NCBI RefSeq assembly: GCF_014201145.1
Contig: NZ_JACHDP010000001.1
Coordinates: 3,534,001-3,598,000 of the forward strand
DNA: 64,000 nucleotides
Source of the DNA: Micromonospora parathelypteridis
GTDB taxonomy: Bacteria; Actinomycetota; Actinomycetes; Mycobacteriales; Micromonosporaceae
Direction of reading: 5' to 3'
This document shows, in pieces, positions 1 through 64,000 of this stretch; positions within the stretch are counted from its first letter, which is position 1, and each line of letters starts with the position of its first letter. A program made the translations under genes and the position numbers. The notes under the pieces were generated by a model. That model did not search any database. It worked only from the letters and a program-made list of their open reading frames with translations, and was not told where the DNA came from.

Positions 1-916
1 TGGCGCAGACCTGCGCGCCGTAGTCCAGCCCGTACTTCTTAGACGGGTAGCGCAGCATCACCGCGAGACTCCACTTGTCAGTGACGGCGAGGCAGTTGAC
101 GTGCCAGTTGCCGTCGTAGTTGATCTCCGTCCACCCGTTCTTGATGCTGACCGGGCCCTGAGCGGTGATCGACTTCGGCAGGCCGTCGATGATCCCCCAG
201 CGGCCGCCCCCGGACTCGGTCTTCTGGTCCTTCGCCGCAGTGGTGCCGCGAACCTGACTCATCTCGCTCAGCACCCACTTGGTCCACTTCGGGCCGGCGG
301 CCTTGCCGTCGGCGATGCAGTTCCCGACCCGGACCGCGTCACGGGGAGACATCCGGGTGAAGCTCCACCAGCCCTCGTACTTTGGCACGTTGCCGCGCCT
401 CGTGTCGGTCAGCCCGCAGATCTTGATCGCCCGCTGGATGACCGGCCCGGGCTGCCCGTTCGCCAGCGCCGTGTACGAGCCACCCGCAGCGGCGTAGACC
501 TTGTTGGCCGCGACGTCGTTGCTGTCCCGGATGGCGAGGCTGGCCGACTTCTTCAGCGCTGCGGACGGCTCCTTGTCACCCAGTTGCCGCAGGTAGTCGG
601 AGACGATCCAGGCCTTGATCATCGACTCGGTGGAGCTGGTCGCGGCCATGTTCGGCGACCCGGCGATCTTGCCGGTCTGTCGATCCAGCAGCGCCCAGGA
701 GAAGAATTCGCCGTTGAAGTTCACCGACACCGGTCCGGCCGCCAGCGTGGGCGGTGGCGGTGGCGTGGGTGATGGCGCGGCGACGGTCGAGGCGGCACCG
801 CCTCCGCCTCCGCTGCTGTCGCCGCTGGAGAGGCGGGCGTACGCGGCGGGGACCAGTAGGACGCCGCCGAGCAGGACCGCCGTGATGGCGAGCACCATGG
901 TCACGCGGGATCGCAT
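1..916 (-). CDS. Beta-lactamase/PBP-like serine hydrolase, truncated by the window edge
   Basis: Read on the minus strand from ATG at 914-916, the frame stays open for 305 codons to the left edge, so the C-terminus is missing. The N-terminus has a short basic stretch and one hydrophobic segment (about residues 5-27), then a Gly/Ser/Pro-rich linker to about residue 58, which suggests an exported or membrane-tethered enzyme. The domain after it has an SxxK motif (Ser98-Lys101, SMIK), a later SND triad in DSNDVAANKVY and a KNG motif near the end, the three active-site signatures of class A beta-lactamase and D,D-peptidase folds. It probably acts on peptidoglycan or a related amide outside the membrane. 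The substrate cannot be told from sequence; resistance should not be assumed. Confidence 0.8.
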   Translation of the reverse strand, partial: MRSRVTMVLAITAVLLGGVLLVPAAYARLSSGDSSGGGGGAASTVAAPSPTPPPPPTLAAGPVSVNFNGEFFSWALLDRQTGKIAGSPNMAATSSTESMIKAWIVSDYLRQLGDKEPSAALKKSASLAIRDSNDVAANKVYAAAGGSYTALANGQPGPVIQRAIKICGLTDTRRGNVPKYEGWWSFTRMSPRDAVRVGNCIADGKAAGPKWTKWVLSEMSQVRGTTAAKDQKTESGGGRWGIIDGLPKSITAQGPVSIKNGWTEINYDGNWHVNCLAVTDKWSLAVMLRYPSKKYGLDYGAQVCA

Positions 917-1285
917 GAGTGGGTGAGCTCCAGGTGTCAGGGCCGGGGGGACCGGCTTGTTGTCCGGACGGATCGGTCGATCGCCGAGGCCGGGGGACGT
1001 GGCCTCTGTCTGGCGGCGGTCAGCTGCAGCCGATCGGTGTGACGGCGGAAAGTCTACGTCCGGTTGGGTGACCCGTCAGGGCCCGACACTAGGCAATCCG
1101 CGATAAAGGCGGGATATGCGACCGGTATGCGGTTCTTGCGGGGATTCACCTTTGTTTCGTGGGCTAAGTCACGGCAGAAGTCTGGTGTCCAGGTTGCGCA
1201 AAGCGCTCATTCCGTCACTGATGGGATCCTCGGTTTCCTGTTACACGCTCTGGTTTCTTGGGTCGCAAGCTGTAACACTTGTCCC
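917..1285. other. Intergenic region between divergent serine hydrolase and paaA
   Basis: This 369-bp stretch separates two divergent genes and should hold both promoters. An in-frame upstream extension of paaA exists (GTG at 1064) but it lacks the conserved character of PaaA, so I leave it non-coding. Apart from the inverted repeat at 1239-1277 I recognise no site. Confidence 0.5.
1239..1277. promoter_or_regulatory. Inverted repeat TGTTACA-N25-TGTAACA before paaA
   Basis: TGTTACA (1239-1245) and its exact reverse complement TGTAACA (1271-1277) flank 25 nt just upstream of paaA. The right arm contains TAACAC, a plausible -10 element 9 nt before the ATG at 1286, and no Shine-Dalgarno sequence is visible, so the mRNA may be leaderless. 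A TetR-type PaaR repressor controls paa operons in several bacteria, but this sequence is not a PaaR site I know. The role as operator is inference. Confidence 0.4.
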
Positions 1286-2356
1286 ATGTATGGCAACGAC
1301 TTCTCGACCCCGGCCGAAGCGCCGGGCGGCGGCCTGCTGGGCGAGGTCGAGGCTGCCGAGGCGGAGCTGCGCGCGGCGGCACAGCGCGGGCGGCGTGGCG
1401 GACCCGCGCCCGACGAGGACCTCGCGGCGTACTTCACCGAGGTGGTCGACGCCGAGCAGAAGATCGAGCCACGCGACTGGATGCCCGACGCGTACCGCCG
1501 GACGCTGATCCGGCAGATCGCCCAGCACGCCCACTCCGAGATCATCGGCATGCAGCCGGAGGGCAACTGGATCAGCCGGGCGCCGTCGCTCAAGCGCAAG
1601 GCGATCCTGCTGGCCAAGGTGCAGGACGAAGCGGGCCACGGCCTCTACCTCTACGCCGCCGCCGAGACCCTCGGCATCAGCCGTGACGAGCTGGTCCGGC
1701 TGCTGCTCGACGGCCGGCAGAAGTACAGCTCGATCTTCAACTACCCCACCCTGAGCTGGGCCGACGTGGGCGCGATCGGTTGGCTGGTGGATGGCGCGGC
1801 GATCGTCAACCAGGTGCCGCTGTGCCGCTGCTCGTACGGCCCGTACGCCCGCGCGATGATCCGGGTCTGCAAGGAAGAGTCGTTCCACCAGCGGCAGGGC
1901 TACGAGATCCTGCACACCCTGTCGCACGGCACCCCGGGGCAGCAGGCGATGGCCCAGGACGCGGTGGACCGCTGGTGGTACCCGTCGTTGGCCATGTTCG
2001 GCCCGCCGGACGGCGACTCCACGCACTCCACCCAGTCGATGGCCTGGAAGATCAAGCGCTTCTCGAACGACGACCTGCGGCAGCGCTTCGTCGACATGTG
2101 CGTCCAGCAGGCCGAGATCCTCGGGCTCCGCATCCCCGACGCGGACCTGCGCTGGAACGAGGAGCGGCAGGCGTACGACTACACCCAGCCGGACTACGAC
2201 GAGCTGATGCGGGTGATCTCCGGCGACGGGCCGTGCAACCGGGAGCGGCTGGCGCACCGCCGGGCCGCGCACGCCGACGGCGCATGGGTACGCGAGGCCG
2301 CCGCGGCGTACGCCGCCAAGCGGACCGAGAGCAAGGAAAAGGTGGCAGTCGCGTGA
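1286..2356 (+). CDS. paaA: 1,2-phenylacetyl-CoA epoxidase, catalytic subunit PaaA
   Basis: A 356-residue ferritin-like di-iron monooxygenase subunit that, with PaaC and electrons from PaaE, epoxidises the ring of phenylacetyl-CoA in aerobic phenylacetate breakdown in the cytoplasm. The di-iron ligand motifs are visible as EAGH in the [13 protein letters not shown] helix and ESFH in [13 protein letters not shown] chose ATG 1286 (MYGNDFSTP) rather than the upstream GTG because homologous sequence begins here. It is first of five genes with overlapping stops and starts (paaABCDE), a single operon. The catabolic ligase, hydratase and ring-opening genes (paaK, paaG, paaZ) are not next to it in this window. 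Confidence 0.95.
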
Positions 2357-2640
2357 GTACCGAACATTCGCCGCTCTGGGAGGTCTTCGTGCGGGCCCGG
2401 CGGGGGTTGTCGCACACCCACGTCGGCAGCCTGCACGCCCCCGACGCGGAGCTGGCCCTGCGCAACGCCCGGGACCTCTACACCCGTCGCCAGGAAGGCG
2501 TGTCGATCTGGGTGGTGCCGGCCGCCGCGATCACCGCGTCCAGCCCGGACGAGAAGGACGCCTTCTTCGACCCGGCCGCGGACAAGGTCTACCGCCACCC
2601 CACGTTCTACGAGGTGCCGGACGGGGTGGCTCACCTGTGA
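2353..2640 (+). CDS. paaB: 1,2-phenylacetyl-CoA epoxidase subunit PaaB
   Basis: A 95-residue protein starting at GTG 2353 that overlaps the paaA stop by 4 bp (GTGA). The opening [21 protein letters not shown] is characteristic of PaaB, and the region around [27 protein letters not shown] also fits. PaaB is a non-catalytic component needed for epoxidase assembly; it bridges PaaAC dimers in the E. coli complex. Length is normal for the family. Translation is probably coupled to paaA and, by a second 4-bp overlap, to paaC. Confidence 0.93.
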
Positions 2641-3362
2641 ACGGGCCCTTCGACTTCGCTCTCGCCCTCGGCGACGACGCGTTGGTCGCCGCCCAACGCC
2701 TGGCCGAGTGGACGACGCGCGCCCCGGAGATGGAAGAGGACATCGCGCTGGCCAACATCGCCCTCGACCAGCTCGGCGCGGCCCGCCTGCTGCTGTCGTA
2801 CGCGGGTGAGCTGGAGGGCGCCGGCCGCGACGAGGACGCGTTGGCGTACCTGCGCGACGACCGCGAGTTCCGCAACGCGCTCCTGGTCGAGCTGCCCAAC
2901 GGCGACTTCGCGGTGACGATGGCGAAGCTGTTCTTCCTGGCGGCGTACCAGCTGCCGCTGTACACGGCGCTGGCCGGTTGCTCGGACGAGCGGTTGGCCG
3001 CGATCGGCGCGAAGGCGCGCAAGGAGTCGGCGTACCACCTGGACCATGGCGCGCTGTGGGTGAAGCGGCTCGGCGACGGCACCGAGGAGTCGCACCGTCG
3101 GATGCAGGCCGCCGTCGACGAGGTGTGGCCGTACACCCACGAGTTGTTCGCCGCGGACCAGGCGGCGCCGGTCGACCCGGCCACCCTGCGTCCGGCGTTC
3201 GACGAGACCGTCGGCTCGGTGCTGGCCGAGGCGACACTGACCCGGCCGGAGAGCGGCTGGGCCCCGGCCGGCGGGCGGACCGGCGTGCACACCGAGCACC
3301 TGGCCTACCTGCTCGCCGAGATGCAGGTGCTGCACCGCGCCCATCCGGGGGCGAAGTGGTGA
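2637..3362 (+). CDS. paaC: 1,2-phenylacetyl-CoA epoxidase structural subunit PaaC
   Basis: A 241-residue ferritin-like subunit that pairs with PaaA in the epoxidase core but does not carry the active di-iron centre. The N-terminal FALALGDDALVAAQRLAEW and the central KESAYHLDHGALWVKRLGDGT are typical of PaaC. The GTG start at 2637 overlaps the paaB stop and its own stop overlaps paaD, so the subunits are likely made in balanced amounts. Nothing is unusual in length or motif. Confidence 0.94.
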   Translation: MNGPFDFALALGDDALVAAQRLAEWTTRAPEMEEDIALANIALDQLGAARLLLSYAGELEGAGRDEDALAYLRDDREFRNALLVELPNGDFAVTMAKLFFLAAYQLPLYTALAGCSDERLAAIGAKARKESAYHLDHGALWVKRLGDGTEESHRRMQAAVDEVWPYTHELFAADQAAPVDPATLRPAFDETVGSVLAEATLTRPESGWAPAGGRTGVHTEHLAYLLAEMQVLHRAHPGAKW

Positions 3363-3865
3363 GCGCGAGCCCCGCGATCGAGGCCGGCACGGTGAGCGCG
3401 CGGGAGGCCGCCGCCAGCGTGGTGGACCCGGAGATCCGCGTGATCACCATCGACGAGCTGGGCATCCTGCGGGCGGTCGAGGAGGACTCCACCACCGGCC
3501 GGATCACCGTCACCATCACCCCGACCTACACCGGCTGCCCGGCCATGGACGTGATCCGGGCGGACATCCGCCGTGCGCTCGCGGTCGCCGGTCACCTCGA
3601 CGCCGAGGTCCGCACCGTCTACAGCCCACCGTGGAGCACCGACTGGATCTCCGAGGGCGGGCGGGCCAAGCTCGCCGCCGCCGGGATCGCCCCGCCGGCC
3701 GCCGTGCCCGCCGCCGGCGTCGTGCCGTTGACCCTCGCGGTCCGCTGTCCGCAGTGCGGCTCACCGGAGACCGAACAGGTCAGCCGGTTCGGCTCCACCG
3801 CGTGCAAGGCGCTGTGGCGTTGCCGCTCCTGCTCCGAACCCTTCGACCACCTGAAGGCGCTGTGA
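3359..3865 (+). CDS. paaD: PaaD, Fe-S assembly factor of the epoxidase
   Basis: A 168-residue protein starting at GTG 3359, overlapping paaC by 4 bp. The first 100 residues are a MIP18/DUF59 (SufT-like) domain with the TPTYTGCPAMDVI motif; the C-terminus holds four cysteines arranged CPQCGS...CRSCSEPF that fit a metal-binding ribbon. PaaD is needed for maturation of the epoxidase system, probably through Fe-S cluster delivery to PaaE. An Ala/Pro-rich linker (about residues 105-120) separates the two parts. Confidence 0.93.
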   Translation: MSASPAIEAGTVSAREAAASVVDPEIRVITIDELGILRAVEEDSTTGRITVTITPTYTGCPAMDVIRADIRRALAVAGHLDAEVRTVYSPPWSTDWISEGGRAKLAAAGIAPPAAVPAAGVVPLTLAVRCPQCGSPETEQVSRFGSTACKALWRCRSCSEPFDHLKAL

Positions 3866-4971
3866 CTGTCACGATCACCCGCCCGGTCCGTCGCCGGCCG
3901 GTCTTCCACCCGTTGTCGGTCGCCGCCGTCGACCGGCTCACCGACGACGCCGTGGCGGTGACCTTCGCCGTACCGGAGGAACTGCGGGAGACCTTCGCGT
4001 TCCGGGCGGGCCAACACCTCACCGTGCGTCGCGTGGCCGAGGACGGCGCGGACGTGCGCCGGTCGTACTCGATCTGCTCCACCCCCGACGACCTGGCCCG
4101 GCACGGCCGGCTGCGGATCGGGGTGCGGGAGATCCCCGGTGGCGCCTTCTCGGCGTTCGCGTGCGGGGCGCTGCGTCGTGGCGACCTGGTCGAGGTGCTG
4201 CCGCCGCTGGGCACCTTCACCACGGCATTCGCGCCGGACCGGGTGCGGCACTACGGCGCGGTCGTCGCCGGTTCCGGGATCACCCCGGTGCTCGCGCTGG
4301 TCGCGACCGCACTGGCCGTCGAACCGGCCAGCACCTTCACCCTGGTGTACGGCAACCGCACGGCGAACACGGTGATGTTCGCCGAGGAGTTGGCCGACCT
4401 GAAGGACCGCTATCCCACCCGGCTGCACCTGGTGCACGTGCTATCCCGCGAGCAGGGCGAGTCGGCGCTGCTCTCCGGGCGGATCGACGCCGAGCGGCTG
4501 GGCCGGTTGCTGGAAACCATCGTGCCGGGCGACGTGATCGAGGAGTGGTTCCTCTGCGGCCCGTACGCCATGGTGGTCGACGTCCGGGACGTGCTGACCG
4601 CGGGCGGGCTGCCCGAGTCGGCGGTGCACACCGAACTGTTCCATGTCGACGCGCCGCCCGAGCCGGTACGCCGTCCCGTCGACCAGGCCGGTGCCGGGGC
4701 CGAGGTCACCATCGTGCTGGACGGCAGGTCTTCGAACTTCACCATGGGTCGCGAGGAGCGGGTGCTGGACGCCGCGCTGAAGGTGCGGGGCGAGTTGCCG
4801 TACGCCTGCAAGGGCGGTGTCTGCTCGACCTGCAAGGCGAAGGTCGTCGACGGGGCGGTCACGATGGCCCGCAACTACGCCCTGGAGCCCGACGAGCTGG
4901 CGGCCGGCTATGTCCTGACCTGCCAGTCCAGCCCGACCACCGACAAGCTCACGGTCGACTATGACGCCTGA
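3862..4971 (+). CDS. paaE: Phenylacetyl-CoA epoxidase reductase PaaE
   Basis: A 369-residue NADPH-dependent flavoprotein/ferredoxin that feeds electrons to PaaA. In order it has an FAD-binding domain with RRSYSICS (about residues 70-77), an NAD(P)-binding domain with VVAGSGITP, and a plant-type [2Fe-2S] ferredoxin domain with Cys316, Cys321, Cys324 and Cys354. GTG 3862 overlaps the paaD stop. It is last in the operon; downstream, a weak GCTGAT/ATCAGC stem at 4991-5009 could contribute to termination but lacks a T-run. Confidence 0.94.
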   Translation: MTVTITRPVRRRPVFHPLSVAAVDRLTDDAVAVTFAVPEELRETFAFRAGQHLTVRRVAEDGADVRRSYSICSTPDDLARHGRLRIGVREIPGGAFSAFACGALRRGDLVEVLPPLGTFTTAFAPDRVRHYGAVVAGSGITPVLALVATALAVEPASTFTLVYGNRTANTVMFAEELADLKDRYPTRLHLVHVLSREQGESALLSGRIDAERLGRLLETIVPGDVIEEWFLCGPYAMVVDVRDVLTAGGLPESAVHTELFHVDAPPEPVRRPVDQAGAGAEVTIVLDGRSSNFTMGREERVLDAALKVRGELPYACKGGVCSTCKAKVVDGAVTMARNYALEPDELAAGYVLTCQSSPTTDKLTVDYDA

Positions 4972-5052
4972 ACACCTGAGTGCGTGCCGAGCTGATCACA
5001 GCCATCAGCACCCCTCAGGGACAAGGCGGTCGGTCGGCGTACGCTCGGGGGC

Positions 5053-6243
5053 GTGACGGTGAGCCGGGAGATCGACGACATCCTGCAGCGTGGCGCGGAC
5101 GGCGGGCGGGTCACGCCCGAGGAGGCCCTGCTGCTCTACACCGAGGCGCCCTTCCACGCCCTCGGCGAGGCGGCGGACGCGGTGCGCCGGCGGCGCTACC
5201 CGGACAACATCGTCACGTACCTGATCGATCGCAACATCAACTACACGAACGTCTGCGTGACGGCGTGCAAGTTCTGCGCGTTCTACCGCGCGCCCAAGCA
5301 CAAGGAAGGGTGGACCCACCCGACCGAGGAGATCCTGCGCCGTTGCGGCGAGGCGGTCGAGCTGGGCGCCACCCAGGTGATGCTCCAGGGCGGGCACCAC
5401 CCGGACTACGGCGTGGAGTACTACGAGGAGCTGTTCTCCTCGGTCAAGCAGGCGTACCCGCAGCTGGTCATCCACTCGATCGGCCCCAGCGAGATCCTGC
5501 ACATGGCGAAGGTCTCCGGGGTGAGCCTGGACGAGGCCATCGCCCGGATCAAGACCGCCGGCCTGGACTCGATCGCCGGTGCCGGCGCGGAGATGCTGCC
5601 CGAGCGGCCGCGGAAGGCCATCGCGCCCCTCAAGGAGTCGGGCGAGCGCTGGCTGGAGGTCATGGAGCTGGCCCACCGGCAGGGCATCGAGTCGACCGCC
5701 ACCATGATGATGGGCACCGGCGAGACGCACGCCGAGCGGATCGAGCACCTGCGCATGATCCGCGACGTGCAGGACCGCACCCGCGGTTTCCGGTCCTTCA
5801 TCCCGTGGACGTACCAGCCGGAGAACAACCACCTCAAGGGCCGCACCCAGGCGACCACGCTGGAATACCTGCGACTCGTCGCGGTGGCCCGACTCTTCTT
5901 CGAGACCGTGCCGCACCTGCAGGCGTCCTGGCTGACCACCGGCAAGGACGTCGGCCAGCTCGCGTTGCACATGGGCGTGGACGACCTCGGATCGATCATG
6001 CTGGAGGAGAACGTCATCTCCTCCGCCGGCGCGCGGCACCGTTCCAACCTGCACGAGCTGATCGGCATGATCCGCTCGGCGGATCGGATCCCGGCGCAGC
6101 GCGACACCCTCTACAACCGGCTCGCCGTGCACCACACGCCGGCCGATGACCCGACCGACGAGCGGGTGGTCTCGCACTTCTCCTCGATCGCGCTGCCCGG
6201 CGGTGGGGCGGGCAAGTCGCTGCCACTGGTCGAGGTCAACTGA
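5053..6243 (+). CDS. mqnC: Cyclic dehypoxanthinyl futalosine synthase MqnC
   Basis: A 396-residue radical SAM enzyme that cyclises dehypoxanthine futalosine in the futalosine route to menaquinone. The Fe-S ligands are Cys68, Cys72 and Cys75 (CVTACKFC), in the context YTNVCVTACKFCAFYR that is specific to MqnC/MqnE-type enzymes. The flanking QVMLQGGHHPDYG and WTYQPENN favour MqnC. Start is GTG 5053. Its presence suggests this organism makes menaquinone by the futalosine rather than the classical Men route. Its last ten or so codons (KSLPLVEVN and stop) are copied again at 7746-7777, a remnant of the duplication that produced the two surface proteins downstream. Confidence 0.93.
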   Translation: MTVSREIDDILQRGADGGRVTPEEALLLYTEAPFHALGEAADAVRRRRYPDNIVTYLIDRNINYTNVCVTACKFCAFYRAPKHKEGWTHPTEEILRRCGEAVELGATQVMLQGGHHPDYGVEYYEELFSSVKQAYPQLVIHSIGPSEILHMAKVSGVSLDEAIARIKTAGLDSIAGAGAEMLPERPRKAIAPLKESGERWLEVMELAHRQGIESTATMMMGTGETHAERIEHLRMIRDVQDRTRGFRSFIPWTYQPENNHLKGRTQATTLEYLRLVAVARLFFETVPHLQASWLTTGKDVGQLALHMGVDDLGSIMLEENVISSAGARHRSNLHELIGMIRSADRIPAQRDTLYNRLAVHHTPADDPTDERVVSHFSSIALPGGGAGKSLPLVEVN

Positions 6244-6377
6244 CGCCTGTCGACGTCCGGCCGTTCGGCTGACCGCCGGTCCTGCTCCCGCCGGAACGCC
6301 CTGGCGGTACGGGTGGTCCCCGTCACCGCTTCGTCAGGCTGCCCGGCGTGGGGGTGGTGGAGATGATCATCAGCGGC

Positions 6378-6383
6378 TAGCGT
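6378..6383 (+). promoter_or_regulatory. Putative -10 element TAGCGT before the first LPVTG gene
   Basis: TAGCGT fits the actinobacterial -10 pattern TANNNT. The same element with the surrounding GCTAGCGTCG context recurs at 7912 and, slightly changed, at 8153, which supports a conserved promoter. No clear -35 box is visible. Confidence 0.35.
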
Positions 6384-6413
6384 CGCCCCTCGCAACCAAT
6401 TCTTTCTTCCTAC

Positions 6414-6423
6414 CCCCCGGGGG
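6414..6423 (+). promoter_or_regulatory. Palindrome CCCCCGGGGG covering the ribosome binding site
   Basis: CCCCC then GGGGG sits directly before ACTG-ATG; the G-run is the only ribosome-binding sequence for the gene starting at 6428. Pairing of the two halves would hide it, which suggests translational control. The same palindrome lies before the paralogue at 8192-8201. Confidence 0.45.
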
Positions 6424-6427
6424 ACTG

Positions 6428-7618
6428 ATGGCAGTGTTCCACCGCTCGGCCCTGGCGCGTGCTGCCGTTGTGGCTCTGCTCGCGGCCGGTGGCCTGGCCA
6501 CCGTGGCCGCCCCCGCGCAGGCCGACGACCAGGCCGATATTACCGTTGGACCGGTCAGCCAGGAACTCGCCATGGGCGTCACGCAAGCCAAGGCCAAGCC
6601 GTTCATGTTCCGGGTCGACAACAGCCTGCGCAGGGTTGCCGCCAAGGATGTCAGCTACACCGTCGACACCAGCTTGTTGAAGAAGGACAAGGTTGGCGTC
6701 GTGGTGCCCGACGGCTGCCAGGTGAAGGACGAGACGTTCACCTGCCAACTCGGCGATCTGCCGGCCGGTGCCGGCGTGTGGTTCGGCATACCGCTGTTCT
6801 CCACCGGTGGTCCTGGCGACGCCGGCACGTGGGTGGTCACCGTCAAGTCGACCACCGCCGACCCCGAGCCTGACAACAACACGGTCTCGCGCAAGATCAC
6901 CGTCGCCGAGCCCGGCCAGGACCTGAACAGTTGGGTGCAGGACGTCCAGGCCAACGTCGTGGTGAACGGCGTCCGGGGCGACGATCCCGACCTGCGCCCG
7001 GTGCGGCGGGGCGAGACGGTCCCGTTGGACTGGGTGTTCTACAACGGCGGCAGCCGCAAGGCGACGGGCATCCGCTACATCCTGCTCCTGCCGGAGGGCG
7101 TCACCTTCGCGCAGAAGCCGGAGGGCTGCCGCGAGCAGTTGTTGGAGCGTACGCCGGTGTTGACGTGCGAGGATGCCGGTGCGGTCTTGGAGCCAGGGGA
7201 GTACTACTACACCGCGGATATCCGGGTGACCGTCGGCGACGACGTGACCGAGCCGATGCTGGGCTTGGGTGACCTCTACGCGGACACGCTGGTGGACCGC
7301 ACCGCAGAGGTCGACGCGTGGGACAACCACATGAACTTCGAGGTGTTCGTCGACCTGACCGCCGCGCCGACGCCCACGCCGACTGCGACGCCGAGCGGTA
7401 CGCCCACTCCGTCCGGGACGTCCACCCCGGGAACCACCACCTCGCCGGCTGCCGGCGGCGGTGGTGGCGGCGATGGGTTGCCGGTGACCGGTGTGCAGGT
7501 CGGCCTGATCGGTGGCATCGGCGCGATCATCCTGCTCGCGGGCGGTGCGCTGCTGGTGCTCTCCCGCCGGCGCAAGGTCGTCCTGGTCGCCCCCGGCGAC
7601 GAGAAGTCGACCGACTGA
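6428..7618 (+). CDS. LPVTG-anchored surface protein, copy 1
   Basis: A 396-residue secreted protein. Residues 1-32 form a Sec signal peptide ending in APAQA. The ectodomain (about 35-310) looks like two beta-sandwich repeats of the CARDB/DUF11 type, each ending in an acidic Asp-Asn motif (PEPDNNT; DAWDNHM). A Thr/Pro and Gly-rich linker (about 312-350) spans the wall, then LPVTG at 351-355, a hydrophobic helix and an RRRK stop signal, so a sortase should anchor it. No sortase gene is in the window. The ATG at 6428 is preceded by a GGGGGA ribosome site inside a palindrome. The function is unknown; adhesin or cell-surface scaffold is only a guess. A diverged paralogue follows at 8206. Confidence 0.85.
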   Translation: MAVFHRSALARAAVVALLAAGGLATVAAPAQADDQADITVGPVSQELAMGVTQAKAKPFMFRVDNSLRRVAAKDVSYTVDTSLLKKDKVGVVVPDGCQVKDETFTCQLGDLPAGAGVWFGIPLFSTGGPGDAGTWVVTVKSTTADPEPDNNTVSRKITVAEPGQDLNSWVQDVQANVVVNGVRGDDPDLRPVRRGETVPLDWVFYNGGSRKATGIRYILLLPEGVTFAQKPEGCREQLLERTPVLTCEDAGAVLEPGEYYYTADIRVTVGDDVTEPMLGLGDLYADTLVDRTAEVDAWDNHMNFEVFVDLTAAPTPTPTATPSGTPTPSGTSTPGTTTSPAAGGGGGGDGLPVTGVQVGLIGGIGAIILLAGGALLVLSRRRKVVLVAPGDEKSTD

Positions 7619-7672
7619 CGTATCCACTCCGAGGCCGCTTGGACGAGAGTGGCGGCAGGCTGGCACGACGCG

Positions 7673-7700
7673 AGGGCGGGGTGGGCGACCACCCCGCCTT
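7673..7700 (+). terminator. Terminator-like hairpin after LPVTG copy 1
   Basis: GGCGGGGTGG pairs with CCACCCCGCC around a GCGA tetraloop (stem 7675-7684 / 7689-7698), followed by TTTCG. It is an abbreviated version of the hairpin after copy 2 at 9519-9554, so it was part of the duplicated unit. Confidence 0.7.
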
Positions 7701-7745
7701 TCGCGTGCCCGGGGCGCGGGCCATGCCACCCTCCGAGCGTCGGTC

Positions 7746-7925
7746 GCAAGTTGCTGCCACTGGTCGAGGTCAACTGACGCCTGTCGTCGCCCGGCCGTTC
7801 GGCTGACCGGGGCTCATGCTCTCGCCTGGCGGCGTCGGCGGTACGGGTGGTCCGCGCCGCCGCAGCGTCAGGCTGCCCGTCGCGGGGGTGGTGGAGATGA
7901 TCGTCGACGGCTAGCGTCGCGGCTC
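7746..7925 (+). repeat. Duplicated mqnC 3' end and upstream region of the surface protein gene
   Basis: From GCAAG at 7746 the sequence matches 6209-6390 closely: the last codons of mqnC including the stop, the following CGGCCGTTCGGCTGACC block, the GGTACGGGTGGTCC block and the TAGCGT promoter region. Left of 7746 the match stops abruptly, marking the duplication junction. No open mqnC frame exists here; it is a dead 3' fragment. Confidence 0.85.
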
Positions 7926-8086
7926 GTATCCGTCGCCAGCGTGAACCGGCGAAATCAGCGCGACCGTGCTGGTGGCGGGTGGTCTGATGGTCCTGTCGTG
8001 AGGGCTGTCCTCCATCGGCCCGTTGAGGGTCGTTCATATAACGCACGGCGGTACGGGCGGGATGGGTGACCATCCCGCCCGTACCG
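7912..8086 (+). ncRNA. Candidate orphan transcript between two surface-protein genes
   Basis: The duplicated promoter element TAGCGT at 7912-7917 is followed by about 130 nt with no convincing ORF and then by a perfect terminator hairpin at 8049-8086. Next, a third TAGCGT-like element (8153-8158) serves LPVTG copy 2. This leaves a promoter-to-terminator unit of roughly 160 nt without a gene. It may be a small RNA or the scar of a deleted third paralogue. Inferred from layout only. Confidence 0.3.
8049..8086 (+). terminator. Strong hairpin with 17-bp perfect stem
   Basis: CGGTACGGGCGGGATGG (8049-8065) pairs perfectly with 8070-8086 around a GTGA tetraloop. No gene ends just before it. It resembles the GNRA-looped hairpins that end both surface-protein genes, but its stem sequence differs. 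Confidence 0.65.
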
Positions 8087-8191
8087 TCTGCCCACCTCGG
8101 GCCGGACGGATGAAAAGAGGCTCGCACCCTGGCGTGCGTGATCGACCTCCGATAGCGTCCGCTCGTTCCGTAACCATTCTTACTTTCCCTA

Positions 8192-8201
8192 CCCCCGGGG
8201 G
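8192..8201 (+). promoter_or_regulatory. Palindrome CCCCCGGGGG covering the ribosome binding site of copy 2
   Basis: The palindrome and the following ACTG-ATG are identical to the element at 6414-6423, and the T/C-rich leader before it is similar. Conservation across diverged paralogues supports a functional 5' leader. Confidence 0.45.
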
Positions 8202-8205
8202 ACTG

Positions 8206-9504
8206 ATGACAGCGTTCCACCGCTCGGCCCTGGCCCGCGCCGGCGTTGTGGCCCTGCTCGCGGCCGGTGGCCTGGCCACCGTGGCCGCCCCGGCGCAGGC
8301 CGCCGACAAGGCCGATCTGGCGCTGGTGCCGCTCAGCTACGACCTGGCCAAGGGCGTCAAGGCGGCCAAGGCCAAGCCGTTCAAGTTCCTGGTCGACAAC
8401 ACCCGGAGCACGGTCGCCGCCAAGGGCGTCAGCTACACCGTGGACACCAGCCAGTTGAAGAAGAGCAAGGTCGGGTTCGTGGTGCCCGACGGCTGCCAGG
8501 TGAAGGGCAAGACGTTCACCTGCCAGCTCGGCGACGTGCCGGCCGGGACCAGCGAAGACTTCGGCATCCCGCTCTTCTCCACCGGTACTCGCGGTGCGGC
8601 CGGCACGTTGGTGGTCACCATCAAGTCGGCCACCGCCGACCCCAACCGTGACGACAACACGGTCGAGCACGACATCACCGTCACCAAGCCCGGCTACGAC
8701 CTGACCAGCTGGGTGCAGGACGTCCACGCGAACGTCGTGGTGAACGGCGTCCAGGGCGATGATCCCGACCTTCGGCCGGTCAAGCTCGGCGAGACGGTGC
8801 CGCTGGACTGGGCGGTCTACAACGACGGCAGCCGCAAGGCCACCGGCCTGTCCTACGTGCTCACGCTCCCGGCCGGCGTCACCTTCGCCACCCTGCCGGA
8901 CACCTGCACGTCGCAGACCGTCGGCGGTGTCGCCCAGGCGCTCTGCCAGGACGACGGCGCGGTGATCCAGCCCGGTGAGTACTACACGGCGGACGTCAAG
9001 GTGACGGTCGGCGCGAACGTCACCGAGCCGGTGCTGCGGGTCGGTGAGCTGGTCGCGCAGGGTCTCGACGCTGCGGCCGGGCAGCCCGAGGAGCAGGCTG
9101 AGCTGGCGACCAGCGCCCAGCGTAAGGCCTTCACCGAGGTCGACGAGAGTGACAACCAGGCGATCTTCGACGTCTTCGTCGATCTGACCGCGCAGCCGAC
9201 GCCGACCCCGACGCCGACCGCCACCCCGACGCCCACCGCCACGCCGACCCCGGGCGGGACGGCCACCCCGACGCCGGATGGCACGCCGAGCCCGAGCGGC
9301 ACGACGACGCCGGGCGGGACCACGTCGCCGACTGCCGGTGGTGGCGGCTCCGGTGGTGGTGGCCTGCCGGTGACCGGTGTGCAGGTCGGCCTGATCGGTG
9401 GCATCGGCGCGATCATCCTGCTCGCGGGCGGTGCGCTGCTGGTGCTCTCCCGCCGGCGCAAGGTCGTCCTGGTCGCCCCCGGCGACGAGAAGTCGACCGA
9501 CTGA
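8206..9504 (+). CDS. LPVTG-anchored surface protein, copy 2
   Basis: A 432-residue paralogue of the protein at 6428, with a similar signal peptide (ending APAQA), two beta-sandwich-like domains, and a longer insert before the linker (about residues 285-312, rich in Gln, Glu and Ala). The linker has Thr-Pro repeats, then LPVTG at about 387-391, a transmembrane helix and RRRK. The last 140 nt are identical to copy 1 although the ectodomains differ clearly, which points to recent gene conversion of the sorting signal. A separate promoter and a strong terminator make it its own transcription unit. Function unknown. Confidence 0.85.
   Translation: MTAFHRSALARAGVVALLAAGGLATVAAPAQAADKADLALVPLSYDLAKGVKAAKAKPFKFLVDNTRSTVAAKGVSYTVDTSQLKKSKVGFVVPDGCQVKGKTFTCQLGDVPAGTSEDFGIPLFSTGTRGAAGTLVVTIKSATADPNRDDNTVEHDITVTKPGYDLTSWVQDVHANVVVNGVQGDDPDLRPVKLGETVPLDWAVYNDGSRKATGLSYVLTLPAGVTFATLPDTCTSQTVGGVAQALCQDDGAVIQPGEYYTADVKVTVGANVTEPVLRVGELVAQGLDAAAGQPEEQAELATSAQRKAFTEVDESDNQAIFDVFVDLTAQPTPTPTPTATPTPTATPTPGGTATPTPDGTPSPSGTTTPGGTTSPTAGGGGSGGGGLPVTGVQVGLIGGIGAIILLAGGALLVLSRRRKVVLVAPGDEKSTD
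9365..9504 (+). repeat. 140-bp tract identical to 7479-7618
   Basis: Base-by-base comparison of the LPVTG sorting-signal coding region of the two paralogues shows no difference over 140 nt, ending at the stop codon. The upstream ectodomain regions carry many differences. Recent conversion or strong constraint would explain this; synonymous identity favours conversion. Confidence 0.85.
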
Positions 9505-9518
9505 CAAGAAGCGCGTTG

Positions 9519-9554
9519 CGAAAGGGCGGGGTGGGCGACCACCCCGCCCTTTCG
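9519..9554 (+). terminator. Terminator hairpin after LPVTG copy 2
   Basis: CGAAAGGGCGGGGTGG (9519-9534) pairs perfectly with 9539-9554 around a GCGA loop. It lies 14 nt after the stop codon of copy 2 and separates it from menG. Confidence 0.8.
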
Positions 9555-9618
9555 CGTACCGGCCGGGGGCGCACCACCCAGCGAGCGCGGGTCGGTGGTC
9601 GGCTGGCAGAGTGGAGGG

Positions 9619-10329
9619 GTGAGCCGTACCCCGAAGGGCCAGCGCGCCAGCCTGGACAAGCAGCCGCACGAGGTCGCCGCGATGTTCGACGGCGTGGCAG
9701 AGCGTTACGACCTGACCAACACGGTGCTCTCCTTCGGCCAGGACCGCTCTTGGCGTCGGGCCACCAGAGCGGCGCTCGGGCTACGGCCGGGCGAGCGGGT
9801 GCTGGACGTGGGCGCGGGCACCGGTGTCTCGACGCGGGAGCTTGCGCAGTCCGGGGCGTACGCGGTCGGGCTCGATCTGTCGCTGGGCATGCTGCAGGTT
9901 GGCAAGCGGGCTCGTCCCGAGGTGTCGCTGCTGGCCGGGGACGCGCTGCGGTTGCCGTTCGCCGACGCCAGTTTCGACGCGGTGACCATCTCCTTTGCGC
10001 TGCGCAACGTCAACGACACCGACGCGGCCCTGCGGGAGTTGGCTCGGGTGACCCGGCCCGGCGGACGGCTGGTCGTCTCCGAGTTCAGCACTCCGGTCAA
10101 TCCGGTCTTCCGGACGGTCTACCTGTCGTACCTGATGCGGTCGCTGCCGGCGGTCGCCCGCGCGGTGTCGAGCAACCCCGAGGCGTACGTCTATCTCGCC
10201 GAGTCGGTCCGGGCCTGGCCGGCGCAGGCCGCGCTGGCCGGGCGGCTCGCGGCGGCCGGGTGGGGGCGGGTGGCGTGGCGCAACCTGACCGGTGGCGTGG
10301 TGGCCCTGCACCGGGGGATCCGCGAGTAG
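9619..10329 (+). CDS. menG: Demethylmenaquinone methyltransferase MenG/UbiE
   Basis: A 236-residue class I SAM methyltransferase that methylates demethylmenaquinone, the last step of menaquinone synthesis. SAM motif I is DVGAGTG (about residue 60), and [26 protein letters not shown] is a UbiE/MenG signature. I chose GTG 9619, four bases after GGAGG, over an earlier in-frame start at 9595. With mqnC upstream and a menJ-like reductase downstream it forms a menaquinone neighbourhood. Confidence 0.9.
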
Positions 10330-10421
10330 CAGCGGCACGCGTCGCACGAGACGGGCACGGACATTATTCAGGTTTCGTGAATATCGGTCTTTAGTCCACT
10401 TTGCCCCGTACGCTCGTTCGC

Positions 10422-10646
10422 ATGACCGGATCAGACCCGGCGGACCCGGTGGCCGCCACCGACGACGACGCGGCCGAACTCATCGCGCAGTTGCGCGCGT
10501 TGGCCGGAGCCGACCCGGTGGAGGTCCGGCAGGTGGTCGCCGAGGTGTTGGCGGCGCTGGATCGGGCGGCGGGCGGTGCGCTCCGTGAGCATCTGCCGGA
10601 GACCATCCGGGTCGATGCGGGTCTGGACGCTTCCAGCCCGGCCTGA
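10422..10646 (+). CDS. Small acidic protein of unknown function
   Basis: A 74-residue ORF from ATG 10422 with an Asp/Ala-rich start and a predicted helical body (ELIAQLRALAGADPVEVRQVVAEVLAALDRAAGGALREHLPE, abbreviated here in description as two Ala/Leu/Glu-rich helices). No domain recognised. The -10-like TACGCT at 10409 lies about 8 nt from the ATG and no ribosome site is visible, so the mRNA may be leaderless. It sits alone between menG and the reductase gene. Probably real given coding bias, but not proven. Confidence 0.5.
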   Translation: MTGSDPADPVAATDDDAAELIAQLRALAGADPVEVRQVVAEVLAALDRAAGGALREHLPETIRVDAGLDASSPA

Positions 10647-10747
10647 CACCTGACCGCTGTGGACGGTCATGTGCTGTCACATCGGCGAGTTAGGTACCCC
10701 TGATCCTGCGCAGGTATGACGCCGGTCATACACTCGTCCCGTCTGGC

Positions 10748-10765
10748 TTGTGAAGCATTTCACGA
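10748..10765 (+). promoter_or_regulatory. Rex-like operator before the polyprenyl reductase gene
   Basis: TTGTGAA-GCAT-TTCACGA matches the known Rex operator consensus TTGTGAA-N4-TTCACAA at 13 of 14 fixed positions. It ends 20 nt before the ATG of the reductase gene, just downstream of a possible -10 TACACT (10729-10734). Rex senses NADH/NAD+ and represses respiratory genes in streptomycetes. Binding here is inference. Confidence 0.5.
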
Positions 10766-10785
10766 GCGTGCGGGAGGAGGCGCGA

Positions 10786-12063
10786 ATGACCGCGGTGGAA
10801 CACGATGCCGACGTCATTGTCGTAGGCGCCGGTCCCGGTGGGTCAGCGACTGCGTACCACCTGGCCCGGCACGGCGTACGGGTGTTGCTGCTGGAGAAGA
10901 CCGAGTTCCCACGGGAGAAGGTCTGCGGCGACGGGTTGACCCCGCGCGCGGTGCGCCAGCTCATCCGGATGGGTGTCGACACCTCACCCGAGGCCGGCTG
11001 GCTGCACAACCGAGGTCTGCGGGTCATCGGCGGCGGTGTACGCCTCGAACTGGACTGGCCCGAGTTGGCCAGTTTCCCCAACTACGGCCTGGTGCGAACG
11101 AGGCTGGACTTCGACGACCTGCTCGCCCAGCGGGCGGTGGCCGCCGGTGCCAAGCTGCGGACCAGCGTCAACGTGCTGGGCCCGGTGCTCGACGGTGACG
11201 GTCGGGTCACCGGCGTCGAGGCGGAGGTCGGCCCGGGCAAGGAGCCCGCCACCTTCCACGCACCGCTGGTCGTCGCGGCCGACGGGGTCTCCGGTCGGTT
11301 CCCGCTCGCGCTCGGGCTGGCCAAGCGGGAGGACCGGCCGATCGGCGTGGCCGTCCGCCGCTACTACCGCTCGCCGGCCAAGGCCGACGACAACTACCTG
11401 GAGTCCTGGCTGGAGCTGCGCAGCAAGGACAGCGGCGACAACCTGCTGCCCGGGTACGGCTGGATCTTCGGCCTCGGTGACGGGCGGGTCAACGTCGGCC
11501 TCGGCGTGCTCAACTCGTCCTCCGCGTTCGGCAAGACCAACTACCGCCGGCTGCTCACCGACTGGCTCGCCAACACTCCCGAGGACTGGGGGATGACCGA
11601 CGAGGCCAACGCCGACGGCCCGATCCTCGGTGCCGCACTGCCGATGGGCTTCAACCGGGTGCCCCACTACACCCGCGGTGTGTTGCTGGTCGGCGACTCG
11701 GGCGGCATGGTCAACCCGTTCAACGGTGAGGGCATCGCGTACGCGATGGAGTCTGGCGAGCTGGCCGCGGAGGTCATGGTCCAGGCCCTCGCCCGACCGG
11801 CCGGTCCGGAGCGGGAGCGGGCGCTGCTGGCGTACCCGAACGAGCTGAAGGCCCGACTCGGCGGCTACTACCGGTTGGGCGGCATCTTCGTGAAACTGAT
11901 CGGCCGTCCGGAGATCATGCGGCTCGCCACCAAACACGGTATGCCGCACCCGACGCTGATGCGCTTCGTACTCAAGCTGTTGGCCAACCTGACCGACCCG
12001 CGTGGCGGGGATGCGATGGACCGGGTCATCAATGCGATGACGAAAGCCGCGCCAGCCGTGTAG
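10786..12063 (+). CDS. Geranylgeranyl reductase family protein, probable menaquinone reductase (MenJ-like)
   Basis: A 425-residue FAD enzyme that probably saturates isoprene units of the menaquinone side chain, as MenJ does in mycobacteria. The N-terminal dinucleotide fold is clear (DVIVVGAGPGGSATAYHL), followed by EKTEFPREKVCGDGLTPRAV typical of geranylgeranyl reductases and the FAD motif LLVGDSGGMVNPFNGEGI. ATG 10786 is preceded by GGAGGAGG at good spacing; the upstream ATG-less extension from 10750 was rejected. A Rex-like operator precedes it and nuoA follows, which supports a respiratory quinone role, though reduction of other isoprenoids is possible. Confidence 0.8.
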   Translation: MTAVEHDADVIVVGAGPGGSATAYHLARHGVRVLLLEKTEFPREKVCGDGLTPRAVRQLIRMGVDTSPEAGWLHNRGLRVIGGGVRLELDWPELASFPNYGLVRTRLDFDDLLAQRAVAAGAKLRTSVNVLGPVLDGDGRVTGVEAEVGPGKEPATFHAPLVVAADGVSGRFPLALGLAKREDRPIGVAVRRYYRSPAKADDNYLESWLELRSKDSGDNLLPGYGWIFGLGDGRVNVGLGVLNSSSAFGKTNYRRLLTDWLANTPEDWGMTDEANADGPILGAALPMGFNRVPHYTRGVLLVGDSGGMVNPFNGEGIAYAMESGELAAEVMVQALARPAGPERERALLAYPNELKARLGGYYRLGGIFVKLIGRPEIMRLATKHGMPHPTLMRFVLKLLANLTDPRGGDAMDRVINAMTKAAPAV

Positions 12064-12105
12064 CGCGAGGAGTGAGCTTGCGAGCCCCGCAGTCGCGAAC
12101 GAAAG
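12062..12105 (+). repeat. Junction repeat, copy A (before nuoA)
   Basis: AGCGCGAGGAGTGAGC, TTGCGAGCCCCGCAGTCG and CGAACGAAAG run in succession, starting inside the stop codon of the preceding gene. Near-identical copies occur at 15355-15402 and 26908-26955, and a variant at 20227-20284. Here the element is followed by about 150 nt of leader before nuoA. Confidence 0.85.
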
Positions 12106-12253
12106 CGGGAGCCGTATAAGTAGGACGGCATCGGGGCTGGTCACAGCCTCGCGCCGACAAAGATCGACCCCCGCCGACTGCCACTGCGAGGGACGTGAAT
12201 AGTGTGATTTTCGTCAAGCACCGAGGGCAGGGAAGGACGAGCAGGAGAAAACG

Positions 12254-12619
12254 ATGTCGCTCTCGCCTTACGCACCGATCATCGGGCTGTTCGCCCTCGC
12301 CGCGGCGTTCTCGCTGTTTTCCGTTGGCGCCGCCCGCTTCGCCGGTCCCCGTCGCTACAACAAGGCCAAACTCGAGGCTTACGAGTGCGGCATCGAGCCC
12401 AGCCCGCAGCCGGTCGGCGGCGGCCGGTTCCCGATCAAGTTCTACCTGACGGCGATGCTCTTCATCGTCTTCGACATCGAGATCATCTTCCTCTACCCCT
12501 GGGCGGTCTCGTTCGACGCTCTGCCGATCTTCGGCTTCGTGGAGATGGTCCTGTTCATCGTCGCGGTCTTCGTTGCGTACGCCTACGTGTGGCGGCGCGG
12601 CGGCCTGGACTGGGACTGA
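12254..12619 (+). CDS. nuoA: NADH-quinone oxidoreductase subunit A
   Basis: A 121-residue membrane subunit of complex I with three transmembrane helices (about residues 5-25, 63-83, 90-110) and the loop motif YECGIEP that lies near the quinone cavity. It is the first gene of a complete nuoA-N operon. ATG 12254 follows AGGAGAAA. The 190-nt leader contains junction repeat copy A but no confident promoter. Confidence 0.96.
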
Positions 12620-12633
12620 GGAAGGAACGTCAG

Positions 12634-13311
12634 ATGGGCATCGAGGAGAAGCTTCCCGCCGGCGTCCTGCTCACCTCGGTGGAGAAGCTGGTCAACTGGT
12701 CCCGGAAGTCGTCCGTGTGGGGCGCTACCTTCGGCCTGGCCTGCTGCGCCATCGAGATGATGGCCGCCGGTGGTCCGCACTACGACATGGGCCGCTGGGG
12801 CATGGAGGTCTTCCGGGCGTCGCCCCGGCAGGCCGACCTGATGATCGTGGCCGGCCGGGTCAGTCAGAAGATGGCCCCGGTGCTGCGCCAGATCTACGAC
12901 CAGATGGCCGAGCCCCGCTGGGTGCTCTCGATGGGCGTCTGCGCCAGCAGCGGCGGCATGTTCAACAACTACGCGATCGTGCAGGGCGTCGACCACGTGG
13001 TGCCGGTCGACATGTACCTGCCCGGCTGCCCGCCCCGGCCGGAGATGCTCATCGACGCGATCCTCAAGCTCCGCGAGAAGATCATGTATGAGCCGCTGGG
13101 CCCGAACGGCCGCAAGATGCTGGCTGCCCGCCAGGAGCGCGGCGACGTTCCGGTCGTGCCGTACGGCTCCATGCCCTCCTCGTACCGCAGTGACAAGGCG
13201 CGGCGTGCCGAGTGGACCCGGGCGGTCCGCGAGGGCCGCGAGGAGCAGTTGCGGATCGAGAACTGGATGAACGCGCAGAACCACCTCCACCCGCAGGTAG
13301 GCCCCAAATGA
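12634..13311 (+). CDS. nuoB: NADH-quinone oxidoreductase subunit B
   Basis: A 225-residue peripheral-arm subunit that holds cluster N2, the last Fe-S centre before the quinone. The ligands are visible: the tandem Cys pair in [11 protein letters not shown], the Cys in [11 protein letters not shown] and the Cys in [13 protein letters not shown] 12634 is preceded by GGAAGG. The C-terminus extends about 40 residues past the core, as is common in actinobacteria. It overlaps nuoC by 4 bp. Confidence 0.96.
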
Positions 13312-14036
13312 GCGACAAGCCCAACGACGGCGGCGTACCGGTGCCGGTGGTGCCGGCCGGCGCCTCCAGCGGTGCCCCCGCCGAGTTGCCGCCGGCCAGC
13401 CCGGCCGGGCGCGGCATGTTCGGCAACCACGGCACCGGCGACGTGTCCGGCTACGGCGGCCTGGTCCGCCAGCGCCAGCCCATCGAGGAGGCCCCCCGGC
13501 CGTACGGGGGCTACTTCGACGAGGTCCGCGACGCGTTGGAGGAGGCGTACCCGGCCTTCGCCGACGCGATCGAGAAGGTCGTGGTCGACCGGGGTGAGCT
13601 GACCCTGCACGTACGGCCGGAGCGGATCGCCGAGGTCTGCCAGGTGATGCGGGACGACCTGGCGCTGCGGTTCGAGCTGTGCTCCTCGGTGTCCGGTGCG
13701 GACTACCTGGGCGCCGACGAGCGCCGACTGCACGTGGTCTACCTGCTCACGTCGATGACGTACCGGCGGCGGGTCCGACTGGAGGCCGCGGTCTCCGTCG
13801 AGTCCCCGCACCTGCCCAGCGTGACCGCGGTCTACCCGACGGCGGACTGGCAGGAGCGGGAGGCGTACGACATGTTCGGCATCGTCTTCGACGGCCACCC
13901 CAACCTGACCCGGATCCTCATGCCGGACGACTGGGAGGGCCACCCGCAGCGCAAGGACTACCCGCTCGGCGGCGTCCCCGTCGAGTACAAGGGCGCGGAG
14001 ATCCAGCCGCCGGACAAGCGGAGGTCGTACCAGTGA
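13308..14036 (+). CDS. nuoC: NADH-quinone oxidoreductase subunit C
   Basis: A 242-residue subunit of the peripheral arm. The first 70 residues are a Pro/Gly-rich leader typical of actinobacterial NuoC, followed by the 30-kDa domain with [22 protein letters not shown] and [18 protein letters not shown] 13308 overlaps the nuoB stop and its own stop overlaps nuoD. C and D are separate genes here, not fused as in E. coli. Confidence 0.95.
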
Positions 14037-15358
14037 CGACGTCGAACTACGCCAGCGAGCGCGAGACCGACGAGGGGCGGGTCTTCACCGTCACCGGCGG
14101 GGACTGGGACACGATCGTCGCGGGCACCGACCCGATCAACGACGAGCGGATCGTGGTCAACATGGGTCCGCAGCACCCGTCCACGCACGGGGTGCTGCGG
14201 CTGATCCTGGAGCTGGAGGGCGAGACGGTCCGCGAGGCCCGCTCCGTCATCGGCTACCTGCACACCGGCATCGAGAAGAACCTCGAGTACCGCAACTGGG
14301 TCCAGGGCTCGACGTTCGTGACCCGGATGGACTACCTCGCCCCGATCTTCAACGAGACGGCGTACGCGCTGGCGGTCGAGAAGCTGCTCGGCATCACGGA
14401 CGACGTGACCGAGCGGGCCACCACCATCCGCGTGCTGATGATGGAACTCAACCGGATCTCGTCGCACCTGGTCTGGCTGGCCACCACCGGCATGGAGCTG
14501 GGCGCGATCTCGATCATGCTGTACGGCTTCCGCGAGCGGGAGTACATCCTCGACATCTTCGAGACCATCACCGGTCTGCGGATGAACCACGCGTACGTCC
14601 GGCCGGGCGGTGTGGCTCAGGACGTGCCGGACGAGGCGATCGTCAAGATCCGCGAGTTCCTCAAGATGATGCCGAAGAAGCTCAAGGAGTACGAGGACCT
14701 CCTCTCCGGTCAGCCGATCTGGACCGAGCGTACGAAGAACGTCGCGGTGCTGGACGTGACCGGCTGTGTGGCACTCGGCATCACCGGACCGGTGCTGCGC
14801 TCCGCCGGCCTCGCGTGGGACCTGCGCAAGACCATGCCGTACTGCGGCTACGAGACGTACGAGTTCGACGTGCCGACCCACCCCGACGGTGACGTGTGGG
14901 GCCGCTACCAGGTCCGGCTCGCCGAGATCCGGGAGTCGATGAAGCTGGTCGAGCAGGCACTGGACCGGCTCCGTCCGGGCCCGGTGATGGTCGCCGACCG
15001 CAAGATCGCATGGCCGGCGCAGTTGGCCATCGGTGTCGACGGCATGGGCAACTCGCTGGAGCACGTCGCGAAGATCATGGGTCAGTCGATGGAGTCGCTG
15101 ATCCACCACTTCAAGCTGGTGACCGAGGGCTTCCGGGTCCCGCCCGGCCAGGTGTACGTCGCCATCGAGGCGCCCCGCGGCGAGTTGGGCGTACACGCGG
15201 TCTCCGACGGTGGCACCCGGCCGTACCGGGTGCACTACCGGGAGCCGAGCTTCGTCAATCTCCAGGCCCTCCCGGCGATGGCCGAGGGCGGTCTGATCGC
15301 CGACGTGATCGCCGGCGGTGCCTCGTTGGACCCGGTCATGGGCGGGTGTGACAGGTGA
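14033..15358 (+). CDS. nuoD: NADH-quinone oxidoreductase subunit D
   Basis: A 441-residue 49-kDa-type subunit forming part of the quinone-binding site with NuoB. The [14 protein letters not shown] motif at about residue 42 holds the quinone-site His, and the hydrogenase-derived body is full length. GTG 14033 overlaps nuoC. The stop at 15356-15358 is also the start of a junction repeat that separates it from nuoE. Confidence 0.96.
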
Positions 15359-15402
15359 GTGCGAGGAGTGAGCTTGCGAGCCCCGCAGTCGCGAACGGGA
15401 AG
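15355..15402 (+). repeat. Junction repeat, copy B (nuoD-nuoE)
   Basis: The element begins as GTGAGTGCGAGGAGTGAGC over the nuoD stop and continues with the same TTGCGAGCCCCGCAGTCG and GCGAACGGGAAGG blocks as copy A. It could be read from GTG 15355 in frame into nuoE as [16 protein letters not shown], an apparent N-terminal extension that I treat as repeat-derived. Confidence 0.85.
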
Positions 15403-15411
15403 GCGACGCCG

Positions 15412-16410
15412 ATGAGTGTTTTCACTGACGAGACCCGGGAGCGGGCGCGCGAGATCATCGCCCGTTACCCGGCGGACCGGTCCCGCTCGGCGCTGCTGCC
15501 GCTGCTGCACCTGGTGCAGGCCGAAGAGGGGTACGTCTCCCCGGCCGGGGTCACGTTCTGCGCCGAGGTGCTGGGGCTGAACAAGGCCCAGGTCGGAGCG
15601 GTGGCCACCTTCTACACGATGTACAAGCGGAAGCCGACCGGTGACTTCCTGGTCAGCGTCTGCACCAACACCATGTGCAATGTGCTCGGTGGCCAGGAAA
15701 TCTACGACACCCTCTCCGAGCACCTGGGCGTCGGGCACGACGAGACGACCGCCGACGGCACGATCACGCTGGAGCACGCCGAGTGCCTGGCCGCGTGTGA
15801 CTACGGCCCGGTCATGACCGTCAACTACGACTTCTTCGACGGCGTGGACCCGTCCACCGCGGTCGGTGTGGTCGACGAGTTGCGGGCGGGTGGGCGGCCG
15901 ATGCCGACCCGCGGTGCCCGGCTCTGCACCCTCAAGGAAATGGCGGTGCAACTCGCCGGTTTCGCCGACGATCGCGACGGCGCGGTCGCCGACGGTGGCC
16001 CGGGCGAGCCCACCCTGCGCGGGCTGCGGCTCGCGCAGCAGCACGGTGTCTCGGTGCCGGGCTTCGACCCGAACACCCCGATCCGCAGCAAGGCCGAGGC
16101 GGACCAGGCGGCGGCGAAGGCGAAGGCCGCCGAGGCCGCCGCGAAGCCCGCCGTCGAGCCCGCCACGCCGGCCAGCCCGGTGAAGGGTGGCGACGGCGCT
16201 TCCGCCGCGGTTCCGGCGGAGACCTCGCCGCCGGTCCCGCGCGACGCGCAGAAGGCGGAGGCGGCCGGTGTGGCGGCCAACGAACCCGCCAGCGACGGCA
16301 AGCCCGCCGGTGATGCCACTGGCCCGCAGGAGCGCAACCTCAACGAAGCGTCGGCGAGCGCCGGTGGCGCGAATCCCGCCGCCGCGAGCGAAACGGGGGC
16401 CCAGAAGTGA
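15412..16410 (+). CDS. nuoE: NADH-quinone oxidoreductase subunit E with long Ala/Pro-rich tail
   Basis: A 332-residue protein whose first 200 residues are the thioredoxin-like 24-kDa subunit holding [2Fe-2S] cluster N1a, with ligands in CTNTMCNVLGG and CLAACDYGP. The last 105 or so residues are low-complexity Ala/Pro/Glu/Lys sequence, much longer than in most NuoE proteins and probably disordered. I chose ATG 15412 (MSVFTDETRERA), where homology begins, rather than GTG 15355 inside the repeat. It overlaps nuoF by 4 bp. Confidence 0.93.
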   Translation: MSVFTDETRERAREIIARYPADRSRSALLPLLHLVQAEEGYVSPAGVTFCAEVLGLNKAQVGAVATFYTMYKRKPTGDFLVSVCTNTMCNVLGGQEIYDTLSEHLGVGHDETTADGTITLEHAECLAACDYGPVMTVNYDFFDGVDPSTAVGVVDELRAGGRPMPTRGARLCTLKEMAVQLAGFADDRDGAVADGGPGEPTLRGLRLAQQHGVSVPGFDPNTPIRSKAEADQAAAKAKAAEAAAKPAVEPATPASPVKGGDGASAAVPAETSPPVPRDAQKAEAAGVAANEPASDGKPAGDATGPQERNLNEASASAGGANPAAASETGAQK

Positions 16411-17723
16411 CCACTCCCCGCCCGGAGACGCTGGCCAAGCTGACGCCGGTGCTGACCAAGCGCTGGCTGTCACCGGACGCCTGGCGCATCGGCACGTACG
16501 AGCAGTTGGACGGCTATGCCGCGCTGCGCAAGGCGCTCAAGGCCCACCCGGACGACCTGATCCAGCTGATCAAGGACTCGGGGCTGCGTGGCCGAGGCGG
16601 CGCCGGCTTCCCCACCGGCCTCAAGTGGGGCTTCATCCCGCAGGGTGATGGCAAGCCGCACTACCTGGTGGTCAACGCCGACGAGGGCGAGCCGGGCACC
16701 TGCAAGGACCTGCCGCTGATGACCCACGACCCGCATGCGCTGGTCGAGGGCGTGATCATCGCCTCGTACGCGATCCGGGCCAACCGCGCCTACATCTACA
16801 TCCGCGGCGAGGCGGTGCACGCCGCGCGCCGGCTGCGCAACGCCGTCCAGGAGGCGTACGACAAGGGTTACCTCGGTCGGAACATCCTGCGCAGCGGCTA
16901 CGACCTGGAGCTGGTGGTGCACTCCGGCGCCGGGGCGTACATCTGCGGCGAGGAGACGGCGCTGCTGGACTCGCTGGAGGGTTTCCGGGGTCAGCCCCGG
17001 TTGCGCCCGCCGTTCCCGGCGACCCACGGCCTGTACGCGAGCCCGACGGTGGTGAACAACGTCGGCACCATCGCCAGCGTGCCGCCGATCGTGCTCGGTG
17101 GGGCGGACTGGTGGAAGTCCATGGGCACCGAGAAGTCCTCCGGGCCGATGATCTACTCGCTGTCCGGCCGGATCGCCAACCCGGGCCAGTTCGAGTGCTC
17201 GATGGGCGTCACGCTGCGCGAGCTGCTGGAGCTGGCCGGGGGGATGCAGCCCGGGCACAACCTGCGGTTCTGGACCCCGGGAGGATCGTCCACTCCGCTG
17301 CTTGCCGCCGAGCACCTGGACGTACCACTGGACTTCGAGGGTGTGGCGGCGGCCGGCTCGATCCTGGGCACCACGGCCACCCAGATCTTCTCCGACCAGG
17401 ACTGCCCGGTGTACGCGACCTACCGGTGGCTGGAGTTCTACCACCACGAGTCGTGCGGCAAGTGCACCCCGTGCCGCGAGGGCAACTACTGGATGGTTCG
17501 GGTCTACCGGCGGATCCTCGCCGGTCAGGGCACCCACGAGGACCTGGACACCCTGCTGGACACCTGCGACAACATCCTCGGCCGTTCGTTCTGTGGCCTG
17601 GGTGACGGCGCGACCAGCTCGGTGACCTCGTCACTCAAGTATTTCAAGCAGGACTACCTCGACTACATCGAGGGACGGACCGCACCGAAGCTGTCAGAGA
17701 AGACCCTGGTAGGGGCGCACTGA
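16407..17723 (+). CDS. nuoF: NADH-quinone oxidoreductase subunit F (NADH/FMN)
   Basis: A 438-residue 51-kDa-type subunit that binds NADH, FMN and a [4Fe-4S] cluster and is the electron entry point. [15 protein letters not shown] and the Glu-rich [13 protein letters not shown] form the nucleotide sites; [14 protein letters not shown] continues the FMN fold; [10 protein letters not shown] plus a later Cys in GRSFCGLGD bind N3. GTG 16407 overlaps nuoE, and TGATG joins it to nuoG. Confidence 0.96.
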
Positions 17724-20230
17724 TGACTGATGTAGCCAAGCAGACCGAGACCGTCACGCTCACCATCGACGGCGTCGAGGTCACCGCCCCCAAGGGGACG
17801 CTGCTGATCCGGGTCGCCGAGCAGATGGGCACCGAGATCCCCCGGTTCTGCGACCACCCATTGCTGGCCCCGGCCGGCGCGTGCCGGCAGTGCCTGGTCG
17901 AGGTGGAGGGGCAGCGCAAGCCGGTCGCCTCCTGCACCCAGACCGTCGCCGACGGCATGGTCGTTCGCACGCAGGTCACCTCCCCGGTCGCCAAGAAGGC
18001 GCAGGAGGGGGTGATGGAGCTGCTGCTGCTCAACCACCCGCTCGACTGCCCGATGTGTGACAAGGGCGGCGAGTGCCCGCTGCAGAACCAGGCGATGTCC
18101 ACCGGCCGCACCGACTCGCGCTTCCACGAGCACAAGCGGGAGTACGAGAAGCCGATGGCGATCAGCAGCCAGGTGCTGCTGGACCGCGAGCGCTGCGTGC
18201 TCTGCCAGCGGTGCACCCGGTTCTCCGAGGAGATCGCCGGCGACAAGTTCATCGACCTGATGGGCCGGTCGTCCGCCGAGGAGATCAACATCTACCGGGA
18301 CGACGCGTACGGCGAAGAGGGCGACGCCGGGGATGTCCCGTTCAACTCCTACTTCTCCGGCAACACGGTGCAGATCTGCCCGGTGGGCGCTCTGACCGGC
18401 GCCCAGTACCGTTTCCGGGCCCGCCCGTTCGACCTGGTCTCCAGCCCGAGCGTCTGCGAGCACTGCTCGGCCGGCTGCGGGCAGCGCACCGACTGGCGGC
18501 GCGGCAAGGTGCTGCGGCGGCTGGCCGGCGACGAGCCCGCGGTGAACGAGGAGTGGAACTGCGACAAGGGCCGGTGGGGCTTCCAGTACACCCGGGCCAC
18601 CGACCGGCTGACCACCCCGCTGGTCCGCGACGAGCACACCGGTGAGCTGCGCGAGGCCTCCTGGAGCGAGGCGCTCACCGTGGCTGCCGAGGGGCTGCAC
18701 GCGGCACGGGAGAGCGGGCAGGGCACGGCGGTGCTCACCGGTGGTCGGCTGACCGTCGAGGACGCGTACGCGTACGCGAAGTTCGCCCGGGTCGCGTTGA
18801 ACACCAACGACATCGACTTCCGGGCCCGGCCGGTCTCCCGCGAGGAGGCCGACTTCCTGGCCAGCTCGGTCGCCGGGGTCACCGACGTCACCTACACCGA
18901 CGTGGAGAACGCGCCGGCGGTCGTGCTTGTCGGCCTGGAGCCGGAGGAGGAGTGCCCGATCCTCTTCCTGCGGCTGCGCAAGGCGTACCTGAAGAAGACC
19001 CTGACGGTGTACGCGCTGGCGCCGTTCGCCACCCGCGGCCTGGAGAAGCTCGGTGCCAAGCTGGCCCGGGTCGTGCCGGGCGAGGAGGCCAGCGTGCTCG
19101 CCGAGCACGCCACGGTCGCCGAGGCGCTGAGCGCACCGGGCGCGATCCTGATCGTCGGCGAGCGGCTGGCCAGTGTGCCGGGTGGCCTCTCCGCCGCGGC
19201 GGACGTGGCCCGGCGTACCGGCGCGAAGCTTGCCTGGGTGCCACGGCGCGCGGGTGACCGCGGCGCGGTCGACGCGGGCTGCCTGCCCAACCTGCTCCCC
19301 GGTGGACGGCTCGTCACCGAGCCGGCCGCCCGGGCCGAGCTGGGTGAGGCGTGGGACATCCCGGCCGGGGTGATCCCGAGCCAGGCTGGTCGGGACACCG
19401 ACGGCATCCTCGTCGCGGCGGCCAACGGTCAGCTCGGCGCGTTGGTCGTCGGCGGTGTCGACCCGGCGGACCTGGCCGACCCGCGACTGGCCGAGTCTGC
19501 CCTGGACGCGGTGCCGTTCCTGGTCAGCCTGGAGCTGCGCAGCAGCGCGGTGACCCGGCGGGCGAACGTGGTGCTGCCGATCGCCCCGGTGGTCGAGAAG
19601 GCCGGCAGCTTCCTGGACTGGGAGGGCCGGCTGCGCCCGTTCGAGCCGGTGCTGAACACCGCGGCGATGACCGACGGTCGGGTGCTCGACGCGCTGGCCG
19701 CGCTGCTCGATGTGCGGCTCGGCACCGCGGATGTGCCGAGCGTGCGTCGCGAGCTGGGCACGCTGCCGGCGACGCGCACGACTCGGCCGGCCGCGCCGTC
19801 GGTGGCGCCGGGCCGGGTGCCGCACCCGGGCGACGGGGAGGCCGTGCTGGCCACCTGGCACCAGCTGGTTGACCTCGGCACCCTGACCGACGGCGACGAG
19901 AACCTCGCCGGCACCGCCCGCCCGCCGGTGGTCCGGCTGGGCAAGGGCACCGCCGAGGCGCTCGGTGTCGTCGACGGTGACGCGGTCACGGTCGGCACCG
20001 ACCGGGGGGCACTGACCCTGCCGGCCGAGCTCACCGAAATGCCGGACGGCGTGGTCTGGCTGCCGACCAACTCACCCGGCTCGACCGTGCGACGCAGCCT
20101 CGGGGCGACGTCCGGCGCGGTCGTCCGGATCTCGGTCCCCGCAACGGGTACGGCCATCCCGGCCGGGCGCGTGGCGGCCGACGAGACCGGCCTCCCGGGT
20201 CCGCTCCTCAACTCCGGGGGTAACCAGTGA
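17723..20230 (+). CDS. nuoG: NADH-quinone oxidoreductase subunit G
   Basis: An 835-residue 75-kDa-type subunit with the chain of Fe-S clusters that carries electrons from NuoF. Visible are the [2Fe-2S] Cys set ([15 protein letters not shown] and a later Cys), the His/Cys set [14 protein letters not shown], two more cluster motifs (CVLCQRC; an isolated Cys in QICPVG) and [11 protein letters not shown], which fits the extra N7 cluster of some bacteria. The rest is a molybdopterin-oxidoreductase-like domain without cofactor. ATG 17723 overlaps nuoF. A junction repeat begins at its stop. Confidence 0.95.
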
Positions 20231-20284
20231 GCGCGCGGAGTGAACGAGCGCAGCGAGTGAGCCTCGCAGTCGCGAACGAAAGGC
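20227..20284 (+). repeat. Junction repeat, variant copy C (nuoG-nuoH)
   Basis: GTGAGCGCGCGGAGTGAACG begins at the nuoG stop, followed by AGCGCAGCGAGTGAGCCT and CGCAGTCGCGAACGAAAGG. The two ends match the other copies, but the middle differs (GAACGAGCGCAGCGAG in place of the usual GAGCTTGCGAG), so it is a subtype of the same family. Confidence 0.8.
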
Positions 20285-20291
20285 GGGCACA

Positions 20292-21644
20292 GTGACTCCG
20301 TCAATCCTGGCCCAGGATCCGACGCTTGCCGACTTCGGCCGGGATCCGTGGTGGCTGGTTCTCGGCAAGATCGTCTTCGCGTTCGCCTTCGGTCTGCTGG
20401 CCACCCTGCTCGGTGTCTGGTTCGAGCGGCGCGTGGTCGGTTACATGCAGGTGCGGCCCGGTCCCAACCAGGTCGGTCCTTTCGGTCTGCTGCAGACCCT
20501 CGCCGACGGCCTGAAGATGGCCTTCAAGGAGGACATCCTGCCGAAGGCGGCCGACAAGGTCGTCTACTTCTTCGCGCCGACCATCTCGGTGATCTGCGCG
20601 GTCACCGCTCTGTCGGTGGTGCCGTTCGGCCCGATGGTGAGCATCTTCGGCCACCACACGCCGTTGCAGGTCACCGACGTGCCGGTGGCGGTGCTGCTGC
20701 TGCTGGCCTGCTCCTCGATGGGCGTCTACGGCATCGTGCTGGGCGGTTGGGCCTCCGGCTCGACGTACCCGCTCCTCGGCGGTCTGCGGTCGAGTGCCCA
20801 GATGATCTCCTACGAGGTCGCCATGGGGCTGAGCATCGTGGCGGTCTTCATGACGGCGGGCACGATGAGCACCAGCGGGATCGTCGCCGCTCAGGGCGAC
20901 GCCACGCGGCTGACCATCAACGGCTGGGAGATCCCGGCACCGGGCTGGTACGCGATCCTGCTGCTGCCCAGCTTCGTCATCTTCTTCATCGCCACCGTGG
21001 GTGAGACCAACCGGGCGCCGTTCGACCTGCCCGAGGCCGAGTCCGAGCTGGTCGCGGGCTTCATGACCGAATACAGCTCGCTGAAGTTCGCGCTCTTCAT
21101 GCTCAGCGAGTACGTCGCGATGGTGACGATGTCCGCGGTCACCACCACGCTGTTCCTCGGTGGTTGGCGAGCGCCGTGGCCGATCACCATCTGGGAGGGC
21201 GCCAACTCCGGTTGGTGGCCGATGCTCTGGTTCTTCGGCAAGGTGATCGCGCTGGTCTTCGTCTTCGTGTGGCTGCGCGGCACGCTGCCCCGGCTGCGCT
21301 ACGACCAGTTCATGCGCCTCGGCTGGAAGGTGCTGCTGCCGATCAACCTGGTCTGGATCCTGGTCCTGTCGGGCCTCCGGTCCATCGAGGACTGGGACAC
21401 CCGCGGCAAGGTGATCGCCGTCGGCATCCCGGCCGGCCTCCTGCTGATCGCCACGCTGTTCTGGCCCAGCCGCCGGCCGCAGCCGAAGCCGACGGCACAG
21501 GAACAGGTCGACAACCGGCCGTACGGGAGCTTCCCGCTGCCGCCGATGGATCTTCAGGTACCACCGAGCCCGCGTATCACGCGCGTGGTCGCCGAGCGGG
21601 AGCCGGCCAACATCGTTGCCGGCTCGGACTCCAGGGAGGTGTGA
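20292..21644 (+). CDS. nuoH: NADH-quinone oxidoreductase subunit H
   Basis: A 450-residue membrane subunit that joins the two arms and lines the quinone tunnel. About eight transmembrane helices are visible, with the loop motifs [25 protein letters not shown] ([11 protein letters not shown] here) and [20 protein letters not shown] 20292 follows AAAGGCGGG supplied by the end of the junction repeat. A Pro-rich cytoplasmic tail of about 55 residues follows the last helix. Confidence 0.95.
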
Positions 21645-21645
21645 C

Positions 21646-22287
21646 GTGGGCGCGATCACCGGAACGTTCAAGGGATTCGGTGTCACCTTCTCGCACATGT
21701 TCAGGAAGGTCGTCACGACCGACTACCCGTTCAAGCCGCCGGTGTCGGCGCCGCGCTATCACGGGCGGCACATCCTCAACCGGCACCCGGACGGCCTGGA
21801 GAAGTGCATCGGCTGCGAGCTGTGCGCGTGGGCCTGCCCGGCGGACGCGATCTACGTCGAGGGTGGCGACAACACCGACGAGGAGCGCTTCTCGCCGGGT
21901 GAGCGGTACGCCAGCATCTACCAGATCAACTATGCCCGGTGCATCTTCTGCGGGCTGTGCATCGAGGCCTGCCCGACCCGGTCGCTCACCATGAGCAACG
22001 AGTACGAGTTGGCCCGGGACAACCGGCAGGACCTGATCTTCACCAAGGAGCAGTTGCTCGCGCCGCTGCTCGAGGGCATGGAGCAGCCGCCGCACCCGAT
22101 GCGGCTGGGTGACAGCGAGAAGGACTACTACGTCGGCGCGCTGGACAACCCGGGGACCTCCGCCGGTGCGGAGAAGTCCCCGATGAGCCCCGGCGGCTAC
22201 CAGGTCGAGGAGCACCCCGGGGTGACGTTCCCGGGCGCCGAGCAGGCCGCCCAGCGCGTGGCGGCCGGCAAGGGAGAGGGAGCATGA
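21646..22287 (+). CDS. nuoI: NADH-quinone oxidoreductase subunit I
   Basis: A 213-residue ferredoxin-like subunit with two [4Fe-4S] clusters (N6a, N6b), ligands [12 protein letters not shown] and [15 protein letters not shown] 21646 is one base after the nuoH stop, with AGGGAGG upstream. The 60 residues after the second cluster are typical of actinobacterial NuoI. Confidence 0.95.
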
Positions 22288-23054
22288 CCACGTCTACGGT
22301 CCTCGCCGCGGCGGGCTCGGTGTCCGGCGGCGAGGCGGTCACCTTCTGGATCCTGGCCCCGCTCGCGCTGGTCGGCGGGATCGGGATGGTGGCCGCGCGC
22401 AACGCCGTGCACTCGGCGCTCTGGCTGGTGCTGACCATGCTCTGCCTGGGCGTGTTCTACGTGCTCCAGGCCGGTCCGTTCATCGGCATGGTGCAGATCA
22501 TCGTCTACACCGGCGCGATCATGATGCTGTTCCTCTTCGTGCTGATGCTTGTCGGCCGGGACTCCACGGACTCGCTGATCGAGACGCTGCGCGGCCAGCG
22601 GGTCGCCGCGATCGTGCTCGGCCTGGGCTTCGCCGGCCTCGTCGGCACTGGCGTCTTCCAGGCGCTGGGGAAGACCACCGCGGTCGGCCTGGAGCAGGTC
22701 AACGCGGAGGGGAACGTGCAGGGCATCGCCCGGCTGCTGTTCACCAAGTACGTCTTCGCGTTCGAGCTGACCTCGGCGCTGCTGATCACCGCGGCGGTTG
22801 GCGCCATGGTGCTGGCTCACGTCGAGCGGCGTAAGCAGGACAAGATCGACCAGCCGTCGACCATGCGGGCTCGCTTCGCCCCGGGCAACTACCCCGGCCC
22901 GAAGCCGGGCCCGGGCGTCTTCGCGACCTCCTCCTCGGTGGCCACCCCGGCCCGGTTGCCCGACGGCCGCCTGACCGACCGCAGCACCCCGGCGATCCTT
23001 CCGCAGCGCGAGCTGACCGCCGAGGAGACCTCGCTGAAGGGGACGAACAACTGA
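22284..23054 (+). CDS. nuoJ: NADH-quinone oxidoreductase subunit J
   Basis: A 256-residue membrane subunit with five predicted helices. The third helix region [19 protein letters not shown] is the family hallmark and contains the pi-bulge helix linked to coupling. The C-terminal 70 residues are a charged, Pro-rich tail. ATG 22284 overlaps nuoI, and its stop overlaps nuoK. Confidence 0.94.
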
Positions 23055-23371
23055 TGGATTCCTTCTTCTCGGTCGAGCCGAACTACTACCTGGTCCTCGC
23101 CGCGGTGCTGTTCACCATCGGCGCGGCCGGCGTGCTGATCCGGCGCAACGCGATCGTGCTGTTCATGTGCGTGGAGCTGATGCTCAACGCGGCCAACCTG
23201 ACGCTGGTCACCTTCAGCCGGATCAACGGTGACCTCAACGGCCAGATCATGGCGTTCTTCGTGATGGTGGTGGCGGCGGCCGAGGTCGTGGTCGGGCTCG
23301 CGATCATCATGTCCATCTTCCGGACGCGACGCTCGGCGAGTGTCGACGACGCCAACCTGCTCAAGTACTAA
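23054..23371 (+). CDS. nuoK: NADH-quinone oxidoreductase subunit K
   Basis: A 105-residue subunit with three helices, homologous to MrpC. The conserved membrane glutamates used for proton transfer are present in [13 protein letters not shown] and in [19 protein letters not shown] couples it to nuoJ. Confidence 0.95.
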
Positions 23372-23382
23372 GGGGCCCACCG

Positions 23383-25311
23383 GTGGAAGAGACTGTGGAA
23401 TACGCCCAGGCCACGGGGCTGCTCGGGAGCGTCTGGCTGCTGGTGGCGATCCCGCTGCTCAGCGCGGCCGTCCTGCTGCTGCTCGGCCGGCGCGCCGACC
23501 GCTGGGGGCACTGGTTGGGCGTCGCCGCCATCGGTGCCGCGTTCGTGCTCGGCCTCTCGTTCTTCTTCCAGTTGCGTGGGCTGGAGAACAAGTCGGTCGA
23601 GCTGAGCCTCTGGGACTTCATCGCGGTCGGTGACCTGCGCGTCGACTTCGGCCTGCTGTTCGACCCACTGGCCGCGGTCTTCGTGCTGCTGATCACCGGG
23701 GTGGGCTTCCTGATCCACCTGTACGCGGTGGAGTACATGGCGCACGATGCGGGCCGCCGCCGGTTCTTCGCGTACTTCAACCTGTTCGTCGCGGCGATGC
23801 TGCTGCTGGTGCTGGGCAACAACTACGTGATGCTCTACTTCGGCTGGGAGGGCGTCGGTCTGGCGTCGTACCTGCTGATCTCCTTCTGGTACGGGCGGCC
23901 GAGCGCGGCCACCGCCGGCAAGAAGGCGTTCCTGATGAACCGGGTCGGTGACACCGGCCTGGCCATCGGCATCTTCATCATGTTCGCCACTCTGGGCACC
24001 ACCCAGTACGACGAGGTGTTCAACGGCGTTGGCGCGATGACGAGCACCACCGTGTTGGTGCTCGGCCTGTTGCTGCTGCTGGGCGCGGCCGGGAAGTCCG
24101 GTCAGTTCCCGCTGCAGGCGTGGTTGCCGGACGCGATGGAGGGCCCGACCCCGGTGTCCGCGCTCATCCACGCGGCCACCATGGTCACGGCGGGTGTGTA
24201 CCTGATCGCCCGGTCCAACCCGATCTTCTCCGCCAACTCGACGCTCCAACTCGTGGTGCTCAGCGTCGGCGCACTCACCCTGCTGATGGGCTGCATCATC
24301 GGCGCCGCGAAGGACGACATCAAGCGGGTGCTCGCCTGGTCGACGGTGAGCCAGATCGGTTACATGTTCCTCGGCGTCGGCCTGGGCGGTGGCGCGTACG
24401 CGCTGGCGATCATCCACCTGCTGGCACACGGGTTCTTCAAGGCCAACATGTTCCTGGGCGCCGGCTCGGTCATGCACGGCATGAAGGACCAGGTGGACAT
24501 CCGGCGGTTCGGTGGCCTCTGGAAGCACATGAAGATCACCTGGCTGACCTTCATGATGGGCTGGCTGGCGATCATCGGCCTCCCGCCGCTCTCCGGCTAC
24601 TTCTCGAAGGAGCCGATCATCGCGAGCGCCTTCGAGCGGGAGGACTGGACCGCCTGGCTCTACGGCGGGGCCGCGCTGCTCGGCGCCGGGCTGACCGCGT
24701 TCTACATGACCAGGCTGTTCGTGCTCACGTTCCACGGTCCGAAGCGGTGGACCGAGGACATCGAGCACCCGCACGAGTCACCGATGCTGATGACCATCCC
24801 GCTGATCCTCCTGGCCGCCGGGTCGGTGGCGGCCGGCGGACTGATGGTCCTGAACGGCGGGGTCGCCTCCTGGTTGAGCCCGGTGCTCGGCGAGGAAGCC
24901 GCCGGTGAGGCGCACGGGGTGCTCTCCCACGAGGTGATCACGTTCCTGTCGCTGCTGGTCACGGTGCTCGGCGCGGGGCTGGCCTGGTTCCTGTTCCGGG
25001 CTGGCACGGCCACCGCGCCGCAGCCGGCCGGGGTGCTGGTAACCGCCGCCCGGCGCAACCTCTACACCGACGCGGTCAACGAGGCGGTCTTCGAGAAGCC
25101 GGGCATCTTCCTCACCCGGGCGCTGGTCTACCTCGACAACCGGGGCATCGACGGGCTCGTCAACGGGCTAGCCGCCGCGGTCGGCGGTGGCTCTGGTCGG
25201 CTCCGGCGGTTGCAGACCGGCTTCGTCCGCTCGTACGCCACCTCGATCCTGGCCGGCGCGCTGCTGGTGATGGCGGCGTTCCTGGCGGTGCAGGCGGGGT
25301 GGTTGGCGTGA
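23383..25311 (+). CDS. nuoL: NADH-quinone oxidoreductase subunit L
   Basis: A 642-residue antiporter-like proton-pumping subunit with about sixteen helices, ending in the long lateral helix and a final anchor. LYFGWEGVGLASYLLISFWY and LPDAMEGPTPVSALIHAATMVTAGVYL (shortened here to their core) are the ND5 signatures with the pumping Glu and Lys. GTG 23383 follows 11 nt after nuoK. Confidence 0.95.
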   Translation: MEETVEYAQATGLLGSVWLLVAIPLLSAAVLLLLGRRADRWGHWLGVAAIGAAFVLGLSFFFQLRGLENKSVELSLWDFIAVGDLRVDFGLLFDPLAAVFVLLITGVGFLIHLYAVEYMAHDAGRRRFFAYFNLFVAAMLLLVLGNNYVMLYFGWEGVGLASYLLISFWYGRPSAATAGKKAFLMNRVGDTGLAIGIFIMFATLGTTQYDEVFNGVGAMTSTTVLVLGLLLLLGAAGKSGQFPLQAWLPDAMEGPTPVSALIHAATMVTAGVYLIARSNPIFSANSTLQLVVLSVGALTLLMGCIIGAAKDDIKRVLAWSTVSQIGYMFLGVGLGGGAYALAIIHLLAHGFFKANMFLGAGSVMHGMKDQVDIRRFGGLWKHMKITWLTFMMGWLAIIGLPPLSGYFSKEPIIASAFEREDWTAWLYGGAALLGAGLTAFYMTRLFVLTFHGPKRWTEDIEHPHESPMLMTIPLILLAAGSVAAGGLMVLNGGVASWLSPVLGEEAAGEAHGVLSHEVITFLSLLVTVLGAGLAWFLFRAGTATAPQPAGVLVTAARRNLYTDAVNEAVFEKPGIFLTRALVYLDNRGIDGLVNGLAAAVGGGSGRLRRLQTGFVRSYATSILAGALLVMAAFLAVQAGWLA

Positions 25312-25375
25312 TCGACCTCTTTCCGGCCGCCCGCGCCGGCGGACCACGCAGTGACGACGGAGGTAAGGCCGCATA

Positions 25376-26911
25376 ATGTCCAACTTCCCGTTCCTCTCGG
25401 TGCTCACCGTGGCGCCACTGGTGGGCGCCCTGGTGGTGGCCTTCCTGCCGCGAAGCCGGCCGGACCTGGCCAAGCAGGTGGCGTTCGCCTGGTCGCTGCT
25501 GGTGCTGGTGCTCTCGGTGGTGATGTGGGTCAGCTTCAACGCCGGCGGTGACCGGTTCCAGTTCCGCGAGTCGTACTCGTGGATCCCGAACTGGGGCGTC
25601 AGCTTCACCTTCGCCGCCGACGGCATCGCGCTGGTGATGCTGATGCTGATCGCGGTGCTGGTGCCGCTGGTGATCCTGGCGTCCTGGCACGACGCGGAGT
25701 CGTCGAAGCGTTCGGTGCCCGTCTACTTCGCGCTGCTGCTGGTCCTCGAGTGCACGATGATCGGCGTCTTCGCCGCCGCCGACGTCTTCCTGTTCTACGT
25801 GTTCTTCGAGGTCATGCTGGTCCCGATGTACTTCCTCATCGGCAGCTACGGCGGCCACCAGCGGCAGTACGCGGCAGTGAAGTTCTTCCTCTACTCCCTC
25901 GTCGGCGGCCTGTTCATGCTGGCCGCGGTGATCGGGCTGTGGGTGGTCGGCGGAAAGACCTTCGACTGGCAGGCGCTGTCGCAGGTCGACATCAGCACCG
26001 GCACCGAGCGTTGGCTGTTCCTCGGCTTCTTCCTCGCGTTCGCCATCAAGGCACCGTTCTTCCCGTTCCACACCTGGCTCCCCGATGCCGGTGGCGCGGC
26101 CCCGGCGGGTGCCGCGGCACTGCTCGTCGGTGTGCTCGACAAGGTGGGAACGTTCGGGATCCTGCGCTACTGCCTGCCGCTGTTCCCCGAGGCGTCGAAG
26201 TGGTTCGCACCGTGGGCGCTGGCGCTGGGCGTGATCGGCATCGTCTACGCCGCGCTGCTGGCGGTCGGTCAGAACGACCTCAAGCGGCTGGTGTCGTACA
26301 CCTCGATCGCGCACTTCGGTTTCATCGGGGTGGGCATCTTCGCGTTCACCACGCAGGCCGGCACCGGTGCGGTGCTCTACATGCTCAACCACGGCCTGGC
26401 GACCGGCCTGCTGTTCCTGGTGGTCGGCATGTTGATCTCCCGGCGGGGCTCGGCGCTGATCAGTGACTTCGGTGGCGCCGGCAAGTTGGTCCCGGTGCTC
26501 GCCGGGGTGCTCTTCTTCGCCGGTCTCGCCTCGCTCGCGCTGCCGGGGACCGCGCCGTTCATCTCCGAGTTCCTGGTGCTGATCGGCACCTTCACGGTGA
26601 ACAAGCCGGTGGCCGTCATCGCCACGCTCGGCATCATCCTGGCCGCCGCGTACGTGCTGTGGATGGTGCAGCGCACCACGCAGGGCACGCTCAACCCGGC
26701 GTTGACCGAGGTCGACGGCATGCGCCGGGACCTCAACCTGCGCGAGAAGATCGTGGTCGCCCCGTTGATCGCACTGATCGTGCTGCTCGGCTTCTTCCCC
26801 AAGCCGGTCACTGACGTGATCAACCCGGCCGTCCAGGCGACCATGGACGACATCGGCAGAACCGACCCGGCCCCGTCCGTTGGGGGCACCGTCCAGGAGG
26901 CAGGCCGGTGA
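25376..26911 (+). CDS. nuoM: NADH-quinone oxidoreductase subunit M
   Basis: A 511-residue antiporter-like pumping subunit with about fourteen helices. The conserved Glu in FYVFFEVMLVPMYFLIG and Lys in FAIKAPFFPFHTWLPDA are in place. ATG 25376 lies 64 nt after nuoL with GGAGGTAAGG upstream, the largest gap in the operon apart from the repeat-bearing ones. Its stop codon opens junction repeat copy D. Confidence 0.95.
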   Translation: MSNFPFLSVLTVAPLVGALVVAFLPRSRPDLAKQVAFAWSLLVLVLSVVMWVSFNAGGDRFQFRESYSWIPNWGVSFTFAADGIALVMLMLIAVLVPLVILASWHDAESSKRSVPVYFALLLVLECTMIGVFAAADVFLFYVFFEVMLVPMYFLIGSYGGHQRQYAAVKFFLYSLVGGLFMLAAVIGLWVVGGKTFDWQALSQVDISTGTERWLFLGFFLAFAIKAPFFPFHTWLPDAGGAAPAGAAALLVGVLDKVGTFGILRYCLPLFPEASKWFAPWALALGVIGIVYAALLAVGQNDLKRLVSYTSIAHFGFIGVGIFAFTTQAGTGAVLYMLNHGLATGLLFLVVGMLISRRGSALISDFGGAGKLVPVLAGVLFFAGLASLALPGTAPFISEFLVLIGTFTVNKPVAVIATLGIILAAAYVLWMVQRTTQGTLNPALTEVDGMRRDLNLREKIVVAPLIALIVLLGFFPKPVTDVINPAVQATMDDIGRTDPAPSVGGTVQEAGR

Positions 26912-26955
26912 GCGCGAGGAGTGAGCTTGCGAGCCCCGCAGCCGCGAACGAAAGG
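26908..26955 (+). repeat. Junction repeat, copy D (nuoM-nuoN)
   Basis: GTGAGCGCGAGGAGTGAGC overlaps the nuoM stop, followed by TTGCGAGCCCCGCAGCCG and CGAACGAAAGGC. It differs from copy A at one position in the core. The AAAGG at its end can act as the ribosome site for nuoN at 26964. Confidence 0.85.
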
Positions 26956-26963
26956 CTGGCCCC

Positions 26964-28517
26964 GTGACCGAGCTGAACCTGCCGTCGATCGACTACGCGG
27001 CGCTCTCTCCAATCCTGATCATGCTGGGCACCGCCTTGCTCGGTGTGCTGGTCGAGGCCTTCGTGCCTCGGCGCTGGCGGCACGTGGTGCAGTTGACGCT
27101 GGCTCTGCTGGCGGTGCTCGCGGCGCTGACCATGGTGGTCCTCAACGCCGACGAGCGGATGATCACCGCCGGCCAGGCCATCGCGGTGGACGGGCCGACG
27201 CTGTTCCTCCAGGGCGCGATCCTGGTGCTGGCCGCGATGGCGCTGCTGCTGATCGGTGACCGCTCGGTCGAGCGGGGCGGGGCGTTCGTCGCCCAGGCCG
27301 CGGTGACCGCCGAGTCGGCCGACGACCGGCGACAGGCCGAGGGGCGCAACGGCCTCACCGAGGTCTACCCGCTCATCACGTTCGCGATCGGCGGCATGCT
27401 GATCTTCGTGGCGGCGAACGACCTGCTGACCATGTTCATCGCGCTGGAGGTCTTCTCCCTGCCGCTCTACCTGCTCTGCGCGCTGGCCCGTCGCCGGCGC
27501 CTGCTGAGCCAGGAGGCGGCGATGAAGTACTTCCTGCTCGGCGCGTACGCCTCCGCGTTCTTCCTGTTCGGCGTGGCCCTGATCTACGGCTTCACCGCCG
27601 GCATTCCGGGCCGTACGGCCGGCGTCGACTTCGCCACCATCAACGCGGCGGTGAGCGAGTCTCCGGCCAGCCAGGTGCTGCTCTTCGCCGGCATGGCGCT
27701 GCTCGCCATCGGCCTGCTCTTCAAGGCCGCGGCGGCACCGTTCCACGTCTGGACCCCGGACGTCTACCAGGGTGCGCCGACGCCGGTCACCGGCTTCATG
27801 GCGGCCTGCACCAAGGTCGCCGCGTTCGGTGCGCTGCTGCGGGTCTTCCACGTCGCGTTCGCCGATGCAGCCTGGGACTTCACGCCGGTGCTCGGCGCGG
27901 TGGCGGTGCTGACCATGCTGGTCGGTGCGGTGCTGGCGGTCACCCAGACCGACATCAAGCGGCTGCTCGCGTACTCCTCGATCGCCAACGCCGGCTACCT
28001 GCTGGTCGGTGTGCTGGCACCGAGCCGTGACGGGCTCTCCGGCACGATGTTCTACCTGGTCGCGTACGGCTTCTCGGTGCTGGCCGCGTTCGCGGTGGTG
28101 ACCCTGGTGCGCGACGCCGACGGGGAGGCCACCCACCTGTCCCGCTGGGCCGGGCTGGGCCGACGGTCGCCGTTCTTCGCCGGGCTGTTCACCTTCATCC
28201 TGCTCGCGTTCGCCGGTATCCCGCTGACCAGCGGTTTCACCAGCAAGTTCGCCATCTTCGGGCCGGCGCTGGACGGTGGTCAGGCCTGGCTGGTGATCGC
28301 CGGTGTGCTGACCAGCATGGTGCTGGCGTTCCCGTACCTGCGGGTCGTGGTGATGATGTGGCTCTCCGAGCCGGGCGAGTCCACCCCGACCGTCACGGTG
28401 CCCGGTGGGCTCACCGCCGCCGCGCTGATGATCGGTGTGCTGGCCACTCTGGTGCTGGGCGTCGCCCCGGCACCGCTGCTCGATCTGGCCACCGGAGCTG
28501 CCGAATTCGTTCGTTGA
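26964..28517 (+). CDS. nuoN: NADH-quinone oxidoreductase subunit N
   Basis: A 517-residue antiporter-like pumping subunit, last gene of the operon. About fourteen helices; the functional Glu is in IALEVFSLPLYLLCA and the Lys in LLFKAAAAPFHVWTPDVYQG. GTG 26964 follows the AAAGGC at the end of the junction repeat. A strong hairpin 14 nt after the stop ends the operon, so all 14 subunits are present and intact. Confidence 0.95.
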   Translation: MTELNLPSIDYAALSPILIMLGTALLGVLVEAFVPRRWRHVVQLTLALLAVLAALTMVVLNADERMITAGQAIAVDGPTLFLQGAILVLAAMALLLIGDRSVERGGAFVAQAAVTAESADDRRQAEGRNGLTEVYPLITFAIGGMLIFVAANDLLTMFIALEVFSLPLYLLCALARRRRLLSQEAAMKYFLLGAYASAFFLFGVALIYGFTAGIPGRTAGVDFATINAAVSESPASQVLLFAGMALLAIGLLFKAAAAPFHVWTPDVYQGAPTPVTGFMAACTKVAAFGALLRVFHVAFADAAWDFTPVLGAVAVLTMLVGAVLAVTQTDIKRLLAYSSIANAGYLLVGVLAPSRDGLSGTMFYLVAYGFSVLAAFAVVTLVRDADGEATHLSRWAGLGRRSPFFAGLFTFILLAFAGIPLTSGFTSKFAIFGPALDGGQAWLVIAGVLTSMVLAFPYLRVVVMMWLSEPGESTPTVTVPGGLTAAALMIGVLATLVLGVAPAPLLDLATGAAEFVR

Positions 28518-28530
28518 CCGAGGGTTCGAT

Positions 28531-28570
28531 CACTGGGGGTCGGCACGTGTTCACGTGCCGGCCCCCAGTG
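28531..28570 (+). terminator. Terminator of the nuo operon
   Basis: CACTGGGGG-T-CGGCACG (from 28531) pairs with CGTGCCG-G-CCCCCAGTG (to 28570) around TGTTCA, with one internal T/G opposition. It lies directly after nuoN and 38 nt before the next gene. Confidence 0.8.
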
Positions 28571-28607
28571 CGTATCCCCGGCCCGGAGCAGGTCGAACGC
28601 ATGTGGC

Positions 28608-29693
28608 ATGGTTGATAGCGTGGTGAATCCGGCGGGCGAGCGTTCAGGTGCCTCCGGCTCCGGCGGTCGACGGGGTCGGGCGAGCACGAGTCAGTTTGGC
28701 GCGGTCGGTCTCAACCTCGTCGATCCTCGCGTCGAGGCGTCCGTGCTGGGTGTGCTGGACACGGTCGAGGTCGAGCTGCGGGCCAGTGTGGCCAGCGCCG
28801 ACCCGTTCGTCACCGAGGCTGCCCGGCACCTCGTCGAGGCCGGCGGGAAGCGCTTCCGGCCGCTGCTGGTGGCGCTCGGCGCCCAGTTCGGTGACCCCAG
28901 CGGCCCGCAGGTGGTCCCGGCCGCCGTGGTGATGGAGCTCACGCACCTCGCCACCCTCTACCACGACGACGTGATGGACGAGGCTGCCGTCCGCCGGGGC
29001 GCGCCGAGCGCGAACTCCCGCTGGACCAACTCGGTCGCCATCCTGGTCGGCGACTACCTCTTCGCCCGTGCGGCGGACATCGCCGCCGATCTGGGCCCCG
29101 AAGCGGTCCGGTTGCAGGCGCGCACCTTCGCCCGGCTGGTGCACGGCCAGATCGCGGAGACCGTGGGTCCGCGCGCCGGCGACGACCCGGTGGCCCACTA
29201 CCTGAACGTGATCGCGGAGAAGACCGGCTCGCTGATCGCCACGTCGGCCCGCTTCGGCGGCATGTTCGGTGGCGCCCCGGTGGAGCACGTCGAGGCCCTC
29301 GCCGGGTACGGCGAGACGATCGGCGTCGCCTTCCAGCTCTCCGACGATCTGCTGGACATCGCCTCCGAGTCGGTGCAGTCGGGCAAGACGCCCGGCACGG
29401 ACCTGCGCGAGGGTGTCCCGACGCTGCCGGTGCTCTACGCCCGCGCGGCGGACGACTCCGACGCGTCCTCGATGCGTCTGCGGGAGATCCTGGCGACCGG
29501 CCCGCTGACCGACGACGCCCTGCACGCGGAGGCGTTGGGGCTGCTCCGGGAGAGCCCGGCGCTCAAGCGGGCCCGGGAGACCGTTCGCAGTTACGCCGAG
29601 GACGCCCGCGCACGCCTGGCCCCGCTGCCGCAGGGTCCGTCCCGCCAGGCTCTCGAATCGCTCTGCGACTACATCGCCGACCGCACCAGCTGA
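28608..29693 (+). CDS. All-trans polyprenyl diphosphate synthase
   Basis: A 361-residue class I isoprenyl synthase that extends allylic diphosphates with IPP. The two Asp-rich motifs are DDVMD (about residue 121) and DDLLD (about 246); GGKRFRPLL near residue 78 binds IPP. Small residues and chain length suggest a long-chain product, likely the menaquinone tail, given the mqnC/menG/nuo surroundings. The first 35 residues are a Gly/Ser-rich extension. Its 3' end overlaps the convergent MFS gene by 25 bp. Product length cannot be told from sequence. Confidence 0.88.
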   Translation: MVDSVVNPAGERSGASGSGGRRGRASTSQFGAVGLNLVDPRVEASVLGVLDTVEVELRASVASADPFVTEAARHLVEAGGKRFRPLLVALGAQFGDPSGPQVVPAAVVMELTHLATLYHDDVMDEAAVRRGAPSANSRWTNSVAILVGDYLFARAADIAADLGPEAVRLQARTFARLVHGQIAETVGPRAGDDPVAHYLNVIAEKTGSLIATSARFGGMFGGAPVEHVEALAGYGETIGVAFQLSDDLLDIASESVQSGKTPGTDLREGVPTLPVLYARAADDSDASSMRLREILATGPLTDDALHAEALGLLRESPALKRARETVRSYAEDARARLAPLPQGPSRQALESLCDYIADRTS

Positions 29694-30898
29694 TCCACGC
29701 CCTGGCTCGCGCCGGCGGATACGCGGGTCAACAGGCGGCTGCCGACGAGCATGAGGGCGGCGGCGAGCAGCATCGCCACCGCTGCGGTGGTCCACATGGC
29801 GGGGTAGCCGAGGTGGGCCGCGAGTGGGCCGAGGCTCAGCGGGCCGAGACAGCCGCCCGCGTACACCCCGGTCTGGGTGATCGAGGTGGCGGCGGCCGGT
29901 GACTGTGGGTGGAGCCGGACCACGGCGAAGTTCATCAGGCCGGGCCAGGCCCAGCCCAGGCCGAAGCCGAGCACCACGCCGACCATCAGCGGCACCGGGC
30001 CGGTCAACGCGAGCAGGCCCAGGCCGGCCGCGCCGACGACCAGCATCGCGGCGATGAGGGCGACGTGACCGGTGTCGCGGCGATCGGCCAACCAGCCAGC
30101 ACCCACCCGGGCCGCCACGCAGACCGCGCTGCCCAGGGTCAGGGTGAGGCCGGCGAGGCCCGGCGACAGCCCCCGCGCCGCGGCGGAGTCCACCAGGAAG
30201 GTGCCCAGCGCGTTGGCGGCGGCTGAGGCCAGCGTCGCCGCCGCGCCGATCACCACCAACGCCGTCGTCGCCCGACCCGCGCGCGAGGCGCCAGCCCGCC
30301 GCGCCAGGCCGGGCAACTGCCGGGGTACGGCGGGCAGCGTCGTCAACGCGGCGACGGCGGCGGCCACGAACGCCCAGCGCCAGCCGACGGTGAGCGCGAT
30401 GGTGGGCACCGCCACGCCGGCCAGCAGGGTGGAGACCGGAATGGCGGCCTGCTTGATGCCGAACGAGAGCCCCTGTCGTCGGGCCGGCACGTGCTGGGCC
30501 AGCGCGGTGTTGCTGGCCAACTGGCCGAGCGCGTTCGCCGTCGCGCTGAGCGCCAGCAACCCGACCAGCACCGGGTACGACCGGGCGAGAGCGGCCACGG
30601 CCAGCATCGACCCGGCGGCCAGCACGATGCCGCAGCGGGCCATCAGGGCCGGCCCGTACCGCTCGACCAGGCGGCCGGAGGGCACCGAGGCCAGCGCGCT
30701 GACCCCGAAGTAGACGGCCACGGCCAAACCCAGGCCGGCCGGGGAGAAGCTCAGGTCCGCGCCCATCTGCACGGCGAGACCACCGAGCAGGAAGACGGGC
30801 AGTACGCAGGCCACGGTGGTGGCGACTGCGCTGGCGCTCGCCTTGATCGGCCGGGGCCGGGCGATGGTCGACTCGGGGGTTGGGACGGTGTTGGTCAT
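29669..30898 (-). CDS. MFS transporter
   Basis: A 409-residue major facilitator with twelve predicted helices and the loop 2-3 motif SGRLVERYGP, typical of YbfB/CynX-like or arabinose-efflux-type exporters. The substrate is unknown. It is divergent from an IclR regulator with 154 bp between them, which suggests regulation by that protein. The 3' end runs 25 bp into the polyprenyl synthase gene. A drug or metabolite exporter is possible, without evidence for either. Confidence 0.85.
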   Translation of the reverse strand: MTNTVPTPESTIARPRPIKASASAVATTVACVLPVFLLGGLAVQMGADLSFSPAGLGLAVAVYFGVSALASVPSGRLVERYGPALMARCGIVLAAGSMLAVAALARSYPVLVGLLALSATANALGQLASNTALAQHVPARRQGLSFGIKQAAIPVSTLLAGVAVPTIALTVGWRWAFVAAAVAALTTLPAVPRQLPGLARRAGASRAGRATTALVVIGAAATLASAAANALGTFLVDSAAARGLSPGLAGLTLTLGSAVCVAARVGAGWLADRRDTGHVALIAAMLVVGAAGLGLLALTGPVPLMVGVVLGFGLGWAWPGLMNFAVVRLHPQSPAAATSITQTGVYAGGCLGPLSLGPLAAHLGYPAMWTTAAVAMLLAAALMLVGSRLLTRVSAGASQGVDQLVRSAM

Positions 30899-30989
30899 CG
30901 TCCGGCAAACTTACGCGAACCCTGCTCAGAGCACTCATCGTGACCGGTGGGGCACATCCTGTGGATGGTGATCTGGCATCCTCCACCCG

Positions 30990-31015
30990 AACAGGCATTT
31001 CGCACCGGGCCTGTT
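30990..31015. promoter_or_regulatory. Inverted repeat AACAGGC-N12-GCCTGTT between MFS and IclR genes
   Basis: Perfect 7-bp arms (30990-30996 and 31009-31015) lie midway between the divergent genes. IclR proteins usually bind such dyads in shared intergenic regions and repress themselves and a neighbour. A T-run (TTTTT) follows the right arm, so a weak terminator is an alternative reading. Confidence 0.4.
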
Positions 31016-31052
31016 TTTCATATGGTGTAAGTCCCCGGCGGCGGAGGTGGTT

Positions 31053-31835
31053 GTGCGCGACCCCTTGGCAGAACCTTCGGACCTGATCCGCAGCGTGTCC
31101 CGAGCGCTGCGGGTGCTGGAGTCGGTCGGTCGCGCCCCGAAGGGCCTGACCGTCAAGCAGATCGCCCGGCGGTGCGAGTTGACCGTGGCCACCACCTACC
31201 ACCTGGTCCGCACGCTCGCCTACGAGGGCTACGTGATCCGTCGCGAGGACGGCACGTACATCGTGGGGCTGGAGGTGGCCGACCGCTACCGGGAGCTGGT
31301 GACCGCGTTCCGGGGCCCTCCAGCGGTCGGTGAGACGCTGCGGCGGGCTGCTCTGGACACCGGCTACAGCCACTACCTTGGTCGCTTCGTCGGCGGTCAG
31401 GTGGCCCTCACGGCGGTTGCGGAGGGGCACCGCTCGCCGTACCTGGAGGACCTGGTCCCCGGCTTCGACGAGGGGGCGCACGCGACCGCCCTCGGCAAGT
31501 CGCTGCTCGCCACTCTCACCGCGGACCAGCGCCACCGCTATCTGCGGGAGTACGGCATGCGCCCATTCACCACGGCCACGCTGACGACCACTGAAACGTT
31601 CGAGGCCGACCTGGCCGCCGGTGACCGGCGCGGCATGCAGTTGGAGATGGGGCAGTTCCGCCAGGGGGTGGCCTGCGCGGCGGTGCTCGTCGCGCCGGAC
31701 AAGGACATGGAACGCCGCGTCGTGCTGGCCTGCGCCTTGCCGGCCAGCGAGATGATGACCTCCGCCCGGGTGGTACGAGCCAAGCTGCTCACCGTGGCCC
31801 GCAGCGTCGCCGACGGCATCGCCGCCGACACCTGA
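31053..31835 (+). CDS. IclR family transcriptional regulator
   Basis: A 260-residue regulator with an N-terminal winged helix (LTVKQIARRCELTVATTYHLVRTL) and a C-terminal IclR effector domain (about 80-250) containing GFDEGAHATALGKSLLA. GTG 31053 is five bases after GGAGG; the GTG at 31047 overlaps that ribosome site and was rejected. The ligand is unknown. It is most likely autoregulatory and may control the divergent MFS gene. Confidence 0.88.
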   Translation: MRDPLAEPSDLIRSVSRALRVLESVGRAPKGLTVKQIARRCELTVATTYHLVRTLAYEGYVIRREDGTYIVGLEVADRYRELVTAFRGPPAVGETLRRAALDTGYSHYLGRFVGGQVALTAVAEGHRSPYLEDLVPGFDEGAHATALGKSLLATLTADQRHRYLREYGMRPFTTATLTTTETFEADLAAGDRRGMQLEMGQFRQGVACAAVLVAPDKDMERRVVLACALPASEMMTSARVVRAKLLTVARSVADGIAADT

Positions 31836-31847
31836 CCGCACCAACAC

Positions 31848-31884
31848 CGAGAGGCCCTCTCCCAGGCTGGGAGAGGGCCTCTCG
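31848..31884. terminator. Bidirectional terminator between iclR and phoX
   Basis: CGAGAGGCCCTCTCCC (from 31848) pairs with GGGAGAGGGCCTCTCG (to 31884) around AGGCT. It sits between two convergent genes and can serve both. Confidence 0.85.
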
Positions 31885-31945
31885 TGGCGGTCCAGCGCCG
31901 GACCGCCTGAGTAACGTCAGCGACCTGCCGGCCGCAGGGGTAACG

Positions 31946-34072
31946 TCAGCTCCCCACCGGGCCGCCGTCGAGGCGCCAGGTGACCACCACGCCCGGCTTG
32001 GCGTAGTCGCCGTCGGGCCAGTTCGAGGCCGGGTTCTCCACCGAGGCGCCGGTGATCTCACCCGGGTGCTGTACCGCGACGAAGACCGAGCGGTTGTCGC
32101 CGGTGATGAACGGCCCGCAGGTCTCCGCTCCGAGCGGCACGGTCAGGAACTGCTTGAGGTGACCCCGCTCCGGGCCCTCCAGAGCGGTGGCGAACAAGCC
32201 GTCGTTGCTGCCCAGCGCGTTGCCGTCGGTGGAGATCCACAGGTTGCCGGTGGCGTCGAAGGCGACGTTGTCCGGGCAGGAGATCGGGGAGACCTTGGTC
32301 TTGTCGTACCCGGCGAAGAAGGTCGACGAGTCGGTCGGGTCGCCGCAGACGATCGGCAGTGACCAGGCGAAGGTCTCGGCGGCGTTGTCGTTGCGATCCT
32401 CGACCAGCTCCAGGATCTGCCCGTGCTTGTTGGCGTTGCGCGGGTTGGCCTCGTCGGCGGCTGCCTTGTCGGCCTTGCCACGGTCGGTGTTGTTGGTCAG
32501 TGCCACGTACACCTTGCCGGTGAGCAGGCTCGGCTCGACGTCCTCGGGGCGGTCCATCTTGGTCGCGCCGACCTTGTCGCCGGCGAGCCGGGTGAAGGTG
32601 AGCACGTCCGCGGTGGTCATCCCGTCGACGAACGACCGGTTGCCGCTGACCAGCTTGATCCAGCGACCGCGGCCGTTGAACGCGCCATCGGTGGGGAGCT
32701 TGCCCGAGCCGTCGATCTCGGCGGCGCTGGTCTGGTCGAGCTTCGCCACGTAGAGCGTGCCGGACTCCAGCAGGGTCAGGTTGTGCTTGCGGGCAGCCCA
32801 GGAGTTGCCCTTCATGAACTTCTTGTCCGAGACGAACTTGTAGAGGTAGTCGAACCGCTCGTCGTCGCCCATGTACGCGACCACGTGACCGTCCTTCGCG
32901 ACGATCACGTTCGCGCCCTCGTGCTTGAACCGGCCCATCGCGGTGTGCTTACGCGGGCGGCTCTCCGGGTCGAACGGGTCGATCTCGACGATCCAACCGA
33001 ACCGGTGCGCCTCGTTGGGGTGCCTGGCCAGATCGAAGCGCTCGTCGGCACGCTCCCACTTGCGGCTGCCGCTGGGGTAGCGGCTGGCGGTGCTGATGCC
33101 GTACCGGTCCAGCTTCGGCTTCAGCTCGGCCGGGGCGGCGTCCGCACCGACGAAGTACTGGTTGAAGTTCTCCTCGCCGGAGAGCACAGTGCCCCACGGG
33201 GTCACGCCACCGGCGCAGTTGTTCAGCGTGCCGACGACCGTACGACCCTTGGGGTCGGCGGCGGTCTTCAGCCAGGCCGAGCCAGCGGCCGGGCCGGTCA
33301 GGTCGAACTTGGTGCTGAGCGCGGTGACCCGCCGGTTGTACGGCCGGCGGCCGTTGTCGACCGGCTTCCACTGCCCGGTGCCCGCGACCCGCTCCAACTC
33401 GACCACGGACATGCCGTGCGCGGCCATGGCGGTGCGCAGCTGCTCCACGGAGAGCCCGTCCAGGCCGGGGAAGCCGGGGAACATCAGGTCTTCGTTGGTG
33501 TACTCGTGGTTGACCACGAGCAGCGCCCGCTTGCCCTGCTTGTCCAGCGGCAGCACGCCCACGAAGTCGTTGTTGTAACCGAACTGCTTGGACTGCGCCG
33601 CAGCGGTCTGGTGGTGCAGGTTGAACTCCGGCGCGCCCGGCAGCACCGGGTCACCCCACTTGATCACCACGGCGTGGTCGTAGCCGTTCGGAACGACCAG
33701 GGTGTCCAGCTTGTTCGGCGGGATCGGCTTGAAGGTGAGCGCGCCGTTGCCGACACCGGTGCTGGGACGACCGAAACCGAAGGCCTCCGGGACGTCCGGG
33801 GTGGTGGGGGCCGCCATGGCGGGGGCCGCCCCGGCCAGCGCGCCGGCTGCCGCGCCGCCGAAGCCGAGGACCAACGCGCCGACCGCGCCGGCCCGGACCA
33901 CGCCGCGCCGCGAGACCTCCGCGTTCACCACGTCTCCGAAGTACGCGTTGTCGGAGTTGTTCGGGACCGGGTGGTCACAGGCGTTTCCGCAGCGGTACAG
34001 GCAGGTCATGGCGTCACGGGTGCCGTGACGGTTGCCGGTCAACAGGGGGAGCAGCCGGGGACGGTCGCTCAT
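31946..34072 (-). CDS. phoX: PhoX-type alkaline phosphatase
   Basis: A 708-residue secreted phosphomonoesterase of the PhoX (DUF839) family, which uses calcium and iron and releases phosphate from organic esters. After the family's usual leader (CLYRCGNACDHPVPN) comes a Tat signal with the twin arginine at 55-56 (SRRGVV), a hydrophobic stretch and APAMA near 87. The catalytic domain contains NHEYTNEDLMFPG, GTVLSGEENFNQYF, AMGRFKHEGANV and DNVAFDATGNLWISTDG, as in other PhoX proteins. ATG 34072 has GGAGG at eight-base spacing; the in-frame start at 34102 was rejected. Two PHO-box-like repeat pairs upstream predict induction by PhoP under phosphate limitation. Confidence 0.93.
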   Translation of the reverse strand: MSDRPRLLPLLTGNRHGTRDAMTCLYRCGNACDHPVPNNSDNAYFGDVVNAEVSRRGVVRAGAVGALVLGFGGAAAGALAGAAPAMAAPTTPDVPEAFGFGRPSTGVGNGALTFKPIPPNKLDTLVVPNGYDHAVVIKWGDPVLPGAPEFNLHHQTAAAQSKQFGYNNDFVGVLPLDKQGKRALLVVNHEYTNEDLMFPGFPGLDGLSVEQLRTAMAAHGMSVVELERVAGTGQWKPVDNGRRPYNRRVTALSTKFDLTGPAAGSAWLKTAADPKGRTVVGTLNNCAGGVTPWGTVLSGEENFNQYFVGADAAPAELKPKLDRYGISTASRYPSGSRKWERADERFDLARHPNEAHRFGWIVEIDPFDPESRPRKHTAMGRFKHEGANVIVAKDGHVVAYMGDDERFDYLYKFVSDKKFMKGNSWAARKHNLTLLESGTLYVAKLDQTSAAEIDGSGKLPTDGAFNGRGRWIKLVSGNRSFVDGMTTADVLTFTRLAGDKVGATKMDRPEDVEPSLLTGKVYVALTNNTDRGKADKAAADEANPRNANKHGQILELVEDRNDNAAETFAWSLPIVCGDPTDSSTFFAGYDKTKVSPISCPDNVAFDATGNLWISTDGNALGSNDGLFATALEGPERGHLKQFLTVPLGAETCGPFITGDNRSVFVAVQHPGEITGASVENPASNWPDGDYAKPGVVVTWRLDGGPVGS

Positions 34073-34156
34073 GGGAGAGGCCTCCAGAAAAGTCGGTGGC
34101 ACGACAGGCGGCGTACCAGGCGGACGCTAGGAGGACGTGGTGAGCGCTCGTCGGCC

Positions 34157-34178
34157 ACGATCTGAACCGTGCGTGAAC
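34157..34178 (-). promoter_or_regulatory. PHO-box-like pair of 11-bp direct repeats, proximal
   Basis: Reading the minus strand, GTTCACGCACG (34178-34168) is followed directly by GTTCAGATCGT (34167-34157). Two adjoining 11-nt units beginning GTTCA is the actinobacterial PhoP site layout. It lies 85 bp upstream of phoX. Confidence 0.65.
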
Positions 34179-34204
34179 ACCTCTGCCGATGACACACCAC
34201 CCAA

Positions 34205-34226
34205 CCGGTCTGACCTCGGGCTGAAC
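34205..34226 (-). promoter_or_regulatory. PHO-box-like pair of 11-bp direct repeats, distal
   Basis: On the minus strand GTTCAGCCCGA (34226-34216) abuts GGTCAGACCGG (34215-34205), a weaker match to the same 11-nt pattern. It ends 8 bp before the start of the divergent sigma factor gene, so PhoP bound here could also affect that gene. Confidence 0.5.
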
Positions 34227-34234
34227 TGATCGGC

Positions 34235-34813
34235 GTGACTGCACGTATTTCTGAGCGGACGCACCGCCGGACGCGCGCCGGAAGCGAGGAGACCGCCATC
34301 AGCGACCACGACGCCCAACTGCTGCGCGCGCTGCACGACGAGCACGCGGAGGCGCTGTACGCCCATGCCCTGCGGCTGGTGAACGGGGACCGGCAGCGAG
34401 CCGAGGACCTGGTGCAGGAGACACTGCTGCGGGCCTGGCGACACCCGGAGTCACTGGACCCACGACGCGGCTCGGTACGGTCCTGGCTCTTCACCACCGC
34501 CCGCAACCTGGCCATCGACGCCTGGCGGCGGCGGTCCACCCGGGTCGGCGAGGTGTTCACCGACGACCTGCCCGAACCGCCCGAGGTGATCGACGAGGCC
34601 GAGCGGGCGGTGGAGGCGTGGACCGTCGCCGAGGCGCTGAACCGGCTCAGTCCGACCCACCGGGAAGTGCTGGTGGAGTGCTTCTACCAGGGGCGGTCGG
34701 TGGCCGAGGCGGCGTCCCGCCTGGGCGTACCACCAGGGACCGTGAAGTCCCGCACCCACTACGCGCTGCGGTCTCTACGGTTGGTCCTGGCTGAGATGGG
34801 AGTGACGGGATGA
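34235..34813 (+). CDS. ECF sigma factor (SigK/SigL-like)
   Basis: A 192-residue extracytoplasmic-function sigma factor. Region 2 is about residues 30-98 (RAEDLVQETLLRAWRHPESLDPRRGSVRSWLF, described by its core) and region 4 about 125-185 (LSPTHREVLVECFYQGRSVAEAASRLGVPPGTVKSR). The gene overlaps the anti-sigma gene by 4 bp. GTG 34235 is used here; an internal start near residue 20 is possible. It is divergent from phoX with PHO-box-like repeats between them. Confidence 0.9.
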   Translation: MTARISERTHRRTRAGSEETAISDHDAQLLRALHDEHAEALYAHALRLVNGDRQRAEDLVQETLLRAWRHPESLDPRRGSVRSWLFTTARNLAIDAWRRRSTRVGEVFTDDLPEPPEVIDEAERAVEAWTVAEALNRLSPTHREVLVECFYQGRSVAEAASRLGVPPGTVKSRTHYALRSLRLVLAEMGVTG

Positions 34814-35529
34814 CCCGGTGCGAGTTCGCGCACGACGATGGCGCGTACGTGCTGGGTGCCCTGGCCCCCGCCGATCGGGCGGCCTACGAGCGGCACCTTG
34901 GCGGCTGCGACTCGTGCCGGGAGGCGGTCGCCGAGATCGCCGTCCTGCCCGGGTTGCTCGGGCGTCTCGATCCGGCAGGTTTGGAGCAGATCCTGCCGCC
35001 GCCAGCCCCACCCCGGGTGCCGGCGCTGCTGGAGGAGGCCCGGCGTCGCCGGCGTCGGGAACGCGCCGCGGACCGGCGCCGGTACGCGCTGACCACGCTG
35101 GCCGCCGCCGGGCTGGCCCTGATGGTCGGCGTGGGCGCCGCCGTGGTGCTGCCCGGGCCCACCGGCCCGTCCGGCCCTCCGGGGGCGCAGGGCAGCACGC
35201 CTGCGCCGCAGGTGTCGATGGTCGCCATGCGCCCGGCGTCGGCCGAAGGGCCGGTGCACGCCGACATCGGACTCACCGGCACCGAGTGGGGCACCGAGGT
35301 GACCATGCGCTGCGGGTACGACGCGCGGACGAGCTACGGCAAGGCGTACCCGTTCCGGCTGGTGGCTCGCGGCCCGAACGGCGCCAGCGAGCAGATCGGT
35401 TCCTGGCTGGCCGCACCGGGCGACGCACTCCAGTTCACCGGTGCCACGAGGTTCACCGACGCAGAGCTGGTCAGCGTGGAACTCCAACGAGCCGACGGCA
35501 CCCCCATCCTGACCTACGCCGTCCCCTGA
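34810..35529 (+). CDS. Zinc-finger anti-sigma factor, membrane-bound
   Basis: A 239-residue RskA/RslA-like protein. The cytoplasmic part has the zinc anti-sigma motif with His29, Cys33 and Cys36 (ERHLGGCDSC) plus an upstream His8, within HDDGAYVLGALAPADRAAYE. One transmembrane helix lies at about 91-112, followed by an extracytoplasmic domain (about 140-239) of the RskA C-terminal kind. It probably holds the preceding sigma factor inactive until a signal triggers release. ATG 34810 overlaps the sigma stop. Confidence 0.9.
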   Translation: MTRCEFAHDDGAYVLGALAPADRAAYERHLGGCDSCREAVAEIAVLPGLLGRLDPAGLEQILPPPAPPRVPALLEEARRRRRRERAADRRRYALTTLAAAGLALMVGVGAAVVLPGPTGPSGPPGAQGSTPAPQVSMVAMRPASAEGPVHADIGLTGTEWGTEVTMRCGYDARTSYGKAYPFRLVARGPNGASEQIGSWLAAPGDALQFTGATRFTDAELVSVELQRADGTPILTYAVP

Positions 35530-35547
35530 CCCCGTCCCTCTTTTCCT

Positions 35548-35620
35548 CGCGATCTTGCACTTTCTGTCCTGCCATAAGGGGCATAGCGCCGATATCGGCG
35601 ACAGTAACTGCAAGATCGCG
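35548..35620. repeat. Intergenic inverted-repeat element CGCGATCTTGCA...TGCAAGATCGCG
   Basis: Perfect 12-bp terminal arms (35548-35559 and 35609-35620) enclose 49 nt with a second palindrome CGCCGATATCGGCG (35587-35600). It sits between the convergent anti-sigma and rarD genes. The layout is that of a small dispersed palindromic element; it could also act as a terminator. Only one copy is in the window. Confidence 0.6.
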
Positions 35621-35647
35621 GCGGACCAGGGTGGGGTCGGGGGCGGG

Positions 35648-36565
35648 TTAGGGGATTAGGGCTGGTTGTTTGGGGGCTTGGGTTCGGCGGGAATGGCGGG
35701 CGTTGCGGACGGCGTCGGCGGTGAAGACGACGAGGGCGAGCCAGACCAGCGCGAAGCCGGCGAGGCGGGCCGGAGGCATCGGCTCGTGGAAGATCAGCAC
35801 GCCGCAACCGAGCTGAAGGATCGGCGCCAGATACTGGATCATGCCGAGGCTGCTCAGGGGCAGCCGGTTGGTCGCCCCGGCGAACAGGAGCAGCGGGATC
35901 GCGGTGGCCGCACCGGCCAGCACCAGCAGCGCGGTGTGCCCGGCCGAGACGTGCCCGAAGGTGGATTCGGCACGACTGGTCAGCCAGGCCAGGTAACCCA
36001 GCGCCGGTAGTGCCAGCACCGCCGACTCGACGAAGAGCCCCTCCGCCGGCGGCAGCCCGAGCCGCTTCTTGACCAGGCCGTAGCCGGCGAAACTGAACGC
36101 CAGAGTCAACGCCAACCAGGGCAGCCGGCCGTAGTCCACGGTGAGCACCACGACCGCCGACGCGCCGATTCCCAATGCCGCCCACTGTGCCGGACGTAGC
36201 CGCTCCCGCAGCACCGTCACCCCGAGCAGCACCACGACCAGCGGGTTGATGAAGTAGCCGAGCGCCGTCTCCACCACCCGGTCGGAGTTGACCCCGTAGA
36301 TGTAGGCGCCCCAGTTGACGGCGATCAACGCGGCGGCGACGACGATCCCGGCCACCGTCCAGGGGCGTCGCAGCAGGGCCCGCAGGAAGCCGACGTTGCG
36401 CAGCGCGGCCAGCAGCAGGGCCACGAAGATCACTGACCAGACGATGCGGTGGGCCAGGATCTCCAGCGGGCCAGCCGGCCGCAACAGCTTGAGGTAGAGC
36501 GGAAAGAAACCCCAGAGCAGGTACGCGCCGAGCCCGTAGAGGTATCCCAGGCGGAGTGACGTCAC
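35648..36565 (-). CDS. rarD: RarD/EamA family permease
   Basis: A 305-residue membrane protein with ten predicted helices, belonging to the RarD branch of the drug/metabolite transporters. The start LRLGYLYGLGAYLLWGFFPLYLKLL and the central NWGAYIYGVNSDRVVETALGYFINPL (given by their core) are RarD signatures. GTG 36565 is three bases after GGAGG; an open frame continues upstream to 36775 but has non-family sequence. The transported compound is unknown. Confidence 0.88.
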   Translation of the reverse strand: MTSLRLGYLYGLGAYLLWGFFPLYLKLLRPAGPLEILAHRIVWSVIFVALLLAALRNVGFLRALLRRPWTVAGIVVAAALIAVNWGAYIYGVNSDRVVETALGYFINPLVVVLLGVTVLRERLRPAQWAALGIGASAVVVLTVDYGRLPWLALTLAFSFAGYGLVKKRLGLPPAEGLFVESAVLALPALGYLAWLTSRAESTFGHVSAGHTALLVLAGAATAIPLLLFAGATNRLPLSSLGMIQYLAPILQLGCGVLIFHEPMPPARLAGFALVWLALVVFTADAVRNARHSRRTQAPKQPALIP

Positions 36566-36594
36566 GCCTCCACCGTAAGGGGCATGCCGGCGCT

Positions 36595-37059
36595 TTACTC
36601 CTTTCCGGTGACCGGGGTCACCGGCGGGCGCTGGTCGAGCTGCATCCACCGCTCCGGTACGTCCAGGGGCGTGAAGCCCACGCGCGCGTACACCTGGTGT
36701 GCGTCGTTGGTGCAGAGCAGGATCCGGCGTACGCCCAGCTCGGCCAGGTGGTCGCGGACCGCGCCGGCCAGCCACCCGCCCAGTCCGCTACCCCGGGAGG
36801 CGCGGTCGACGTACACGTCGCAGAGCCACGCGAAGCTGGCGCCGTCGGTGACGACCCGGGCAACCGCCACCTGGCGGCCGTCCCCGGGCCGGTAGACGCC
36901 GAACGGCAGCGAACCGGCGAACGCCCGCGCGACGGTCTCCCGGTCCCGGCCGAGTGCCCAGTACGCGTCGGTGGACAACCAGAGGTGCACCAGGTCCAGG
37001 TCGAGCCGGGCGGGATCGGTGCTGAGCAGATGGCCGTCGGTGCGCGTCAGCGAGAACAC
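36595..37059 (-). CDS. GNAT family N-acetyltransferase
   Basis: A 154-residue acetyltransferase with the acetyl-CoA loop VDRASRGSGLGGWL (R-x-x-G-x-G/A) near residue 87 and NDAHQVYARVGFTPLDVPERWM near the C-terminus, typical of GNATs that acetylate small molecules or protein N-termini. GTG 37059 start. It is 29 bp upstream of rarD on the same strand and may be co-transcribed. Substrate unknown. Confidence 0.85.
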   Translation of the reverse strand: MFSLTRTDGHLLSTDPARLDLDLVHLWLSTDAYWALGRDRETVARAFAGSLPFGVYRPGDGRQVAVARVVTDGASFAWLCDVYVDRASRGSGLGGWLAGAVRDHLAELGVRRILLCTNDAHQVYARVGFTPLDVPERWMQLDQRPPVTPVTGKE

Positions 37060-37186
37060 CCCGCGACGCTAACCGTCGGGATGGACTCCCGCACTGACCA
37101 ATTCCCGAACTCTGGTCATCGGCCCGCCGGGGCCCCGGCCTTGGTCGGAGCCCCGGGCGGGCCAGTTTGTGCTGGCCGGTGGACGG

Positions 37187-37573
37187 TCAGTCCCGGTCGA
37201 GGACGGCGCCGAGGATCCAGGTCACGATGCTCACGAAGAGCGCGCCGAACACGGCGGCCGGCCAGAAACCATCCACACTGAACGGCAGCCCGACCTGGTC
37301 GGCGATCCAGCTGGTGAGCAGGAACAGCAGCCCGTTCACCACCAGCGCGATGAGACCGAGGGTCAGCAGGTAGAAGCCGCAGCCGACGGTCTTGATGATC
37401 GGCTGGAGAACCGCGTTGACCACGCCGAAGATCACCGCCACCAGGAGCAGCGTGGTCACCGTCTCGACGGCGGAGTTGGACTCCAGGTGGATGCCTGGAA
37501 TGAGGAATGTGGACAGCCAGAAGGCCAACGCCGTGCTGGCCAGCCGAATCAGCAGACCTTTCAGAAAATCCAT
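37187..37573 (-). CDS. Phage holin family 4-like membrane protein
   Basis: A 128-residue protein with four predicted helices and the family motif AVIFGVVNAVLQPIIKTVG. These proteins (phage_holin_4_2/DUF360 group) are common in bacterial chromosomes without phages, and their role is unknown. ATG 37573 (MDFLKGLLIRL) was chosen over the extension from 37600. No lysin or phage gene is nearby. Confidence 0.75.
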   Translation of the reverse strand: MDFLKGLLIRLASTALAFWLSTFLIPGIHLESNSAVETVTTLLLVAVIFGVVNAVLQPIIKTVGCGFYLLTLGLIALVVNGLLFLLTSWIADQVGLPFSVDGFWPAAVFGALFVSIVTWILGAVLDRD

Positions 37574-37633
37574 GGCGGGATCGTGCCACGGACCTGGCAC
37601 CGACGTAACCCGGCGGACGGCGATCCTGGTGGA

Positions 37634-39556
37634 TCACCCCCGCGCTGGCCGCCCGATCAGTTGCGACTCGATCGGGGTGGGAGTGAGCAGCGCCCAGCGC
37701 AGGGCCCGCCGGTTGACCACGGCGACCATGTCGTCCCGGATCCGGGTCAGCCACTCGGCCGAGCCGCCCAGCCCCAGCGCCGCGCCGGCCAGCGCGGCCT
37801 CGGCCGCGTTCAGCGGTTGCAGCAACGCCAGGTCGGCTCGGCTCAACGCGTCCACGTCCGCCGGGGTCAGCTCGTCCCGCACCACCAGGGTCGCCCGCCA
37901 GGGCGGGCCCGGCTCGGCCTCGGCCGGCACCGGCCCGGCGTCGACGACCAGCAGCAACGGACGCAGCGCGGTGCCCACTCCGTCGGCGACCGGCCGACCG
38001 GGTGGGATCAGCGGGATCATCCCGCCCGGCGCGCCCACCCCCACCCCGCGAACGAACGGCTCCCAGGCGCGCGGTCGAGCGGTCTGCACCACCACCAGGG
38101 CACCGAGGGCCAAGGCGCGCAGGGCCACCAACTGGCCGGCGCGCACTCCGCCGACCAGCAGCACCCGAGTGCTCTCCGGCCGGAACAGTCGCACGGTGAC
38201 GGCTCTGCCGTGCCGGTTCGTGCCGACCATCAATCCCGCGTCGCCCAGCGTCAACTCCCAGTCCTCGACTGCGGGACGGGGCTGCGCCCCGGGTGCGGTC
38301 AGCGCCAACGGCAGCGTGGCGGCCAGCCCGAACAGGTGTGTGCCGTCGAGCCGTTGCAGCTCCCCGCCCAGGTCGGTCACCAGACGATTCAGCGCCTCGG
38401 CGGCTGCGGCCAGCCCGGTCGCCGTCTCGGCGGCCACGCGTACGGTCAGCTCGGTCGGCACTCCGCTGGCCCCGGTGATCGGTGCCGGACCCGCGGTGAT
38501 CGACACCGTCGTCGCGGTCGCCGGCAGCGCAAGCAGCCGGGGCACCAGCCGCCGTCCACCCGTACCACCCGCGTCCGGCCAGTGGATCAGCCGGAAGGTG
38601 GCCTGGAACAGGGTGCCGGTCCGGAGCGCCGGCCAGGACTCCCGGACCGGATGGCCGTCGTGGTGGGCCAACTCGCCCAGGACGCGCAGCGCCGCGGGCA
38701 CGCCGAGTGGCCGCGCGGTCAGCGAGCCGAGCCGGCGGACGATACGGCGTACCGTGCCGGCGAGTACGCGGCGCAGGTCTTCCTCGGACCACCCGTCCAC
38801 CCGCAGCACCCGGACCGCCACCACCGCCCGCTCGTGCCCGGCGAGCCGCCCGTCGGTGAGTTGCCGGTACGACGTGCCGACCGTGCCGCCCGCGGCCGGC
38901 ACCGGTGCCGGCGCCCCGGCGAGCAGCAGTTGCACCCGCAGCGGCGGCACGTCCGGCCCGGCCGGGGGTAGCAACGCGGAGGGCGCGGGAATCGCCCGGG
39001 ACACGTCACCGAGCAGGTCGCCGGGGTCGCCAAGCTCCAGTAGCGCCACCATGCCCGCGGTGTCCTCCAGGACAGCCGCCGGCCCGCCGGTCAGCTCCGT
39101 CGACCGTACGACGGTGCCCGGGGCGACCAGGTCGAGCAGTTCCGCCGCTCCGGCCGGCCCGGCCAGCGCCCGACGTCGGGTCAGGTGCCCGACCGCGGTG
39201 CCCAGCCACTCGAAGAGCCATCGGCCCCGCAGTCGGACCCCGGCGACCATCACCAGCAGCGCGGCAACGAGTGCGGTGGCGGCGATGACGGGTGCGGGCC
39301 GGCCGAGGGCGGTGAGGACGAGCGCCACGGCGACCTGCGCGGTGACCAGTTGGCCGGCCCGCACTCCGGCGCCCGCCCGTCGACCCGGCGCGACCCAGCG
39401 AGCGACGGGCGGCCGGCGACGAGGGGTGCGCTGGCCGGCGGAGCCGGGGCTGCCCGACCCGGTCGGCTCGCCCGCCCCGACTGCTCCCGACACGGCGTCT
39501 GGCCCGGACCCGGCCGGGAGCGAGGGGTGCGGCCCTCCGGTGGTGATCGCCGGCAC
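37634..39556 (-). CDS. eccE: Type VII secretion protein EccE
   Basis: A 640-residue protein of the EccE family, a peripheral subunit of the ESX membrane complex. Two helices lie at about 68-83 and 88-106, followed by a large soluble region containing the EccE-like segment RAVTVRLFRPESTRVLLVGG. The first 60 residues are Gly/Pro-rich. GTG 39556 has GAGGAGG upstream. It diverges from the WXG100 pair. EccB, EccC and EccD, the rest of the core complex, are not found in this window, so it must work with a complex encoded elsewhere or be a remnant. The family call rests on topology, context and the C-terminal half. Confidence 0.75.
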   Translation of the reverse strand: MPAITTGGPHPSLPAGSGPDAVSGAVGAGEPTGSGSPGSAGQRTPRRRPPVARWVAPGRRAGAGVRAGQLVTAQVAVALVLTALGRPAPVIAATALVAALLVMVAGVRLRGRWLFEWLGTAVGHLTRRRALAGPAGAAELLDLVAPGTVVRSTELTGGPAAVLEDTAGMVALLELGDPGDLLGDVSRAIPAPSALLPPAGPDVPPLRVQLLLAGAPAPVPAAGGTVGTSYRQLTDGRLAGHERAVVAVRVLRVDGWSEEDLRRVLAGTVRRIVRRLGSLTARPLGVPAALRVLGELAHHDGHPVRESWPALRTGTLFQATFRLIHWPDAGGTGGRRLVPRLLALPATATTVSITAGPAPITGASGVPTELTVRVAAETATGLAAAAEALNRLVTDLGGELQRLDGTHLFGLAATLPLALTAPGAQPRPAVEDWELTLGDAGLMVGTNRHGRAVTVRLFRPESTRVLLVGGVRAGQLVALRALALGALVVVQTARPRAWEPFVRGVGVGAPGGMIPLIPPGRPVADGVGTALRPLLLVVDAGPVPAEAEPGPPWRATLVVRDELTPADVDALSRADLALLQPLNAAEAALAGAALGLGGSAEWLTRIRDDMVAVVNRRALRWALLTPTPIESQLIGRPARG

Positions 39557-39688
39557 CGTGCCTCCTCGACCTGTGGGGACCGTGTCGGCGGCCGGCCGCC
39601 CAGGCGGCCCGTCACACGCCGCGACGTGGCTGCCGCACATCGTAAGCGACCGATGGCTGCCGTGGTTGTCCACAGGGGATGCGCGGGG

Positions 39689-39717
39689 GGTAGCAGAACC
39701 GCTACGAGGCCGCTACC
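39689..39717. promoter_or_regulatory. GTAGC/GCTAC half-sites between eccE and the WXG100 genes
   Basis: GGTAGC (39689-39694), GCTAC (39701-39705) and GCTACC (39712-39717) give three related half-sites, two of them forming an inverted pair. The spacing suggests an operator for the divergent T7SS genes, but no regulator is known. A single DnaA-box match TTGTCCACA lies just upstream at 39666-39674. Confidence 0.3.
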
Positions 39718-39839
39718 GTCAGCCACGAAGTCCGTCGCTGACCCGCGTCTACCAGTGCTCGACGACCGGGCCAAGCGAACGACGCGTCCCCAGAGTGGGC
39801 GCGTCGACGGCCAAGGTGCGAGCGAGGAGACGAGGTGAC

Positions 39840-40166
39840 GTGGGGGTGTCCCAGACCCAGGCAGAAGCCGCGGTGATGCAGCAGACCGCCGCGAAGTTCG
39901 AGCAGGTGGACCAGTCGTTGCAGTCCATGCTGACCGGCCTGCTGGCCGAGCTGCAGGTGTTGCAGCAGGCCTGGCGTGGTGCCGGTGGCCGGTCGTTCGA
40001 GCAGGTCAAGCAGCAGTGGTCACAGGACCAGGCGGCGCTGCACCGGGCGCTGCGGGAGACCGCCGGCGCGATCCGCACCGCCGGCCGGCAGTACGACGTG
40101 TCCGACGACGACGTGGCCAGCCGGGTGGCCGGCACCAACCGCGGCGGCATCCAACTGCCGCTCTGA
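39840..40166 (+). CDS. WXG100 family protein, first of pair
   Basis: A 108-residue ESAT-6/CFP-10-like protein: two helices separated by the WxG turn (QQAWRGAGG, near residue 49), with Gln/Ala-rich heptads. A C-terminal YDVSDDDVA looks like the YxxxD/E export motif. The start is GTG 39840, or GTG 39846 two codons later; GAGG lies upstream of both. It is 22 bp from the second WXG100 gene, and the two products should form a secreted heterodimer. Confidence 0.88.
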   Translation: MGVSQTQAEAAVMQQTAAKFEQVDQSLQSMLTGLLAELQVLQQAWRGAGGRSFEQVKQQWSQDQAALHRALRETAGAIRTAGRQYDVSDDDVASRVAGTNRGGIQLPL

Positions 40167-40188
40167 TCCCGCTCGGGAGGGGAATCCG

Positions 40189-40482
40189 ATGGACCACGGT
40201 GTGCTGGTCGTCAACTTCGCCGCGCTTCAGCAGGCCGGCGCGGACATCCAGAAGGCGCTGAACACACTCGACTCGCAGCTCGGCCAACTCGAACGAGATG
40301 CGGCCCCGTTGGTGGCGAGTTGGACGGGTGAGGCGCGGCAGGCCTACGAGCAGCGGCAGGCGCGGTGGCGGGCTGCCTCGCAGGACCTTCAGGCGATGCT
40401 GCGTGACATCAAGTTGGCGGTTAACGACTCCGCTACCGACTACCTGGACACCGAGAAGAAGAACACCGGGCTGTTCCAGTGA
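40189..40482 (+). CDS. WXG100 family protein, second of pair
   Basis: A 97-residue WXG100 protein with WTG at about residue 46 (LVASWTGEARQAYEQRQARW) and helices on either side. The C-terminus YLDTEKKNTGLFQ also fits a YxxxD/E export motif. ATG 40189 has GGGAGGGG upstream. It is the likely partner of the preceding protein and of the flanking eccE and mycP products. Confidence 0.9.
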   Translation: MDHGVLVVNFAALQQAGADIQKALNTLDSQLGQLERDAAPLVASWTGEARQAYEQRQARWRAASQDLQAMLRDIKLAVNDSATDYLDTEKKNTGLFQ

Positions 40483-40495
40483 CCGCGGTGAGCCG

Positions 40496-40526
40496 GGAGC
40501 GCTGACCGTGTCCGAGTCAGCGCTCC
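40496..40526. terminator. Bidirectional hairpin between WXG100 pair and mycP
   Basis: GGAGCGCTGAC (40496-40506) pairs perfectly with GTCAGCGCTCC (40516-40526) around nine bases. It lies between convergent genes. Confidence 0.7.
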
Positions 40527-40567
40527 GGCCGCTGCGGTTCAGGGGTCGGGGCGGTCCGCTCGCAGGG

Positions 40568-41791
40568 TCAGGCCGGGTCGGCCGGGCGCCAGCGTCGGCG
40601 GGCACCACGAGGCAACACCAGGGCGAGCAGCGTCACGGTGGCCGCGGTCATGCCGACCACCGCACCGACCAGCAGGGCCCGGTCCCGTGCGGTCGCTCGG
40701 CGGGCCTGGCGGGCGCGCAGCGCCGGGTCGGCCCGGTCGTCGGCGAGCACGGCGACCGGCTGCGGGTCGGCCGGGCGGCCGCCGCTGGTCTCGGTGACCG
40801 CGCGGTACGGGTTCAGCACGCCGGCGCCGTACCCACTGCCGTGTCCGGCGCCGGGAGCTGGATCGGCGGTGGCGATGATGCGTTCCGCCACCTGGGCAGC
40901 GCTCAACTCGGGCCGGTACTCGCGCAGCAACGCAGCGGTAGCGGCCACGAAGGGTGCCGCGTAACTGGTGCCCTCGACCTGATGATGGCCTGCCCTGGGT
41001 GCCGCGGCCAGCACCTCGCTGCCCGGGGCGACCAGATCGACGTACGAGCCGGTCTGCGAGAAGGTCGCCCGCCCACCGTCCGCCCCGATCGCCCCCACAC
41101 CGAGCACCCCGTCATAGCTGGCGGGAAACGGTTGGGGGTCCCCGCTGTCGTGCAGGTTGCCAGCGGCGGCCACGAGCACCACGTCCCGTTCGACGGCGTA
41201 CCGCACGGCCGATCGGACTTCCGGGTCGTCCGCGTACAGCACCACGGACAGGTTCACCACGTCGGCGTCGTGGTCGACGGCCCACCGGATGGCCCGGGCG
41301 AACTCGCCGGCGCTGACCGTACGCCCCGACTCCCGCCCCTGCACCACCTGCTGCTCACTCACCCGCACCGGCATGATCCGGGCACCTGGCGCCAGGCCGC
41401 GGAAGGCGACTCCGGGCTGGGGTGCCGCCGCGATGATGCTCGCCACACCGGTGCCGTGTCCGGCGCAGTCCTGACTGCCGTCGCCGCCAGGGTCGAGCAG
41501 GTCGGTGCCGGCCAGCACGCGCCCGGCCAGCTGAGGGTGCACCCGATCCACCCCGGAGTCGACCACCGCGACGGTCACCCCGGCACCTGTGGCCAGCGGC
41601 GCGAGCCGGGCGGGGTCGTACCGTTGCTGTGGCCACGGCGCGGCCGTGACCGGTTGGACGGGGGCGAGTGGCGTGGCGCACGCCGGTGCCGTCCGGACCC
41701 TGGCGGTGGCGGCGACGGTCGGGAGGGCCGGTACGGTCAGCAGGCTGGCGGCGAGACCTGCAAGGACCGGGCGCGTGATCGATCGAGACAT
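40568..41791 (-). CDS. mycP: Type VII secretion-associated serine protease MycP (mycosin)
   Basis: A 407-residue subtilisin-like protease of ESX systems. It has a Sec signal peptide (about 1-30), the triad Asp in VAVVDSGVD, His in CAGHGTGVAS and Ser in EGTSYAAPFVAA, and a C-terminal transmembrane helix followed by RRRW. Mycosins are attached to the outer face of the membrane and stabilise the ESX complex. ATG 41791 has GGAGG at six bases. It is convergent with the WXG100 pair. Confidence 0.92.
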   Translation of the reverse strand: MSRSITRPVLAGLAASLLTVPALPTVAATARVRTAPACATPLAPVQPVTAAPWPQQRYDPARLAPLATGAGVTVAVVDSGVDRVHPQLAGRVLAGTDLLDPGGDGSQDCAGHGTGVASIIAAAPQPGVAFRGLAPGARIMPVRVSEQQVVQGRESGRTVSAGEFARAIRWAVDHDADVVNLSVVLYADDPEVRSAVRYAVERDVVLVAAAGNLHDSGDPQPFPASYDGVLGVGAIGADGGRATFSQTGSYVDLVAPGSEVLAAAPRAGHHQVEGTSYAAPFVAATAALLREYRPELSAAQVAERIIATADPAPGAGHGSGYGAGVLNPYRAVTETSGGRPADPQPVAVLADDRADPALRARQARRATARDRALLVGAVVGMTAATVTLLALVLPRGARRRWRPADPA

Positions 41792-41943
41792 CGACAGCCT
41801 CCGTATCGTGTCGGCTCCGGGACGGGATGTTATCGCCTCGCCCGCGCCCCGGCAGACCGCTGACGGCCAGCCATTGTGATCTTGGTACCACCTTGTAGGT
41901 TGTACGCGATACCTGTGGCCTGTTCTCGGAAGGAGAGGTGGCC

Positions 41944-44841
41944 GTGACCGAATGGGAGCCGGCCACGGAGGCCGAGGTGGCGATGCGCGACGCGCTGCGC
42001 GCCAACGACCAGGAGCTCTACTTCCGCCTCCTGTCCCGCAGCGACCTGTTGCTGCCGGTCTCCGCGCCGGCGCAGCCCGGCCAGACACCGGCGGGCTGGG
42101 GCACCTGGACCACCGGTGGCCGGACCCACGTGCTGGCTTTCACGTCCGCCTCCGCACTGCGGGCCTGCCTCGGCGAGCACCCCGGAAGCAACCGCCGCAT
42201 CCCCTTCGCGGACCTCGCGGTCGGCTGGCCCAACCAGGAGTGGTGGCTCGCCGTCAACCCGGGTCTGCCGGTCGAGGGCTACCTACCGGCCTGGTTCGTG
42301 TCTCAACTCTCCCGGGGCGACGTGCGACTGCCCGGCCGCGCCATGGGCGCCCGCGCCCGCCTGGAGAGGGCGGAGACCCTGGCCCGCACCCGGACCGGCA
42401 CGTCCGGCCGGGACGCCGGGCCAGCCGCTGGATCGCCTCCCGCGACGGGTGCGGCGCCGCCCGGGCTCGCTCCGACCCCGCCTCCCCCCGTCCCGCCCGC
42501 TTCGATCCCACCTGCTTCGATCCCACCCGCTCCGATCCCACCCCGGAGGGCCGCGCGGGGTGCGATGCCCCGGGCGGCGGGCGCGCCGCCGGCGCCCGGC
42601 CCGGCCCCCCGGATGCCCGGCCCCACTGAGCCGTCGCGCCGACCCGGCGAGGAGGATCTGCCCGCCGCCGGTCAGCGGTACCCGAGCGACCCGGCCCGAC
42701 CCGGCGCGTCAGGCCCCGGCACACTGCCCCGCACCGGCCGGCCGTCCCGGTTCGCACCATTGACGCCCGCCGACCGTCCCGGTGTCGGCCCGGCAGATCA
42801 ACCGGGCCCGGGCATGGGCTGGCCGGCAGCGAATCGGCCGGGCGACGTCGACGGCCCGGCCGCGAGCAACGGCAACGGCGGGCCCCAGGCCGCTCGGCGC
42901 TCCTTCTTCGACCCCACCCCCGCCCGGGACCGGGTGTCCGACCCGACGTCGAGCGCGGGCCGATCCGGTGACCGCGCGGCCCCACCAACCCGATTCGGTC
43001 GGGGCAGCCAGCCCTTCCCCCGCCGCCGCCCGGCCGACGCGCCGGCCGAGGAGACCGCGACACGGGCCTTTCCGATGGCGGATCCGGACGCCACCCGCCC
43101 GTTGCGGCAGCCGGCAGGCGACCTCGGTGCGTCCCGAGGGTTACGCGCGCCGGTATCCGGCGAGGAAGTCACCCAGCCCTTGCCTCCGCGCCGGCCCGGT
43201 CCGGTGGCAGACGAGCCCACCCGCGCCTTCCGGATGACGGGCGAGCCGCCGCCGATGAGGGCCGCGCAGCGGCCCAGCCCTCCGGCGGACGAGACCCAGG
43301 CGATCCCGCCGAGCCGGTTCGGGCCGGTGGAGGAGCTGTCGCCGTCCGTCGCGGAACCGGTCTCCGGCCCGCCCGCGCCGCGCCGCGGCTTCACGCCCAT
43401 CGTCATCGAGGGCACCATCATCGAGTCCCGCGACCTCACCGACCCGGTCGAGGCAAGCGGTCCGTTCGACGCGACCCCGCCGCCCCGCCCCGCCGAGGCC
43501 GCCCCGCCGTCGTTCGGTTCGGCCCACTCCGGCCCGGGCCTGTTCAGTCCGTCGTCTTTCAGTCCCAGCCGGTCCGGTCCCGCGTCGTTCAGCCCCAGTC
43601 GGCCCGATCCTGGCCCATCCGCTCCGCCCTCCACGGGCCCGGCGGAGACCGGCCACCCGGCCGCCGGCTTGAGCGGCGGCAGCGTGGGCGGCGTCGGCCT
43701 GGGTGGTGTGGACACCGATCACCGCGATGGCAGCCCGGTCGGTGGCGATCGCGCCGACCTCGGCGGTTCGTCGGTCGGCGCGACCGGCTCGGATCAGACC
43801 GTCAGCGGCGAGAGCACGATCGCGGACGGCGACGGGCAGCGCCCGCCCGCTGACCAACCGGCACCGGTCGAGTTCGTTCCGGCCAACACCGTCGAGGAAG
43901 ACCTGCTCGGCGCTGCCGGTGCCGGCAGCACGGACACCTTCCTGTCCACCCTGTTGCTGGCCCGGGTGCTGCTGCCGGCGGCACCGGACTCGGTGCGGGG
44001 GAGCCGCCCCGGTGACTCGGGCTTCGTCTGGCGTACGGCGCAGCTCGACGACGAGACGTACGTCGTGGTCTACACGTCGCCGGAACGCCTCGCCGACCAC
44101 GTCGAGGGCGAGGTCGACACGGTCCGGGTGAAGTTCGCCCAACTGATCCGGCGTTGGCCGGACGAGGACTGGTCGTTCGCCGTCAACCCGGGCACTCCGG
44201 TCGGTGCGAAGTTGCCCGGGGAGCAGATCGTCGCGTTGGCGAACTGGGCCGCCGAGGTGGGGCTCGGTGACGACCTGGAGGTGGACCCGGAGGAAGCTCC
44301 GGCCGTGGCGGAGCCCACCGCCCGCCCCCGGTACGCCCCAGCGGCGGTCGACCCGACCCGCCCGACGGTCATGCAGAAGGCGATCGCGCCCAGCCAACTC
44401 GCCTACTACCTGGACCGGGGATACGACCGGGTCTCCGGCTTCGTGCACCGGGCCGGTGAGCTGGCCCACCTGACCACGCCGGCTCAGGTGCACGACGCGC
44501 TCGGCCTCAGCTACCCCGGGTCGCCGTTCGCCCGCGACGCCGAGGAGATCTACGTGCTGCGCTGGCCGGCGCACCGGCCGAGCCTCTACCGGATCCCCTA
44601 CGGCGGTCAGAACGAGCCGGCGATGCGGGCCATGGAGGGCTGGGTCATCGAGCGGCCGCCGTTCCGGGGCAACGGCTTCGCCCCGGGGGAGAGCAGCGAC
44701 GTGGTGGCGGAGTTCAAGGTGGACAGCGCGCGCCTTCCGCACGGCACGCAGTTGTGGCGGATCGGCGCGGACGGCACCGAGCGGGTGGTCGCGGAACTGG
44801 ACACCGACGCGGTGGTCTGGCGACGGGTCGGTGAGGCGTGA
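41944..44841 (+). CDS. Large SseB-like protein with disordered proline-rich centre
   Basis: A 965-residue protein. Residues about 1-125 form an SseB-like domain (LYFRLLSRSDLLLP, then VLAFTSASALRACLGEH and WWLAVNPGLPVEGYL); a second, similar domain lies at about 655-770 (DTFLSTLLLARVLLP, YVVVYTSPERLADHV, WSFAVNPGTPVGAKLPGEQI). Between them are about 500 residues rich in Pro, Arg, Ser and Gly with short repeats such as SFSPSRSGP. A third, unrecognised domain (about 805-965) ends the protein. GTG 41944 has AGGAGAGG at eight bases. It overlaps a small gene by 1-4 bp. Beside mycP and WXG100 genes it may be a T7SS substrate or accessory protein, but no export signal was seen. Confidence 0.7.
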   Translation: MTEWEPATEAEVAMRDALRANDQELYFRLLSRSDLLLPVSAPAQPGQTPAGWGTWTTGGRTHVLAFTSASALRACLGEHPGSNRRIPFADLAVGWPNQEWWLAVNPGLPVEGYLPAWFVSQLSRGDVRLPGRAMGARARLERAETLARTRTGTSGRDAGPAAGSPPATGAAPPGLAPTPPPPVPPASIPPASIPPAPIPPRRAARGAMPRAAGAPPAPGPAPRMPGPTEPSRRPGEEDLPAAGQRYPSDPARPGASGPGTLPRTGRPSRFAPLTPADRPGVGPADQPGPGMGWPAANRPGDVDGPAASNGNGGPQAARRSFFDPTPARDRVSDPTSSAGRSGDRAAPPTRFGRGSQPFPRRRPADAPAEETATRAFPMADPDATRPLRQPAGDLGASRGLRAPVSGEEVTQPLPPRRPGPVADEPTRAFRMTGEPPPMRAAQRPSPPADETQAIPPSRFGPVEELSPSVAEPVSGPPAPRRGFTPIVIEGTIIESRDLTDPVEASGPFDATPPPRPAEAAPPSFGSAHSGPGLFSPSSFSPSRSGPASFSPSRPDPGPSAPPSTGPAETGHPAAGLSGGSVGGVGLGGVDTDHRDGSPVGGDRADLGGSSVGATGSDQTVSGESTIADGDGQRPPADQPAPVEFVPANTVEEDLLGAAGAGSTDTFLSTLLLARVLLPAAPDSVRGSRPGDSGFVWRTAQLDDETYVVVYTSPERLADHVEGEVDTVRVKFAQLIRRWPDEDWSFAVNPGTPVGAKLPGEQIVALANWAAEVGLGDDLEVDPEEAPAVAEPTARPRYAPAAVDPTRPTVMQKAIAPSQLAYYLDRGYDRVSGFVHRAGELAHLTTPAQVHDALGLSYPGSPFARDAEEIYVLRWPAHRPSLYRIPYGGQNEPAMRAMEGWVIERPPFRGNGFAPGESSDVVAEFKVDSARLPHGTQLWRIGADGTERVVAELDTDAVVWRRVGEA

Positions 44842-45203
44842 TGCGCGACGGTTACGTGGCCCGCTGGCAGGGCCGGGAATACCAGGCCAGCCCGGATGGC
44901 GACGACATCCGCCTCTACCAGCCCGAGCCGGGCGAGGGCTTCGAGGAGGTCCGCGCGGGCCGCTACGTCCGCGTGCTGCCGGCGAGTGAGATCGAAGATC
45001 TGGCGTACGTGCGGACCACCTGCACCTGGCAGGGCCAGCCATTCATCGTGCTCGGCGAGCACGACGCCTGGCTGCGGGTGGAATACACCGGTGGCCGCTG
45101 GCCGGTGGCCGAGGCGATGCGGCTGGAGGTCTTCGACTTCGGCGTCTACCAGGGTTGGGCGCCGGCCTCCGAGGTCACCGACCTACGGGAGCAGCGGGTC
45201 TGA
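44841..45203 (+). CDS. Small protein translationally coupled to the SseB-like gene
   Basis: A 120-residue acidic, soluble protein with no recognised domain. It looks all-beta and contains an internal echo: REYQASPDGDDIRLYQPEPGEGFEEVRAGRYVRVLP and later QPFIVLGEHDAWLRVEYTGG. ATG 44841 (or GTG 44838) overlaps the stop of the large gene. A small gene tightly coupled behind a large multidomain protein can encode an immunity protein or a chaperone; neither is shown. Its stop is 5 bp from the convergent hydrolase gene. Confidence 0.7.
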   Translation: MRDGYVARWQGREYQASPDGDDIRLYQPEPGEGFEEVRAGRYVRVLPASEIEDLAYVRTTCTWQGQPFIVLGEHDAWLRVEYTGGRWPVAEAMRLEVFDFGVYQGWAPASEVTDLREQRV

Positions 45204-45207
45204 GCGG

Positions 45208-46140
45208 CTAGCTCTTCGCCCAGCGCAGGATCTCGCCGAGCACCAACTCCGGTGCCTCCAGGTGCGGGAAGTGCCCCACCCCGTCGAGCAGCCGCCACTC
45301 GTACGGGGCGACGACGTAGCGGCCGGAGCCCAGGGCGGTACGCGGCAGCGACGCGACGTCCAGAGCGCCGTGCAGTTGCAGGGTCGGGGTGGTCAGCGGC
45401 TTCTGCATCAGGCGGACGAACCGGTAGCCGTGCAACCGCAGCAGCGAACGGAACGCCCAGCGGTACCCCTCCATCGCGCAGAACGCGGCCTGCGGAATGC
45501 ACATCGCCTCCCGGCACCGCTCGGCGTACGCCTCGAAGTCCGGCCCGGCCACCCACCGTGGGCCGCCCCAGCGGCGCAGGATCTCCGCGACGGCCGCCGC
45601 GCCGTCCCGGGTCAGGACGTGCTCGTAGCGGGGTAGCTGGAACTTCAGCGCAGGGGTGGAGGCGGCGAACTGCCCGCGCGGGTCGGCGAAGATGCCGGCG
45701 CGTAGCCGCAGCGGGTGTGGCGCCCCCAGCACGACGAGCCGGCGGACCAGGGCCGGGTGGAACGAGGCCACCGTCCAGCCCACCATGCCGCCGGCGCCGC
45801 CGCCGACGATCGTCGTGGACCGTTCACCGAGGGCCCGGATCAACCCGGCGATGTCGGCGGCGAGGGTGTAGCCGTCGTACCCCCGGGGTGGTTTGTCGCT
45901 GGCGCCATACCCGCGCAGGTCGACGGCGACCGCCCGGAAGCCGGCGTCGGCGACCGCCGGCAGCATCTGGTGCCACGCCCACCAGTGCTCCGGGAAGCCG
46001 TGCAGGAAGAGCACCATCGGCCCGGTGCCGGCCTCGACCACATGGAACCGGGTGCCGTTGGCGCCAACGAAGCGGTGCGTCCACGGCCCCTCGGTGAGGA
46101 CACAGGACTCGTCGACGACTCCGCCGCGCTGGTCGGTCAT
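45208..46140 (-). CDS. Alpha/beta hydrolase of the epoxide hydrolase type, nucleophile missing
   Basis: A 310-residue alpha/beta hydrolase most like epoxide hydrolases and haloalkane dehalogenases. It has the oxyanion-region FLHGFPEHWWAWH, the strand RAVAVDLRGYGASDKPP and the C-terminal His in VGHFPHLEAPE. The nucleophile elbow, normally GHDWGG, reads GGGAGG (TTIVGGGAGGMVGW, at about residue 115), so the catalytic Asp is replaced by Gly. The codons are clean and the frame is intact, so it appears to be a non-catalytic homologue or an enzyme with altered chemistry. ATG 46140 starts the gene. Confidence 0.82.
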   Translation of the reverse strand: MTDQRGGVVDESCVLTEGPWTHRFVGANGTRFHVVEAGTGPMVLFLHGFPEHWWAWHQMLPAVADAGFRAVAVDLRGYGASDKPPRGYDGYTLAADIAGLIRALGERSTTIVGGGAGGMVGWTVASFHPALVRRLVVLGAPHPLRLRAGIFADPRGQFAASTPALKFQLPRYEHVLTRDGAAAVAEILRRWGGPRWVAGPDFEAYAERCREAMCIPQAAFCAMEGYRWAFRSLLRLHGYRFVRLMQKPLTTPTLQLHGALDVASLPRTALGSGRYVVAPYEWRLLDGVGHFPHLEAPELVLGEILRWAKS

Positions 46141-46275
46141 GGCAGACAGCCTAGGGCCCGGTTGCCGCCGACGGCCCTGGTGGTCGCGTTGAACAGGGAG
46201 AAGCCCGGGTTGTCCCCTACCGGGCGGGAGGCGTAGTCAGTGCGCGATGAGGCTGGCGCGGATGCTCGACAAAGG

Positions 46276-46310
46276 GCGACGCCCGGGCAGATGACCTGCC
46301 CGGGCGTCGC
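46276..46310 (-). terminator. Terminator after the first M6 peptidase gene
   Basis: GCGACGCCCGGGCAG (46276-46290) pairs perfectly with CTGCCCGGGCGTCGC (46296-46310) around ATGAC. It lies 21 bp beyond the stop of the minus-strand peptidase gene. Confidence 0.8.
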
Positions 46311-46330
46311 GTGATGAAGCGGAATCAGTG

Positions 46331-48766
46331 TCAGCTGATCCGGATCTTCATCGAGGTGCCGTCCTGCTCCAGAACCTTGACCTTGACACCGGTCGCGGGG
46401 AGCTTGACGCCGTGGTTCGGCAGCTCCTCGTAGAAGTACTTCTTGGTGTCGTCGAACTGCGGCTCGGCAGCCTGGCCACGGATGTACTGCGGCTGGCTGT
46501 TGAGGTGCAGGGTGAACGAGTCAGCCTTGTTCAGGCTGAACGGTGCGTCGTACACCTGGACGCGGGCCCGCCACGGAGCCCCGGTCAGGTTGTAGATCGG
46601 GCGCGGGTGCGCGTCGATGTACAGGTTGCGACCCTCACCCGGGTGGGCGACCGTGTTGTTGTCGGACCAGCGGGTGTTCCAGTACGAGATGAGCAGGCCC
46701 TCCTGGTACGCGTAGTGGTCCACCCAGTCCGGGCGGGTGTTCGCGTAGCCGAAGAAGTACGGGCCGGTCTTCAGGTACTTGTCGTACGACACGTACGACC
46801 GGTTACCCGCGATGTAGAAGTTGTCGAACAGCCGGGTGTAGGTCGCCCCGACCACCTGGAACTTGTCGAGGGTCCAACCCGCGTCGGTCTCGGCACCGTC
46901 GCTGAGAACGGTCTGACCGTCGGCGGTCACGGTGATCGCGTCACCGAAGAAGCCGCCCTCGGAGACGCCACCGTCGGTGACGTAGTGCAGGCGGACCTGC
47001 GCCACCTTGCCGGCGATCGACGTCAGCGGGATGTTGATGTCCGCCCAGGCGCCATTGCTGGTGCCGGCGAGGGCCGGACGGCCCGCGCCGTCAACCCCGA
47101 TCGGCGTGCCGTTGGCCGTGCCGTCCAGGTCGGTCCAGGTCTGACCGCCGTCGGTCGACGCCTCGAAGTAGAGGTAGTCGTAGCCAGCCTCGATGCTGTA
47201 CTTGCCCTTGAGCGACAGTGCCGCCGTGGACTTACCGGTGAGGTCGAACGTCCTCGTCATCTTGCTGTCGAGGTTGTCCTCGTTACCGGAGAAGTACTGC
47301 TTGGAGCCCTCGAACGGCGCGCCGTAGTCGAAGGTGTATTCCCTCTGGGGCAGCACGACCACCGCGGCCTGCGCTTCCTTCGAGTTGTACTCCTGCGGGC
47401 CGAGCTTCAGCGTGCGCTTGTCCCCGGCGACGACCACCTCGTAGTCGAGCCAGCCGAGCTGGAGCTTGTTCCACGCGCCGAGGTCGCCGCCGCGGTCGCC
47501 GATGCCCACGTCGTTCTTGGCACCGAGCCGGCTCTGGGCCATCAGGGTCCAGTGCTCGTTGTTGTTGTCCGCGGGTCCGTAGTCGTCCGGCAGGCCCAGG
47601 TCGTGGCCGTACTCGTGGTAGAAGACGCTGCGGCCGCCGTTTTCCGGCTGGATCGTGTAGTCGCGGATCCAGACGCCGGTGTTGCCGATCTGGGTGCCGC
47701 CGATCGGGAAGTTCGGCGGGCCGACGGGCGAGCTGTTGAAGGCCGACCAACGGTGGCTCCAGATGGCGTCCTCACCCTGCTGCGGGTCACCGTCGGCCTG
47801 GTCGCCGCCGGAGTGGACGATCTGGAAGTGGTCGATGTAGCCGTCCGACTCGTTGAAGTCGCCGTCACCGTCGAAGTCGAACCGGTCCCACTGGTCGAAG
47901 GACTTCATCTCCGCGGCGATCTGCGCGTCCGTCCGGCCCTTGGCCTTCTGGTCGACGACCCACTGGTTCGCGGCGTCCTGGATCAGGTTCCAGGTGTTCG
48001 AGCAGACGTTGTCACCACAGACGGCCCGATCGTCCCGCGGGTCCGCCGGCTGGCCGGGGGGCGGGTCCGGGATCGGGTCGTCGGAGCGACCGTAGCGGGC
48101 CTCGTTGTACCGGACCTTGACCCAGTCGGTCACCTCACCCTCAACGGTGTAGCGACCCGAGGACTGAGCCTCGTAGTACTGCTTGAGCGACTCGTCGCCC
48201 GGGTTGGTGCCGAAGTAGACCTGGCGGAAGTGCTCCGGGCTGAAGTCCGGCTGCCAGATGGTGGAGTTGTCCACGGCCCGGTTGGGCTCGGGGATCTTGT
48301 TGTGCAGCGGCCCTTCGAAGGTTGCCGGCCCGGCGATGTCCGGGTTCATGTCCTTGTCCGGGTAGGACGGGTGCCGCTCGTCACCGAACTCGGCGAGGAT
48401 CACGAAGATCTTGTCGGTCTGCTCGCGCTTGAGCTCGACGTACTGATCCTTGGTCTTCTTCGCGCCGGCGGCGGCGCGGGCGTTGGTGCCGCTCGTGCCG
48501 CTCGTCTCGCCGACCTTGACGACCGTGCTTCCATTGCGCTCGATCGGCTTGCTCCGACCGCTCAGCACGTCGCTGAGACCCTGCTGAAGCAGCGCGCGGC
48601 GCTTGTCCTCGAGCTTGTCGGGGAGTTCGTCCTTCAACGCCTGCGGCTCGGCGGCGGCCGGTGCCGCCGGCAGTTTGGGCTGAGGCGCCGCCGAGGCGGA
48701 CGGGCCGTAGAACAGGCCCGTCGCCGTCAGTGAGAGCCCGAGCAGACCCACTGCGACTTTGCGCAC
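46331..48766 (-). CDS. Secreted M6 metalloprotease, immune inhibitor A type (1)
   Basis: An 811-residue exported protease. A Sec signal (VRKVAVGLLGLSLTATGLF to SASA) leads to a propeptide-like region, then the M6 catalytic domain with HEYGHDLGLPD near residue 386 (HExxHxxxxxD zinc site) and the family motif PDFSPEHFRQVYFG. C-terminal to it are beta-rich segments with MAM/InhA-like repeats (STDGGQTWTDLDG; AGKVAQVRLHYVTD). GTG 48766 has GGAGGT at five bases; the longer open frame to 48988 is not used. Members of this family degrade host or environmental proteins. A similar but diverged gene lies upstream on the same strand. Confidence 0.9.
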   Translation of the reverse strand: MRKVAVGLLGLSLTATGLFYGPSASAAPQPKLPAAPAAAEPQALKDELPDKLEDKRRALLQQGLSDVLSGRSKPIERNGSTVVKVGETSGTSGTNARAAAGAKKTKDQYVELKREQTDKIFVILAEFGDERHPSYPDKDMNPDIAGPATFEGPLHNKIPEPNRAVDNSTIWQPDFSPEHFRQVYFGTNPGDESLKQYYEAQSSGRYTVEGEVTDWVKVRYNEARYGRSDDPIPDPPPGQPADPRDDRAVCGDNVCSNTWNLIQDAANQWVVDQKAKGRTDAQIAAEMKSFDQWDRFDFDGDGDFNESDGYIDHFQIVHSGGDQADGDPQQGEDAIWSHRWSAFNSSPVGPPNFPIGGTQIGNTGVWIRDYTIQPENGGRSVFYHEYGHDLGLPDDYGPADNNNEHWTLMAQSRLGAKNDVGIGDRGGDLGAWNKLQLGWLDYEVVVAGDKRTLKLGPQEYNSKEAQAAVVVLPQREYTFDYGAPFEGSKQYFSGNEDNLDSKMTRTFDLTGKSTAALSLKGKYSIEAGYDYLYFEASTDGGQTWTDLDGTANGTPIGVDGAGRPALAGTSNGAWADINIPLTSIAGKVAQVRLHYVTDGGVSEGGFFGDAITVTADGQTVLSDGAETDAGWTLDKFQVVGATYTRLFDNFYIAGNRSYVSYDKYLKTGPYFFGYANTRPDWVDHYAYQEGLLISYWNTRWSDNNTVAHPGEGRNLYIDAHPRPIYNLTGAPWRARVQVYDAPFSLNKADSFTLHLNSQPQYIRGQAAEPQFDDTKKYFYEELPNHGVKLPATGVKVKVLEQDGTSMKIRIS

Positions 48767-48813
48767 GTGGTACCTCCGGTTTGAGGGAACCGGCCCAACG
48801 GGGGTACAGGCCG

Positions 48814-48842
48814 GTGGGATATCGATCCCACTAGTGGGACCA
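48814..48842. promoter_or_regulatory. Overlapping palindromes with GTGGGA half-sites before M6 protease 1
   Basis: GTGGGAT-ATCG-ATCCCAC (48815-48832) overlaps CCCACTAGTGGG (48828-48839), giving three alternating TGGGA half-sites in 29 bp. This layout suggests an operator for a dimeric repressor 50-75 bp upstream of the gene. No matching regulator is known from the window. Confidence 0.4.
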
Positions 48843-49023
48843 AAGGTGAACATAGACACTGCTGCGACGGGTGGGAAGATGCCCGCGTCGATTTGTTGCA
48901 AGATTTTGTTGGCAATGCTTTTCACCGTCACACACCCGGGCTTCATCAGCCACGCTGACCAGCGGAGACCGGACGACACCGTATACAACGACTATTATCG
49001 ATCAATTTGGTCGGCGTACGACA

Positions 49024-49057
49024 GTGGGGCCGGTGGCGTCTTCGCCACCGGCCCCAC
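49024..49057 (-). terminator. Terminator after the second M6 peptidase gene
   Basis: GTGGGGCCGGTGGCG (49024-49038) pairs perfectly with CGCCACCGGCCCCAC (49043-49057) around TCTT, 38 bp past the stop of the minus-strand gene. Confidence 0.85.
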
Positions 49058-49094
49058 CGACCCCGCTGTTATCGGTTAATGCTCAGCCGAACTG

Positions 49095-51890
49095 TCACTT
49101 TTTCGACGGGGTGACGAAGATCGTGGCGGACGAGTTGTCCCGCGCGGCCTTCTTGATGGTGAGCGAGACGCCGTAGTTGACGCCCTGGTCACCGGGGTTG
49201 CCGGTGCCCAGCACGATCGCGCCACCGCTCAGCGTCACGCCGTAGAACTCCGGCGCGGGGCTGCCGTCCGGGTGGGTGACCCGGGTGGTGTACGGCGCGT
49301 TGTTCCGCGACGGCAGCACCACCGACGCGTCGTTGTCCCGGGCGTAGGGAGCGCCGTCGCGCATCTCGATGCCCGGGTACCAGCCCTTGGCGTCGGTGAA
49401 CGCCTTCACCGGCGGCTGCGCCTTGAACTTCGTGCAGTATGCGCTGTACGGCTCGCCGGCCGCCTCCAGGCACTCCGTGAAGGGGTACGTCTTCTGCAGC
49501 GTGAAGGCCGCGTTCGCCGACTGCGGGCGGCTGGGCAGGTTGTCCGTCACCGACGGGTCCTTCGTAGCCGCCACGCCCGTGCGCCGGAGCGGGTCGAAGT
49601 GCGAGTCGACGATGAGCAGCCCGCCCTTCGCGCCGTAGCTGGGCAGTGCGGTCATCTGCCCGGTGACGTGGTTGACGTCGCCGAGCGCGGTGTCCCGGTA
49701 CCAGACCAGCATGCCCGGCGCGTTGTACGAGATCCGGTCGACCTTCCACGCCTCGTGCGAGTAGATCGTGTCGTAGGCGTACTGCAGGCCCTTGTCGAAG
49801 CCGTCGAAGTTGCGCCACTCGGCCAGGTAGTACTGGGCGTGGACCTCGGTGCCGCTGGAGACCTTCCAGCCCGCGCCGGTGGTGTCGACGAAGGTGCCGC
49901 CGGTGGCGGTCCAGCCGTTGTCGCCGCCCTCGACGTCGTCACTCCACGTGGTGGCACCGCCGCCGGTGACCGAGAAGTCGTCGACGAACCAGTTGCGCTC
50001 TTCGAACGCCTCGTCGGTGGCCAGGCGCAGCCGCACCTGAACGGTCGTGCCCGCGTACGCCGACAGGTCGACGTAGTCGTGCCGCCAGCCGTCGGTGCTG
50101 CCGGTCAGGCCGTACTTCTTGCCGCCGAAGTCGTTCATCCGGCCGTTCGGGTCGGCGTAGCCGTCCGGCGTGGTGACCACGATGCCGGCCTCGTCGTACA
50201 CCTTCTGCTCGGTCCAGGACGTGCCGCCGTCCGTCGAGAGCTCGACGAAGCCGTAGTCCCAGTCCTCCTCGATGATGTAGTTGTTCCACATCCAGAACTT
50301 CGAGTCCGCTGCCGCCGGTACGTCGACCGAGCGACTCAGCTTGACGTCAGCCCACTCCTGGTCGTTGCTGCTGTGCCACATCTTCGTGCCGCTGTGCGGG
50401 GTGGCCAGCGTCGTCACCTTGTCCGGCAGGTCGACCTTGATGCCGTCCTCGGAGTCGATCGGCGTCCGCGACGTCTGGCCGAGCTTCACCTCGCGGGGGT
50501 TCGACCCGGGGCGGATGGTCAGCGGGTCGGCCCAGCCGAGCACCCACTTGTCCCAGATGCCCATGTGCGTCGGCAGCGCCTGGAAGATCTCACCGGAGTG
50601 CGAGCCCGACGCCATCAGGTCCCAGAAGTCCACGTCGGAGTCGGCGTTGCCGGACGTGTCGTAGAGGTCCGGCAGGCCCAGGTCGTGACCGAACTCGTGG
50701 GCGAAGACACCGACACCGGCGTCCTCCGGCTGCACGATGTAGTTCGACACCTTGAGGTTGGTGCCCGGGATGCTGTAGCCACCGGCGACGGTGGAGGAGT
50801 GCGCCCACACGGCGTACACGCCCTCGGCGCCACCGCCACGGGACTTGCCCTGCCCGGCGTGCACCAGCACGAGGTGGTCGATCACGCCGTCGGGCTCGAA
50901 GACGTTGCCGTCACCGTCCCGGTCGGCCTGGTCCTCGATGTCGTAGTCCGCCCACGGGAAGCTCGGGTCCTTCGCGGCGAGCGCGTCGATCGCGTCGGTC
51001 GCGAGCCGGCCCGCGCCGGCTGGGTTGTCCGGGTGACCGTTCATCGACTGCTCACGGCCGGGCACCCAGGCGCCGGTCTCGTCCTGGAAGCAGCGGTTGG
51101 CCGCGTACCAGCCCTCCGAGTGCGGCACGGTGATCCACGGGCTGGCCTGCCCGGCCACCGTGTACGCGTTCTTCGACATCTCCAGGTACATGTTGTGCAT
51201 GGTGCGCCCGGACAGGTCGATGCCCTTCTTGTTGTCCGGGCCCTTCAGGTCCTTGCGGACGCGCTCGGTGATGCCCTGCTTGCTGTAGAGCATCTTGTTG
51301 TAGTGCGTCGGCGAGAAGTCCGGCACCCACATCGAGTTGTTGTCCTCGTACCCGAGGGTCGCGGGGTTCGGGATGTTGTTGTGCTTCGGGCCGTTCTGCA
51401 CGGTGCCGGGGACGCAGGTCCGGTCCTCGAACACCGTCTTGGGGACCATCACCCCGGTGAAGTCGTCGTTCGCCTTGTCGTTGAACTCCACCAGCAGCGT
51501 GAGCAGCTTCGCCGTCTGGGTGGTCGGCGCCTTCTTGAACTGGCGGGGGTTCTTGCCCGTCTTCAGCGACTTGGCTTCGTCCTTGGCCAGCTGGCGCGCG
51601 GTGACCGGGTTGCCCCGGGCGTGCTTCTGGTCGAACTCACGTGCGGATTCCGCGGCAGGGGTGTAGACACCGCCCTTGCCCTTGACCTCACGGCCGGTGG
51701 TGTCCGGCTGCACCTCGGGCTCGGCGTAGTTGATGTAGTGCTCATCGGCGCCGATCACCGCCCGGGGGGTGCCGGACGACGACTGGGCGGCCGCGCTGCC
51801 ACTCACGGTCAGTGACGTGGCCGCGAGGGCGATGACGGGTAGCGCGACGAGTAGTCGTCGGCGCGACCCCGGATGGGAGGATCTGTTCAT
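49095..51890 (-). CDS. Secreted M6 metalloprotease, immune inhibitor A type (2)
   Basis: A 931-residue secreted protease. The signal is SRRRLLVALPVIALAATSL to SGSAAA; the twin Arg could also allow Tat export. A propeptide follows, then the M6 domain with HEFGHDLGLPD near residue 397 and PDFSPTHYNKMLYS. Asp-rich DYDIEDQADRDGDGNVFEPDG resembles a calcium loop. C-terminal regions (about 560-931) are beta-rich InhA-type modules. ATG 51890 has GGAG upstream; the frame to 51992 is not used. Same strand as the first M6 gene but with its own terminator, so they are separate units. Confidence 0.9.
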   Translation of the reverse strand: MNRSSHPGSRRRLLVALPVIALAATSLTVSGSAAAQSSSGTPRAVIGADEHYINYAEPEVQPDTTGREVKGKGGVYTPAAESAREFDQKHARGNPVTARQLAKDEAKSLKTGKNPRQFKKAPTTQTAKLLTLLVEFNDKANDDFTGVMVPKTVFEDRTCVPGTVQNGPKHNNIPNPATLGYEDNNSMWVPDFSPTHYNKMLYSKQGITERVRKDLKGPDNKKGIDLSGRTMHNMYLEMSKNAYTVAGQASPWITVPHSEGWYAANRCFQDETGAWVPGREQSMNGHPDNPAGAGRLATDAIDALAAKDPSFPWADYDIEDQADRDGDGNVFEPDGVIDHLVLVHAGQGKSRGGGAEGVYAVWAHSSTVAGGYSIPGTNLKVSNYIVQPEDAGVGVFAHEFGHDLGLPDLYDTSGNADSDVDFWDLMASGSHSGEIFQALPTHMGIWDKWVLGWADPLTIRPGSNPREVKLGQTSRTPIDSEDGIKVDLPDKVTTLATPHSGTKMWHSSNDQEWADVKLSRSVDVPAAADSKFWMWNNYIIEEDWDYGFVELSTDGGTSWTEQKVYDEAGIVVTTPDGYADPNGRMNDFGGKKYGLTGSTDGWRHDYVDLSAYAGTTVQVRLRLATDEAFEERNWFVDDFSVTGGGATTWSDDVEGGDNGWTATGGTFVDTTGAGWKVSSGTEVHAQYYLAEWRNFDGFDKGLQYAYDTIYSHEAWKVDRISYNAPGMLVWYRDTALGDVNHVTGQMTALPSYGAKGGLLIVDSHFDPLRRTGVAATKDPSVTDNLPSRPQSANAAFTLQKTYPFTECLEAAGEPYSAYCTKFKAQPPVKAFTDAKGWYPGIEMRDGAPYARDNDASVVLPSRNNAPYTTRVTHPDGSPAPEFYGVTLSGGAIVLGTGNPGDQGVNYGVSLTIKKAARDNSSATIFVTPSKK

Positions 51891-52072
51891 GCCACTCCGT
51901 TCTCGGGCAGAGGACGTCGGCCGGCTCCGGGCGCGGTGAGGCGCATCGACACCGCCCGACGCGCGTGAAACTAAATGAGAATCAACGCGCACGGCGGGAT
52001 CGTGATCGATGCGTTATCCGTTCGGTCCGAGCGCTGCGGGGCGTACCTCCACACAAGACAACGGTGGGTGAC

Positions 52073-52106
52073 GGTCCGTCCGGACCGCCACCCACCGCCG
52101 GGGTAC
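52073..52106 (-). terminator. Terminator after acs
   Basis: GGTGGGTG and CGGTCCG (52073-52088) pair with CGGACCG and CACCCACC (52091-52106) with one mismatch. It lies 9 bp beyond the acs stop. Confidence 0.75.
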
Positions 52107-52114
52107 GTCTGCCG

Positions 52115-54079
<1,965 letters not shown>

Positions 54080-54457
54080 GCCGTGACTCCTCGTCCTCGG
54101 GGTGACCTGCGTCTCGATGGCACGAGGGTAGTCGCGGGGCCCTCGACCGGCGACGGCTGCCCACTCCGTCGCGCCGAGCGGCCCCCGCTACGCGCCCGAC
54201 GGCCGTCGCAGCCCGCACCAGCCCCCGCGCTTCCCGGGCGCGCCTGCCTCGCGGGTCTGCGTCGCGGGTCTGCGTCGCGCTTGATCGACACCAGGTCGGC
54301 GATGTCGCGGTATCGAGGCGGGTGGGACACCCCCACTTCGGCGACCTGGTGTTGACCTTGCCCTGATCGCCGGCTGGTGCAGCCGCGGTCGGTGGCGGGG
54401 GCCGCGATGCGGGCGGGTGCGGCCCGGTCGGCCTAGACGGGTCGCTAGCGTGGCGGG
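54080..54457. other. Intergenic region between acs and the Fic-like gene
   Basis: These 378 bp separate divergent genes. They contain two adjoining copies of GCGGGTCTGCGTC (54251-54263, 54264-54276) and the inverted-repeat element at 54282-54356. No ORF is convincing and no promoter is clear. Confidence 0.6.
54282..54356. repeat. Intergenic inverted-repeat element CGACACCAGGTCGGCGA...TCGGCGACCTGGTGTTG
   Basis: Near-perfect 17-bp arms (54286-54302 and 54338-54354, two mismatches) enclose 35 nt that include a further GTGGG/CCCAC stem. The design resembles the element at 35548-35620, so it probably belongs to a similar class of dispersed palindromic repeats, although the arm sequences are unrelated. 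Confidence 0.55.
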
Positions 54458-55204
54458 GTGACCACCGACCCGCTCGCACCCCTGCTCGCGCTCGCCGACA
54501 TCGCCGCCACCGTCGAGCGTGCCCGCGAGCGGTTCGACCAGGCACTCGGGCACCGGGCGCTGCGCCGGCACGGCGGACAGGTCGCGGCCGAGGTCAGCCT
54601 CCGGTCAGCGGTGGCCAGCGCCGCCCTCGAGGGGGCCGTGCACGAACGCGAGGCGGTCCGTGCCGGCACGGTCACCGATCCGGTGCTCCAGGGGGCGCTG
54701 CGGGTCGCTGGGGCGCTGCCCGGCCTGAGTGAACTCTGGCCGAAGGCCCCCCGGCAGGCGCTCGCGAAACTGCACGTGCTCGCCGCCCGGGACATGGTGT
54801 CCGAAGCCGAGCTGGGCCGTCCGGTAGTCGACCCCGTGGTCGCCACCCGCCTGGACGGGCTGGCCGGGCTGGTCGCCGGTGGCACGAAGGTCTCCCCACT
54901 GGTGCTCGCCGCCGTCGTACACGGGGAGTTGTTGAACCTGCGCCCGTTCGCCGGGCCGTCCGGCGTGGTGGCCCGTGGGGCGGCCCGGCTGGTGCTGCTC
55001 GCCAGCGGCCTCGACCCGCGGGGCCTGCTCGCCGTCGACGTCGGCCACCGTGAGCGGGAGCCCGAGTACGTCGGCTCGGCCGGCGCCTTCGCCACCGGCA
55101 CCCCGGACGGGCTGCGCTCCTGGCTACGCCACTACATGGCCGCCGTCGAGGTGGGCGCCGACCAACTCACCGCCATCGGCGACGAGATCCTCGCCGCCGC
55201 CTGA
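54458..55204 (+). CDS. Fic-domain-like protein with degenerate active site
   Basis: A 248-residue helical protein of the actinobacterial Fic-like group found between acs and the HAD gene. The N-terminal SAVASAALEGAVHEREAV resembles the (S/T)xxxE(G/N) inhibitory helix of Fic proteins. The catalytic motif HPFxxGNGRxxR reads LRPFAGPSGVVARGAARL (near residue 160): the His is missing and the GNGR core is changed, so AMP transfer is unlikely. GTG 54458 has GGGG close upstream. The role is unknown; the conserved position suggests a link to the downstream genes. Confidence 0.75.
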   Translation: MTTDPLAPLLALADIAATVERARERFDQALGHRALRRHGGQVAAEVSLRSAVASAALEGAVHEREAVRAGTVTDPVLQGALRVAGALPGLSELWPKAPRQALAKLHVLAARDMVSEAELGRPVVDPVVATRLDGLAGLVAGGTKVSPLVLAAVVHGELLNLRPFAGPSGVVARGAARLVLLASGLDPRGLLAVDVGHREREPEYVGSAGAFATGTPDGLRSWLRHYMAAVEVGADQLTAIGDEILAAA

Positions 55205-55213
55205 CCGCTCAGG

Positions 55214-56017
55214 TCACGCGCTGGCGGCGGCGCGGGTACGACGGTGCCGGCCGTACCACGCGATGCCGATGGCCACACCCACCCCGACCCCCAGGGCGGC
55301 CGCAGCCACCGGGACGGCGGGCCGCTCCCGCAGGCGGCGGCCCAGCGGGATCGGGTGCCGGAACTCCAGCACCGGCCACGCGTTCTCCGAGGCCAGTTTG
55401 CGCAGCTGCCGGTCCGGGTTGACCACGCTGGGATGGCCGACGCACTCCAGAAGCGGGCGATCGCTGTACGAGTCGGAGTAGGCGTACGAGTCGGCCAGGT
55501 CGTAGCCCCGGGCGGCAGCCAACTCGCCGACCGCCTCGACCTTGCTCGGACCGGCCGCGTAGAACTCGACCTCGCCGCTGTACCGGCCGTCCTGCACCGC
55601 CATCCGGGTGGCGATCACGTCGGTTACCCCGAGCAGCTCGCCGATCGGCCGGACCATCTCCTCGCCGGACGCCGAGACCAGCACCACGTCCCGCCCGGCC
55701 GCCTGGTGCTCCTCGATCAGGGCGGCGGCTTCGGCGTACACGTAGGGGTTGATCAGCTCGTGCAGTGTCTCCGCGACGATCTGGCGGACCTGCTCCACCT
55801 GCCAGCCCTTGCAGAGCGCAGCCAGGTAGTCCCGTGTTCGGGCCATGGTCTGCTCGTCGGTGCCGCCCAGCCGGAACATCAGCTGCGCGTACGCCGACTT
55901 GACCACGTCACGCCGGGTGATCAGCCCGTCCCGGTAGAACGGCCGACCAAACGCCAGGGCGCTCGACTTGGCGATGACGGTCTTGTCTAGATCGAAGAAA
56001 GCGGCACTTCGGCCCAC
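55214..56017 (-). CDS. HAD-IB family phosphatase with C-terminal membrane helix
   Basis: A 267-residue SerB-like HAD hydrolase. Motif I is FFDLDKTVI (Asp9, Asp11), motif II is the Ser in VLVSASGEEM, motif III is the Lys in GPSKVEAVGEL and motif IV is the Asp pair region of SYSDRPLL. A hydrophobic helix (about 238-256) follows, so the enzyme may be membrane-tethered. GTG 56017 start. Homologues sit beside ssd in mycobacteria. It is convergent with the Fic-like gene (9 bp). Substrate unknown; phospholipid or phosphoserine-like esters are possible. Confidence 0.88.
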   Translation of the reverse strand: MGRSAAFFDLDKTVIAKSSALAFGRPFYRDGLITRRDVVKSAYAQLMFRLGGTDEQTMARTRDYLAALCKGWQVEQVRQIVAETLHELINPYVYAEAAALIEEHQAAGRDVVLVSASGEEMVRPIGELLGVTDVIATRMAVQDGRYSGEVEFYAAGPSKVEAVGELAAARGYDLADSYAYSDSYSDRPLLECVGHPSVVNPDRQLRKLASENAWPVLEFRHPIPLGRRLRERPAVPVAAAALGVGVGVAIGIAWYGRHRRTRAAASA

Positions 56018-56214
56018 GGCGCGAAAGTCTAGCCGGATGGTCTATCGTCGGCGGGTGCCCGGGGTCAGGCCACCCCTCGGACCTGCGGGCTGGCACCACC
56101 AACTCCGCTCCGCGTGATCGTGATCACACTCTGCGAGGAGATTTTCGCAGTGAGTGGAGTCGGCACCACTCGACGTGACGGGCCCGCTCAGGCAGACTTA
56201 TCCGTACGACGAGC
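56018..56214. other. Intergenic leader between HAD gene and 6C RNA
   Basis: Nearly 200 bp between the HAD start and the RNA gene. It contains GTGATCGTGATCAC (56117-56130), a near-palindrome around GTGATC, and the sequence ACTTATCCGTACGAC just before the RNA, where the RNA promoter probably lies. No ORF. Confidence 0.45.
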
Positions 56215-56345
56215 CTTCACATCCTCGAAACAGACAGACTCTCAGCGGTTGCACCCCCCGTGACCGCTGAGTGGTTCGGCTCGACCCCCCCGGAGCCGAA
56301 CCTCCGACGACCCCCGTCTCCCCCCGACGGGGGTCGTCCCTTTCC
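56215..56345 (+). ncRNA. 6C RNA (three stem-loops with cytosine-rich loops)
   Basis: Three hairpins follow one another: CTCAGCGGT/ACCGCTGAG (56241-56271) with CCCCCC in its loop, GGTTCGGCTC/GAGCCGAACC (56273-56302) with seven C in its loop, and the terminator-like GACGACCCCCGTC/GACGGGGGTCGTC (56306-56338) with six C in its loop, followed by CCCTTTCC. Two hairpins with at least six unpaired C are the defining feature of the actinobacterial 6C RNA family. The place next to the HAD gene and ssd matches the mycobacterial homologue (B11). It probably regulates mRNAs by pairing its C-loops with G-rich ribosome sites. The exact 5' end is an estimate. Confidence 0.88.
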
Positions 56346-56359
56346 GCTGGCAGCGCAGG

Positions 56360-57619
56360 TCACGCCGCTTCTGATCCACCGCCAAGGCGACTCTTGAGCT
56401 TCTTTCCCAGATCCCAGGACGGATCCTGCATCTTCTCGACAAGGCAGGTGAGGCCGAAGGCGAGGGGCCAAGAGGCCGCGTGCCGGTATGTGGGTGGAAG
56501 AAGGTCGAGTGGATTCACCGCCGACCAGTCGAGAACTGGAGGCAGCCGTACGGCCGCCACGTCGCCCACAAAAGAACGCTCATCAGGTCGAATGGGTTTC
56601 CGCAGGATTTGATCTGCCGACTTGTTCAGCAGTGCGAGCCCGCAGAACTCCGGCATTGCCCCTCGGCTTATCCACCTGCCGTAGCCGATCACCTCGGCTT
56701 CGCCTTCGAAGTCTTCCTGCTCGAGGTGGCACTCCTCGCGGAGTTCCCTGAGCGCCCCGTTGAGGATCGTTCGTTGAAAACTGCCGGCCCCGCCGCCAGC
56801 CAGGTCACAAGGCTCCAGGGCGCCCGAGCCCGACGGGGCGACCAGGCCAGGGCTGCCGGCGACGTCGAGAGTCTGAGAGGCCAGCAGCAACTTGCCCTCG
56901 GTGGTGAACGCCAAGACGGACACGCCGACCACGTTCGCAAGTCTGCTGAGCGCAAGCTGTCGAAGGTGCCCTCGGCTATCGAAGATCAAACTGCGACCAC
57001 GAAGCAGTGGCTCCTGACGGCCAACCTCACCGACGTCGTAGGGGGACAGCAGGTTGGTCGAGACAAAGTGGTAGTAACGAACCGGGCGAAATATTGCAGG
57101 CATGTTCGGCGTAGTGGGAATATCCGCGTCCAGCCCCAGCGTCAAGCCATCAAATATCACCGAACGGCGCATGCGATGAGACAGGAACAACAATGAGAAC
57201 TGCTCGATATGAGGGTGGACGGTGAACGGCTCCTGGTTCACTTCCGCCTCGACCGGATGATTTTGGAGGAAGTCCGTTTCCGCAGCCATCCGGATGCCTA
57301 CGTCTCGAGGGGTGCGGACGACCTGACCGGACTTCTCGTATCGTGACAACAGGTCACGGTAATCATCCGCCTCCCGCCGCTGGAAGCGGATCTTCCGGGA
57401 TCGACGCACGTTCGAGAGTATCTCCATGCTGGATACAACGATGCCGGCGAGCGCGGCGACGACGCTGAGCGCAGTGGGCGGATCACTGAACGCAGTCGCC
57501 GCCCCAAGCGCGGTCAGGCAGACGCCCATGGCTGTGACCTGGTAACGGCGCATGCGCCTCCGGCCGATGTAGAGCCTCGCCGTCAACCGCCTCAGTGCGC
57601 TCCGCAAGAGTGCTCCCAC
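56360..57619 (-). CDS. Membrane-anchored Nudix-domain protein, probably acquired
   Basis: About 419 residues. Two hydrophobic segments (about 28-46 and 49-67) and a basic stretch are followed by an alpha/beta region of unknown type (about 110-220), then a Nudix-like domain (about 225-400) with the box GALRELREECHLE. The spacing before it (GSGALEPCDLAGGGAGS) is longer than usual. GTG 57619 is used (TTG 57625 is also open). Base composition is visibly lower in GC than the neighbours, with rare codons, and the gene splits the usual HAD-6C-ssd order, so it was probably acquired. The substrate is unknown; a nucleotide-derived signal or ADP-ribose compound is a guess. Confidence 0.7.
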   Translation of the reverse strand: MGALLRSALRRLTARLYIGRRRMRRYQVTAMGVCLTALGAATAFSDPPTALSVVAALAGIVVSSMEILSNVRRSRKIRFQRREADDYRDLLSRYEKSGQVVRTPRDVGIRMAAETDFLQNHPVEAEVNQEPFTVHPHIEQFSLLFLSHRMRRSVIFDGLTLGLDADIPTTPNMPAIFRPVRYYHFVSTNLLSPYDVGEVGRQEPLLRGRSLIFDSRGHLRQLALSRLANVVGVSVLAFTTEGKLLLASQTLDVAGSPGLVAPSGSGALEPCDLAGGGAGSFQRTILNGALRELREECHLEQEDFEGEAEVIGYGRWISRGAMPEFCGLALLNKSADQILRKPIRPDERSFVGDVAAVRLPPVLDWSAVNPLDLLPPTYRHAASWPLAFGLTCLVEKMQDPSWDLGKKLKSRLGGGSEAA

Positions 57620-57689
57620 CCCCAACGCCTTTCACAGCCCCAGGCGTGCCCGAGCGGCACAGCTAGATGGTCGGCGGTGATGTCAAGCA

Positions 57690-58322
57690 GTGGGAAAGCT
57701 GTCAGGGGTAATCATCGGCCCCAGCGCGACACAAGCCAGGGTGAGAGTCGCCGAGGCTATGGGGGTTCGGGTGGGTCCACCGGGAAAGCGGGACGAGGGC
57801 TGGTTCACCAGCCTCTACGCCGCCGAGTACGCGCACATCGTGAGGTACGGCCTGCGCCGACTCGCTGACGGCGATGCCTCAGCGGAGCTGGCTCAGGAGG
57901 TCTTCGTCGTGGCCTGGCGTCGGCGCGGCGAGGTGCCGGACCGCAGTCTGCCCTGGCTGTACGGGGTGGCCCGGCGCCTGTTGGCGAATCAGTGGCGGTC
58001 GCGCCGTGGCACTCCCGATTTGCTGCCGATCACCGAGGTCGACCTGGCGCGGATGGCTGGCTCGTCCGGTGCCGACGTGACCGTCGGGGTCGCTGACGTC
58101 CGGGCCGCACTCGCCGTCCTCAGCGAATTCGATCAGGAGATCCTCCGGCTGGTCGGCTGGGAGGAGTTGACGGTGTCCGAGGCGGCCAAGGTTCTTGGCT
58201 GCACCCGGGCGGCTGCGGCGGTGCGCCTGCACCGCGCCCGCCGCCGGCTCGCCGAAGCGATGTCGGACCGTCCCATTCACGCCCGGCGCCCGGTGTTGGT
58301 GACCACTCGGAAGGATCTGTGA
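57690..58322 (+). CDS. ECF-type sigma factor
   Basis: About 210 residues from GTG 57690; ATG 57759 (MGVRVGPPGKRDEGWF) is a plausible later start. Region 2 covers about residues 40-100 (SAELAQEVFVVAWRRRGEVPDRSLPWLYGVARRLLANQWR, named by its core) and region 4 about 140-195 (EELTVSEAAKVLGCTRAAAAVRLHRARRRL). The stop overlaps the next gene, a likely regulator of this factor. It is divergent from the Nudix gene with about 70 bp between them, which suggests shared control. Confidence 0.85.
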   Translation: MGKLSGVIIGPSATQARVRVAEAMGVRVGPPGKRDEGWFTSLYAAEYAHIVRYGLRRLADGDASAELAQEVFVVAWRRRGEVPDRSLPWLYGVARRLLANQWRSRRGTPDLLPITEVDLARMAGSSGADVTVGVADVRAALAVLSEFDQEILRLVGWEELTVSEAAKVLGCTRAAAAVRLHRARRRLAEAMSDRPIHARRPVLVTTRKDL

Positions 58323-59332
58323 TGTTCGGAGCAGAACGCACCCGTAATCTCCTCGGCCCGGTCGACCCGGCCCGGTCCGTCTCCGTCGCGCCGCCGCCGG
58401 TCTCGGCACGCGAACTGATCGACCGTGCCGGCGGCACCGAAATGGTCGCCGGGCGCCGTCGCGTACGCCCGTCGCGTCGCCTGGTCCTGACGGCCGGGAC
58501 GTTGGCGGTCGCGGCCGGCGCCGTGGCGGTCCTCCAGCCTTTCGACGGGCCGGCACCGGACGCACCGGGCGGGCCCGGCAACTCGGCGGGACTGGTCCTC
58601 GTGCCGGTCGCCTACCAGTTCGACGCGGACCCGCCGGAGGCTGGCCCGCAGCTTCGCGCCCTGGCCGACAAGATCAAGGACGCGGAGTACGACCACCGCG
58701 GCGGGCGCTACATGTATCACCACACGAAGCTGTGGGGCGACCCGGTGATGACCTCGGCCGACGGCCGTCACCACGTCGCCTTCGCTAGCGAGTCGAAGCT
58801 CTGGCAGGCCGCCGACGGGACCGGTAACCAGATCAGGACCCAACTGGAGCCGCAGTACCCCGACCAGGAGTCTCGGGACTACTGGCAGCGCGAGAGCATT
58901 GGGCGACCAGCAGCCACCGGCACTCCCGCACCGGCCGTCACTCCGCTGTCGCCCGAGGAGCTCAGGCCGCTGTCGGCCGACCCGTCGGAGCTGCGGGAGC
59001 GGCTGAAGGTCGAGTACGGCGCGGGGGCGGCGAGCAAGTGGGTCGGCACGCTCTACGGGCAGTACGTCGTGCCGCGTGCGACCCGAGCTGCGGTCCTGCG
59101 GGTCCTCGCCGACGTGCCCGGCTTCCGCTGGCGGGGACAGGTCACGGACCGTGCCGGCCGCAATGGAGTCGCCGTCACCTTCGACGACCGCGAACACGAC
59201 CAGCAATCTCTTCTGATCTTCGATCCGAAGACGGGCGAATTGCTCGCCCATGAGCTGTTGACGCTGTCGCCCGTGCGGATCAGCTCGTACGAGGTGATCC
59301 TCGATGTCGCCTGGACAAATCAGCCCGGCTGA
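58319..59332 (+). CDS. CU044_5270-like membrane protein, putative anti-sigma partner
   Basis: A 336-337-residue protein (GTG 58319 or ATG 58322) that overlaps the sigma gene. The first 45 residues are cytoplasmic and basic, a single transmembrane helix lies at about 53-72, and the rest is extracytoplasmic with segments such as RYMYHHTKLWGD and KVEYGAGAASKWVGTLYGQYVVP, typical of the CU044_5270 family. These proteins are commonly encoded beside ECF sigma factors and are thought to regulate them. No zinc finger was seen. The C-terminal YEVILDVAW is also conserved in the family. Confidence 0.78.
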   Translation: MMFGAERTRNLLGPVDPARSVSVAPPPVSARELIDRAGGTEMVAGRRRVRPSRRLVLTAGTLAVAAGAVAVLQPFDGPAPDAPGGPGNSAGLVLVPVAYQFDADPPEAGPQLRALADKIKDAEYDHRGGRYMYHHTKLWGDPVMTSADGRHHVAFASESKLWQAADGTGNQIRTQLEPQYPDQESRDYWQRESIGRPAATGTPAPAVTPLSPEELRPLSADPSELRERLKVEYGAGAASKWVGTLYGQYVVPRATRAAVLRVLADVPGFRWRGQVTDRAGRNGVAVTFDDREHDQQSLLIFDPKTGELLAHELLTLSPVRISSYEVILDVAWTNQPG

Positions 59333-59342
59333 CCATCGACGT

Positions 59343-59373
59343 GCGGGGCCGTTCCTTTCGGGAGCGGCCCCGC
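59343..59373 (+). terminator. Terminator after the sigma/anti-sigma pair
   Basis: GCGGGGCCGTTCC (59343-59355) pairs with GGAGCGGCCCCGC (59361-59373) with one T-G pair, loop TTTCG, followed by TGTTCTT. Confidence 0.75.
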
Positions 59374-59443
59374 TGTTCTTCCCGCAGCTGCGCTAGCTGT
59401 GAAGTTGCCCGCGCCCGTAGCAGATCAACTGCCTTCGCGGGCG

Positions 59444-59471
59444 TTATCCACAGCCCACCAAGTTGTCCACA
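59444..59471 (+). promoter_or_regulatory. Two DnaA-box sequences upstream of ssd
   Basis: TTATCCACA (59444-59452), a perfect consensus DnaA box, and TTGTCCACA (59463-59471), the form common in actinobacterial origins, lie in the same orientation 19 bp apart. They are 80-110 bp before ssd, a gene linked to septum placement. Control of this operon by DnaA is inference. Confidence 0.5.
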
Positions 59472-59552
59472 GGCGGCGACATCGGGGCGGTCTGCGGGGC
59501 GGTTTCCGAGCAGGGTCGGCGGCACACCAGAGCCCGACCGCTGGAGGCCGCG

Positions 59553-60656
59553 ATGCCATCCCGTACCTCGGTTCCGCCGATCCGCCGGCTTCCGCTGGTC
59601 GTCACCGGCGACGACGATCTGCTCGACGATGTGCTCCGGCTCGCCGCTGCCGGCGGCACCGAGGTGGAGCTCGCCGCCGACCCAGCGGCCGCCCGTACCC
59701 GCTGGCAACCCGCGCCGCTGGTGTTGCTCGGCGCCGACCAGGCGCAGTCGTGCCTGCGTGCCCGGATGCCGCGGCGGCCCCGGCTGGTGCTGGTCGGCCG
59801 AGCCGGTCAGTTCGACCCCGGCTGGCAGATCGCCGAGCTGATCGGGGCTGAGCATGTCGCCATGCTGCCCGCCGCGGAGCCGTGGTTGGTGGATCGGTTC
59901 GCCGAGCACGGACCGGACCGTTTGGACGGCGTCGGCGCCCGGGTCGTCGCGGTGTTCGGTGGTCGGGGCGGTGCAGGCGCGAGTGTGCTCGCCGGGGGTC
60001 TTGCCGTGACCGCCGCCCGGGCCCGGTTGCGCACTCTGCTGGTCGACGCCGACCCGCTCGGTGGGGGCCTCGACCTCGTGCTGGGCTGGGAGCAGTTGGA
60101 AGGCTTGCGTTGGCCGTCGCTCACCGGTGCCGACGGGCGGGTGGACGCACCTGCGCTGGTGCAGGCCCTGCCCAGCCGGGGTGACCTGGTGGTCCTCTCC
60201 TGGGACCGTGGCGAGATGCTGGCGCTGCCGGCGGCGGCGATGGCGGCGACGGTGGACGCCGCCCGGCGCGGGCGGGACTTCGTGGTGGTCGACCTGCCCC
60301 GCCAGTTGGACGACGCGGCCGTGGTGGCGTTGCAGGCTAGCGACCAGGCGTTCGTCGTCGTCCCCGCCGAGTTGCGTGCCACTGCTGCGGCCGCTCGGGT
60401 GGTGGCCGCAGCCGCCCCGCACTGCGCTGCGCTCTCGGTTGTGGTGCGCGGCCCCGCTCCGGGCCGGCTGCGCGCCACCGAGGTGGCACGGGCGCTCGGG
60501 CTTCCCCTGGCCGGCACGCTACGCCCCGAGCCGGGGCTCTGCCGTGGGCTCGAACGCGGCGAGGCGCCGGCCGCCGCGGGCAAGGGTCCATTGGCGGCCC
60601 TCTGCCAACGGATCGTCACCGACCTGACCGGCGTGCCCGTGACGGGTGTGGCATGA
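59553..60656 (+). CDS. ssd: Septum site-determining protein Ssd (MinD/CpaE-like)
   Basis: A 367-residue protein with an N-terminal receiver-like region (about 10-110) and a C-terminal MinD/ParA-like ATPase domain (about 125-340). The Walker A region reads VFGGRGGAGAS, lacking the usual Lys-Thr/Ser pair, as in known Ssd proteins; DADPLGGGLD follows in the Walker A' position. ATG 59553 is five bases after GGAGG; the frame opening at 59463 lies on the DnaA box. It heads the tad operon and may place the pilus apparatus or affect septation, as reported for the mycobacterial homologue. Confidence 0.87.
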   Translation: MPSRTSVPPIRRLPLVVTGDDDLLDDVLRLAAAGGTEVELAADPAAARTRWQPAPLVLLGADQAQSCLRARMPRRPRLVLVGRAGQFDPGWQIAELIGAEHVAMLPAAEPWLVDRFAEHGPDRLDGVGARVVAVFGGRGGAGASVLAGGLAVTAARARLRTLLVDADPLGGGLDLVLGWEQLEGLRWPSLTGADGRVDAPALVQALPSRGDLVVLSWDRGEMLALPAAAMAATVDAARRGRDFVVVDLPRQLDDAAVVALQASDQAFVVVPAELRATAAAARVVAAAAPHCAALSVVVRGPAPGRLRATEVARALGLPLAGTLRPEPGLCRGLERGEAPAAAGKGPLAALCQRIVTDLTGVPVTGVA

Positions 60657-61864
60657 CCGGCCGTCCTGAGGACGGCACCCTCGCCGCCCGGGTGCGGCAG
60701 CGGATCGCCGCCGCCACGACCCCGGTGACACCGGCGGCGATCGTGTCCGCGGTACGGGCCGAGCCAACCGCCGTGGTGCTCGGTGACACCGCCGTTCTGC
60801 GGATCGCCGACCGGGTGCACGACGATCTCGTCGGCGCCGGGCCGCTGGCCCCGCTGCTCGCCGATCCGGAGGTCACCGACGTCCTCGTCAACGGGACCCG
60901 GGTTTGGGTCGACCGTGGTTCGGGGCTGCAGCAGGTCGCGGTCCCGGTTGGCTCGATGGAGGACGTGCGCCGGTTGGCGCAGCGACTGATCGCCAGCGCC
61001 GGCCGGCGGCTCGACGACGGTTCCCCGTACGCGGACGCCCGGCTCCCCGACGGCACCCGGCTGCACGCTGTGCTGCCGCCGGTGGCGACCGAGGGTCCCT
61101 ACCTGTCCCTGCGGACCTTCCGGCACCGGCCGTTCACGCTCGACGAGTTGGTGCGTCACGGGACCGTGCCGCGGCCGGTGGCACCGCTGCTCTCCGCGGT
61201 CGTCGCTGCCCGACTGGCCTATCTGGTGACGGGGGGCACGGGGTCGGGCAAGACGACCCTCCTCAACACGCTGCTGGGGATGGTGCCGGCCACGGAGCGG
61301 ATCGTGCTGGTGGAGGACGCCGCCGAGTTGCGCCCGGGGCACCCGCACGTGGTGGGGCTCCAGGCGCGTACCGCCAATGTGGAGGGCTCCGGCGTCGTCA
61401 ACCTCGGTGACCTGGTCCGGCAGGCGTTGCGGATGCGCCCGGACCGGCTGGTGGTCGGGGAGTGCCGGGGCGGTGAGGTGGTCGACCTGCTGGCCGCGCT
61501 CAACACCGGCCACGACGGGGGCGCTGGCACGCTGCACGCCAACACCCCGTCCGACGTGCCGGCCCGGCTGGAGGCGTTGGGCATGCTGGGTGGGCTGCCC
61601 CGCGCCGCGCTGCACGCCCAGGTGGCTGCCGCGTTGCAGGTGCTGTTCCAGGTGCGACGTGGCGACCGGGGACGCGTCCTGGAGTCGGTCTGCCTGCTGC
61701 TGCCCGAAGGGCCCGAACGGCTGGTGACCGTGGTGCCCGCCTGGGTACGCGGCAGCGGGCTCGGGCTGGCCGCCCGTGCACTCGGGGCGTTGCTACGGCA
61801 GCGTGGGGTGGCGGTGCCGCCGATCCTCAGCGAGCCGTGGCCCGGATCGGCAGGCCCGGCATGA
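60653..61864 (+). CDS. tadA: TadA/CpaF family pilus-assembly ATPase
   Basis: A 403-residue secretion ATPase of the VirB11/CpaF family that powers Tad-type pilus assembly. It has an N-terminal helical domain, a Walker A GGTGSGKTT (near residue 196), an Asp box VLVEDAAEL, the Walker B region RPDRLVVGECRGGE and the His-box HANTPSD. ATG 60653 overlaps ssd and its stop overlaps tadB. Confidence 0.93.
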   Translation: MTGRPEDGTLAARVRQRIAAATTPVTPAAIVSAVRAEPTAVVLGDTAVLRIADRVHDDLVGAGPLAPLLADPEVTDVLVNGTRVWVDRGSGLQQVAVPVGSMEDVRRLAQRLIASAGRRLDDGSPYADARLPDGTRLHAVLPPVATEGPYLSLRTFRHRPFTLDELVRHGTVPRPVAPLLSAVVAARLAYLVTGGTGSGKTTLLNTLLGMVPATERIVLVEDAAELRPGHPHVVGLQARTANVEGSGVVNLGDLVRQALRMRPDRLVVGECRGGEVVDLLAALNTGHDGGAGTLHANTPSDVPARLEALGMLGGLPRAALHAQVAAALQVLFQVRRGDRGRVLESVCLLLPEGPERLVTVVPAWVRGSGLGLAARALGALLRQRGVAVPPILSEPWPGSAGPA

Positions 61865-63111
61865 CCGGCGGAACGATGCTGGTGGCGGCGCTGCTCCTGA
61901 CCGCTGCCGCCCTGGTGGCGTGGCCCGTGCAGAGCATCCGGGCCCGCCGACGCCGGGTGCTGACGACGGGACGCGGGGGTGGCGGCGCCGATCCCGATGA
62001 CGCCCTGGTGGAGTGGATCCGGGAACTCGGCCGCACGCCGGACGGACCGACCGACGGGCCCGGCGACCTGCCGGCCCCGGGGCACCCGGCCGGCGTCGCG
62101 TACCAGCCGCGAACCAGTGCGGGTTCGATCGGGAGTCGGACCGCGCTCGGTTGGCCCAGCCGGGACGTCACCGGCAGTCCGAGCTGGCTCGGGGTGGCGG
62201 GCGGGTCGGTGGGGTCGACCCGTCCGGCAGGCCCGAAGCGCCCGCCGGACCGTCGGGATTCCCGGCGCCCGGCCGGCACCGCCAGGCCGGAGGCCACGAC
62301 CGTGGACGCAGGGCCGCATGGTGGCGGCTCCGTGGCCGTGATCGCGATCGACGGTAGCGATGTCGAGGTGGACCGTCCGGACGACACGACCGGCGTGGCA
62401 ACGGCTGAGGGGCGCGGGGACGTCGTCCGCGGTGACGACCGGTTCGTCGGCGCAGTCGACCTGACGGCCGCCGGGCCGAGCGCGGGTTCGTCGGGACGGG
62501 TCTCGCGGTCGACGAGGCGTGTGCTGCCGCTGGTCGGTGTGCTGGGAGGCGGAATCGGTGCCGTGGTCGGTGGCCCGGTGGCTGCGGTCGCGGTAGGCGG
62601 GTACGGCGCACTGGCCGTACGGGCTGTGCTGCGCTGGCGACTGAACCGGACCGCCGAACGAAACCGCCGACGTGGGCTGGACGAGCTGTGTGGCCTCGCG
62701 GCGGATCTCCGGGCCGGCCTACCCGTTCAGCACGCGCTCGAGGCCGCCGCCGTCGGGCGGGACGGGTCGGACCGGCTGCGCCGCCTGACCTCGGCCGCGG
62801 TGCGACTGGCCGACCGGACCGGTGCGCCGCTGGCCGAACTCGTCGAGCGGATCGAGGCGGACGCTCGGGCGACCGACCGGGGTCAGGCCGCCGCGGCGGC
62901 CCAGGCGGCCGGCGCCCGGGCCACGGCCTGGTTGCTGGCGGCGCTGCCGGTCGGCGGGATCGGCCTCGGGTACGGGATTGGCGTCGACCCCGTGGCGGTG
63001 CTCCTGCACAGCACGGTCGGCGGAGCGTGTGCGGTTGTCGCGGTCGCCCTGCAGGTCGTGGGCCTTCTCTGGGCGGAACGGCTGGGTGCGACGCCGGGGC
63101 GGGCCGGATGA
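61861..63111 (+). CDS. tadB: TadB-like inner-membrane protein with long N-terminal linker
   Basis: A 416-residue T2SSF-domain membrane protein of the Tad system. After one helix (about 5-22) comes an unusual 180-residue Gly/Pro/Arg/Asp-rich linker (about 30-215); family members usually have about 300 residues and no such insert. Two helices at about 220-255, then the T2SSF core (LDELCGLAADLRAGLPVQHALEAA) and a final helix pair (about 355-415) follow. ATG 61861 overlaps tadA. Confidence 0.88.
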   Translation: MTGGTMLVAALLLTAAALVAWPVQSIRARRRRVLTTGRGGGGADPDDALVEWIRELGRTPDGPTDGPGDLPAPGHPAGVAYQPRTSAGSIGSRTALGWPSRDVTGSPSWLGVAGGSVGSTRPAGPKRPPDRRDSRRPAGTARPEATTVDAGPHGGGSVAVIAIDGSDVEVDRPDDTTGVATAEGRGDVVRGDDRFVGAVDLTAAGPSAGSSGRVSRSTRRVLPLVGVLGGGIGAVVGGPVAAVAVGGYGALAVRAVLRWRLNRTAERNRRRGLDELCGLAADLRAGLPVQHALEAAAVGRDGSDRLRRLTSAAVRLADRTGAPLAELVERIEADARATDRGQAAAAAQAAGARATAWLLAALPVGGIGLGYGIGVDPVAVLLHSTVGGACAVVAVALQVVGLLWAERLGATPGRAG

Positions 63112-63749
63112 TGTCGCGGGGTCCAGCGAGCCGGCGTAGCCCAGCCGGTCGGCGGCGGCCGGACGCGATCCGGCTCGCCGCGGCGCTGGGCGGGCTCGCT
63201 GTGGCCGTGGTCGTGGAGGGCTGGCTCGGGCTGCTCGGTGCGGTCCCGGCCGCGTTCCTGCTGGATGTCCTGCTGCGGCGGATCGAGCCGCCGGGCGTAC
63301 GCAGACGGCGGCTTCAGGAGGCCGTCGACCTGCCACTCGCTGTCGACCTGTTGGCCGCCGCGATGCGGGCGGGCGCCCCGGTGGATCGCTCGGTGCTGGC
63401 CGTCGCCGAGGCGTTGGACGGGCCGCTCGCCGGCCGGCTGGTCCGGGTCGGTCGCACGCTGCTGCTCGGCGGTGGCCCGGCCGAGGCGTGGTCCGCGCTG
63501 GACGGGGTGCCCGGCGCGGAGCGCCTGACCGCAGCGGCGTTGCGCTCGGCCAACAGTGGTGCCGCCCTGGCCGGTGCACTGACCCGGCTCGCTGACGACC
63601 TGCGCGCCGACCGGGCCACCGCTGCCGAGGCGTCGGCCCGCCGGGCGGGCGTGCTCATCGTCCTGCCGCTGGGGCTCTGCTTCCTGCCGGCGTTCATTCT
63701 CGCCGGCCTGGTGCCGGTGATCGTCGCCGTCCTCGGCGATGTGCTCTGA
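63108..63749 (+). CDS. tadC: TadC-like inner-membrane protein
   Basis: A 213-residue second T2SSF protein. Hydrophobic segments lie at about 24-60 and 180-210, with the T2SSF core between (LAVDLLAAAMRAGAPVDRSVLAVAEAL). ATG 63108 overlaps the tadB stop. It pairs with TadB to form the pilus platform. The short basic N-terminus (RRSPAGRRRPD) is unremarkable. Confidence 0.9.
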   Translation: MMSRGPASRRSPAGRRRPDAIRLAAALGGLAVAVVVEGWLGLLGAVPAAFLLDVLLRRIEPPGVRRRRLQEAVDLPLAVDLLAAAMRAGAPVDRSVLAVAEALDGPLAGRLVRVGRTLLLGGGPAEAWSALDGVPGAERLTAAALRSANSGAALAGALTRLADDLRADRATAAEASARRAGVLIVLPLGLCFLPAFILAGLVPVIVAVLGDVL

Positions 63750-63771
63750 TCCATCGAGAAGGGAAACAGCC

Positions 63772-63939
63772 ATGCGCAAACTCATCGCCCGCCTGCACGG
63801 CGACGCCGGAATGAACACGGCCGAGTACGCCGTCGGCACGCTCGCCGCAGTCGCCTTCGCCGGGATCCTGTTGAAGGTGCTGACCTCCGGCAACGTCCAG
63901 TCGGCGCTGACCGCCGTCATCGACCGGGCGCTGAAGTGA
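63772..63939 (+). CDS. DUF4244 family Flp-type pilin
   Basis: A 55-residue protein with a short basic leader, then GMNTAEYAVGTLAAVAFAGILLKVL: a glycine before a Tad/Flp-like Glu+5 helix. This is the actinobacterial DUF4244 pilin that follows tadC. AAGGGAAA lies nine bases before the ATG at 63772. The leader should be cut by a prepilin peptidase, which is not in the window. Confidence 0.9.
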   Translation: MRKLIARLHGDAGMNTAEYAVGTLAAVAFAGILLKVLTSGNVQSALTAVIDRALK

Positions 63940-64000
63940 TCGGGCGCCGGCGGGCCGGCTGCGATCCAAGGTCTGGGCCTCCTGGCCTGGCGGCTGGCAG
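63936..64000 (+). CDS. Possible start of the next tad-operon gene (TadE-like), cut by the window edge
   Basis: GTG 63936 overlaps the pilin stop (GTGA) and the frame stays open to the edge with a basic N-terminus (VIGRRRAGCD). A TadE-like pseudopilin is expected here in actinobacterial tad operons, but too little is visible to confirm it. Confidence 0.3.
   Translation, partial: MIGRRRAGCDPRSGPPGLAAG

Follow-up and report, generated by a model that had tools for sequence, protein, structure and literature searches.

Introduction

MIRUs share the orientation of the genes that flank them, and REP/BIME repeats are palindromic stem-loops in non-coding DNA. According to Brown and Wade (PMC12548453), MIRUs seem to be mobile repeats whose insertion at a start codon leaves an internal ORF coupled at −4, a coupling that, in those authors' view, limits the effect of a MIRU on the gene it hits. 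According to a second source (PMC4213456), units of 77 and 53 bp stand in tandem between senX3 and regX3; both lengths are 3n+2, as are most lengths of the element described here. The two papers differ on the range of MIRUs, which is given as many mycobacteria in the former (PMC12548453) and as only M. leprae and the M. tuberculosis complex in the latter (PMC4213456). Small mobile sequences that hold reading frames also include MITEs and the MITE-like enterobacterial RU sequences with ORFs, of 103–168 bp (PMC2759123).

Four copies of a short repeat lie in the nuo region of the 64,000-nucleotide stretch of Micromonospora parathelypteridis DNA analysed here (the window). From sequence comparison we propose, with a probability of roughly 0.8, that this element is a short, non-autonomous and apparently mobile repeat, which inserts where a stop and a start overlap (RTGA) and bridges adjoining operon genes with a coupled micro-ORF. 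Like MIRUs, it is a short unit interspersed at operon gene junctions (about 56–68 nt, with additional forms of 35–38 nt), it keeps one orientation (131 of 131 matches to a two-part pattern on the operon strand in 80 nuo loci, and 99 of 104 sites genome-wide) and it occurs in tandem with variable copy number (one to four units per junction); insertion at a start codon with a coupled internal ORF, as described for MIRUs, would also fit the element, judged by sequence only. MIRUs are mycobacterial, whereas the element, as found, is confined to Micromonosporaceae. The element has subtypes whose spacers compensate for core length, copies nested in one another and a target duplication that is partial. 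Judged by taxonomic range, it looks like a separate sequence family; it would act in the manner of a MIRU, but we would not class it with them, since it comes from another taxon and probably differs in sequence.

Other classes of repeat are less close. The element resembles REP/BIME repeats and their TnpA-REP system in being short, dispersed and non-autonomous, but it lacks structure (0 of 82 copies folded below a z of −2), keeps one orientation and maintains an open frame. With MITEs and RU sequences it shares small size, apparent mobility and a reading frame, although it is shorter, and exact stop/start insertion is not stated for RU in the part of PMC2759123 available. As for the target duplication of MITE- or IS-derived sequences, the element shows a partial signal (3–4 nt plus RTGA, at 19 of 79 sites).

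Element copies in the nuo operon

All four copies (A–D) are present where the original prediction had placed them, and the core matches lie far beyond chance: a 31-nt core with at most three mismatches recovers copies A, B and D in the window (three, versus 0.00 expected from shuffles), and a 15-nt 3′ core recovers four of four copies (versus 0.52 expected). The features concerned, with positions counted in the window, are as follows.

12061..12106, + strand: copy A, opening on the TAG that ends the gene preceding nuoA
15355..15411, + strand: copy B, nuoD–nuoE, frame in phase into nuoE (ATG at 15412)
16407..16410, + strand: nuoE–nuoF GTGA junction, empty in 79 of 79 loci
20227..20295, + strand: copy C (of the long subtype) at nuoG–nuoH, with a 22-codon micro-ORF and its stop
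22284..22287, + strand: nuoI–nuoJ ATGA junction, empty in 80 of 80 loci
25308..25377, + strand: nuoL–nuoM, coupled micro-ORF that differs in sequence from the element and is left out of the copy count
26908..26911, + strand: GTGA comprising the nuoM stop and the start of the copy D micro-ORF
26908..26967, + strand: copy D at nuoM–nuoN, with a 19-codon micro-ORF and its stop
26949..26955, + strand: CGAAAGG, Shine-Dalgarno-like core end before the nuoN start, as read from the sequence

NCBIfam supports the naming of nuoD, E, F, G, H, I, L, M and N and places the gene upstream of copy A in the geranylgeranyl-reductase family; the names nuoA, B, C, J and K rest on position alone. The single Rfam family found in the window lies away from the element, and none falls at the element itself.

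Every copy begins at the stop of the preceding gene, as had been predicted, with two kinds of stop: the GTGA that opens copies B, C and D contains the TGA of nuoD, nuoG and nuoM, respectively, and copy A opens on TAG. The prediction had copies B–D ending just before the next start; the unit in fact extends up to the start codon (B, 15355–15411; C, 20227–20291; D, 26908–26963), and copy B runs on into nuoE. In copies C and D, the TGA of the micro-ORF overlaps the next GTG at −4 (nuoH at 20292 and nuoN at 26964, respectively). Two copies deviate from this arrangement, namely B, which is fused to nuoE, and A, which lies before nuoA and has no coupled start downstream; copies resembling A occur in two relatives' loci (L055 and L057), and A is perhaps a decayed or displaced copy. 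Given the in-frame reading of copy B, the start of nuoE could lie at 15355, and annotators should be aware that N-terminal extensions, of which this is a possible example, may be repeat-derived. The claim that all other nuo junctions have 4-bp overlaps or tight spacing does not quite hold: a gap of 190 nt precedes nuoA, and nuoL–nuoM has a 64-nt spacer, which is itself a coupled micro-ORF of the same architecture as the element and of different sequence.

At its 5′ end the unit reads GTGAGCGCGAGG, starting with GTGA at the upstream stop, and at its 3′ end CGCAGTCGCGAAC-GAAAGG, followed by a spacer and the next RTG; the GAAAGG-like terminus, read from the sequence, agrees with the ribosome-site-like end originally described. 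Between these ends the middle is variable and gives rise to subtypes, whose cores mostly measure 40, 43, 45 or 49 nt. One open frame runs from the unit's GTG and either closes with a stop that overlaps the next start or enters the next gene. The second-half peptides, as read from the sequences, differ among subtypes of different length, which argues that what is kept is the frame and not the peptide. Even in arrays of up to four units, and where a 57-nt unit is nested inside another unit, the frame is preserved.

Position and reading frame across sites

The element is found well beyond nuo. A covariance model placed it at no fewer than 37 places (at least 37 at E ≤ 0.01, with 33 above 50 bits) in its own 7.01-Mb genome; the model was built from 26 copies and applied to 150 of 11,933 first-look candidates, and weak copies may be missed. 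A scan of 111 loci, from this genome and from regions of 14 relatives, gave a site in 102, and merging of tandem units yielded 104 sites with 136 units (31 sites from the own genome and 73 from relatives). Codon-position G+C, not annotation, served to assign strand and frame to the flanking coding sequence.

Coding sequence on the same strand was found downstream at 99 of the 104 sites and upstream at 98. At 78 of the 104, the upstream frame stops exactly at the TGA of the element, compared with a background in the same loci of 102 of 1,425 RTGA in the upstream coding frame; the predicted seating at stop/start overlaps is supported, and copies are not placed at random relative to stops. Downstream, the micro-ORF is linked to the next frame by a −4 or −1 overlap at 81 of the 104 sites and by in-frame fusion at 14, and the nine failing sites comprise five strand calls, three sites without a 5′ start and one that is misframed. 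At least one of the five strand-call failures, at a nuoJ–nuoK junction (L211), looks like a miscall.

The start-to-start distance follows the same rule. Among 61 distinct single-unit sites, the distance modulo 3 was 2 (overlap) in 54, 0 (fusion) in six and 1 (neither) in one, with the qualification that sites are not independent: much of the set goes back to a small number of founder units that already had a suitable length, and nuo junctions that are orthologues share ancestry. Core length and spacer length are paired: cores of 40, 43 and 49 nt have spacers of 14, 17 or 20 nt at 30 of 33 sites, cores of 45 nt have spacers of 12, 15 or 18 nt at 24 of 27 sites, and the single 46-nt core is a fusion. 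The spacer therefore compensates for the core, and the subtypes restore the same frame in steps of three. Position, orientation and the frame rule are direct observations at these sites.

nuo junctions in relatives

Across 81 loci (80 named nuo loci and the window), 143 junctions in 61 loci are occupied, and they are of seven types (B–C, C–D, D–E, F–G, G–H, J–K and M–N). This number was reached from 160 by leaving out three junctions before nuoA and 14 at nuoL–nuoM; the latter pass the loose core filter, but their sequence is different, and they were rejected as copies. With this filter, 20 of the 143 have no recognisable 5′ half, being mostly short forms, and six match the 3′ core only with three mismatches; some of these loosely matched junctions may be short forms, relics or chance.

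A gap-free reading path crosses 142 of the 143 junctions (130 by −4 or −1 overlaps alone, seven by fusion and five with a −8 or −11 step), the sole exception being one G–H junction (L102). This count discriminates poorly, because fusions and internal GTGA also pass: when the frame was broken at random by indels, 95–130 of 160 junctions on average were still scored as continuous. Continuity is weak alone, and it is therefore the modulo-3 counts that carry the argument (123:12:8 for the 143 junctions, or 51:7:3 when each combination of junction and length is counted once).

The element is not a fixed part of the operon. Orthologous junctions are variously empty, single, tandem (in arrays of up to four) or nested, so that presence/absence polymorphism and the tandem and nested forms are seen directly; presence varies between close species, and a tree of four Nuo proteins from 80 loci gives at least 6, 14, 16, 14, 12, 14 and 17 presence changes for the seven junction types. 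Where one of these seven junction types lacks the element, the genes in most cases overlap by 4 or 1. No copy was found at two further RTGA junctions, E–F (0 of 79 loci) and I–J (0 of 80 loci); A–B, H–I and K–L are also empty, and the overlap is mostly absent there. The other-sequence micro-ORF at nuoL–nuoM is present in 67 of 80 loci.

These patterns bear on whether the element is a regulatory adapter, with micro-ORF and spacer tuning the ratio of the downstream subunit and retained for that function. Repeated change at the same junctions, the micro-ORF of other sequence at nuoL–nuoM and the lack of copies at E–F and I–J would all be expected of an adapter, but the presence of the element differs between close species, and the second-half peptides differ between subtypes, so that the peptide is not the conserved thing; as an account of why the element is there, we consider this doubtful. 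Some tuning of subunit output by the element is possible, since each micro-ORF adds a reinitiation step, nuoL–nuoM has its micro-ORF of other sequence and two junctions exclude the element.

Flanking identity and insertion

Bases before the 5′ start of the element were compared with those before its 3′ start at 90 sites, or 79 after removal of orthologues by the downstream 12 nt. Among the 79, identity was in excess at −1 (43 versus 22.4 expected, z = 5.5), −3 (39 versus 26.3) and −4 (32 versus 22.7), was not significant at −2 (48 versus 43.8) and showed no clear excess from −5 to −10, where the largest z was 1.4, at −7 (2.3 with orthologues included). About a quarter of the sites (19 of 79, versus about five expected) share three or more flank bases, and at nuoF–nuoG the string CTGATGA stands at both ends of the element in two loci (L047 and L057). 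This identity appears to fit a partial target duplication of 3–4 nt plus RTGA, and as such it supports insertion. No duplication is seen at nuoD–nuoE, the occupied rows having GTGA at the 5′ end and the ATG start at the 3′ end, and most empty sites having ATGA; either the duplication has decayed or there is more than one insertion route.

Selection alone could in principle produce the same placement, if copies inserted widely with no target specificity and survived only at RTGA in frame. Coupling junctions are common, in-frame bridging should do least harm, and the two RTGA junctions that are never occupied indicate that selection probably acts. However, non-coding stretches before genes should then tolerate copies anywhere, four copies (L120, L158, L183 and L194) sit at a start codon though the upstream gene stops 13–28 nt earlier, and the excess of flank identity adjoins RTGA; we regard selection alone as unlikely.

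Proposed mechanism

We thus favour a mobile repeat made tolerable by coupling. The element would insert at overlapping stop/start sites in operons, in the direction of translation, and would provide both a GTG start and some 19–23 codons of open frame; with a length of mostly 3n+2, this frame would end on a TGA overlapping the next start, with a minority running into the next gene. A ribosome finishing the upstream gene would restart in the micro-ORF, end at the next start and restart there, probably aided by the GAAAGG of the element. As coupling would be kept, insertion would be nearly neutral and the element could spread, as a selfish element tolerated thanks to its coupled micro-ORF and presumably moved by an enzyme acting in trans. 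We infer from the sequences that the micro-ORF is translated and that the frame rule exists because of coupling. It had been suggested that copies uncouple translation between subunit groups; the anatomy points the other way, with a bridging frame that keeps the stop–start overlap.

A broader reading is that the element represents a second, independently evolved MIRU-type selfish class, with 3n+2 micro-ORFs, spacer re-tuning and possible homing to RTGA, for which coupling is a safe harbour. We put this forward tentatively and lean somewhat against it as a whole; if true, coupling steps inserted in nuo would set subunit ratios. The comparison with MIRUs suggests that elements of this type are a recurring solution and not a mycobacterial oddity.

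Promoter and hairpin readings

A promoter-related role comes from literature analogy only and would leave the frame rule and the exact stop/start placement unexplained; we consider it very improbable. Least credible is a REP-like palindrome or mRNA-processing hairpin, for which speak a palindromic motif, GCTTGCGAGC, confined to one subtype and an RNAalifold consensus (10 pairs proposed, three with two-sided change), but against which folding speaks, as shuffled sequences fold just as well as the 82 single copies (mean z = +0.27, no copy under −2; copy D, −0.48; copy C, +0.38), and the element, unlike REPs, is one-sided in orientation. No structure points to the mRNA processing that had been suggested. 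Of the mobile palindrome that the original prediction had in mind, the dispersed and apparently mobile repeat remains and the palindrome does not.

Taxonomic distribution

The exact two-part pattern matched 184 of 354 Micromonosporaceae genomes (reversed control, none), divided into 156 of the 160 genomes of the genus Micromonospora, sampled at one per species, and 28 other Micromonosporaceae. An order-wide search of 298 genomes with model R1 and stricter filters matched 46, all Micromonosporaceae, with no match outside the family. Searches of 50,697 phage records, and of IMG/VR with an exact pattern, gave no match. No report of the element was among the matches listed in the literature searched on Micromonospora and actinobacteria, a search whose coverage excludes most subscription journals.

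The breadth of occurrence within the genus offers a large natural set of insertions, in which the same gene pair differs by one, two or more coupled micro-ORFs, and hence a ready test of how far termination–reinitiation can chain. The element is also carried by one Micromonospora plasmid record (pLB1), in which a RefSeq CDS ends at the final base of the first GTGA in the element and the following RefSeq CDS begins 59 bases past that GTG, on the GTGA that closes a 63-nt frame. This RefSeq annotation is independent support for the stop/start placement.

Across the nuo loci, seven junction types carry the repeat (nuoB–C, C–D, D–E, F–G, G–H, J–K and M–N; nuoA, B, C, J and K named by position), whereas copies were absent from nuoE–nuoF in all 79 loci and from nuoI–nuoJ in all 80. 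In the window, these two empty junctions are:
16407–16410, nuoE–nuoF RTGA junction
22284–22287, nuoI–nuoJ RTGA junction
Their emptiness may be a sign of gene pairs that require tight coupling.

At nuoD–nuoE, six loci of relatives (L047, L053, L065, L073, L092 and L095) contained 57-nt units nested within another repeat copy, most of them flanked by CAGYCGC-like direct repeats, and the frame linking the two genes was kept despite the nested units.

The nuoL–nuoM junction is bridged by a micro-ORF of different sequence:
25308–25377, nuoL–nuoM bridging micro-ORF (VIDLFPAARAGGPRSDDGGKAA)
In 67 of the 80 loci the spacer measured 61, 64, 79, 82 or 100 nt, and the stop codon that closes its frame shares 1 nt with the nuoM start; in 11 further loci nuoL and nuoM overlapped directly. 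The 3′ portion of this micro-ORF bears a faint likeness to the repeat (CGCAGTGACGACGG) and might be a remnant of it.

A copy also occurs on a Micromonospora terminaliae plasmid, with a lysophospholipid acyltransferase family gene on one side and a glycerol-3-phosphate dehydrogenase gene on the other:
L245 (pLB1 locus, NZ_CP045310.1), 1501–1566, repeat copy

One Rfam RNA family was identified in the window, away from the repeat:
56270–56342, 6C RNA (RF01066; scoring 78.1 bits where the gathering threshold is 47)
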